The notes beneath the pieces are model-generated. The model worked only from the letters and a program-made list of their open reading frames with translations. It had not been told where the DNA came from and searched no databases. Position numbers and translations under genes: made by a program. A stretch of DNA of 37,007 nt from Spirochaetota bacterium (GTDB lineage Bacteria > Spirochaetota > Spirochaetia > Treponematales > UBA12059), in contig JAKPPT010000110.1 of assembly GCA_029547205.1 (NCBI GenBank), forward strand, positions 1 to 37,007, read 5' to 3'. This document shows positions 1 through 37,007 of the stretch, in pieces (position 1 is the first letter of the stretch; each line of letters begins with the position of its first letter).

Positions 1-235
1 TGCGCTCGTGATACGACGGCCGCGATTATACTGGTGCGCTGCTCGCGCACAAAACTCAAGGTTCGCCGTCGTGCAGCTCGCTCTCTTCCTTTGGGCTCAC
101 TGTACGACGGCCGCGATTGTAATGCGTCGCTTTGCGACATATGCTGTGGTTGCCCTCGTTTCACTCGCATGGTTTCCGCTGCGCTCGTGATACGACGGCC
201 GCGATTATACTGGTGCGCTGCTCGCGCACAAAACT
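1..235. repeat. GC-rich modular repeat array of about 90-nt units with hairpins
   Basis: A 56-nt sequence at 1-56 is repeated identically at 180-235. A 16-nt core (tacgacggccgcgatt) occurs three times, at 12-27, 103-118 and 191-206, giving a spacing of 91 then 88 nt. Each core is followed by a hairpin: GTGCGC/GCGCAC with a 5-nt loop at 34-50 and 213-229, and GTCGC-TTT-GCGAC at 126-138. An inverted copy of the core's acgacggc lies at 65-72. The block is far richer in GC than the AT-rich DNA after 236. The first copy is cut by the window edge, so the array probably extends leftward. No convincing gene lies here; open frames across it follow the repeat. Confidence 0.8.
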
Positions 236-376
236 TAATGCAAGTATTACATAAAAATCATAATTTGTCTATATTTTAGAGACTCTCCCTGACTCTTTGG
301 CTAAAATCATACAATTTGCCGATTTTTACCACATACCACTCAGGACAGCGAATATTGCTCTGCTTACGAAGCTCTT
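236..376. other. AT-rich intergenic spacer, nothing recognised
   Basis: Between the repeat array and the stop codon of the ankyrin lipoprotein gene I see no gene, no convincing hairpin followed by a T-run, and no RNA gene. Confidence 0.5.
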
Positions 377-2476
377 CTACTCAAGATACTGAATTGCTAT
401 AGGCTCAGGATCTCTGTAGTACCAATCATTTGTATTAAAGAACCCAAAGCTGTCGAGTGATAATAGCATCGGTGTTTCGGGGTCCCCTTCCTCGGTTTCA
501 ATTTGCATGAGATTCCATAGATTAAAGTCCTCATCAAGAACCAAAAAACCATTGCCGTTGTTCAGCGTACCAAGGACATACAAGTTGAGGTCGTTGATAC
601 TTGAAGGAGCTGTCTTGGAGCCTGCATGCGCTTGCAGCACAAGGTCCGTGTTGTAGAATGCAGTAAATGTAGGGAGTTCCCATTGCGCTATGAGCTTCTT
701 ATACTTTGCTGGTTGGTGGAGTATTGCTTCAAAGGTAAGTGCGCCTTTTGCGGTGAGGATGTTTTTTATTTCAGAGGATTCTGCACAGTCCAGTACCGTG
801 GAAAATGTCATACGTATGTCTCCATTGTTGTCTTCAAGTTCATACAGCTCAAGTGCGTTAACATCAGCCCCCTGTTCAATAAGGAATTTGACGACATCAA
901 TATGACCTTTTGCAACTGCGATATGGAGCAGGGTAGTAATACGCTCTTCGATTGTATCGAGAGACTGGAATCTGTTGTATATTTTTCCCGTCAACGGTAT
1001 TCCAAGTTCCTTGAATATAGAAAGCATCTCCAAATTTCCGTTTTGGACTGCATACACCACATCATCCCAGGTTAGGACAGGCTCAACATATTGGAGGTAT
1101 TGCTGGAATTTTCGGTTGAGAATAAACCGAAGCATTTCCGCGGTGCCATTCCTAATTATCCAAGAAACTATCGATGCCCGTTCGATATGGTATTCGATAG
1201 CTTCGTAGTCCGTAATAAAGTACGAATATCCGGGGAAAAAATCGTGTTCGAACAAAAAGAGCAATTTTTTTTCGTCCCTTATCTCTGCATACCGCAATAC
1301 AGGATAAAGTGCTTCCGTACAGTAGAAGTAGATATAGGTGTCTGGATCCCGCAATCCTGGGTATTGTTCCAGAAGTTTTTCCGCCTGCGAATAGTTTCCC
1401 TTTTCGATAGAGTCTAGTAGCGCGGTAATTGCGGGAATAAGCCCCATAGGTTCGAATGAGTCGAGAAGAGATTTGTATTCTTCAGCTTTAGAAGCATAAT
1501 AGTCGTCGTTGGGATAGTATTTGGGAAGATACCGTATCTCTGAAGGATACCGGGGGTCAGCCCCTCGGAATATGAGCATTTTAGCTAACTTCTGGTCGTA
1601 GAGCAGGGCGAATGACAGCAGTGTGTTTTCTCCACCGCTAACAGAGCTGGCTAACGTAAAATTGAGGTCGAGATCGTAATATTCCAGAATAAGCTGCAGG
1701 TCGTTTCTAAGCCTAGCTAAAACAGGTGCTTTGCTGTTAGGATCAATCTGGATGTCCTGCTCGGCTTTGTTAATAAGCCTGGTAATATAGTTCTGCCTTT
1801 CGGCATCCGACGTATTTCTGTCAAAAAAGTCAAAGAGGCTTAGATAGAACTCTTTGTCTTTCTGTATTGCATCGACTATGTTTGCAATCGTATCAATTTT
1901 GGATTTTGCGCTTGCCGCACGCCGCATGACAATTGCAACGAAACGAGGATCTGATTTTAATGCATCATCACACTTGCCCCATAGCCCCATAAGATAATGT
2001 TCGTTGCGTAGGTCTGGTGGAAAGCGTAAACTGAGACAAGCAAGCAGCAAACCCTGAACAGGTTCCGCTGTGTATTGTTTCTCGATGAATTTTTGCCAAT
2101 CCGTAGAGTAAGGTAGTGTCATGCCGGCATCGATGAGCAATTTGATGATGTCGTAATCTTCACGGTTAGCGGCAGCAGTGTACAAGTCTTGCAGTTGGCC
2201 AGCATTTTTAGGATCGGCTCCAGAGGCCAAGAGTTGCTTGATTATGGATATATCGCGCTTTGCCTCAAGTGCGACAATGAGAGGGGTTTGATTACTATCC
2301 GAAGCCATGTTGATATACTGTGCCGCGCGTTTAGAATTTGCCAGAAATGCCATGATCTGTTTCTCAGTTCCCGTACGAAGGAGTGTGTGGAGGGGATAAG
2401 GGTCTTTTGGATTACAGGAGGCAAAAATCAGAGTTGCGAGTATGGGCAACGCAATACGTAAAGCTAGTTTTTTCAT
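377..2476 (-). CDS. ankyrin-repeat lipoprotein
   Basis: A 699-residue exported lipoprotein. The start is the ATG at 2476 because AAAGGA lies 8 nt upstream; a start eight codons further out would include that ribosome site. The signal peptide has a basic start (MKKLALR), a hydrophobic core and a lipobox ending IFAS-C with the lipidated Cys at residue 21. Ankyrin-like units are recognisable at about residues 62-92 (TPL.VAL...GADP), 98-122, near 290-320, and most clearly at 514-545 (TTLLHIAVAKGH...LIEQGADVN). The last 130 residues are not ankyrin-like. Ankyrin repeats bind proteins, so a periplasmic or outer-membrane scaffold role is inferred; no enzymatic motif is visible. The gene stands alone, and a possible promoter (TTGCAT-17-TAGCAT) lies at 2542-2570. 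The lipoprotein and repeat calls are secure; the function is unknown. Confidence 0.85.
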   Translation of the reverse strand: MKKLALRIALPILATLIFASCNPKDPYPLHTLLRTGTEKQIMAFLANSKRAAQYINMASDSNQTPLIVALEAKRDISIIKQLLASGADPKNAGQLQDLYTAAANREDYDIIKLLIDAGMTLPYSTDWQKFIEKQYTAEPVQGLLLACLSLRFPPDLRNEHYLMGLWGKCDDALKSDPRFVAIVMRRAASAKSKIDTIANIVDAIQKDKEFYLSLFDFFDRNTSDAERQNYITRLINKAEQDIQIDPNSKAPVLARLRNDLQLILEYYDLDLNFTLASSVSGGENTLLSFALLYDQKLAKMLIFRGADPRYPSEIRYLPKYYPNDDYYASKAEEYKSLLDSFEPMGLIPAITALLDSIEKGNYSQAEKLLEQYPGLRDPDTYIYFYCTEALYPVLRYAEIRDEKKLLFLFEHDFFPGYSYFITDYEAIEYHIERASIVSWIIRNGTAEMLRFILNRKFQQYLQYVEPVLTWDDVVYAVQNGNLEMLSIFKELGIPLTGKIYNRFQSLDTIEERITTLLHIAVAKGHIDVVKFLIEQGADVNALELYELEDNNGDIRMTFSTVLDCAESSEIKNILTAKGALTFEAILHQPAKYKKLIAQWELPTFTAFYNTDLVLQAHAGSKTAPSSINDLNLYVLGTLNNGNGFLVLDEDFNLWNLMQIETEEGDPETPMLLSLDSFGFFNTNDWYYRDPEPIAIQYLE

Positions 2477-2541
2477 AGTATAGTCCTTTTTTAAAAACAC
2501 TTACAAAAAAATGATCTTATTAGAGAATTAACATAGCAAGA

Positions 2542-2570
2542 ATGCTATCACGGATACAGTAGTTATGCAA
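2542..2570 (-). promoter_or_regulatory. candidate promoter for the ankyrin lipoprotein gene
   Basis: On the minus strand TTGCAT (2565-2570), a 17-nt spacer and TAGCAT (2542-2547) form a sigma70-like pair about 65 nt upstream of the start codon. AT-rich surroundings make chance matches common. Confidence 0.4.
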
Positions 2571-2685
2571 GTTTTACTCCATACATAATTAGGATCTAAA
2601 ATGAATAACAAGCTTGCTTTTTTTGCTGAAAGGTAGTAAATTAATTTTGTTATAGAATTTTTTTTAAAATTAGTGTAAAAAGTAC

Positions 2686-2714
2686 TTGACAAAATTAATA
2701 ATATATGTTAATAT
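2686..2714 (+). promoter_or_regulatory. candidate promoter for the AAA+ ATPase gene
   Basis: TTGACA at 2686-2691, a 17-nt spacer and TAATAT at 2709-2714 (a TATAAT overlaps at 2712-2717) make a good sigma70-like promoter. Transcription would begin near 2722, leaving about 280 nt of untranslated leader before the ATPase start at 3003. Confidence 0.6.
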
Positions 2715-2821
2715 AATAATACTCTAGAAGAGTGGTTCGATTTACTTCTTGCTTGCGGAACCGATTACACAAGATAAACCTGTGATTGTAGTATTGCAGG
2801 ACTTTTGCTAAAGGGGTTCGC

Positions 2822-2863
2822 ATGTCTTTTACAACATTTACCTTTTTGTTTTGCTTCCATTGA
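2822..2863 (+). CDS. possible 13-residue phenylalanine-rich leader peptide
   Basis: An ATG at 2822 follows AAAGGGG (2810-2816) by 5 nt and opens a 13-codon frame, MSFTTFTFLFCFH, with five Phe codons, then TGA. It lies in the long leader of the AAA+ gene, upstream of alternative hairpins and a T-run. The pattern recalls amino-acid attenuation leaders such as pheL. Poly-T DNA makes Phe codons by chance, so this could be accidental. Confidence 0.3.
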   Translation: MSFTTFTFLFCFH

Positions 2864-2895
2864 GAAACTGCCAGTCTTTATACTTTTAGGAAAAA

Positions 2896-2963
2896 CTTAC
2901 GCATTAAACTTAATTAATTTTTTCTAACATCCGTGCGTAGGCAATTTCACAGCACTTTTTTTT
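2896..2963 (+). promoter_or_regulatory. possible attenuator: mutually exclusive hairpins and a T-run
   Basis: Bases 2896-2903 (cttacgca) can pair with 2934-2941 (tgcgtagg), eight pairs including one G-U. An overlapping alternative pairs 2933-2938 (gtgcgt) with 2949-2955 (acagcac, one bulged A) around a 10-nt loop, followed by eight T at 2956-2963, as in an intrinsic terminator. Both use 2934-2938, so they cannot form together. With the possible leader peptide just upstream this looks like terminator/antiterminator switching ahead of the AAA+ gene. It is read by eye only; no folding energy was calculated. Confidence 0.35.
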
Positions 2964-3002
2964 CTCTTTATGCAGTATGCAATACGACAATGGAGGAATG
3001 TT

Positions 3003-5240
3003 ATGGAAAATATTGTATCGTTTCCAGTCTCCGACTGTTTAGTTAATGAAGTATCATTAGAAATTTCTGGCAATTCCAAATTCTTAGAGAAAGCTAGTTT
3101 AACTTCTTTTGAAAAAAATCTTGGCAAGTATTTTATTGTCAATCTAATAGGCAAACATAGTTGGACAAAAGAATTTGTACATGTATTAAGCAAATATGTT
3201 TCGCTGGAATCAATAAATTTAGAATTGATAAAGCTATTCAACGCTAATCAAATCAATTCCTCAAGCAACCATTGTAATGCTTCGTCTTCAGAAAATTTAA
3301 ATATTGAGGAACTGTTTATTCAAAATATCCAGTATGCGGTTAGGCATGACCTCATTAATGCAGTAAACAATAGTATCAAAGAAAACCTCATGGCACCTTG
3401 TGATATAGCAAATTTAATAAAGAAAGAAGAGTTATATAAAATTATTTTTGAATTATATAAGCTCAATGAAAAAGAAATAACAGTTCTCGTTTTTCTTGAT
3501 TTAGCGGAAAAACTCTTAGGGGATGTTTTCTTGTTATGGACAAATGAAGACTTTCTAAAAGGCATAGGGTATAGTCTTGATATTCCCTTAGAAGAAATAA
3601 AAATAATTCTTGACATATCATCAAATCTCGTTTCAAGTGGGTTAGTAAAATTCATCGACTCGTATGAATTAAGTTATTTCGTCAATAAAGAATTAATAGA
3701 CTTCTTTAGGAAAGGAAAATCAATTCGGGATATTTTTAAAATAAAAAATATTAAAATTTCTTTACCAATTGAAGCATCACTCATAGAATCTAAACATAAA
3801 GAGCTTGCTCGCTTCCTAATTGAATATTCACAAACATGTCAAATTGTTTTATATGGAACAACTCGAAAACAACTGTTAAATTTTGCTTTTTCACTCTCTT
3901 CTTTGAAAAAGAAAAATCCATTTATTCTTAATCTTAAAGATCAGCTGTTGAGTAAATTAGAAAATAAAGTGATTTTCCGACTTCTCTCTTTAGCCGTTGA
4001 GCAATTTGATGAAGATTCGATATTCATTATTAGTAATATTTGTTTATTAAATTCAATTAATAAAAAAACATTCAATTCGTTTATTAATTTGTGTTATAAA
4101 CGCAATGCAAAAATTATTTGGCTGACAGTAAAGCCATTATTTTTAAAAAGATATGCCTCTCAGTTTAATGCAGCAATTGATGTTGGGAAAATAGATCCAA
4201 AAAACGCTCTAATTTTTTATAATCTCAATTTATCTCATTTAGATCTATGTGAAAAAATAAAAGAACGGGTTATTAAATATTTATTTAAAACAAATTTCCC
4301 TGTTTATAATTTCCATAATATTTTTCAATTCCTTTCCCAAATCAGCCAACAGCATATGCCAGACGAAATAGTAGAAACTATTGTCAATGCTTATTTTAAG
4401 GAAATGATGGAAATAGATGCCCTTTCATCAAATAAAAAAGAAAAGATAGAGCGTCTTCCATCGAATTTTCGAAATAAAAAACCCAAAGGAGAAAGCAATC
4501 ATGGAACAGAGCATTATTCCATTGAGGTGCTTCGAACATCCATTGATGCCTCAAAAATAATAAAGAGTGTTCAAAACGTTATCGCGCAATCTTCAAAAAA
4601 CCATAAACCTATTGACTTTAAGATTCTCTTTTATGGACCTCCTGGTTCAGGCAAAACAGCCCTGGCATATCATATTGCCCAGACAGTTGGGAAAAAAATT
4701 GTATCATATCATTATTCAGATATCGCAGACGCCTACATAGGACAAACAGAATCAAATATTGCTAAGATGTTTCGCAATCAAAAAGCTCGAGAAAATATTC
4801 TGCTCATAGATGAGATTGATAGTTTTTTATTCAAGCGCAAAAATGCGCTTCGCATGTGGGAAGTATCGCAGGTAAATGAATTTCTAACGCAGATGGAACA
4901 GTATCAGGGTATATTCATAGCGACAACAAATAATTTGAGTCTTCTTGATGAAGCAGTCATTCGAAGATTTCAGCAAAAGGTTGAGTTTTTCGAACTTTCC
5001 AATGAAGGAGTTATCACGTTGCTCCATACGTATTTCCCGAATATGGTATTTTCCGATGAGGCTGTAGAAAGACTTTTGAAAAGTGGTTCCTATTATCCTT
5101 CAGACTTTCAAGTTGTAGAAAGAAACATGCTAGTTCTAGATCCAGAAGAAGCAACTGCTGAAAATGTAATAAACATGCTCATCAACGAGGGCCGCTCGCA
5201 TAATAATGCTAAACAGCGACCAATTGGCTTTTCCGCGTAG
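3003..5240 (+). CDS. two-module AAA+ ATPase with degenerate first module
   Basis: A 745-residue protein. The ATG at 3003 is chosen because GGAGG lies 6 nt upstream. The C-terminal AAA+ module is complete: Walker A GPPGSGKT at 545-552, Walker B ILLIDEID near 599-606, sensor TTNN near 640, and a paired arginine finger (VIRRF) near 654-655. Earlier, residues 160-216 look helical or winged-helix-like (GYSLDIPLEEIKIILDISSNLVSSGLVKF region). Residues 280-380 resemble a dead AAA module: LYGTTRKQ at 283-290 where Walker A should be, DSIFIISN at 338-345 where Walker B should be, then a strand KIIWLT. Long bacterial Cdc48-like AAA proteins have this plan, which suggests protein remodelling rather than DNA work. 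The first 1.5 kb is very AT-rich and full of Ile, Lys and Asn, unlike its neighbours, so transfer is possible. The 282-residue gene downstream may be its partner. Confidence 0.85.
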   Translation: MENIVSFPVSDCLVNEVSLEISGNSKFLEKASLTSFEKNLGKYFIVNLIGKHSWTKEFVHVLSKYVSLESINLELIKLFNANQINSSSNHCNASSSENLNIEELFIQNIQYAVRHDLINAVNNSIKENLMAPCDIANLIKKEELYKIIFELYKLNEKEITVLVFLDLAEKLLGDVFLLWTNEDFLKGIGYSLDIPLEEIKIILDISSNLVSSGLVKFIDSYELSYFVNKELIDFFRKGKSIRDIFKIKNIKISLPIEASLIESKHKELARFLIEYSQTCQIVLYGTTRKQLLNFAFSLSSLKKKNPFILNLKDQLLSKLENKVIFRLLSLAVEQFDEDSIFIISNICLLNSINKKTFNSFINLCYKRNAKIIWLTVKPLFLKRYASQFNAAIDVGKIDPKNALIFYNLNLSHLDLCEKIKERVIKYLFKTNFPVYNFHNIFQFLSQISQQHMPDEIVETIVNAYFKEMMEIDALSSNKKEKIERLPSNFRNKKPKGESNHGTEHYSIEVLRTSIDASKIIKSVQNVIAQSSKNHKPIDFKILFYGPPGSGKTALAYHIAQTVGKKIVSYHYSDIADAYIGQTESNIAKMFRNQKARENILLIDEIDSFLFKRKNALRMWEVSQVNEFLTQMEQYQGIFIATTNNLSLLDEAVIRRFQQKVEFFELSNEGVITLLHTYFPNMVFSDEAVERLLKSGSYYPSDFQVVERNMLVLDPEEATAENVINMLINEGRSHNNAKQRPIGFSA

Positions 5241-5262
5241 TTTGCGCGTTAAGGTATCAAGG

Positions 5263-5311
5263 CTATCCGGTAGCAAATTTATACTCCGGATAGTTATAGT
5301 TTAAATCTTTT
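5263..5311 (+). terminator. hairpin between the AAA+ gene and the next gene
   Basis: CTATCCGG (5263-5270) and CCGGATAG (5286-5293) form a perfect 8-bp stem with a 15-nt loop, followed within about 10 nt by T-rich sequence. It may be a weak or partial terminator that lowers expression of the following gene. A processing site is also possible. Confidence 0.5.
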
Positions 5312-5327
5312 TTATCGGAGGCATATC

Positions 5328-6176
5328 ATGAAAAATTATGAATGGGAGCGGGACTGGGAATTAGTATTTATGAAAGAACGCCGTACACTGATGAAGAGAG
5401 AAATTCCTCAATCTGTCCCTACACTCTTTTATCCAGGGGCAGTATATGACTATGGACCCATGTGGTACTTTGTCCATAACTTTGGTGTTAGACGAGTTTT
5501 TCATATTGAGTTTGGCTTATACCTAGACTTCATGCCTATCACCAATGAAGATTCATACGCAGGGTCGCTACAAACTCGAGAAATTCCAGAAGATATACTC
5601 CGCACATACGAATGGCCAAGCAGTACTGATCCCAAACAAACACCATATAGCCTCCTCCTGAAGAATTTTCCCGAGTACAGAGTAGCGTCCTCCGAGGAAG
5701 TATTTCCCTCATACTTTGGTGTTAGCTCCTGGGATTATTTTTGGGACATCAATTGCCCCGACTATCAGCGCCGTCCCTCATACGGCGTTAAGATACGGCT
5801 AACCAACGATACTGACGCCATAGATTTCTACTTTCTTAAAACTGATGCAATAGGTACCTATGACCTGTTACTGGCTCTTGGCTGGAACATCGATGTAATG
5901 GTAGTACATGAACATGGGTTCGGTGGGGGATGGACTGGTTTTGCAGGAAATAGCAGGCTATACCGCATTGCAAAAAGACATAAAAAAATGCCGCGATATC
6001 TGTTTGTAGCAGAGGATCAAGAATTGTGGCCTGGTTACAGACAGGTTGAGGACGCAGTGCTTATTCTCGGACGAGGTCAATTTTTTCAACAAAAACGTGC
6101 TGTGTGCATGCTTTCATCAAAAGAAGGTCCAACGACTCATCTGGAAAGAGTAACCGAATACCTTGAGAAACCATAA
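5328..6176 (+). CDS. unrecognised 282-residue protein next to the AAA+ gene
   Basis: I do not recognise this family. The start ATG has an excellent GGAGG ribosome site 8 nt upstream. The product is soluble, without signal peptide or membrane segment, and rich in Trp, Tyr and Phe. The C-terminal half holds its most distinctive stretch, DVMVVHEHGFGGGWTGFAG followed by LYRIAKRHKKMPRYLFVAE, where a glycine-rich turn and basic helix are flanked by predicted strands. That looks like a conserved binding site, but no catalytic signature can be named. It starts 87 nt after the AAA+ ATPase on the same strand and is closed by a strong terminator. The two genes are isolated from others, so a substrate, adaptor or effector role with the ATPase is a reasonable inference. 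Confidence 0.7.
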   Translation: MKNYEWERDWELVFMKERRTLMKREIPQSVPTLFYPGAVYDYGPMWYFVHNFGVRRVFHIEFGLYLDFMPITNEDSYAGSLQTREIPEDILRTYEWPSSTDPKQTPYSLLLKNFPEYRVASSEEVFPSYFGVSSWDYFWDINCPDYQRRPSYGVKIRLTNDTDAIDFYFLKTDAIGTYDLLLALGWNIDVMVVHEHGFGGGWTGFAGNSRLYRIAKRHKKMPRYLFVAEDQELWPGYRQVEDAVLILGRGQFFQQKRAVCMLSSKEGPTTHLERVTEYLEKP

Positions 6177-6203
6177 TATCGGACTGTAGTAATCAATGTT
6201 TGT

Positions 6204-6240
6204 AAACCATATCTTGTGCCACAAGTACAAGATATGGTTT
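6204..6240 (+). terminator. 14-bp perfect hairpin terminator
   Basis: AAACCATATCTTGT (6204-6217) and its exact reverse complement (6227-6240) enclose a 9-nt loop, and the stem's 3' end and following bases are T-rich (ggttttatggttt). It lies 28 nt after the stop codon of the 282-residue gene and ends the AAA+/partner unit. The near-symmetry could also let it work on the other strand. Confidence 0.75.
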
Positions 6241-6483
6241 TATGGTTTAACAATGAAGCGCGATAATCACCCCCAACGCACTCTATGAATTCAAGGAAAT
6301 GAGGTAACAGTAAAACATAACAAACTAAGTATCCGGGAACGGTGTAACCATGTTAAGTATTATGAACTTTATGGTAACATTTTAGCGCTTTAATTGGCAT
6401 ACATCTAACTTGAGATCTCTGGCCGTTTAATTTCTGCTGTGATGACTATCTTCCTTCAACGCCTATTTATTTGCCATAATCTG
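6241..6483. other. intergenic spacer without recognised gene
   Basis: About 240 nt between the strong terminator and the promoter of the TSCPD gene. I see no open frame with a ribosome site, no tRNA-like T-loop motif, and no repeat shared with the rest of the window. Confidence 0.5.
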
Positions 6484-6512
6484 CTGACACGTTTTATTGT
6501 ATTCAGTATAAT
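6484..6512 (+). promoter_or_regulatory. promoter of the TSCPD-methyltransferase unit
   Basis: CTGACA at 6484-6489, a 17-nt spacer and a consensus TATAAT at 6507-6512 form a strong sigma70-type promoter. Transcription would start near 6519, giving a leader of about 49 nt before the ATG at 6568. Confidence 0.65.
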
Positions 6513-6567
6513 CATGCACATTCACGGTAAATGAATAAACTGGCAATTGTGTATAAAGGGATTTTGC

Positions 6568-6852
6568 ATGACTATCTATAAGACTCAGGGAACTTGCTCG
6601 GAGAGCATCGAGTTTGACGTTCAGGATGGGATTATTACATATTGTAAATTCAATGGTGGTTGTACCGGCAATGTTGCCGCTGTGGCAAAACTGGTAATAG
6701 GGAAACGAGTAAATGATGTAATTGCTCTCTTAAAGGGAATACCGTGCCATGACGGGACATCATGCCCGGATCAGCTTGCACAGGCTCTTGAACAGTTTTC
6801 ACAACAATCGCTAAGCACCGAACAGCACAGTATCGTTCAAAATGTATATTGA
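6568..6852 (+). CDS. TSCPD-domain protein (TIGR03905-like)
   Basis: A 94-residue protein. The ATG at 6568 is preferred because AAAGGG lies 8 nt upstream; an in-frame ATG 21 nt earlier would place that site inside the gene. It matches the small stand-alone TSCPD family: an N-terminal YKTQGTCSESIEFD strand, a central FNGGCTGN loop with Cys, and the name-giving GTSCPDQLAQAL motif. Related TSCPD segments occur at the C-terminus of some ribonucleotide reductases, where conserved cysteines suggest metal binding or redox roles, but the stand-alone form has no established function that I know. Its stop overlaps the next gene's TTG start in a TTGA arrangement, so the two are likely translated together. 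Confidence 0.85.
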   Translation: MTIYKTQGTCSESIEFDVQDGIITYCKFNGGCTGNVAAVAKLVIGKRVNDVIALLKGIPCHDGTSCPDQLAQALEQFSQQSLSTEQHSIVQNVY

Positions 6853-7508
6853 TACCTAAACGTATGCCCTACCCGTGCCTGCTCTGTTCTGGTGAAACAT
6901 ATAACTACACGTGTACCACAAAGCCTCAATGGAGCTATAGGGTCTGTCCCTCGTGTGGTTTTACGAGTCTTGCTGATGAGTATAGTCTCAATCCAGAACA
7001 GGAAAAACAGCGCTATCTCCTCCATCAAAATAATAAACTGGATACAAACTACCGCGCATGGCTCGAAATTTTTATTGCAGCACTAATGCAATATGTGCGC
7101 CCGGGTTCCTCTATTCTTGATTTTGGCTCAGGGCCAAACCCTGTTCTTGCAGAATTGCTGGCTCATGCTGGATTTCAGGTTACACTCTTTGATCCATACT
7201 TTGCCCCCAACCAAGCTGCTTTAGAAAAGCAGTACCATGCGATTGTCATTCATGAAGTGATTGAACACCTTGCAAATCCTCTTGCAACATTGTACAAACT
7301 TATCCCACTTTTGGAAGAAAGTGGAATTTTTGCAATCAGGACACAGATTAGACCAGTATCTGATGAAGCATTTGATAGATTCTGGTACCGCAAAGATCAA
7401 ACACATCGATCCTTTTTTATGGAAAAAACATGCTCTCTGCTCGGAGAACAATTAGAGCTCAGCATATCATGGCATCACAATGATATTTTCTTTTTGAAAA
7501 AGCAATAG
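6849..7508 (+). CDS. class I SAM-dependent methyltransferase with N-terminal zinc-ribbon-like segment
   Basis: A 219-residue protein. Two CxxC pairs at the N-terminus (CLLC and CPSC, with another Cys between) look like a zinc ribbon. The SAM-binding motif I follows (ILDFGSGPNP, about residues 90-99), then an acidic strand end (LFDPY), and HEVIEHL at about residue 136, typical of class I methyltransferases that use a GxGxG-like loop. Substrate is unknown; the zinc ribbon resembles those of some C- or O-methyltransferases acting on small molecules. The start is uncertain: a TTG at 6849 overlaps the preceding stop codon, and an ATG at 6864 is the alternative. Neither has a ribosome site, consistent with translational coupling to the TSCPD gene. 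Confidence 0.8.
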   Translation: MIPKRMPYPCLLCSGETYNYTCTTKPQWSYRVCPSCGFTSLADEYSLNPEQEKQRYLLHQNNKLDTNYRAWLEIFIAALMQYVRPGSSILDFGSGPNPVLAELLAHAGFQVTLFDPYFAPNQAALEKQYHAIVIHEVIEHLANPLATLYKLIPLLEESGIFAIRTQIRPVSDEAFDRFWYRKDQTHRSFFMEKTCSLLGEQLELSISWHHNDIFFLKKQ

Positions 7509-7583
7509 TACGTGTTAAAAAAACAAAGAGTGATCAAAACCTGTTTTTCACATTTTTCATGAAACTAAGCGCTGTATACTCAT

Positions 7584-7612
7584 TTGCATAAATCAAGCAA
7601 TGGCAGTATATT
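7584..7612 (+). promoter_or_regulatory. candidate promoter of the glutaredoxin/FTR-like pair
   Basis: TTGCAT (7584-7589), a 17-nt spacer and TATATT (7607-7612) precede the glutaredoxin ATG by 36 nt; the ribosome site AAAGGAG lies in between. Confidence 0.55.
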
Positions 7613-7648
7613 TGTAAAAGGTATTATTCGCACAAAGGAGTACGAGCT

Positions 7649-7954
7649 ATGATTCTTGAATCGGTACAGTACACTGAAGTTCCTGGTCAGCGCGATAATC
7701 ATGCGATAACTGTTTATGCGCTATCCACCTGCGGATTCTGCAAACGAGCTCTTGCATTTCTCAATGATCACAATTTTGCATACAGATATATTTATGTTGA
7801 TCAGATTCCGCTGGAAACTAAAAATGAAATTAAAGAAGCTCTCAAAAATAAGTTCAAGGTTAATATCGCATTTCCTTTTGCTGTGATTGATGACACAAAA
7901 TATCTTGTTGGTTTTATTGAGGCTGACTGGAAAAAAGAATTGGGAGTAAACTGA
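7649..7954 (+). CDS. glutaredoxin-like protein
   Basis: A 101-residue thioredoxin-fold protein with the dithiol active site CGFC at 28-31 after a beta strand (TVYALST), and a C-terminal part containing the cis-Pro loop (IAFPFAVID) and a Gly-Phe segment (LVGF) as in glutaredoxins. The ribosome site AAAGGAG is 8 nt upstream of the ATG. The stop codon overlaps the start of the FTR-like gene (TGATG), so the two proteins are made together. In anaerobes lacking the plant-type system, FTR catalytic subunits encoded beside glutaredoxin-like genes are thought to reduce those partners. This protein would then be the electron acceptor that passes reducing power to protein disulfides in the cytoplasm. 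Confidence 0.9.
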   Translation: MILESVQYTEVPGQRDNHAITVYALSTCGFCKRALAFLNDHNFAYRYIYVDQIPLETKNEIKEALKNKFKVNIAFPFAVIDDTKYLVGFIEADWKKELGVN

Positions 7955-8283
7955 TGAACCCAAAAACACGTGAGGATACTGCTAAATTTGCCGAAATGGT
8001 TGCAAACAAACAGGGCTGGGTTGTTAATCCGGATACAAATTTTACTACAATGCTTCTCGATGGGCTTACTACCAATTGGAACCGCTACGGGTACTATTTA
8101 TGCCCCTGTAGGGACAGCGATGGTTCCCGTGAAGCCGATGCAGCCATTATCTGTCCCTGTAAATACTCGTTTGGCGATATTGAACGGTATGGGCACTGCT
8201 ACTGCGCCCTCTATCTCAGTAAGACATTTGCACAATCAGGAAAAAGCCCAGAGGCGATTCCAGACCGCCGCTATGAAGAATAA
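7954..8283 (+). CDS. ferredoxin:thioredoxin reductase catalytic-subunit-like protein
   Basis: A 109-residue protein with six cysteines in three CxC pairs: CPC at 50-52, CPC at 67-69 and CYC at 82-84. This is the signature of the FTR catalytic subunit, in which a 4Fe-4S cluster beside an active-site disulfide converts ferredoxin electrons into thiols. Plant and cyanobacterial enzymes space the pairs as CPC-x16-CPC-x8-CHC; here it is CPC-x14-CPC-x12-CYC, and the His of the last pair is Tyr. So it is a divergent, non-photosynthetic type. The ATG overlaps the glutaredoxin stop, with GGGAG upstream. No variable-chain subunit gene is next to it. Cytoplasmic disulfide reduction with the adjacent glutaredoxin is the expected role. 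Confidence 0.85.
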   Translation: MNPKTREDTAKFAEMVANKQGWVVNPDTNFTTMLLDGLTTNWNRYGYYLCPCRDSDGSREADAAIICPCKYSFGDIERYGHCYCALYLSKTFAQSGKSPEAIPDRRYEE

Positions 8284-8366
8284 GTTTACACACGTATATT
8301 GAAATTGCTTTTTTCATCGTTGCAAGAAGGTTGAGTTTTAACAATTTTCGCGACACAAGAGAAATA

Positions 8367-8396
8367 TTGCGGTTTTTGTCAGTTTTACTATATAGT
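8367..8396 (+). promoter_or_regulatory. candidate promoter abutting the cysteine desulfurase start
   Basis: TTGCGG (8367-8372), an 18-nt spacer and TATAGT (8391-8396). The -10 element ends 7 nt before the ATG at 8404, so transcription would start at or next to the start codon. No ribosome site is visible in this interval. Confidence 0.5.
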
Positions 8397-8403
8397 ATAA
8401 CCA

Positions 8404-9543
8404 ATGAAACCAATTTACCTTGACTGGGCAGCTACAGCAGTACCTGATACTGCAGTGCTTGAGCAGGCTTTTACAGAAAGCATACAGTACTACGCTAACG
8501 TAGCGAGCAGGCATGATGCCGGTAAACAGGCATCAGAACTCTATGAATCAAGCCGCGCTGCCATTGCCAGATTTATCGGCTGTAAACCCGAAGAACTTAT
8601 AGCAACATCAGGTGCTACAGAAGCAAATGCAATCATTCTGCTCTCTTTACTACAAAAGCAAAAGTGTTCGGGCACTGTCCTCATAAGCAGTATTGAACAC
8701 GATTCTATTTTTAACCAAGCAAGGGTACTGGAAAAATTTGGTTATACCGTTAAAACCATTCCTGTCAATCGAGATGGTTTTATTGAACCAGACACCGTCG
8801 CATCACTCCTAACCGATGATACTGTGCTTATCGCAGTAATGGCTGTAAACAATGAAACCGGAGCAATTCAGCCTATCGAGGCAATTGCATCAATTGTTGC
8901 TTCACACAAAAAACCGATGCACGTTCACGTAGATGCCGTGCAGGCTTTTGGAAAAATACCGCTTACGATTCGCAACATTCATAGCATGTCGTTGAGCGCA
9001 CATAAACTTGGTGGGCCAAAAGGATTCGGGCTGCTCTACCTATCCGAAAAAAAGCCAATCCAATCACTCTTTCAGGGTGGCAATCAAGAGCGGTCAATCC
9101 GATCAGGAACACAGAATCTTTATGGCATGCGCGGTTTTGCGCTGGCTGTGCACAACAAAAACCCTCAAACAGCGTATGAACATGTTTCAGCGATTGCAGC
9201 AAGGCTCATAAGCGGGCTTGCATCGATACCGCAGGTTGTACTGATTCCAGAAAACAGGAATAGTAACGCAAATAATTTTTCACCTTACATTGTTGCGTGT
9301 TCAGTACCAGGCTTAACGGGAGAAGTTATTGTTCGCTATCTTTCGGATAATGGTATTATGATATCTACAGGATCAGCGTGTTCGAGCAAACACACAGAAC
9401 GGAGAGTCCTCAATGCTATGAACATTGATAAAAAGATATCTCAGGGTGCTATAAGAATATCACTTGGACCATCGACAACACAGGAACAGATTGATGCATT
9501 CATTACCATGCTTGATTCTTGCATCAAAAAATATAAACCATAA
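8404..9543 (+). CDS. cysteine desulfurase (NifS/IscS-like), sulfur donor for ThiI
   Basis: A 379-residue PLP enzyme that takes sulfur from cysteine as a persulfide. Visible motifs are DWAATAVPD at the N-terminus, SGATEANA (69-76), IEHDS with His99, HVDAVQAFGK (174-184), the PLP lysine in SAHKLGG (Lys201), GGNQERSIRSGT, and the catalytic cysteine in STGSACSSKH (Cys326) on the longer loop of group I enzymes. ThiI follows 9 nt after the stop on the same strand. A pair like this is known in Bacillus subtilis (NifZ-ThiI), where the desulfurase feeds ThiI directly because ThiI lacks its own rhodanese domain. No iron-sulfur scaffold gene is nearby, which supports a tRNA role. The start codon has no ribosome site and sits just after a -10 hexamer, so the mRNA may be leaderless. 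Confidence 0.95.
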   Translation: MKPIYLDWAATAVPDTAVLEQAFTESIQYYANVASRHDAGKQASELYESSRAAIARFIGCKPEELIATSGATEANAIILLSLLQKQKCSGTVLISSIEHDSIFNQARVLEKFGYTVKTIPVNRDGFIEPDTVASLLTDDTVLIAVMAVNNETGAIQPIEAIASIVASHKKPMHVHVDAVQAFGKIPLTIRNIHSMSLSAHKLGGPKGFGLLYLSEKKPIQSLFQGGNQERSIRSGTQNLYGMRGFALAVHNKNPQTAYEHVSAIAARLISGLASIPQVVLIPENRNSNANNFSPYIVACSVPGLTGEVIVRYLSDNGIMISTGSACSSKHTERRVLNAMNIDKKISQGAIRISLGPSTTQEQIDAFITMLDSCIKKYKP

Positions 9544-9552
9544 AAGGACACT

Positions 9553-10728
9553 ATGAGTATCACAACTAACACAGCATTATTTCTCATAAAAATCGGAGAA
9601 ATTAAGCTTAAAGAAGGAAATAGAAAATATTTTCTCAACAAACTAAAAGAAAACATTCTTGCTAAGTTTCAAAAAGATGCTGAAGCAAAAATAGCAATTC
9701 ATGACAACAGAATGTTTTTAACCGTGCTAGAACAATGGAAAGAACATGCACAGCACGTGCTTTCTACAACACCGGGCATCAATGGTTGGGCACTCGCTCA
9801 AAAAATTCCTTCTGATTTCGAAACAGTCACTCAGGCAGCTACTGAAATAGCAAAAAAATTTCCTCACGGGACGTTTAAAGTAGAAGCGAGACGCTCCGAT
9901 AAATCTTACCCACGAACCTCGTATGAAATTGCATGCGATATTGGAAGCGCTATTCTCAATGCCAGAAATGATCTCACCGTCGATATCCATGAACCAGACA
10001 CAACACTCTTTATCGAAATACGAGAGGACGCAGCATATCTGTACACTGACCCGGTAAAAAGCCTGCGCGGTCTTCCAACAGGAACGGCAGGCAAAGGATT
10101 ACTCCTGTTATCAGGAGGAATTGACTCTCCAGTTGCAGGCTATCTTATGGCACTTCGGGGGCTTGCACTTGAGGCAGTACACTTTGCCGCGTATCCCTAT
10201 ACATCACAGGAAGCGTGGGAAAAAGTATGCCGCCTCGCAAAAGTTCTTGTTCGCTATACAGGAAGTATCACTCTGCATACTATCCAATTTACCGATGTGC
10301 AGCTCGCACTTAAAAAACAGGCTCCTCAAGAATGTGCAACAATTTACCTGCGGGCTGCTATGGTCGAAGCAGCACATTTGCTTGCTCTTAAAACAGGATG
10401 TAATGCAATTATTACCGGTGAGAGCTTGAGCCAGGTTGCAAGTCAGACTGCAGAAAACATGCGGTTTACTGGTTTTCCAACAGACCTTCCTGTATTGCGG
10501 CCACTCATTGGTATGGACAAAGAAGAAACAATACGCATAGCGCGTTCCATTGGCACATTTGATATTTCTATTGAGCCATATGAAGATTGTTGTGTGCTCT
10601 TTAGCCCAAAACACCCCATACTCAAAGCAAAATTTGAAAAAGAGCGTGCCTTGTATAAACGTATCAATATAACCCCGCTTATCGAGGAAGCAGTAGCTAA
10701 AGAGGAAATCCACACATTCTATTATTGA
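9553..10728 (+). CDS. thiI: tRNA sulfurtransferase (tRNA 4-thiouridine synthase)
   Basis: A 391-residue enzyme that makes 4-thiouridine at position 8 of tRNA. It has the N-terminal ferredoxin-like and THUMP RNA-binding region (about 5-165), then the PP-loop adenylation site SGGIDSPVAG (187-196), and ends with the EDCCVLFSPKHP segment, whose cysteine (346-347) corresponds to the conserved catalytic Cys of the family. It stops soon after, so the C-terminal rhodanese domain of the enteric enzyme is absent. Sulfur must come from a partner, presumably the cysteine desulfurase encoded 9 nt upstream. AAAGGA is 6 nt before the ATG. The gene meets the convergent basic-protein gene 14 nt downstream, with no clear terminator between. 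Confidence 0.95.
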   Translation: MSITTNTALFLIKIGEIKLKEGNRKYFLNKLKENILAKFQKDAEAKIAIHDNRMFLTVLEQWKEHAQHVLSTTPGINGWALAQKIPSDFETVTQAATEIAKKFPHGTFKVEARRSDKSYPRTSYEIACDIGSAILNARNDLTVDIHEPDTTLFIEIREDAAYLYTDPVKSLRGLPTGTAGKGLLLLSGGIDSPVAGYLMALRGLALEAVHFAAYPYTSQEAWEKVCRLAKVLVRYTGSITLHTIQFTDVQLALKKQAPQECATIYLRAAMVEAAHLLALKTGCNAIITGESLSQVASQTAENMRFTGFPTDLPVLRPLIGMDKEETIRIARSIGTFDISIEPYEDCCVLFSPKHPILKAKFEKERALYKRINITPLIEEAVAKEEIHTFYY

Positions 10729-10742
10729 TTATATTACAATAA

Positions 10743-11351
10743 CTATTTTTTATTGAGCTTAAAATTATTTCGTATAATTTTAACCAATTCGCGTATTACA
10801 GGTGAGGCTGCATTGGCTATTGCAAAATCGGTAAGCATATCGCTCCGTTCATGTCGGAGCCAGGTATATACGCGAGGACAAATTGATTCTAATGGTTCTT
10901 TAACAAGGGCAATTTTTGCAAGTGAAGTCATCTCTTCAATATTAAAGAGCTTCCATTTGCCTCCAAACACAATATTATAAAATCTACCATCATCTGTGCG
11001 TTCAATATGTAAGACTGGTCTTGATTCACCAGCCGTTTTCTTTTTTGTCGGAGAGGATTTCGATGTGCCCTTTTTGTTTTCTTTAGGCTTAAATGTTTCA
11101 TACACAGCCTGCTCAAAGGCTTCATAGCGCTCTGCCCTTTCCCGCTCTTCCTTCAAAGAAGAAGCCAGATTGTATGCCGATTGCAGTAGTGCTTCAAGAC
11201 ATTCTTCATCTAACTCAGGCAGGAGCTTGTTGATAGCAGCAATAAGCTCTTCCTCTCGTGTTATTTTTGTTTTACTCTGTTTCTGCTGTGTTTTTGTTGC
11301 AGTTTTTGTCTTTACTGTTTTACTTGCGCCTTTTTCTGTAGCCTGTTTCAT
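10743..11351 (-). CDS. lysine-rich protein of unknown function
   Basis: I do not recognise this 202-residue protein. It begins with a Lys/Thr/Gln-rich disordered stretch (1-32), followed by a helical, Glu-rich segment (about 33-86, LLPELDEECLEALLQSAYNLASSLKEERERAERYEAF region), a second basic linker (about 90-112), and a compact C-terminal domain (113-202) starting VLHIERTDDGRFYNIVFGG. No signal peptide or membrane segment is visible. The basic ends suggest nucleic-acid or phospholipid contact, but this is only composition. The ATG has GGAG 6 nt upstream. It lies 21 nt after the GerMN gene on the same strand, so the two form an operon and may act together at the cell envelope. Confidence 0.75.
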   Translation of the reverse strand: MKQATEKGASKTVKTKTATKTQQKQSKTKITREEELIAAINKLLPELDEECLEALLQSAYNLASSLKEERERAERYEAFEQAVYETFKPKENKKGTSKSSPTKKKTAGESRPVLHIERTDDGRFYNIVFGGKWKLFNIEEMTSLAKIALVKEPLESICPRVYTWLRHERSDMLTDFAIANAASPVIRELVKIIRNNFKLNKK

Positions 11352-11372
11352 ACTTGCTCCATTACATTTACC

Positions 11373-12182
11373 CTACAACGATGATCGCGATATCGGTTTT
11401 CCTATATACACACCCTCTCCGCCAAGATATTCATACCGCTGGCCTTCGATAAGTATCTGCACATCCTTAACGGTAGGAAAACTTGTAGCAGTGTAAACGA
11501 CCTGTTTAAGCTGTCCTGCATACCCTTCAACACCGTAGCGATTATACATAAATTCTTCACTAAAATTGATAATCGCTGTTGAACCGCGCACCTGAACAGA
11601 GAGCAATTTGGTCCCGGGCGGTATAAGGGTAATGAGATTATTGGCTAGCTCATCGGGGCCTGGTCCTCGAAGTAGTGCATTTAAAGCATCGGTGAGCGGC
11701 GAATCGCTTACTTCGATAGTGCGCTTAACTTCACGCCGTACTATTGTTCCATCATCCTCAACGCGGATAAAATAGAGGCTGACAATCCGTGTTTTTTTTA
11801 ATTGCTCGACTGGTCCAGTAGGAACGGTTACTGCAGGTTTTGTCTCCTGCACAGGCTTATTTTGTTTGCCTGCACCATCATTCTGCGATCCTGGTTTTTG
11901 AATTGTGTCTGAAGGTTCTGTTACCGGCTGTGTTTGTGGTATTTCCTCTGATCCTGATCCCGGATTCGGAGCAGTATCGTTTGAATCACCTGTCCCAGTA
12001 TCTGGTTTTTCCTGGGGTTTTATTAGAGGAAGATTGGTAACTTTATCAAAACCGGTATTTCGTATGGTTTCCTGAATTTTATTCCAATTTATAACAAATA
12101 AAACTAAAACAACGAGTAATGCTATGAGCCAGATGAGACAACCTGCATTATTTTGTGTTTTTTTAGTTGATTTTCGCGGCAT
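11373..12182 (-). CDS. membrane-anchored GerMN-domain protein
   Basis: A 269-residue protein with a basic N-terminus, one membrane anchor (about 15-33, CLIWLIALLVVLVLFVINW), a Pro/Thr/Gln-rich linker (about 57-125), and a C-terminal GerMN domain (about 130-262). Recognisable GerMN features are the YFI strand, the segment ending in a helix before the LLRGP turn (SPLTDALNALLRGPG), the PPGTKLLSV strand, STAIINFS..F, and the QLKQVVYTATSFPTVKDVQILIEGQ region. GerMN occurs in spore proteins and also in many lipoproteins of non-sporulating bacteria, where it is thought to act at the peptidoglycan or envelope. No sporulation is implied here. The ATG is 6 nt after a -10-like hexamer (12189-12194), with a possible ribosome site too far upstream. 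Confidence 0.85.
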   Translation of the reverse strand: MPRKSTKKTQNNAGCLIWLIALLVVLVLFVINWNKIQETIRNTGFDKVTNLPLIKPQEKPDTGTGDSNDTAPNPGSGSEEIPQTQPVTEPSDTIQKPGSQNDGAGKQNKPVQETKPAVTVPTGPVEQLKKTRIVSLYFIRVEDDGTIVRREVKRTIEVSDSPLTDALNALLRGPGPDELANNLITLIPPGTKLLSVQVRGSTAIINFSEEFMYNRYGVEGYAGQLKQVVYTATSFPTVKDVQILIEGQRYEYLGGEGVYIGKPISRSSL

Positions 12183-12187
12183 GCACG

Positions 12188-12218
12188 TATACTAGTCCCT
12201 CTTGTGATTATCGGTCAA
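12188..12218. promoter_or_regulatory. overlapping divergent promoters (GerMN gene / MATE gene)
   Basis: On the plus strand TATACT (12188-12193) lies 42 nt before the MATE start, with a TTGATT-like -35 about 15 nt upstream. On the minus strand TTGACC (12213-12218), 18 nt and TAGTAT (12189-12194) point to the GerMN gene. The two -10 boxes occupy almost the same bases, so the genes would compete for RNA polymerase. The -35 elements are weaker than the -10s. Confidence 0.4.
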
Positions 12219-12234
12219 TAAGGTCTAGTCATTA

Positions 12235-13635
12235 ATGAAGCATATAAGCTATAGTAAATATATGAAAAACCTTACTCAGGGTAATGAAACATCAGTAATC
12301 ATTGCATTTGCCTTACCAATGCTCATTGGCAATATTTTTCAGCAGCTATACAGTACGGTTGACAGTCTTATTGTAGGAAACTTTGTCGGCAAAGAAGCAC
12401 TTGCAGCAGTAGGTATCTCTTTCCCTATCATATTCTTGATGCTTGGACTGCTCATGGGACTCACCATGGGAACCAATGTACTTATTGCACAATTTTTTGG
12501 TGCTAATCTTCTTGATAAAGTAAAAAAAAGTATCATTAATGGCTTTATTATTATGGTTGTGCTTTCGCTCCTTATTACCTTTTTAGGGTTAATCTTTGCA
12601 AAAAGCATTCTTATATTGCTCAATACGCCTTCTGAAATATTAGAATCTGCTCAAAGTTACTTAAAAATTACTTTTATCGGGTGTTTTACTATTTTCGGGT
12701 ACAATACTGTTGCATCGATTCTTCGCGGTTTAGGAGACTCAAAAACACCGCTCTATCTTTTGATTGTTTCTACAATCATAAATATTGTTCTTGATCTGTG
12801 GTTTGTGCTTTCATTCAAATGGGGAGTACAGGGAGTAGCCTGGGCAACCGTTATTGCCCAGGGTGTATCGTTTATAGCGGGACTCATCTATATATTTAGA
12901 AAACTTACCTGGCTACGGTTTGGGTTCACAGAATTACGCATTGAGCCTGATATTTTTTCTAAAACGCTGCAAATTGGTATTCCTACAGGTATACAACAGT
13001 CTCTCGTTGCACTGGGTATGATGGTTATGACACGGATTGTCAATGGATTTGGGACAGTGCCAATAGCCGCATTTACTGTTGCCTCCCGTCTCGATGGTTT
13101 TGCATCGATGCCAGCCCTCAACCTCAGCCAGGCAATGACCAGCTTTACCGGCCAAAACATGGGTGCTGGAAAAACCGAACGGGTTCACCGCGGGTACAGA
13201 GCTTCCCTCACTATCGGGACCGGTATTTCAATCATAGTTGGTATGATTGTGCTGATTTTTTCAAAACAGCTTATGGGTTTTTTTACTCCTGATGCCGAAG
13301 TTGCGAGAGTTGGTGCACAATACTTAATTGTCGTGGGTGCGACGTATACACTTTTTTCTACCATGTTTATCAATAATGGTGTGCTTCGCGGAGCAGGCGA
13401 TTCGTTTATTCCCATGATCAACACTCTGCTTGCGCTCTGGGTGGTTCGAATACCCTGCGCTCTCTTATTTTCACGGACACTCCACCTCGGTATTACCGGA
13501 GTCTGGCTGAGTGTTCCAGCAGGTTGGCTCATGGGAGCAGTCTACTCTACCATCTATTACCGATCAGGCCGTTGGAAACGTAAAGCTCTTGTTCAATCTG
13601 AAAATCAGCAAAAAATTATAACAGAAGAAGCGTAA
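12235..13635 (+). CDS. MATE-family multidrug/metabolite exporter
   Basis: A 466-residue inner-membrane protein with about twelve hydrophobic segments in two similar halves, as in the MATE family. It begins with the typical segment FALPMLIGNIFQQLYSTVDS.IVG.F.G, contains the ALAAVG turn, and repeats the pattern in the second half (IGIPTGIQQSLVALGMM; VNGFGTVPIAAFTVASR; RGAGDSF.P). MATE proteins export cationic drugs or metabolites in exchange for Na+ or H+. A second in-frame ATG at 12262 (MKNLTQG) is a possible start; the first is kept because AAGG lies about 11 nt upstream, though the spacing is poor. The stop is 15 nt from the convergent DUF4954 stop codon. Substrate and coupling ion cannot be read. 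Confidence 0.9.
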   Translation: MKHISYSKYMKNLTQGNETSVIIAFALPMLIGNIFQQLYSTVDSLIVGNFVGKEALAAVGISFPIIFLMLGLLMGLTMGTNVLIAQFFGANLLDKVKKSIINGFIIMVVLSLLITFLGLIFAKSILILLNTPSEILESAQSYLKITFIGCFTIFGYNTVASILRGLGDSKTPLYLLIVSTIINIVLDLWFVLSFKWGVQGVAWATVIAQGVSFIAGLIYIFRKLTWLRFGFTELRIEPDIFSKTLQIGIPTGIQQSLVALGMMVMTRIVNGFGTVPIAAFTVASRLDGFASMPALNLSQAMTSFTGQNMGAGKTERVHRGYRASLTIGTGISIIVGMIVLIFSKQLMGFFTPDAEVARVGAQYLIVVGATYTLFSTMFINNGVLRGAGDSFIPMINTLLALWVVRIPCALLFSRTLHLGITGVWLSVPAGWLMGAVYSTIYYRSGRWKRKALVQSENQQKIITEEA

Positions 13636-13649
13636 GCGCTCATACAAAA

Positions 13650-15854
13650 TCATTTATTTCGTATCCGTTCAAGAAATGCATCTGCCCGTGCAATCCAGCT
13701 GTCCATATCTTCTTTTACTGCAGCGATAAATGCATTCTCATACGGATTACCTAAAACTGCAAACATTTCTGCTTCGTCGGAATAAACGCTACGGCGAAAA
13801 TCGTTTTCGTAGTCTTTAAGCCTCGTTTTTTCTGCCTGAATTTTAATAAAATTGGCAGTTTTTATAAAATGTTCAATTTCTTTTTCTAATAGAGCTAATG
13901 TTATCATTTGCTCGCCGAGCAGGAATTGTAGGCTATTCCATGCATGTTTTGCTTTATCAGCACGATAGTTCTTCCAGGTATCACGGTAATAGCTATGGAT
14001 TTCATCCCAGGAGTTATATTCACGATTCTTGATTTTTTGAATCAGGGTGTACACCTTAAATTCCGGGATAATCTGACCTCCGAGATTATCCCAGGCTGTT
14101 TCACGATCGTTTCCAAAAACCATTGCAAGTTCATCAAATTTTACCTGCGGATTATGTGCAACATAATCTGCTAAAGCTGTTATTGCATACCAGCGAATCA
14201 TGTGGCGATATGCTTTGTATGATTTTCGAGGTTTGAGTATTCTCACTGGGCGATCTGAATTCTCAACACCTTCTACCAGCACATCAAGACGGTCGATAAC
14301 TGCATGTTCTCCGAGCAGTACTGCTTTTCCTTTTTCTCTCACTGTAATTTCTGATTGAGGGAGATCTATTCCTTCTGCCCTGTACCAGGATTTCCCCACA
14401 GCATACTCCAATATTTCCATTGCAGAAAAAATTTCCTCCACAGTATCCGGAGCCAGTGCAGCAAATTCGATGGGTTGTTTTTTTAGCCTCCTCGTATCAC
14501 GCTGTTCAAATTTTCGTTCATTGCGCAAGAGCGCATACATATTATACATCCACCAGTATGCAGGCATGATTTCCAGTGCATCTTCTGCTTCGTTATTCAT
14601 TACCAGTGCAAAGGGGAATGGAATGTTTAACTCATATCGATACATTCCTTTTGCTAAAAGGCAAAAACTGGCAAATTTGCTGGAATGCTTAATGCTCGCA
14701 TTGAGCCCGGGCCAGAAGCCTCTCCCTGCTTCAATTTCTCCATCATTAGCACGGGAATTATGATTAGAACCAAGCGTTGCTCCAGCAGCAATATTTGACT
14801 GTCCCTTAACTACCGAAGCAATTAAAAAACTTGTATTGTGGTGCTGTTCATGCGCAGGGAAAATGAGATTATTAAGTATTTCACAACAGGAAACAGTTGA
14901 ATTATCACCCAGTACAGAATGGATAAGCCTTGCACCATATTTGAGCGAGCTATTATCTCCCATAACAAACCGTACTGCCTTACAACCATAAAATATTTTA
15001 CACCCATAACCTATTATTCCATTAACGAGTTCGACACCTTCTCCTATCTGTGTTCGAGAATAATCATTTGAATTAATAGTGAGATTTTTGAGCTTATTAG
15101 ACCCTTTTATATATGCAGCTTCGCCAATTTTTACATCCTTGATAATTCTGTTACTTTTAAGCACACAGCCCTTTCCTATTATTCCATATTCTCCGCGAGT
15201 GCTGCTGAAAGAGTTTTGCGTGATCTCTTTTAGGCGTTCTAGCAATTCCCTATCATACCTTCGCTTAGCCCAGAGCCATGCATCGGCAGAGAGCATGCCA
15301 TCAAAAGGAAGAATAGCCCTTCCGCTATTTTCATTCATGACATCTATCCAGATTCGTACCGATTCGGGTTCACCTTCTTTAATGATACCATTCCCCCATT
15401 TTGCATGATTTGTTGCATGAATTTCATCATTGGAAAGCAAAATGCAGGTATCACCAATACTGTAATGCGCAATGTATGAACAGGAATGTATTGCGCAATT
15501 ATCTCCAATATCACATGCAATTATCCTGCTGTTTGTGATTCCTGTTGGAATTTCAAGTTCATGGTGTTCGAGTACCATTGTCTCAAGTTTTCCTATACGG
15601 ACAAGTCCAGCAAAACTTGAGTTTCGTATCAGTTCTGGAGTAAAAGGATCAACAACTAAAATTTGTGACCAATCAGTTGCTGTATTCCCATTTTTTTCCA
15701 GTATCGCTATTTCATCGGCTCTCAAAGGTCTGAAATCAGTCAGTGGTCGCTTGAGCTGTTTGTTGCGTATTTCGTATTCATCACCCTTACGCATGTGTGC
15801 AGGAATGAAATTTTTCCCATAAGCATCAATTCCAAGTACATGTATATCGTTCAT
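13650..15854 (-). CDS. DUF4954-family left-handed beta-helix protein
   Basis: A 734-residue soluble protein. The ATG at 15854 is preferred because GGAAGGGAA lies about 8 nt upstream; a TTG 18 nt further out would place that site inside the gene. The N-terminal half (about 100-400) is a run of imperfect hexapeptide repeats (I.GDN..IHSCSYIAHYSIGD.C; IGYGCKIFYGCK; VLGDNSTVSCCEIL; GATLGSNHNSRANDG), as in left-handed parallel beta-helices of acyl- and nucleotidyl-transferases. The C-terminal 300 residues are helical. It fits DUF4954, a family of spirochaetes and Bacteroidetes of unknown activity. The repeats suggest a trimeric sugar-nucleotide or acyltransferase-like fold, but no catalytic His is identifiable with confidence. 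Possible promoter at 15890-15919. Confidence 0.8.
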   Translation of the reverse strand: MNDIHVLGIDAYGKNFIPAHMRKGDEYEIRNKQLKRPLTDFRPLRADEIAILEKNGNTATDWSQILVVDPFTPELIRNSSFAGLVRIGKLETMVLEHHELEIPTGITNSRIIACDIGDNCAIHSCSYIAHYSIGDTCILLSNDEIHATNHAKWGNGIIKEGEPESVRIWIDVMNENSGRAILPFDGMLSADAWLWAKRRYDRELLERLKEITQNSFSSTRGEYGIIGKGCVLKSNRIIKDVKIGEAAYIKGSNKLKNLTINSNDYSRTQIGEGVELVNGIIGYGCKIFYGCKAVRFVMGDNSSLKYGARLIHSVLGDNSTVSCCEILNNLIFPAHEQHHNTSFLIASVVKGQSNIAAGATLGSNHNSRANDGEIEAGRGFWPGLNASIKHSSKFASFCLLAKGMYRYELNIPFPFALVMNNEAEDALEIMPAYWWMYNMYALLRNERKFEQRDTRRLKKQPIEFAALAPDTVEEIFSAMEILEYAVGKSWYRAEGIDLPQSEITVREKGKAVLLGEHAVIDRLDVLVEGVENSDRPVRILKPRKSYKAYRHMIRWYAITALADYVAHNPQVKFDELAMVFGNDRETAWDNLGGQIIPEFKVYTLIQKIKNREYNSWDEIHSYYRDTWKNYRADKAKHAWNSLQFLLGEQMITLALLEKEIEHFIKTANFIKIQAEKTRLKDYENDFRRSVYSDEAEMFAVLGNPYENAFIAAVKEDMDSWIARADAFLERIRNK

Positions 15855-15889
15855 ACGAAATTCCCTTCCCAATAATAATTGCTACTGTA

Positions 15890-15919
15890 AGTATAGTACC
15901 ATCACAAGTAGATTGACAA
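15890..15919 (-). promoter_or_regulatory. candidate promoter of the DUF4954 gene
   Basis: On the minus strand TTGTCA (15914-15919), an 18-nt spacer and TATACT (15890-15895) precede the start at 15854 by about 35 nt, with the ribosome site between. Copies of acaagcttc at 15916-15924 and 15934-15942 overlap or flank the -35. Confidence 0.55.
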
Positions 15920-16013
15920 GCTTCTCAAGCCGTACAAGCTTCGTAACACCAGTATCATTATTGACAAAAAACAGGCTTTAATGAGAAAGTAACGGTATGG
16001 CAAAGGTAATGCT

Positions 16014-16568
16014 ATGACAGAAATGTCTTATGAAGAAGCCAGCGCTGCTCTGGAAAAACTGTATGAACTCTTTCATGAAACCAGCAACATGGTGCTGATA
16101 CAGGAGTATGCGGTAGCTATATCAGATTTGCTCGGGACAAAAGGAGGATTTTCAAAATACCTCCATGGTAATGGCGGAGAGCTCAAAACGAGGCAAGCAC
16201 GATTACTTTCTATTTTTTTGCATAATATAGATCTGCTGCTGCACCGCACCTGGGTAAATGAAGTCGATGAGTCAAAAAAAGCAGAGGCACTCGAAGAACT
16301 TTCAATTTTTTCTGCGGAAATGGCACAAGGAGATCCTGCAAAAGCGCTCGCTCACCTCATTACTATCAGTGATTTGCTTATTCATCTGCTTTTTGGCAAT
16401 GCCTTTGAAGCTGTCAATTACAAAGAATTCCTTATAAGAATTGATCCACAGTTTGCGTTGCTCTACTATTTCCTGGAGCTAATTAGAGCATCATACCCCT
16501 CTCCTGCAATTGATGAACATCACTATATGCTTATTCTCATTCTCATGTATGCTTTTTCATGCTACTAA
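16014..16568 (+). CDS. small alpha-helical protein of unknown function
   Basis: I do not recognise this 184-residue protein. It is mostly helical and acidic at the start (MTEMSYEEASAALEKLYELFHET), with a central basic turn (GGELKTRQARLL), then Leu/Ile-rich helices ending in a very hydrophobic tail (about 140-184, FALLYYFLELIRA and LILILMYAFSCY). The tail could be a C-terminal membrane anchor. AAAGGT lies 6 nt before the ATG; an ATG at 16023 is an alternative. Its last 26 nt overlap the convergent malic-enzyme gene, so both coding ends share DNA. It stands alone between DUF4954 and malic enzyme, divergent from the former. No function can be assigned. Confidence 0.7.
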   Translation: MTEMSYEEASAALEKLYELFHETSNMVLIQEYAVAISDLLGTKGGFSKYLHGNGGELKTRQARLLSIFLHNIDLLLHRTWVNEVDESKKAEALEELSIFSAEMAQGDPAKALAHLITISDLLIHLLFGNAFEAVNYKEFLIRIDPQFALLYYFLELIRASYPSPAIDEHHYMLILILMYAFSCY

Positions 16569-18018
16569 TTGCCCGGCTGAGCGCTTCCTGTACCATCGAA
16601 TCTGGAATTTTTTTAATAAGCTCTTCCTCCATTAAAAGGGCATAGCTCTTCTGTGACTGCTCAATATCCAATCGCGCCCGATCGAAAATCTCCTGCCACG
16701 TTATGTGCTTCCTGCATAAGCCTTCTTGCTGCGCTTGAACTGCAACATCTGCAGCCTCTTTTGCGAACAATACGGGGTCTCCCATGTCTGGAACTATGTA
16801 ATCTTCTCGCAAGCTTTTTTGTTCCGCATATTCTGCAATGCTCTGTGCACATCGAATTGCCATGGTGTCGGTAATAGTCTTTGCTTGTGCAAGAAGCACA
16901 CCTTTAAGTATACCGGGGAAGCAGAGCGAATTATTTATCTGATTTGGAAAATCACCGCGACCCGTTGCGACTACGCGTGCTCCTGCATCGATGGCTTCAT
17001 GAGGCCAGATTTCCGGTACCGGATTCGCACATGCAAACACAATGGCATGCGGTGCCATGCTTGCAACCCAGGATTGTTTTACTACACCAGGGCCTGGGGC
17101 TGATAGTGCGATGAGTACATCAGCCTGTTCCATAGCAGATTCTATCGTAGTAAATAGACGGGTATTGGTCTTTTGAGCAAGGTTCCACTGTACATACTGT
17201 CGCGAATCTTGTGCAAGGTCAGACCGATTTTTATGGAGTGGTCCCTGTTTATCGATAAGCACCAATCGATCAGGCTGAACCCCCTCAAGGAGGAGCAGTC
17301 TTGCAATCGTAGTATTGGCAGCTCCTGAACCAAAGAGTACAACTTTTATGGAATCGAGCGTTTTATTCACAAGTTTTAGTGCATTATAGAGTCCTGCTAG
17401 CGTCACACAGGCAGTTCCCTGAGCATCATCGTGCCAGACCGGGATCTCACATGAAGAGCGGAGTGCATCTAGTACAAAAAAACAGTTAGGTTGACTGATA
17501 TCCTCAAGATTTACTGCACCAAACGATGGCTGGACCATGCGTACAAAATCGATAATGCGCTCTGGCACATGAATCCCACTGCTATCCCTGCTGTCCATAC
17601 AGAGTGGCACAGCATCGATACCGCCTAAATATTTCATTAAAAATGCTTTGCCTTCCATTACACCCATGCCGCCCGGGGGTGTACAATCACCATCTCCGAG
17701 TACTCGAGTTGAATCACTCACTATTGCCACGGTTGAACCGCGCGATGTCAGCTCGAATGAGCGGGCGTTATTATCCCGTATTGTTGTGGAAACCTGAGAT
17801 ACACCAGGTGTATACCAGACATTGAGCCAGTTTAAGTCAGGCATTGCACAGCGTGGGAGCGTCTGCATAACGCCTCCATAGTAATCATGTGCAAGTTCAG
17901 ATAATTGCTTGTAAAATGAAGTTTTAACTACTGCCTTTTCGTCATCTCCAAAACCCATTGAATCAAGCACTTCATTGAGTTTTGCTAAATCTGTGCCGAT
18001 GATTGGTAGTGTATGCAT
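16543..18018 (-). CDS. malic enzyme (oxaloacetate-decarboxylating malate dehydrogenase)
   Basis: A 491-residue cytosolic enzyme that turns malate into pyruvate and CO2 with reduction of NAD(P)+. Conserved features are VWYTPGV with the catalytic Tyr (Tyr69), MEGKAFLMKYLGGIDAVPLCMDS with the catalytic Lys (Lys124), the metal ligands in NLEDI (Glu171-Asp172) and WHDDAQGTA (Asp197-Asp198), and the Rossmann loop VVLFGSGAANT (about 227-236). The catalytic Lys sits in a short-form MaeB-like context, but no phosphotransacetylase domain follows. Whether it prefers NAD or NADP cannot be settled. GGAAAGGAA precedes the ATG. Divergent from zwf, from which it is separated by 148 nt. A convincing promoter lies at 18050-18078. 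Confidence 0.95.
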   Translation of the reverse strand: MHTLPIIGTDLAKLNEVLDSMGFGDDEKAVVKTSFYKQLSELAHDYYGGVMQTLPRCAMPDLNWLNVWYTPGVSQVSTTIRDNNARSFELTSRGSTVAIVSDSTRVLGDGDCTPPGGMGVMEGKAFLMKYLGGIDAVPLCMDSRDSSGIHVPERIIDFVRMVQPSFGAVNLEDISQPNCFFVLDALRSSCEIPVWHDDAQGTACVTLAGLYNALKLVNKTLDSIKVVLFGSGAANTTIARLLLLEGVQPDRLVLIDKQGPLHKNRSDLAQDSRQYVQWNLAQKTNTRLFTTIESAMEQADVLIALSAPGPGVVKQSWVASMAPHAIVFACANPVPEIWPHEAIDAGARVVATGRGDFPNQINNSLCFPGILKGVLLAQAKTITDTMAIRCAQSIAEYAEQKSLREDYIVPDMGDPVLFAKEAADVAVQAQQEGLCRKHITWQEIFDRARLDIEQSQKSYALLMEEELIKKIPDSMVQEALSRAISSMKKHT

Positions 18019-18049
18019 AGGCTTCCTTTCCTGACAGCGGGATGTAAGT

Positions 18050-18078
18050 ATCTTACTTGATTTTTATGCTTTTGTGAA
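18050..18078 (-). promoter_or_regulatory. promoter of the malic enzyme gene
   Basis: On the minus strand TTCACA (18073-18078), 17 nt and TAAGAT (18050-18055). Transcription would begin near 18043, giving a leader of about 25 nt that contains the ribosome site. Confidence 0.55.
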
Positions 18079-18124
18079 TGTTATTCTGTCATGAGAGCAG
18101 CCAGCGCCACTGTATTATTTATAC

Positions 18125-18153
18125 TTGCTGTAATACGAATTTCACGCTATGCT
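18125..18153 (+). promoter_or_regulatory. candidate promoter of zwf
   Basis: TTGCTG (18125-18130), exactly 17 nt, then TATGCT (18148-18153). Transcription would start near 18160, inside or just after the AAAGGA site, so the real start point may be further upstream. Confidence 0.4.
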
Positions 18154-18166
18154 GAAAGGAACTGAA

Positions 18167-19633
18167 ATGAGTCCCGATAATCAAATTATCAATTTTTATG
18201 AAACGCGACCACTCACCTTTGTCATTTTTGGTGTATTAGGCGATCTTGCAACACGACGTATTATTCCTGCATTGCTCGATTTAGCACGTAATGGCAATCT
18301 TCCTCATCGTTTTACAATAATTGGAATTGATCAGGCTGAACTCTCAAAACAGGCATTTCAAAACAAAACTGAAAAAAACCTTACAAAATATTCAGATGCA
18401 GACGCAAGCACAATTAGAGAATTTTGTTCCAACATTACCTATCTAGCCGGTAGTATCACAAGTCCTCATCTTTATGCACGTCTTAAAACAGCACTGAGCG
18501 TTGATGCTCATGCACTGTTTTATTTAGCCTGCCCCCCCACGTTATTCGATACAGCAGCAGAGCAAATTGCTCTCCATGGACTGGCAGGAAAAACCTGCAC
18601 ACACCGAGGCTTTCGTCGAATTATTATCGAAAAGCCATTTGGAACTAATCTTGCTCGTGCAAGAAAACTTAACACACTCCTGCACAAGTATTACCATGAA
18701 ACAGATATCTACCGTATTGATCATTACCTTGGTAAAAACGCAGTACAAAACCTTATGTACTTTAGATTTTCAAACACAGTTTTTGAACCGCTCTGGAATC
18801 GACACTATATAGAAAAAGTAGAAATTAATGTGGAAGAAAGTGAGGGAATTGGAACCCGCGGAGCCTACTATGACACTGTTGGTGCATCACGCGATATGCT
18901 CCAGAACCATTTGCTGCAATTGCTGTGTTTAACAGCTATGGAACCGCCAGATGCGTTTGCTCCTGATCGTATCCGTGATAATAAAATTGAAATCCTTAAA
19001 GCTATCGAGTTTCCTCCTCATTCGGCGCTTGCTCCGTTTTGTGTACGGGGCCAATACACTACTCCCTGGGCCTATACCAAAGAACCCAATGTACATCCCG
19101 AATCCTATACAGAAACTTTCATTGCAGTAAAAGCATATATAAAAAACTTGCGATGGAAAGGTGTACCGTTTATCCTTAAAACAGGAAAGGCACTCGAAAA
19201 ACGTTGTGCAGAAATTATTATTCATTTTAAGAATTGTCCAATCGAAATCCCCGGCGGGAAACCTCATGCAAACAAACTCATTCTACGCATTCAGCCTGAT
19301 GAAGGAATCAGGCTTCGATTTAATACATGGAACGATGATGAGTATCTCCTCGAACAGGACGAATTAGTGAGCACCATGCGGAATTCTTCCGATTCATCAT
19401 CTGGTCCCTATGAGCGGCTTCTCTACAATGCCATTATTGGCGATTCAAGCCTCTTTATTCGATTTGATGAAACAGAAGAAGCATGGCGTATTATGGAACC
19501 GGTACTCGAGCTAATTGACAGCGAAAAACACAAGAATCTCGTGTACTACCCAGCTGGTTCTAAAGGACCTGATATCAGTATGCTGCTCAAAGAGCAGGCT
19601 GATATAGCTGGTAGCATACTGCAGTGCTTATAA
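18167..19633 (+). CDS. zwf: glucose-6-phosphate 1-dehydrogenase
   Basis: A 488-residue enzyme catalysing the first oxidative step of the pentose phosphate pathway, glucose-6-phosphate to 6-phosphogluconolactone, and making NADPH. The ATG at 18167 is chosen because AAAGGA is 6 nt upstream; an earlier ATG would place that site within the gene. Visible signatures are the Rossmann loop FGVLGDLATRR (21-31, in place of the usual GASGDLA), EKPFG (155-159), and the active site RIDHYLGKNAVQN (183-195) with catalytic His186. The length is typical. The pseudouridine synthase gene starts 19 nt downstream on the same strand. With transketolase at 33.7 kb this gives a pentose route whose middle steps are not in the window. 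Confidence 0.96.
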   Translation: MSPDNQIINFYETRPLTFVIFGVLGDLATRRIIPALLDLARNGNLPHRFTIIGIDQAELSKQAFQNKTEKNLTKYSDADASTIREFCSNITYLAGSITSPHLYARLKTALSVDAHALFYLACPPTLFDTAAEQIALHGLAGKTCTHRGFRRIIIEKPFGTNLARARKLNTLLHKYYHETDIYRIDHYLGKNAVQNLMYFRFSNTVFEPLWNRHYIEKVEINVEESEGIGTRGAYYDTVGASRDMLQNHLLQLLCLTAMEPPDAFAPDRIRDNKIEILKAIEFPPHSALAPFCVRGQYTTPWAYTKEPNVHPESYTETFIAVKAYIKNLRWKGVPFILKTGKALEKRCAEIIIHFKNCPIEIPGGKPHANKLILRIQPDEGIRLRFNTWNDDEYLLEQDELVSTMRNSSDSSSGPYERLLYNAIIGDSSLFIRFDETEEAWRIMEPVLELIDSEKHKNLVYYPAGSKGPDISMLLKEQADIAGSILQCL

Positions 19634-19652
19634 CGAGAATTGATATACAATA

Positions 19653-20423
19653 ATGCAAACAGTTAGCCCTATTTACACCACTTTATACGAAGACGACAAC
19701 CTTATTGCTATTAATAAAGTTTTACCAGCACCCATGCTGCAAGGAAAACACAATCAGACATCACTCAAAGACTATTTAGTAAACAACAAACACTATAGTT
19801 TTCTTGAAGCCCCCCACCGTATCGATGAACGAACGAGCGGAATTGCCCTATTTTGCAAAAACAGAGAAAGCCTTACAGTAGTTAATTATTTATTTCAAAA
19901 CGGGCTTGTACAAAAAATATACTATGCATGTATAGAAACATGCAAAGCTTTAGGAGGCGATTCCGGTATTCTCAGGCATCGGCTCTACCACGATGAACGC
20001 AGTAATAAAACATTTGCAAAGCCTATTACCCATTCTGACCGAAAAAACATAGCAGTATTATCCTGGAAACTCACTTGCACACATGGAGAGTTTACTCTGC
20101 TTGAAATACAACCGCTTCAGGGGAAGACACATCAAATTAGAGCGCAGCTAGCTGCATCTGGTGCTCCTCTCGTTGGCGATTATAAATATGGTTCACGTAT
20201 CCATACAAAAAGCGGTTTTATTATGCTCCATGCCGGATTTCTCAAATTCCCCATTTTGCACAATCCGACTGATTCCGATGACATCACGCTATTTCTAAAA
20301 AAGCACTCTGAGCTTAAAGACTTTTTTACCGCACTGCTCAGAGAGCCTCTCATATTACATGCTCCGTTTCCTCAAAATGAACCGCTCTGGGAGAGCTTTA
20401 GAGAAGTCAGACTATTTAACTAA
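19653..20423 (+). CDS. RluA-family pseudouridine synthase
   Basis: A 256-residue enzyme that isomerises uridine to pseudouridine in rRNA or tRNA. The catalytic segment PHRIDERTSGIALFCKN (54-70) carries Asp58, matching the HR(L/I)DxxTSG motif of the RluA/RluC/RluD family. Later YYACIE, LLEIQPLQGKTHQIRAQLAASG and PLVGDYKYG are the standard family landmarks. No S4 domain precedes the catalytic domain, so it is closer in layout to RluA or TruC than to RluC or RluD. The target base cannot be read. It starts 19 nt after zwf without a clear ribosome site, so it probably depends on zwf transcription. The stop codon lies inside a short AT hairpin (20417-20431) shared with the convergent phosphatase gene. 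Confidence 0.92.
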   Translation: MQTVSPIYTTLYEDDNLIAINKVLPAPMLQGKHNQTSLKDYLVNNKHYSFLEAPHRIDERTSGIALFCKNRESLTVVNYLFQNGLVQKIYYACIETCKALGGDSGILRHRLYHDERSNKTFAKPITHSDRKNIAVLSWKLTCTHGEFTLLEIQPLQGKTHQIRAQLAASGAPLVGDYKYGSRIHTKSGFIMLHAGFLKFPILHNPTDSDDITLFLKKHSELKDFFTALLREPLILHAPFPQNEPLWESFREVRLFN

Positions 20424-20435
20424 AAATTAGTTTGA

Positions 20436-21125
20436 TTAAAAAACTGGTGGAACCTGCTCTTCTACATCAGTAATATCATAGTTTATGTGAACCCATTGCA
20501 AAAAGCATGGCATTCCTGGTTTAACAGGAATTGCATGCAGCAAGAAAAGTCCGCAGTTGCCTGTGGTTAAAAGGGGAGACCATGTATCCGAACCAAACGT
20601 CGTACGAACAAGCCATTGAATAAAGCCCCCGTGTGTTACAGCAAGAATATCACCCTGTACCATATTAGCTTCTGTTATAAACTTTTCCCATGCCAAATGA
20701 GCTCTAGCATAGAGTGAAGCTTCCGTTTCTGCATCGCTCACTGCTGCCCAGCTTTTAGATTTGAAAAGCTCTTGTTCGTGCGGATAGCGTTTTTGTACTT
20801 CGTCCACCGTAAGACCAGAGTATTTGCCTGTATCAAGTTCTATGAGTGTTTCACAAACTTCTGGATGAGGTAAATGAGCTGTTTTTGCAATAATGGTCGC
20901 AGTCTCAGACGCTCGCTGCAATGGAGATGTAAATACTTTTTTTATTGCTTTTCCTCTAAACCACTCCCCGGCGCTCTCTGCCTGCCGCTTCCCATTAGCG
21001 CTCAATGGATAATCGGTGTGTCCCTGTATGCGCCGTTCGAGATTCGCAATACTTTCTCCATGACGCACTATGTAAAACCGTGTTTCATGCGTTAGTGTTG
21101 TGAACAATTCTAAAACTCGATTCAT
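20436..21125 (-). CDS. histidine phosphatase family protein (phosphoglycerate mutase-like)
   Basis: A 229-residue protein with the phosphate-pocket motif FYIVRHGES (17-25) bearing the phosphorylated His22, followed by RRIQGHTDYPLSANGKRQAE, the SPLQRASETATII helix, the IELDTGKYSGLT loop with the acid Glu, and a second His in VTHGGFIQWL (about 163-172). This is the branch-1 histidine phosphatase fold. Broad phosphatases and 2,3-bisphosphoglycerate-dependent mutases share these motifs; the GKYSGLT loop is closer to phosphatases such as CobC or PhoE-like enzymes. The ribosome site GAGGAAA is upstream of the ATG. It converges with the pseudouridine synthase gene (12 nt between stops), and the reverse side faces the large exported HExxH protein. 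Confidence 0.9.
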   Translation of the reverse strand: MNRVLELFTTLTHETRFYIVRHGESIANLERRIQGHTDYPLSANGKRQAESAGEWFRGKAIKKVFTSPLQRASETATIIAKTAHLPHPEVCETLIELDTGKYSGLTVDEVQKRYPHEQELFKSKSWAAVSDAETEASLYARAHLAWEKFITEANMVQGDILAVTHGGFIQWLVRTTFGSDTWSPLLTTGNCGLFLLHAIPVKPGMPCFLQWVHINYDITDVEEQVPPVF

Positions 21126-21271
21126 ATTTTTTCCTCACCTGTCATAAAAGTGTATCATGCACGAACAGCAAAAGAAAAGTAGCATTTCTTAGATACTATT
21201 AACCTTGACCATATAGCCAGTGATTCCAGAACACCGAACAGCAACGAGGCAGCAGCATCAGCTTGAGCATT

Positions 21272-21300
21272 TTGATATTCTTTCATATACTTGCTACACT
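21272..21300 (+). promoter_or_regulatory. promoter of the exported HExxH protein unit
   Basis: TTGATA (21272-21277), 17 nt, TACACT (21295-21300), 26 nt before the preferred ATG at 21327 with GAGGAG in between. It is a good sigma70-like match and would drive the three-gene unit to 27119. Confidence 0.6.
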
Positions 21301-21326
21301 GAAATATGAAAAGTCGAGGAGCATGT

Positions 21327-24170
21327 ATGAAACGCATAGCTACAGCCATACTGATTATTATTCTCAGTAGTACTCTATTCGCCCAAATATATGATAAACC
21401 CTATAAGCTATATCAAATTAAAACGCAATATTTTACTATAATATTCCCTGAACCTTCAAAAAAGTCAGCATACTATCTTGCAAGTTTTGCCGATGCTCTC
21501 TATGAAGAAGTAGCTCAAAAGCTTGGAACTAAACCAGAACTTACCATTCCTGTTCTCATAACACCTGACAGTGAAAGCATAAATGGCTTTTTTTCAAGCT
21601 ATCCAATTGTTAAAATAGTTTTATATGAAACAAGCATATCAAATAATTCACAGCTATCATTTAATAACCAGTTATACAAGCTATTCTATCATGAACTTAC
21701 ACATTTTGTTTCTCTTAGTGGTCTGAACTCTCTCACTCGTTCACTCTCAAAATTTTTTGGTGGTTGGATATTTGGAATCAATCAGCTCCAGATACCAGCT
21801 AATTTTTTAGAGGGAGTAACTGTATCATTTGAAAGCCACGATGGAATAGGACGGGCAGAAGATCCCCTGCCCGGAGGACAGATCCGTCAGGACATTTTAG
21901 AAAACAATTTCAAAACATTTGTGCAGAGCATGGGTGCATGGGACCTGTACCCAAATCGTGCCCTCTATTATTGGTACGGAGGATACTTTTCGCTCTATCT
22001 CCAGAAAACATATGGTCTTGAAGCCTATGCAAAACTGTGGGAGTATTTTTCGAATCCAATAAACGTTGTTCCGCTCGATGATATTGGTTTACTTAACGGC
22101 AAATTCAAATCAATTTATGGCATTACTCTGGAAGAAGCCTGGAACAATTTCAAAGATTTTATGAGTATTAAAACACCAGTCTACATGTATGTAAAAAAAA
22201 TCACAGAAGCAGGCTACTACTCAGCTCTTACTGCTCGTGATTCAACGATCCTCGTATATGATGCATATAAACAGGAAATTCAGGAACTATCAGCAAAAAC
22301 TCACAGACTGCAAAAAGTTATAGAGCATGAACATGATATAGAGCGAATTGCAATACATAAGAACGGAACTGTACTGCTATCAACCTATAAAGGATACAGC
22401 AACTTCCCTAAACAGGTATTGGAGCTATACAGTAAAGGTAAAATAACTCAGCTTCCATGGCAAAAAATGAGTGATGCAGTATGGGCAGGAGACAATATTC
22501 TTGCTATAGAAACTGAACATTATGCAAGAAATCTTGTTTTGCTCAAAGGATCAAAAAAATATACCTTACTTAAGGGTACCGAAAACATTATTTACTGGAA
22601 CCCCGTAAGCAATGATGACGGAACTGTATTGTATGTGCTCGTATCTGAAGCAGGCAAAAGCGCGATAGTCCGGTTACGCATGGATGGGACTACCGTACAG
22701 TCAATTCAAAAATTGATGCTGCCAGATGAACTCACCTGGATACGATATTTATCCTACAGCAACGGTTCACTGTATAGTGGCTGGGATAATAATACGTTAT
22801 ACAAACTGATCGCTGTACAGGATGCTGCTGTAACTCAAACTGCTGCTGTACGGTACGAAACGGTTCCCATGAGCCGTGGCGTTCATGAGCCAGTACAGAC
22901 AGCAGAGGGGCTCTACTACCTTGGATTTTTTTCTCAAGGTAGAGCAGTCTGCAAGTTTCCTGAATCATGGGACAATCTTGGATTCAATACTATAGAAGCT
23001 GTCTGGGAAGATGCTTCATATTTACTGCACGTACAATCAGCTTTTGATAACGAATCAACTTTTCCGGTAACAGCCTACAATAGTGTCCGGTGGCTACTAC
23101 CAGCAGGCATTGCACCATTTTTTAGTTATAATTTTTTAACCGCAGATTCTGAAATTGGAGCTACCATTTATTTTTCCGAACCTACTGATACTGTCTATTC
23201 AGCGCTTACAGCTTCAATAAATCCAAGCCTTCCCGATGTTGCACAGCTGTCCTTTCTGACCGCAATTGTACAGCCAGCGTTCACCATCAATACACAGTAC
23301 CAGGATAGTTTTTTTATCCAGGATAGTTTTTCTATATCGTATAATGATAATGGTACTGTTCAAGTATATCGCACAAGTAATGTATATCGCACAAGTAATG
23401 CAGCACTCACTGTTTCCACTACTCTTTTTGGCATTAACACGCTGGAAGGGATAGTGGCTGCTGGGCTTTCTGGATTCTCACAATTTGCTGCGACTGATAC
23501 CGATTACTACCGTTTCTGGGACTCCATTGCAGGAGGTGCCATCGCTCAGCTTGCTTTTACTACAAACAAACCCATTTTTAATGAACCTTCAAAATATGAA
23601 GGCTTTTCCTGTTCTCTGTTATATAGAATTGATAAGTTTATCATTCCCGATTACCCTGTCTGGTATTCAGGCATAGAAGGAAGGTTCACACTCGCATCAG
23701 GAAAGCCCTTTATAGAATTGATAACCGAAGGAGCTTTTAGCCCCAATGCAACACTCTACTATGGACCCATCGGCTTTGCATATATTGTTGGTGATGAGCC
23801 GTATCCTGGGAATTCCACGCTTACCGTGTTTACCGAATTTGCATCTATGGCGTATAGCACCTGGTATATTCAGAACATGCTACGTATCCGCATTGTAACC
23901 GCTGAGCTCCAACGCCAATTCCTTGGTCTCTACTATAACAGGCTTTTTATTGATTCAGGCATCAGGGCTGCGTTTGCAGAAACACCAATATGGATTGCAG
24001 GTGAGATTCCACTCTCGCATAATATTTCTGTATTTGTTTCTATGAATGTTACGGGAGGAACGGCTTTTTTTATGTCGGCAACGACTCATGTCTCAATAGG
24101 TTTAGAGTTTGCGATGTCACTCTTGACCTACAAACCAGGATTCAAACTCCTTACTAAGTTTTCAATGTAA
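21327..24170 (+). CDS. large exported HExxH (gluzincin-like) protein with probable C-terminal beta-barrel
   Basis: A 947-residue secreted protein. The ATG at 21327 is preferred because GAGGAG lies 5 nt upstream and the signal peptide (MKRIATAILIIILSSTLFA-Q, cut near residue 19) begins there. Residues 122-126 are HELTH and a downstream FLEGVTVSFES with Glu162 would supply the third zinc ligand, as in gluzincin peptidases of the MA clan. Residues of about 290-570 look like beta-propeller or TolB-like repeats (strands ending in Asp/Gly turns). The last 300 residues have the alternating aromatic pattern of an outer-membrane barrel, although no C-terminal Phe is seen (it ends TKFSM). Two adjacent 18-bp tandem duplications lie at 23301-23336 and 23364-23399. 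Cell-surface proteolysis is inferred. Confidence 0.75.
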   Translation: MKRIATAILIIILSSTLFAQIYDKPYKLYQIKTQYFTIIFPEPSKKSAYYLASFADALYEEVAQKLGTKPELTIPVLITPDSESINGFFSSYPIVKIVLYETSISNNSQLSFNNQLYKLFYHELTHFVSLSGLNSLTRSLSKFFGGWIFGINQLQIPANFLEGVTVSFESHDGIGRAEDPLPGGQIRQDILENNFKTFVQSMGAWDLYPNRALYYWYGGYFSLYLQKTYGLEAYAKLWEYFSNPINVVPLDDIGLLNGKFKSIYGITLEEAWNNFKDFMSIKTPVYMYVKKITEAGYYSALTARDSTILVYDAYKQEIQELSAKTHRLQKVIEHEHDIERIAIHKNGTVLLSTYKGYSNFPKQVLELYSKGKITQLPWQKMSDAVWAGDNILAIETEHYARNLVLLKGSKKYTLLKGTENIIYWNPVSNDDGTVLYVLVSEAGKSAIVRLRMDGTTVQSIQKLMLPDELTWIRYLSYSNGSLYSGWDNNTLYKLIAVQDAAVTQTAAVRYETVPMSRGVHEPVQTAEGLYYLGFFSQGRAVCKFPESWDNLGFNTIEAVWEDASYLLHVQSAFDNESTFPVTAYNSVRWLLPAGIAPFFSYNFLTADSEIGATIYFSEPTDTVYSALTASINPSLPDVAQLSFLTAIVQPAFTINTQYQDSFFIQDSFSISYNDNGTVQVYRTSNVYRTSNAALTVSTTLFGINTLEGIVAAGLSGFSQFAATDTDYYRFWDSIAGGAIAQLAFTTNKPIFNEPSKYEGFSCSLLYRIDKFIIPDYPVWYSGIEGRFTLASGKPFIELITEGAFSPNATLYYGPIGFAYIVGDEPYPGNSTLTVFTEFASMAYSTWYIQNMLRIRIVTAELQRQFLGLYYNRLFIDSGIRAAFAETPIWIAGEIPLSHNISVFVSMNVTGGTAFFMSATTHVSIGLEFAMSLLTYKPGFKLLTKFSM
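23301..23399 (+). repeat. two 18-bp tandem duplications inside the barrel region
   Basis: Bases 23364-23381 (gtatatcgcacaagtaat) are repeated exactly at 23382-23399, encoding two adjacent copies of VYRTSN. Just upstream 23301-23318 and 23319-23336 share 16 of 18 bases (caggatagttttt...), encoding QDSFFIQDSFSI. Both units are six codons, so copy changes keep the reading frame. Confidence 0.85.
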
Positions 24171-24186
24171 CTGCGCATAAACCACG

Positions 24187-26616
24187 ATGAAAACATCTGA
24201 ACGATTTTGCCATGAAGCTATTCTCGATCTTCGCGATGCCATAACAGATGCTTGCGGCAATGAAATTTATGCTGCAGGTATGCTCGATGAGGATGGGAAA
24301 GTCGCATCGGTGGCTGTACTTGCTCGCGGATCTATAGACAGCGTGCTTGTACACTGGAAAGGCACTCGAGGCACCGATGTGCTCATTCATAATCATCCTT
24401 CAGGAAACCTCAGTCCGAGCAAAGCTGATATGCGCATTGCGGAACAATTTGCCGAAGAAGGTTATGGATTTTATATCATCAATAATACAGCCACCGAAGT
24501 CTATGTTGTCATTGAACCGGTTGTTGCAAAAGAGGCAGAGCCCATTGACAGTGCAAGTATTGTAAAAGCGCTCGAACCTGGTGGAAAACTCGCAAAAAAA
24601 TTACCCAACTATGAACATAGACCAGACCAGCTTAAACTCATTCAGGCTGTCAGCGAAGCTTTTAACCACGAGCAAATTCTCATTGCAGAAGCTGGTACTG
24701 GCATCGGAAAATCGTTTGCATACCTGTTACCTGCTGTATACTGGGCTTTACAGAATAAACAACGTGTTGTTGTTTCAACAGCAACGATAAATCTCCAGCA
24801 GCAGCTCTATGAAAAAGATATGCCGCTCATTGCATCCCTCTTTAACGAAGATGTTAAATATGTTCTCATGAAAGGCCGCGGAAACTATATCTGTCGGAAA
24901 CGAGTTGCTGAATACCTTGAGGAAGAAGGACTCTTTGCACATGACAATACTTCACTCCAAGAAATACTCGCATGGATGGAAACAACTACCACCGGTGACA
25001 GAAATGACATGGTACCCTACCCTGAAGAATCACTATGGTCTAAAGTTTGTTCTGAATCAGAAAGCTGCAGCAATATTCGGTGTCCCTACCATGATCAGTG
25101 TTTTTTCATTAAAAACAGAAAAGAAGCAAGTGCTGCACACATTATTATAACAAACCATCACCTTTTGCTTATTGATTGCGCAAACCGGGGCTTAAAATCC
25201 GATTACAGTGCAGGTTCCGTACTGCCTCCATTTGAAAATATAATTCTCGATGAAGCACATAATCTGGAACAGAGTGCTTCTTCCGCTTTTTCAGAGGCAG
25301 TTAACCGATTCAGACTCAATAAATTTTTAACGCGCATACAGCGCGAACGCAACGAAAAAAAATTCGGTGTTCTCCCCGGTTTACAGAATGAAAAAATGAT
25401 TACGCCAGCTCTGCGGAAGAAAATTTCTGGCCTTATAAGCGATATCCAATTTGCATTTACAGAAACCGAAAACCATGCTTTTGCGCTTATTGGAAATGAA
25501 AACACACTACTCTTCGACGCATCGCTTAACTGCAAAGAATTCCTCGACTCTGCAATGCGCTGTGGAACTCTCATCACAGAGCTTATTACAGAACTGGCTA
25601 AAGCAAAGGAAAAGCTGGAAATAAAAAAACCGGACCATGAGCTCATTTCCGAAATTAACAACCTGCTTCTGTATCTTGAAGAGTATGCAAATTTATTTTA
25701 CAGCTATTCACAGTATTCTGAAGATGAAAAAAATATTTACTGGATTCAAAAACAGCGTACACTTAAAAATGAATATTATATTACTTTTATTAAAACCCCC
25801 CTTACCGTTGACTCTTGTATGCAGGCATGGGTTTTTGAACCATACAAAAGCATAGTGCTCATATCAGCAACACTTTCTACAGGAGGGTCATTCAATTATA
25901 TAAAATCCCGCCTGGGGTTATACCACAATGAACGCGTACAAGATGCCCAATTCTTCTCACCTTTTCCCTATGAAGACACTGCACTGCTCGCAATTCCTGA
26001 AGATGCACCTGATAATTCTCAAAAAAATTGGCAAAATTATATTAACACTACTGTGTACAAACTAATTATTGCCTCTCATGGAAGCGCACTGGTGCTCTTT
26101 ACATCGTATGATTCCTTGCAAGCTACATGGAAATACGCAGAGCCTCTCCTTAAGCAAGACGGGATACCAGCATACTGTCAGGGAAGTGATTCACGCTCTC
26201 GCTTGCTCGAAATTTTCAAGAGCAATATTACAAGTGTACTTTTTGCTACTGACTCATTCTGGGAAGGTGTGGATGCTCCAGGTGAAACGTTAAAACATCT
26301 CATTATTGTCAAACTACCTTTCAGACATCCCAATGATCCTATTTTTCTTGCACGTTCCAAACATCTGGAAAAGAAAAATAAAAATCCTTTTATGGAACTT
26401 TCACTTCCGGATGCAGTCATACGATTCAAACAGGGATTTGGGCGTTTAATACGGCACTCATCCGACACGGGTGTAGTTACTGTTCTCGATTCCAGAATAA
26501 TAAAAAAGTCTTATGGCGAGATTTTTCTAAAATCATTACCGCGCACGCAAAAAGCTATATCTACAACTGACAGACTAATACCAAAAATCAAGGATTTTTT
26601 TGGAGTCAATTCATGA
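24187..26616 (+). CDS. DinG-type iron-sulfur helicase with N-terminal RadC/JAB-like domain
   Basis: An 809-residue fusion. Residues 1-112 match the JAB/MPN fold of RadC: HNHPSG (68-73) then SPSKADM with Asp81 is the zinc-binding motif HxHPSG...PS..D. The remainder is a superfamily 2 XPD/DinG helicase: Walker A AEAGTGIGKS (167-176), a cluster of four Cys (236, 294, 299, 305) spaced 5 and 6 in the last three as in E. coli DinG, DEAH at 355-358, and motif VI QGFGRLIRH near 747. It should unwind branched or R-loop DNA in repair. The usual Firmicute partner is an exonuclease domain, so JAB at this position is unusual. It starts 16 nt after the preceding gene and ends in an ATGA overlap with the YaiI gene, without its own ribosome site. 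Confidence 0.9.
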   Translation: MKTSERFCHEAILDLRDAITDACGNEIYAAGMLDEDGKVASVAVLARGSIDSVLVHWKGTRGTDVLIHNHPSGNLSPSKADMRIAEQFAEEGYGFYIINNTATEVYVVIEPVVAKEAEPIDSASIVKALEPGGKLAKKLPNYEHRPDQLKLIQAVSEAFNHEQILIAEAGTGIGKSFAYLLPAVYWALQNKQRVVVSTATINLQQQLYEKDMPLIASLFNEDVKYVLMKGRGNYICRKRVAEYLEEEGLFAHDNTSLQEILAWMETTTTGDRNDMVPYPEESLWSKVCSESESCSNIRCPYHDQCFFIKNRKEASAAHIIITNHHLLLIDCANRGLKSDYSAGSVLPPFENIILDEAHNLEQSASSAFSEAVNRFRLNKFLTRIQRERNEKKFGVLPGLQNEKMITPALRKKISGLISDIQFAFTETENHAFALIGNENTLLFDASLNCKEFLDSAMRCGTLITELITELAKAKEKLEIKKPDHELISEINNLLLYLEEYANLFYSYSQYSEDEKNIYWIQKQRTLKNEYYITFIKTPLTVDSCMQAWVFEPYKSIVLISATLSTGGSFNYIKSRLGLYHNERVQDAQFFSPFPYEDTALLAIPEDAPDNSQKNWQNYINTTVYKLIIASHGSALVLFTSYDSLQATWKYAEPLLKQDGIPAYCQGSDSRSRLLEIFKSNITSVLFATDSFWEGVDAPGETLKHLIIVKLPFRHPNDPIFLARSKHLEKKNKNPFMELSLPDAVIRFKQGFGRLIRHSSDTGVVTVLDSRIIKKSYGEIFLKSLPRTQKAISTTDRLIPKIKDFFGVNS

Positions 26617-27119
26617 CTATTTGGGCTGATGCTGATTCACTCACACCTCAGGTGAGAACAATTATTCTGAGAAGATCCGGGAAACCGGTCCCCAACAGTA
26701 TTCCTGATAAACCCAATTCAATCATTAAAGTAATGTTTGTTTCCTGTAAACCACTACCCGAATATAAAACAATTGACTCTGATATATACAGTATTGTAGA
26801 ACAAAAAGATCAATCATCAGACGAATACATACTTTCGCATGCAAATATTGGTGATATTGTTATAACACGCGATATTCTTTTTGCAGAAAAAGCCCTGCAG
26901 CAAAGTCTATTTGTTCTCAACGACAGGGGAACAGTCTGGACAGAAGAATCCATTCGTGAGCGGATTGCCCTAATGAATTATAGTCAGGCATTACGTGAAG
27001 CTGGAATAGCTTCAAATAATAATAAAATAGGACTTTCAAAACAGGATATAAAGAATTTTGCTGATGCACTCGATAGAACAATTATTGCTGCATATAAACG
27101 TTCAATACTTGCACTATAG
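26613..27119 (+). CDS. YaiI/YqxD (UPF0178, DUF188) family protein
   Basis: A 168-residue protein of the widespread DUF188 family, recognised by the first motif MTIWADADSLTPQVR (Asp6 and Asp8), GDIVITRDILFAEKAL near residues 85-100, and VLNDRGTVWTEESI with the Arg-Gly turn. The acidic residues and fold suggest a PIN-like metal-dependent nuclease or RNA-binding role, though no activity is established. Its ATG overlaps the stop codon of the DinG-type helicase (ATGA), so translation is coupled and a shared role in nucleic-acid handling is possible. It converges with the transglycosylase gene 15 nt downstream, with no terminator seen. Confidence 0.9.
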   Translation: MTIWADADSLTPQVRTIILRRSGKPVPNSIPDKPNSIIKVMFVSCKPLPEYKTIDSDIYSIVEQKDQSSDEYILSHANIGDIVITRDILFAEKALQQSLFVLNDRGTVWTEESIRERIALMNYSQALREAGIASNNNKIGLSKQDIKNFADALDRTIIAAYKRSILAL

Positions 27120-27134
27120 CATAGAACTAATCTT

Positions 27135-28040
27135 TTACTTGCAATATCTACTATACAAAAAATAATAACGCTGCGAAAGCAATCTATTCTTTTCGATTGT
27201 ATAGGGAGTATAAAGAATTGGTGATGATAGTAGTGCAATGAGTCGAGCAGACTCATCTCGTGTACACTGTTTTATTTTATGTTTGTAATAATACAATGAA
27301 GCCTGCTCTATTCCAAATATTCCTTTTCCCCATTCTGCTAATGAAAAGTAGAGTTCAAGTATTCTATTCTTTGAAAGAATAAGCTCAAGTTCAACTGTAA
27401 TTATTGCTTCGAGATATTTTCTCAGATAACTCTTTGCTGGTGTCAGAAACAGTGTGCGTGCTAGCTGCATCGATAATGTTGAACCCCCATACAGCGGTTT
27501 CTTGATTCTGGTGTTGATTTCTATAGCCCGCTTAATTCCATCAATATCAAAACCATGGTGAGTATAAAACTTATAATCTTCCACTGCGATGAGCATAGAA
27601 CGGATATACAATGGAACTTGTTTATAGTGAACGGGAATTGGTACTCTAACTTTATAATGATACTTATATTTTCGTATAAGCTCAAGCGTTGATCCAACTG
27701 GTGTTACCCACTTGTATAAAAATATTGTCAATGATGTTGCTGCAATAAAAATGATATGGAAGTATGCAATGATCAAAAAAGGCAATGTAACATAGTTAAT
27801 GGTCTTTTTTCGATTATTTTGTTTTGTTTCAATCCCGACATCGGATGGAGATTGAAAACTAGCATTGATAATCCTGAATGTTATATTATTTTTATACAAT
27901 TCATTTACGGTAAAAAGGGGGCAAGTTTTTTCAATATACTTTGTTGTGAGCAATTCTGTTTTTTTTAGAATTTTCCTGAAATAAAATCCTCGTAAAACGA
28001 GAAGTTTATTTAACAATTCTGTAAATTGTTTTTTGTTCAT
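27135..28040 (-). CDS. mtgA: monofunctional peptidoglycan glycosyltransferase (GT51)
   Basis: A 301-residue membrane protein that polymerises lipid II into glycan strands. From the ATG at 28040, residues 86-109 form the membrane anchor (LPFLIIAYFHIIFIAATSLTIFL region). The GT51 domain follows: AVEDYKFYTHHGFD with the catalytic Glu154, GGSTLSMQLARTLFL, RKYLEAI, and KNRILELYFSLAEWGKGIFGIEQAS. No transpeptidase domain follows, so it is monofunctional like MtgA rather than a class A PBP. The 85-residue segment before the anchor is longer than usual and would be cytoplasmic. A TATAAT lies about 11 nt before the ATG and no ribosome site is seen. It follows the EamA permease gene on the same strand by 30 nt. 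An ATG two codons earlier (28046) is equally possible. Confidence 0.9.
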   Translation of the reverse strand: MNKKQFTELLNKLLVLRGFYFRKILKKTELLTTKYIEKTCPLFTVNELYKNNITFRIINASFQSPSDVGIETKQNNRKKTINYVTLPFLIIAYFHIIFIAATSLTIFLYKWVTPVGSTLELIRKYKYHYKVRVPIPVHYKQVPLYIRSMLIAVEDYKFYTHHGFDIDGIKRAIEINTRIKKPLYGGSTLSMQLARTLFLTPAKSYLRKYLEAIITVELELILSKNRILELYFSLAEWGKGIFGIEQASLYYYKHKIKQCTRDESARLIALLSSPILYTPYTIEKNRLLSQRYYFLYSRYCK

Positions 28041-28070
28041 ATGCATATACTATTATATGAGCAAACAAAA

Positions 28071-28964
28071 TTACATAAAAAATAATGCCGATCCAGCAAC
28101 TGCTATTACAGCTCCAACTACTTCAAAGAGCTTTACCCGTTGTTTAAGTATCAATACAGCTGGCGGTATAATGAGTATAGGAGTTAGCCCTATCAGGGTG
28201 CTTACTATCCCAGTTTTAGTATGCTGCATTGCAAAGAGTGAAAGCGCTACACCTAAAAACGGACCAAAAATAGAACCAATAAAGGTAAAACGCATACCCT
28301 GGCTATCTTTTGGGCTTTGAGTCACACTTTTACCTCGTTCAAAAATCAATGATACTAAAGCAAAACCAACTATTGCACTCATAACACGAATCTGCGTTCC
28401 TGAAATTGCATCATAATTTTTTACACCTTGCCGGGTAAAAATCATACCAACTGACTGCCCAATAGAAGAAAGAAAAGCAAAAATATAACCTCGTATAGAA
28501 AGGGTTTTTGCAACTGAGCTCATTTGTATTCTTTCTCGAGACAAAACAGCCAGTATAATTCCAGAAGCCACAAGAGCCATAGCTAAAAGTGCTTTTACAC
28601 TGAGCACTTCATTGAGAAACACATAGCCTAACAGAGCAGTAAATGCTGGTGATATAGCTAGAAACAATGTTGCCATTCTGCTCCCAATAGTTTTATATGC
28701 AGTAAAAAGAAAAATATCAGTTATAACAAATCCAATAAAACCAGATACTGTTAAAAAAAACCATTCATGCGGACCAGCATCAATAGGAAATGGTTTACCT
28801 TTAACTATCCATGCAGTTATTGTGAGAAATACAAATGCAAATACCACCTTGTAAAAATTAACACCCAGAACACCAATTCGCTTAGTACCTTGTTCAAAAA
28901 ACAAAGCTGATAATGTCCAGCAAATGGCAGTACCAAAAGCAGCAATTTCACCGATGTAACTCAT
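28071..28964 (-). CDS. EamA/DMT-family inner-membrane transporter
   Basis: A 297-residue protein with ten hydrophobic segments in two EamA repeats (first about 5-145, second about 155-297), including the N-terminal AFGTAICWTLSALFFEQG, the end of the first repeat AMALVASGIILAVLS, and the matching LFEVVGAVIAVAGSALFF close. DMT permeases export amino acids, purines or other small molecules, or import sugars; the substrate here cannot be predicted. The ATG at 28964 (MSYIGE) is preferred over one 19 codons upstream because the family usually starts here. TATACT lies 8 nt upstream and no ribosome site is visible. The gene is between the diguanylate cyclase and transglycosylase genes on the minus strand. 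Confidence 0.88.
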   Translation of the reverse strand: MSYIGEIAAFGTAICWTLSALFFEQGTKRIGVLGVNFYKVVFAFVFLTITAWIVKGKPFPIDAGPHEWFFLTVSGFIGFVITDIFLFTAYKTIGSRMATLFLAISPAFTALLGYVFLNEVLSVKALLAMALVASGIILAVLSRERIQMSSVAKTLSIRGYIFAFLSSIGQSVGMIFTRQGVKNYDAISGTQIRVMSAIVGFALVSLIFERGKSVTQSPKDSQGMRFTFIGSIFGPFLGVALSLFAMQHTKTGIVSTLIGLTPILIIPPAVLILKQRVKLFEVVGAVIAVAGSALFFM

Positions 28965-29026
28965 AACATGAGAGTATATACTGTGCAAAGAAAAATAAAA
29001 AGTGGTACTACTGAGGTGCATGTATA

Positions 29027-32000
29027 TTATTCAATTTCTATCCTGTTCCTTCCTTTGTTTTTGGCCCGATACAACGCTGTATCAGCTTTTTGAACCATAT
29101 CCCAGCATTCACTTTCATTAGATGGAATTGTTGTATGTATTCCAATGCTTATGGTAATAAATGCAGCTAGCGGCGATGTATCACAGCGTATCTGTGCATC
29201 AATAACAGCATGGAGTAGTTTATCGGCGACCTGCATTGCTCCGGAACTATCAGTATTAGGTAATATAATTAAAAATTCCTCACCACCATAGCGTGCTGCA
29301 ATATCACTTGAACGAACTAATGATTGATCTAATATTTCCGCAATCTTTTTTAACACAGCATCACCAGCAATATGTCCGTATTTATCATTGTAATTCTTGA
29401 AAAAATCGATATCCACCATTAAAAGTGACAGAGGTTTACGCTCTCGCGATGCCTCAGCTGCAAGCAAAGGTAATGTATGATCTATATATCTCCGATTCGA
29501 TATTCCTGTTAAACTATCGAGTATAGCCAGTTCTTGAAGTTTTGTATTGGCTTTTTCAAGGCTTACCTTTAAAAGTGTAAGTTCCTGCACCTGTTTCTGT
29601 AATTGTTTTTTTGTAATGAACAGAGCAATTGCGTAACCAAAGCCAATTAAAAACAGTACATACAGTATTATCCCTGCTGTACTGAGCAAAAAAGGTTTTT
29701 GTATTCTAATCGGAAGCGCATATGCCTCATTATTCCATAATCCGTTATTATCGCTCACACGCAATCTGAATACATAAGAACCTCCTGGCAGGTTTGTATA
29801 AACAGCCGAAGGTTCTGCAGATGGAATCGACCATCGCTTATCAAAACCTTCAAGCATCCAGGAATAGAGATTTCTTCGCGGTTCACGAAAATCCGATGAA
29901 GCAAAGGTAAAATGCACATTATTCTGGCTTGCACTCAACCGCAATGATTTTACATAACCAGCAGATTGCATTAATAATTCAGAAACTGACTGACCATTTA
30001 TTTCAATGTCGGATATGAGAGCACGAGGAAGCTTAATATCTGGGAAACTTTGCAAAGGATTAATTACATAGAGAACATTTTGACCGCCAAGGTATATAAG
30101 ACCATTCTTTGTTATACACGCTCCAGTAGAGAGTTCTTTATCACGCAGTGAATGGTACATGGAATATCCTCTAAAGCTGTAACCATCTTCATCAATAATA
30201 GCTAATCCGCTCGCAGTTGTTACCCAGATAGAACCATCTCGTGCTTCCAGAATTGCGCGAATTGCATTATGTGGCAGTCCATCGAGTTTAGTAAAATGAA
30301 TAAAGCTATCTCGTAAGGGATCATACCGCATGAGTCCGCCGCCAATACTCCCAATCCATAATCGATTTTTCGAATCTTTGAACAAAACCCGGATATTGGT
30401 TGATGAGACACCGTTTCTGTTCTCTCGATCATAATAGTATCGTATGAACTTTCCTTGGGTATAATGATTGAGGCCATTATTCATCCCTACCCATAGTTCA
30501 CCATTAGAATCATACGCCATACAATAAACGAGACCATCAGAAGGATACGTATCATCAGTGGGGTTTGGTGGGAAATGAGTGAATACCCCCGTTTTAGGAT
30601 TAAACTTATCGAGTCCTTTTTGGTAGAGCCCAATCCAGTATTCTCCTTCTGGTGTTTCAAGAATAGAAAAGACTACCTTGTCACCAATTGAATCTGGATC
30701 ATCAGGATTATATGTAAATATGGTAAAATCATCTGTTTCTGGAACATAATACGCTAAGCCACTGTTAGTACAGAGCCATAAGCGTCCTCTGCTGTCAACA
30801 TAGAGCTGATTAATGATTGCATCTGGCAGACTGCGCTTGTTCTTTTTATCGGGCATGTACTGCTTGAAAGTTCCTGTTTGTTTATCGAACTTATTGAGAC
30901 CGCCATTATATACTGCAACCCATATTGTTTCATTTGTATCTTCTACTATTGCTGTTATTCGACCAATAGGCAACGAACCAGCTTTCCCCGATTCAGCCTG
31001 GTATAGCGCATACTGAATATCACGCTTTTGAGTATAAGCAACGCCGCCACCATTAGTGCCGATCCAGAAAAGTCCATTGGAATCTAACAACGCTGAATAC
31101 ACAACATTGTTAGGTAATGCTCCCTTTCCATCAGAAACAACATAGTTAGTTATCTGCTTTGTCGTTACATCATAGACAAATAATCCAGCGCCCCAGGAAC
31201 CAGCGAGAACTTTACCATCAAGCTGGGTGTTAACAAAATAAATTCTATCATCCTGCAGTTTTACTGTTTCAAACTGATAGGTTGATCTATCAATTAACCG
31301 AGAAATTCCTCCAAACCAGGTGCCAAACCAGAGTGTGCCTTCACTGTCTTCGCTAATTGACATAACATAAGGAGACGGCAGAGAAAATTTTTCGTCTGAA
31401 ACGACTTTCACAAACACATTGCTAGTATAATCATACTTCCATAGGCCCTCACCATGTGTAGCTATCCAGAGTTCGCCCTGTCTGTCACAGTGAATATCCC
31501 GGATCATGCAAAGGGGTAATCCACTAGCATTAGCAGGTTTTGAATAGTGTACAAATGTTCCTGTCTTTTCATCTAATCGATCGAGACCAGCCTCAGTACC
31601 TACCCACAGATTTCCCTGGATATCTCTGCAAATAGACACAACAATATTGCCACTTAAAGAATCAGCCCTGTCTGCACCATGTATAAAGTTCGTTATAGAA
31701 TAAGTCTTTATATCTAAGCGATTTAGTCCGCCATATGTCCCTATCCATAACACATCGCCATCCAGATATAGTGTCTGGACCTGGCTATGAGAGAGTACAT
31801 TGTCTAAGAACGGTTCATTTTCAAAGACCTTAAACGTATAACCATCATAGCGTGCTAATCCATTTTGTGTACCAAACCATAAAAAGCCCTGATTATCCTG
31901 TACAATAGCAGATACCGAAGCATTAGGAAGACCTTCTTTAGTAGTTAATGTTGTAAAAAACCAGTTTTCTTCTGCAAATACAGAAACAGGTAAAATGCTC

Positions 32001-32035
32001 ACAAGCACAACAATAAAAAAAAATCTATATCTCAT
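29027..32035 (-). CDS. periplasmic-sensor diguanylate cyclase (Reg_prop / Y_Y_Y / GGDEF)
   Basis: A 1002-residue membrane receptor. A signal peptide (MRYRFFFIVVLVSILPVSVFA) leads into about fourteen Reg_prop propeller units (repeated DxxGxLWxGT..GL.R motifs), a Y_Y_Y domain (Ser-Trp-Met-Leu-Glu-Gly-Phe motif), one membrane helix (about 785-805), a short coiled coil and a C-terminal GGDEF domain. The active site is GGEEF at 917-921 with an RxxD inhibitory site five residues before it (RSSD, 908-911). It should make cyclic di-GMP from GTP and be feedback-controlled. The periplasmic ligand, perhaps a polysaccharide, is unknown. The ATG at 32035 is chosen because of the clean signal peptide and a -10 just upstream; TTG 32065 and ATG 32059 are alternatives. 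No phosphodiesterase or PilZ partner is nearby. Confidence 0.93.
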   Translation of the reverse strand: MRYRFFFIVVLVSILPVSVFAEENWFFTTLTTKEGLPNASVSAIVQDNQGFLWFGTQNGLARYDGYTFKVFENEPFLDNVLSHSQVQTLYLDGDVLWIGTYGGLNRLDIKTYSITNFIHGADRADSLSGNIVVSICRDIQGNLWVGTEAGLDRLDEKTGTFVHYSKPANASGLPLCMIRDIHCDRQGELWIATHGEGLWKYDYTSNVFVKVVSDEKFSLPSPYVMSISEDSEGTLWFGTWFGGISRLIDRSTYQFETVKLQDDRIYFVNTQLDGKVLAGSWGAGLFVYDVTTKQITNYVVSDGKGALPNNVVYSALLDSNGLFWIGTNGGGVAYTQKRDIQYALYQAESGKAGSLPIGRITAIVEDTNETIWVAVYNGGLNKFDKQTGTFKQYMPDKKNKRSLPDAIINQLYVDSRGRLWLCTNSGLAYYVPETDDFTIFTYNPDDPDSIGDKVVFSILETPEGEYWIGLYQKGLDKFNPKTGVFTHFPPNPTDDTYPSDGLVYCMAYDSNGELWVGMNNGLNHYTQGKFIRYYYDRENRNGVSSTNIRVLFKDSKNRLWIGSIGGGLMRYDPLRDSFIHFTKLDGLPHNAIRAILEARDGSIWVTTASGLAIIDEDGYSFRGYSMYHSLRDKELSTGACITKNGLIYLGGQNVLYVINPLQSFPDIKLPRALISDIEINGQSVSELLMQSAGYVKSLRLSASQNNVHFTFASSDFREPRRNLYSWMLEGFDKRWSIPSAEPSAVYTNLPGGSYVFRLRVSDNNGLWNNEAYALPIRIQKPFLLSTAGIILYVLFLIGFGYAIALFITKKQLQKQVQELTLLKVSLEKANTKLQELAILDSLTGISNRRYIDHTLPLLAAEASRERKPLSLLMVDIDFFKNYNDKYGHIAGDAVLKKIAEILDQSLVRSSDIAARYGGEEFLIILPNTDSSGAMQVADKLLHAVIDAQIRCDTSPLAAFITISIGIHTTIPSNESECWDMVQKADTALYRAKNKGRNRIEIE

Positions 32036-32041
32036 ACTAAA

Positions 32042-32086
32042 AGCATAAGCGATTGCCATTGACAATTCAAGTTTTCATAGTACACT
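32042..32086. promoter_or_regulatory. back-to-back promoters (diguanylate cyclase / cytidylate-kinase-like gene)
   Basis: Plus strand: TTGACA at 32059-32064 and TACACT at 32081-32086 (16-nt spacer) for the gene at 32115. Minus strand: TTGAAT at 32065-32070 and TATGCT at 32042-32047 (17-nt spacer) for the cyclase, whose -10 ends 6 nt before ATG 32035. The two -35 boxes touch, so two polymerases could not bind at once. Confidence 0.5.
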
Positions 32087-32114
32087 TTTTAATAGATAAG
32101 CAGAGAGGAACCAT

Positions 32115-32936
32115 ATGGCATTAGTATGTATTGCAAGAGAAGAAGGTATCGACGCACAAAGAATCGGCTCAGCAATCGCTCAGGAAATTGGTTTTGATTT
32201 TTTTGATAAAGCAAAGCTTGAACAACTCATGATTGACCTGGGACTTAAACCTGGTGCACTCAAAAAGTATGACGAGGTAAAACCTGGTTTCTGGGCATCT
32301 CTTTCCGAAGAACGTGATGATTATCTGCACTACCTGGAATATGCACTCTATAAAACTGCCTCATTACAGGATTCAGTTATTTTAGGGAGAGGGGCACATG
32401 TAATTTTTTCAAACTGCCCGGGCGTCATCACACTCAAATTAGTGGCACCACTCCATTGGAGACTTAACCAGGTTAAAAACCAATTCCAGGGTGATGAAAA
32501 AAAAGCATTACAATATATTAAACAAACTGATGAAAACCGTAAGGGTTTTACCCGATATTTTTTTAATATTGATTGGTCTGATGCCGCCTCATATTCTGTA
32601 ACTATTAATGTAGCTACAGTCTCAGAACAAGCGCTCCTCTCTATTATTAAAACTATGACAGAAGAAATAAAAACCAAAGAAGCAGATAAAGCTTTTTCAC
32701 TGTATATTAGCAATCATTATAAAGCAGTACAAATCGTTGATACAGTAATTTATAAGCATGGTATTCCAATAAATTTTTTTGAAGCAGAAGTACAGGGGGA
32801 TAAAGCTATACTCCATGGAGTATCCAGTGTTGAGCCAACCATTGAACGAGCTCTTGAACTTGCAAAAACGGTTCCTGGTATAAACAGTGTAGAAAATGCT
32901 ATACAGCTTATACAGGATTACACGATTATGCCCTAA
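32115..32936 (+). CDS. cytidylate-kinase-like protein fused to a BON domain
   Basis: A 273-residue protein. The first 190 residues resemble the cytidylate-kinase-like family (LVCIAREEGIDAQRIGSAIAQEIGFDFFDK; then VILGRGAHVIF; LKLVAPLHWRL), which normally begins with ISREFGSGG followed by a nucleotide-binding turn. Here the turn reads REEGIDAQRIG, so the Gly/Ser-rich P-loop and its Lys are missing and kinase activity is doubtful. Residues of about 210-268 form a BON domain (EVQGDKAILHGVSSVEP...ALELAKTVPGINSVENAIQL), a phospholipid- or ligand-binding module. GAGAGGAA is 4 nt before the ATG. It is the first gene of a unit with rlmB and transketolase. Recognition is good; the role is uncertain. 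Confidence 0.8.
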   Translation: MALVCIAREEGIDAQRIGSAIAQEIGFDFFDKAKLEQLMIDLGLKPGALKKYDEVKPGFWASLSEERDDYLHYLEYALYKTASLQDSVILGRGAHVIFSNCPGVITLKLVAPLHWRLNQVKNQFQGDEKKALQYIKQTDENRKGFTRYFFNIDWSDAASYSVTINVATVSEQALLSIIKTMTEEIKTKEADKAFSLYISNHYKAVQIVDTVIYKHGIPINFFEAEVQGDKAILHGVSSVEPTIERALELAKTVPGINSVENAIQLIQDYTIMP

Positions 32937-32978
32937 AACAACTGTACAAAGCCTTTAATCATATAGTACAGTCGAACT

Positions 32979-33707
32979 ATGACAACAATTTCTAGTTTCC
33001 ATGGCATAGAAGAACGTATTAAACGCTCTTCAGACGGTATACAGGCACTCATCGTTGCTAAAACTGGTCCACGTGTTAAAGAAATTATTAAACTGGCAGA
33101 GCATGCACATATACCCATACAGTATGTAAACGAAGATGCAATCAGAAAATATGAGCAGGATAATAAAGGTGTGTTACTTTTGGTTGATGAAAGTGAAACA
33201 CGCTCACAAGTAGATTTTTATTCATGGATTCATACCGTGGAGGAAAAACCATATCTTGTAGTGGTCCTCGATCATATTGAAGATCCACATAACTTTGGTG
33301 CTATCTTGCGTTCTGCGGATATTTTTGCGGTCGATCTTGTTGTGGTACCCAATAAACGAAACGTTAAAGCAACTGATACCGTGTTTAAGGTATCAGCTGG
33401 AGCAGCCTCATACGTTCCTGTTGCAGAAGTAGCAAACATACGTGATGCACTGCTCCGCTTAAAAGAGGCCGGATTCTGGATTTACGGTGCAGATATGGAA
33501 GGTGCCCCACTTATAAAAACACAATTTGCACAACGAACTGCGCTTGTCATGGGTAGTGAGGGGACTGGTCTCGCTCCACTTATAAAAAAATCCTGTGATG
33601 AACTTATCAGCATTCCACAATTTGGACACATTGATTCCCTCAATGTTTCAGTTGCCACTGGAATAATGTTATATGAAATAGCATGTAGACATATACACAA
33701 AGAATAA
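32979..33707 (+). CDS. rlmB: 23S rRNA (guanosine-2'-O)-methyltransferase RlmB-like (SpoU/TrmH family)
   Basis: A 242-residue SPOUT enzyme predicted to methylate the ribose of G2251 in 23S rRNA. It has the N-terminal L30-like substrate-binding domain (about 1-75) and the knotted catalytic domain with the three family motifs: DHIEDPHNFGAILRSAD with conserved Asn and Arg (near 96-112), ALVMGSEGTGL, and the Ser-Leu-Asn-Val-Ser segment (SIPQFGHIDSLNVSVATGIMLYE). Length and motif order match RlmB more closely than TrmH. It follows the cytidylate-kinase-like gene by 42 nt and precedes transketolase by 10 nt. A TATAGT (32962-32967) sits 11 nt before the ATG and no ribosome site is visible, so it may have its own near-leaderless transcript. 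Confidence 0.92.
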   Translation: MTTISSFHGIEERIKRSSDGIQALIVAKTGPRVKEIIKLAEHAHIPIQYVNEDAIRKYEQDNKGVLLLVDESETRSQVDFYSWIHTVEEKPYLVVVLDHIEDPHNFGAILRSADIFAVDLVVVPNKRNVKATDTVFKVSAGAASYVPVAEVANIRDALLRLKEAGFWIYGADMEGAPLIKTQFAQRTALVMGSEGTGLAPLIKKSCDELISIPQFGHIDSLNVSVATGIMLYEIACRHIHKE

Positions 33708-33717
33708 AGGAGCTCAT

Positions 33718-35676
33718 ATGAATCACGAAACAATACAGGCTGTAGCAAATACCGTACGCTGTCTCACTATGGATGCAATTCAAAAAGCAAATTCGGGTCA
33801 TCCCGGCATGCCAATGGGCTGTGCTGAGCTTGGCGCATTACTCTATGGCAGTATACTCAAATATAACCCAGATGAACCGCTCTGGATAAATCGGGATAGA
33901 TTTGTATTATCAGCAGGTCATGGTTCCATGTTTTTATATTCACTGCTTCATCTCGCAGGTTTTTCAATCACTCTCGACGATATAAAAAACTTCCGGCAGC
34001 TTGGTTCACCCTGTGCCGGACACCCTGAATACGGTCTTGCTCCAGGCATCGAAATGACTACCGGTCCGCTTGGCCAGGGTTTTGCCACTGCAGTAGGCAT
34101 GGCAATTGCCGAAACAATGCTCGCTGCCCGCTACAATACGAGAGAACACACAATTTTCGATTACTATACATATGTACTTGCTGGCGATGGTTGTTTACAG
34201 GAAGGCGTCGCATCTGAAGCGGCCAGTCTTGCAGGACACCTTAAGCTAAAAAAGTTAATAGCTTTTTACGACAGCAATAAAATTACGATAGACGGCTCTA
34301 CCACTCTTGCATTTACCGAAGATGTTGCACTTCGTTTTTCTGCCTATGGCTGGAATGTGTTCCATGCTAATATGTATGATACCGATGATATAGAACGCCA
34401 CATTGAAATAGCAAAAAAAGAATCCGATAAACCTACACTCATTATACTTAAAAGCATTATCGGTAAAGGTGCCCCAACCTTGCAAGGTTCACACAAGACT
34501 CATGGTGCTCCCTTAGGAGAAGATGAAATTAAAAAAGCAAAAGAAAACATGGGTATTGCTCCAGATACATATTTTTACAGAGATCCTGAGGCACTCTCAT
34601 ACTTTGAAGCATATAAACTAAAACTCCAAGAGCAATACACAACATGGAAAGAAAAATTTACTGCATGGCAAAAACAAAACTCCGAACTGGCAGAGGAGTT
34701 AGCTCTCGCACAGGCAGGGAAACCAGTTAAAGTACCCCAGTGGCCACTCTTTAAGCTTGATGAGTCGATTGCAACACGAACTGCTTCCGGGAAGGCTTTG
34801 CTGGCAGCTATTGATTCATGGCCTAATCTTGTCGGTGGATCTGCAGATCTTACCGGGCCCAATGCAACAGAAATTCCTGGAGAGCCATACAGTGCAGAAA
34901 ATCATGCTGGGCGAAAAATCCATTTTGGCGTTAGAGAATTTGGCATGGCAGCCATAGCAAACGGACTAGCGCTTTCAAAAATCTTGCGCCCTTTCTGTGC
35001 AACATTCCTGGTTTTTTCCGATTATCTCAGGCCAGCGCTTCGATTATCAGCGCTCATGAAAATTCCAGTTATATATGTACTGACACACGATTCTGTATAT
35101 CTCGGTGAAGATGGGCCAACACATCAGCCAATTGAGCACCTTTCAAGCCTCAGAGCAATACCCAATCTGACAGTACTACGTCCTGCAGATGCTGAAGAAA
35201 CAGTTCTAGCATGGGAGCTGGCTCTTGCAAAAACCGATGGTCCGACAGCACTTATTCTTTCCCGGCAAAATTTACCAGTATTGCCAAAAGATGATCCAAA
35301 CTGGAAAGACACCATCAAGACCGGGGCATATGTCATAAAAAATACACCGGTTGAACCAGAGATCACGATTCTCGCAAGCGGCAGCGAAGTATCCCTAGCA
35401 CTTGAAGCTACAAAAAAGACTAAAAAACAGGTACGAGTTGTTTCCGTACTTTCGCTTGAAACGTTCCTCGAACAACCTGAACCGATACAAACAATTATTT
35501 TGGGGAAATCAGCAAAACTCATTGCATGTGAAGCTGGACATCCCATGAGCTGGTATGTTCTCACAAACACAGTACTTGGAATAAAACGTTTTGGTGAGTC
35601 TGGACCAGGAACAAAAGTAGCTGAACATCTCGGAATATCAGTTGCAAACCTGCTTGCGCTCATTGAAAGTGTATGA
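33718..35676 (+). CDS. tkt: transketolase
   Basis: A 652-residue thiamine-diphosphate enzyme of the non-oxidative pentose phosphate pathway that moves two-carbon units between sugar phosphates. Visible motifs are KANSGHPGMPMG (His28), DRFVLSAGHGSM, TTGPLGQGFATAVGMA, the TPP/metal motif LAGDGCLQEG (about 154-163) ending with YDSNKITIDG, GKGAPTLQGSHKTHG, and the pyrimidine domain HFGVREFGMAAIANG with its conserved Glu, plus TDGPTALILSRQ. Length is typical. AAAGGAG is 6 nt before the ATG, much stronger than for the two upstream genes. It lies 10 nt after rlmB. A strong terminator follows at 35744. With Zwf it supplies pentose and erythrose phosphates. Confidence 0.97.
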   Translation: MNHETIQAVANTVRCLTMDAIQKANSGHPGMPMGCAELGALLYGSILKYNPDEPLWINRDRFVLSAGHGSMFLYSLLHLAGFSITLDDIKNFRQLGSPCAGHPEYGLAPGIEMTTGPLGQGFATAVGMAIAETMLAARYNTREHTIFDYYTYVLAGDGCLQEGVASEAASLAGHLKLKKLIAFYDSNKITIDGSTTLAFTEDVALRFSAYGWNVFHANMYDTDDIERHIEIAKKESDKPTLIILKSIIGKGAPTLQGSHKTHGAPLGEDEIKKAKENMGIAPDTYFYRDPEALSYFEAYKLKLQEQYTTWKEKFTAWQKQNSELAEELALAQAGKPVKVPQWPLFKLDESIATRTASGKALLAAIDSWPNLVGGSADLTGPNATEIPGEPYSAENHAGRKIHFGVREFGMAAIANGLALSKILRPFCATFLVFSDYLRPALRLSALMKIPVIYVLTHDSVYLGEDGPTHQPIEHLSSLRAIPNLTVLRPADAEETVLAWELALAKTDGPTALILSRQNLPVLPKDDPNWKDTIKTGAYVIKNTPVEPEITILASGSEVSLALEATKKTKKQVRVVSVLSLETFLEQPEPIQTIILGKSAKLIACEAGHPMSWYVLTNTVLGIKRFGESGPGTKVAEHLGISVANLLALIESV

Positions 35677-35743
35677 GCATGGACATAATATATAACTAAT
35701 AAAATAATGACAGTTATTTAATTTTAATACTGTTACTTACGAT

Positions 35744-35775
35744 CAGGGCTGTCAGAGACAGCCCTGTTCTGTTTT
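35744..35775 (+). terminator. rho-independent terminator after transketolase
   Basis: CAGGGCTGTC (35744-35753) and its exact reverse complement (35757-35766) form a 10-bp stem with a 3-nt loop, followed by TTCTGTTTT (35767-35775). It separates the convergent transketolase and lipoprotein genes. The T-run is only on the plus strand, so it mainly ends transketolase transcription. Confidence 0.9.
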
Positions 35776-36643
35776 AATATAACCGTAACGTTGCAATGAT
35801 ATAATCAAATTTAGTAATTAAATCCTGTACCTCTCGCGGCAACTTTTCATTCATTTTCCCTTCGCGAAACTCTTTCTCCATAAAATAGAATGCATCCTTA
35901 TAAGGACCAGGTATATCGCTATATTTAATATTATACTTTTTATTAATTTCATGTTCCAAATTGTTTAGTATTACTTTTATATTATCTTTTGATTCTTCTG
36001 CAATATCGCCTTCTTTGGTCATTTTGGGGCCAGGAAAATAATAAACTATATTCACTTTAACCAATTTGTTATTCTTTATAAATACTAATCGTTTCCCAAT
36101 AAATCCATCAAACGTATCAAAACCAGTATAAAATTCAATTGCTATATTTGTAGTACCTTTGACTACATACTCAATTACATTCGATGGCATAGTTGGAACA
36201 TCGGGGATTTTCTGCAGAGCCAGGTTTTTCTTTATCCTTTCGAATTGCTCAACTTCTCCTGGCAAATCTTCCGGATTTGAAATATCTACTTTCATAAAAT
36301 AAAATATATTTTTATCCTCTGGCCATTCAATTTCTACACCTTCTGGAACAACAAATGAAAAGCCTAACTCATCATTAAAGAATCGTCTCCCCTGAATTTT
36401 CCCGTTTTCTATTTCTTTGACTGGAAATGAACTAAAATCGGGAATAGGGAGCTCCTCATGCTCAAAAGCTCTACTATCAGTTGTATGAATTGCTTCAACT
36501 TCATTTGAAGTTGCTGAAGCTGCAACGGTTTGTTCGTTTTGTGCTGCTTGTTGCTGTGATATGCCTTGCTCAGCTTTCTTTTGACAACTCTGTAACCCTA
36601 TAAACACGGTGATTGCAAGTAGTGCCCAACATAATCGTTTCAT
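35774..36643 (-). CDS. putative lipoprotein of unknown function
   Basis: A 289-residue lipoprotein. The ATG at 36643 is preferred because AAGGAGG lies 9 nt upstream; starting earlier would include that site. The signal peptide MKRLCWALLAITVFIGLQSC ends in a lipobox LQS-C with the lipidated Cys at residue 20. A Gln/Ala-rich linker (about 20-45) precedes the mature domain, which has the phrase FFNDELGFSFVVPEGVEI, reminiscent of PsbP/DcrB-like domains, then a mixed alpha/beta stretch ending with a helical YKDAFYFMEKEFREGK segment. No catalytic motif is visible. It begins 14 nt after the stop of the partial gene at the right edge on the same strand, so the two are in one unit. Function unknown. 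Confidence 0.8.
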   Translation of the reverse strand: MKRLCWALLAITVFIGLQSCQKKAEQGISQQQAAQNEQTVAASATSNEVEAIHTTDSRAFEHEELPIPDFSSFPVKEIENGKIQGRRFFNDELGFSFVVPEGVEIEWPEDKNIFYFMKVDISNPEDLPGEVEQFERIKKNLALQKIPDVPTMPSNVIEYVVKGTTNIAIEFYTGFDTFDGFIGKRLVFIKNNKLVKVNIVYYFPGPKMTKEGDIAEESKDNIKVILNNLEHEINKKYNIKYSDIPGPYKDAFYFMEKEFREGKMNEKLPREVQDLITKFDYIIATLRLY

Positions 36644-36657
36644 GATTTGTTTCCTCC

Positions 36658-37007
36658 TTACTGTGGTATTTCCCATATATGATATCCTACACGATAACTG
36701 CCATTTTTCCCATACCGTTCATCATACCCATCTACTCCAGATACAACCTTTGTTTTGTTCGAAATATCTATGACTTTCCCTGTATATACATCAAATGCTT
36801 TTTGATCTCCCAGATAATTAACAGTATGAGCATACTTTGATTTTTGTCCATAATTAGTATACCGTACATGAGGCATACCTACCTCAACTGTATTACCATT
36901 ATTGTTTTTAATATAAGGATATAAGTTATCTGGTATTTTTTGTACATATTCTTCAGTATAATCATACTTATAATTCGTTCCAAAAGTTTTATTAAACGAA
37001 TCAGCTA
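36658..37007 (-). CDS. C-terminal part of an unrecognised gene, cut by the window edge
   Basis: The minus-strand frame stays open from the stop at 36658 to the window end, so at least 116 residues of a longer gene are present; the start is outside. A Met at 36876 is internal, since coding continues upstream through TVEVG, YPYIKNN, IPDNLY and EEYVQK. The visible tail (YTNYGQKSKYAHTVNYLGDQ; FDVYTGKVIDISNKTK; VDGYDERYGKNGSYRVGYHIWEIPQ) is rich in Tyr, Gly, Lys and Asn. It could be the end of a secreted repeat protein or toxin-like C-terminus, but I recognise no domain. The lipoprotein gene follows 14 nt downstream with a strong ribosome site. Confidence 0.65.
   Translation of the reverse strand, partial: ADSFNKTFGTNYKYDYTEEYVQKIPDNLYPYIKNNNGNTVEVGMPHVRYTNYGQKSKYAHTVNYLGDQKAFDVYTGKVIDISNKTKVVSGVDGYDERYGKNGSYRVGYHIWEIPQ

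Follow-up and report, generated by a model that had tools for sequence, protein, structure and literature searches.

A JAB domain fused to a YoaA-like iron-sulfur helicase in spirochaetes and other bacteria: predicted active site and repeated loss of the domain

A gene in a 2.65 Mb spirochaete genome encodes, in a single frame, a JAB domain with a complete JAMM active-site set followed by a complete iron-sulfur helicase. Its product almost certainly belongs to the “RadC-like DinG” proteins, as a chromosomal housekeeping member with a genuine JAB identity and an intact active site. This architecture was named by Cheng 2025 (PMC11981726, section 3.8), where the zinc site was modelled and the type is from Desulfuromonas soudanensis. 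Three observations are new here. Judging from the alignments, every complete JAB domain has the same catalytic residues, save that of one decaying copy. Furthermore, the natural reading of a tree of the helicase part is that spirochaetes lost the JAB domain but not the helicase ∼14 times, at least 10 of them on well-supported branches. The third is the acidity of the fusion domain in every copy counted (median net charge −8).

The fusion gene and its two domains

The window, i.e. the whole stretch of DNA that was analysed, is 37,007 nucleotides long. The fusion gene occupies window positions 24187–26616 of the forward strand and runs unbroken from an ATG at 24187 to a TGA ending at 26616, with the following features:

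24187..26616, forward strand: JAB-DinG fusion gene, single frame, 809 aa, stop included (Pfam and NCBIfam matches)
24187..24516, forward strand: N-terminal JAB/JAMM domain of the fusion-type clade, residues 1–110 (PF04002; fusion-domain model, 161.8 bits; AlphaFold2 mean pLDDT 94.9; fold like Rpn11, PfJAMM1 and RadC)
24262..24264, forward strand: E26 codon, predicted catalytic glutamate (invariant in 81 aligned fusions and in 49/49 complete, non-decayed spirochaete copies)
24388..24396, forward strand: H68-N69-H70 codons, predicted zinc ligands (conserved across aligned fusions and spirochaete copies)
24418..24429, forward strand: S78 to D81 codons, JAMM serine and predicted third zinc ligand (S78 and D81 invariant)
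24517..24579, forward strand: linker, residues 111–131 (boundary by alignment and model; JAB-less relatives start nearby)
24580..26613, forward strand: XPD/DinG-type (YoaA-like) superfamily 2 helicase, residues 132–809 (NF053712 YoaA, 543.6 bits; phmmer against 6fwr)
24694..24714, forward strand: Walker A, GTGIGKS, residues 170–176 (conserved in the family)
24892..24894, forward strand: C236 codon, first FeS cysteine (invariant)
25066..25101, forward strand: C294, C299 and C305 codons, the other FeS cysteines (C299 and C305 invariant; C294 in at least 90%)
25249..25260, forward strand: Walker B, DEAH, residues 355–358 (conserved in the family)
26431..26454, forward strand: motif VI, QGFGRLIR, residues 749–756 (conserved in the family)

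The Pfam RadC/JAB family PF04002 matched residues 17–90 at 35 bits (cut-off 22.1), with 40.5 bits for the domain alone. The zinc motif, HNHPSGNLSPSKAD, reads H68-x-H70-x7-S78-x2-D81 and fits the JAMM pattern HxHx7Sx2D, and the upstream glutamate completes the set E26/H68/H70/S78/D81. All five residues were invariant among the 81 aligned fusions and retained in 49 of the 51 spirochaete copies, a set chosen by whole-protein match. The remaining two are a copy cut by a contig end and a decaying one (L055; G233:C3, positions 969–3479), in which the JAB domain is still in frame but E26 has become V, the first H has become S and the HNHPSG motif is ruined, with the helicase intact. To judge from its sequence, L055 is a fusion caught in mid-decay of its JAB domain. 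The initial annotation had regarded loss of the zinc ligands as evidence against its reading; the ligands are kept in complete copies, and their loss was seen in this decaying copy. We predict that the JAB domain is probably an active hydrolase.

The motor motifs of the helicase (MD1/MD2) are complete (Walker A, DEAH and motif VI), as are all four FeS cysteines. Helicase_C_2 (Pfam) scored 155.7 bits, and NCBIfam YoaA/DinG models spanned residues 128–804, all of them below their equivalog cut-offs. The best of these, the YoaA model NF053712 (residues 128–790), reached 543.6 bits against a cut-off of 680. By sequence, the closest solved structure to the helicase is E. coli DinG 6fwr (phmmer, E=5.7e-47). 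While YoaA, the E. coli repair helicase and partner of HolC, provides the best model match, the fusion differs from it in this sub-threshold score, in carrying a JAB domain and in residing in a genome without HolC; no PF04364 (HolC) match was found in the genome carrying the window, and the positive control, E. coli, gave one. A DEAD_2 search of the same genome found no second DinG/Rad3-type helicase. Thus the description given by the initial annotation was borne out by the single frame, the domain matches and the motifs: a JAB domain whose zinc motif is intact is joined to a complete iron-sulfur helicase.

The protein shares with published RadC-like DinG a JAB domain at its N-terminus (one E, two H, one D), a YoaA-like iron-sulfur helicase, a C-terminal helix past the motor domain and a genome without HolC (PMC11981726). 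We found no functional difference between them and regard the fusion here as a spirochaete member. The subgroup has had no experimental study so far according to the review's account of it, which gives the extra domain as being without known function (PMC11981726). The review sampled a single strain from each order, and its main text mentions neither the repeated loss of the domain, nor how far it stands from RadC proper, nor that it is acidic (PMC11981726). Fusions of RadC to DinG/RAD3-like helicases had also been noted by Aravind's group, who argued for a nuclease, citing Iyer 2011 (PMC5512222).

Relation of the JAB domain to RadC

Sequence comparison places the fusion domain among JAB domains but outside RadC proper, as a separate JAB clade. 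It resembles RadC (PF04002; PDB 2qlc) in its JAB fold and its HNHPSG...S..D motif, and RadC is its best Pfam match. Unlike RadC, it is acidic, has a shorter stretch ahead of HNHP, and lacks the HhH N-terminus, with the JAB fold beginning at about residue 4 and no domain before it. The RadC PRE motif was present in none of 127 fusions versus 32 of 40 stand-alone proteins, and the DH motif in 0/127 versus 37/40; in the alignment, the fusions lack PRE together with its surrounding segment and carry I-x-x-N in place of the RadC L-D-H. A profile built from 81 fusion domains gave the window's protein and three other fusions 158–170 bits, against at most 42 for true RadC proteins in the searched genomes. 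Conversely, the fusion did not reach the NCBIfam RadC cut-offs (29.3 vs 180 bits and 27.7 vs 133.85 bits). Of the “RadC/JAB-like” label in the initial annotation, the JAB part with its complete JAMM set stands; the RadC part does not.

It had also been supposed that separate radC genes would be missing from genomes with the fusion. A canonical 281-aa RadC (137 bits) lies on another contig (C82) of the genome carrying the window, and a RadC-family match (PF04002) was found in 144 of the 149 genomes of the order, mostly including a full-scoring stand-alone RadC. Some distant members of the phylum have the fusion-type JAB only. Neither the fusion JAB nor stand-alone RadC replaces the other. A reduced genome of 1.1 Mb in the same order (G032) lacks the fusion, its helicase and any RadC match.

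The initial annotation had further held that the fusion is unusual enough to reveal the function of RadC. It belongs instead to a DinG subgroup that is already published, with an extra domain described there as having no known function (PMC11981726), and it bears on RadC function less strongly than had been claimed. What RadC and its relatives do is a long-standing question, and the helicase-fused JAB deserves study as a clade of its own rather than as RadC.

Distribution and repeated loss of the domain

When searched with the whole protein, 55 of the 59 near genomes and 351 of the 393 genomes in the phylum yielded relatives, and many of these are full fusions at 35–48% identity. The single-frame form is present in at least 40 spirochaete genomes. 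Other JAB-DinG fusions, for which the initial annotation had suggested a search, were also recovered outside the spirochaetes. Across 84,980 species genomes, scanning turned up 80 such loci, which belong to Spirochaetes, KSB1, Desulfuromonadales, Acidobacteria, Gemmatimonadota, Fusobacteria, Halanaerobiales, Myxococcota, an Acidimicrobiia MAG and others. The JAMM motif was in frame with helicase sequence at all scan loci; one of the two scan patterns included HNHP, so conservation of HNHP in this set is partly selected. Since the single-frame form recurs in at least 40 spirochaete genomes and in 80 loci of many phyla, the fusion is neither an assembly join nor a product of chance. It is a family rather than a one-off, with an architecture that is already published. 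A split or frameshift between the domains was ruled out, every locus being a single frame. A phage origin was also ruled out by a viral scan, which yielded no fusion, only DinG-type helicases without JAB or short lone JAB proteins.

The tree of the helicase part (104 rows, JAB columns left out) required at least 14 changes in JAB presence, 10 of them forced by well-supported branches; the search was quick and rows were picked to include JAB-less cases, and the figure of ∼14 is a guide, not a rate. We read these changes as losses because the fusion domain forms one clade with a constant junction. The JAB-less proteins begin at the linker (query residue 97–128). A six-frame look around 27 JAB-less genes found no JAB remnant except a 14-bit stub (L058) that may stem from misassembly. 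When 15 JAB-less genomes were searched whole with the fusion-domain profile, none had a fusion-type JAB at another locus: 14 had RadC-like JAB matches only (at most 42 bits) and one had none. The same profile search also recovered the decaying copy in G233. Separation of the two domains in close relatives had been put forward as evidence against a functional fusion; no relative was found with two separate genes, but the JAB domain has repeatedly been lost. Such loss with retention of the helicase implies that the domain is separable. Close-relative pairs with and without JAB inside one spirochaete family make its role testable by comparison, and, as the active site is invariant, it can be probed cleanly with single-residue mutants.

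Possible roles of the JAB domain and its genomic neighbourhood

The reading that we tentatively prefer, at somewhat under an even chance, is that the JAB domain works as a metallopeptidase coupled to the helicase, with protein at blocked DNA as its substrate. The helicase motor would load onto single-stranded DNA at stalled forks or blocked ends, unwind the duplex, and strip or unfold bound material. The JAB domain would then act as a zinc hydrolase on whatever the motor delivers, its target most likely being peptide or isopeptide bonds of DNA-stuck protein rather than DNA. This activity would be accessory to the helicase, because the domain has gone from many lineages that retain the helicase. 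The role proposed for the helicase is modelled on that of YoaA, whose unwinding takes place at forks and blocked 3' ends (PMC11981726, section 3.2), though HolC is absent from this genome.

Three features favour protein over DNA: retention of the full peptidase site, fold neighbours that are mostly peptidases, and the acidity of the domain. The MPN/JAB fold was confirmed (best Z 11.6, rmsd 2.5 over 105 residues), with VIA-align Z scores of 11.6 for CsRpn11, 11.4 for bacterial BubCD, 10.9 for PfJAMM1 and 8.9 for RadC 2qlc; Foldseek, ordered by E-value, placed RadC on top. The gap of ∼2.7 in Z between the JAMM peptidases and RadC spans predicted and solved structures and is only suggestive. JAMM isopeptidases and their kin (CsRpn11, PfJAMM1, bacterial BubCD and Cap3; Z 9.2–11.6) share the fold and the complete E/HxH/S/D site with the fusion domain, yet identity is 9–18% and the fusion gene has no adjoining ubiquitin-like partner.

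A further reason for favouring protein comes from animals. FANCJ is an iron-sulfur helicase of the XPD-like group. Such a helicase and a metalloprotease cooperate on DNA-protein crosslinks in animals (PMC10175854): FANCJ unfolds the crosslinks, a step likely to precede degradation by the metalloprotease SPRTN (Yaneva 2023, cited in PMC10175854). By this analogy, helicase-metalloprotease pairing would have a precedent, in the form of two separate proteins. That the fusion carries out DNA-protein-crosslink repair in one bacterial chain, the helicase unfolding a protein stuck on DNA that the fused JAB metalloprotease then cuts, is a narrower proposal and an improbable one. If true, a single chain would do the job of animal FANCJ and SPRTN, and bacterial JAB domains would gain a new, non-ubiquitin class of substrate.

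The main and nearest rival, doubtful but to be taken seriously, has the JAB domain acting as a nuclease, or as some other hydrolase of nucleic acids, that cuts the strand unwound by the helicase, much as the exonuclease of ExoDinG or the endonuclease of EndoDinG would. These recognised sister architectures (PMC11981726) likewise place an enzyme domain N-terminal to a DinG helicase, though theirs is an exonuclease or endonuclease and not a JAB, and the JAB domain sits where other DinG proteins carry nuclease domains (Iyer 2011, restated in PMC5512222). RadC is moreover the nearest Pfam family, and RadC-type JABs were inferred by Aravind's group to lack a groove for the ubiquitin tail, which counts against the peptidase reading (PMC5512222). 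On the other hand, the DALI search of the domain described by Cheng returned metalloproteases and no nucleases (PMC11981726), and we found no biochemically proven JAB nuclease in the open-licence literature. The fusion domains were also acidic in 127 of 127 cases, none being positive (median net charge −8, pI 4.7), compared with a median net charge of −1 and pI 6.6 for 31 RadC domains (Mann-Whitney p ∼1e-14, with kinship ignored and related sequences being non-independent samples). This acidity counts weakly against a nuclease, as a local basic patch is still compatible with net acidity.

A structural or regulatory role of the zinc site is unlikely; in that case the domain would dock on the helicase and gate loading or partner contact without hydrolysis. 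The whole-protein AlphaFold2 model (mean pLDDT 91.9, pTM 0.86) suggests a defined domain placement, and with HolC absent from the genome the domain could serve recruitment. However, E26 and S78 are strictly conserved, and in JAMM enzymes these positions are catalytic rather than zinc ligands; the ∼14 losses without helicase loss also count against a structural need. Lastly, the model implied by the initial annotation, that RadC moved into the helicase gene and replaced stand-alone radC, is highly improbable: the domain does match RadC best in Pfam and NCBIfam, and the fusion-type JAB occurs alone in some distant phylum members, but co-occurrence with canonical RadC in this genome and most of the order contradicts it, as do the separate clade lacking RadC motifs and the RadC still found in lineages minus the fusion domain.

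An operon partner was ruled out, no neighbour gene recurring across phyla, and neither a ubiquitin-like protein nor any other consistent partner adjoined the fusion; synteny was short and confined to Treponema, Geobacter relatives and Gemmatimonadota. In the window, the upstream gene (21306–24170, forward strand) stops 16 bases ahead of the fusion ATG and encodes a 954-aa protein with a signal-like N-terminus and a HELTH (HExxH) metallopeptidase-like motif; it had no Pfam match at E 0.001. Downstream, a DUF188 gene (YaiI/YqxD family; 26613–27119, forward strand) overlaps the fusion stop by the four bases ATGA, which suggests translational coupling with the fusion gene; DUF188 is not conserved as a neighbour at other fusion loci. 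Further along, on the reverse strand (29027–32065), a 1012-aa protein has, by eye from its translation, what look like repeats of two-component-regulator propeller blades and, after them, a GGDEF-type (GGEEF) domain.
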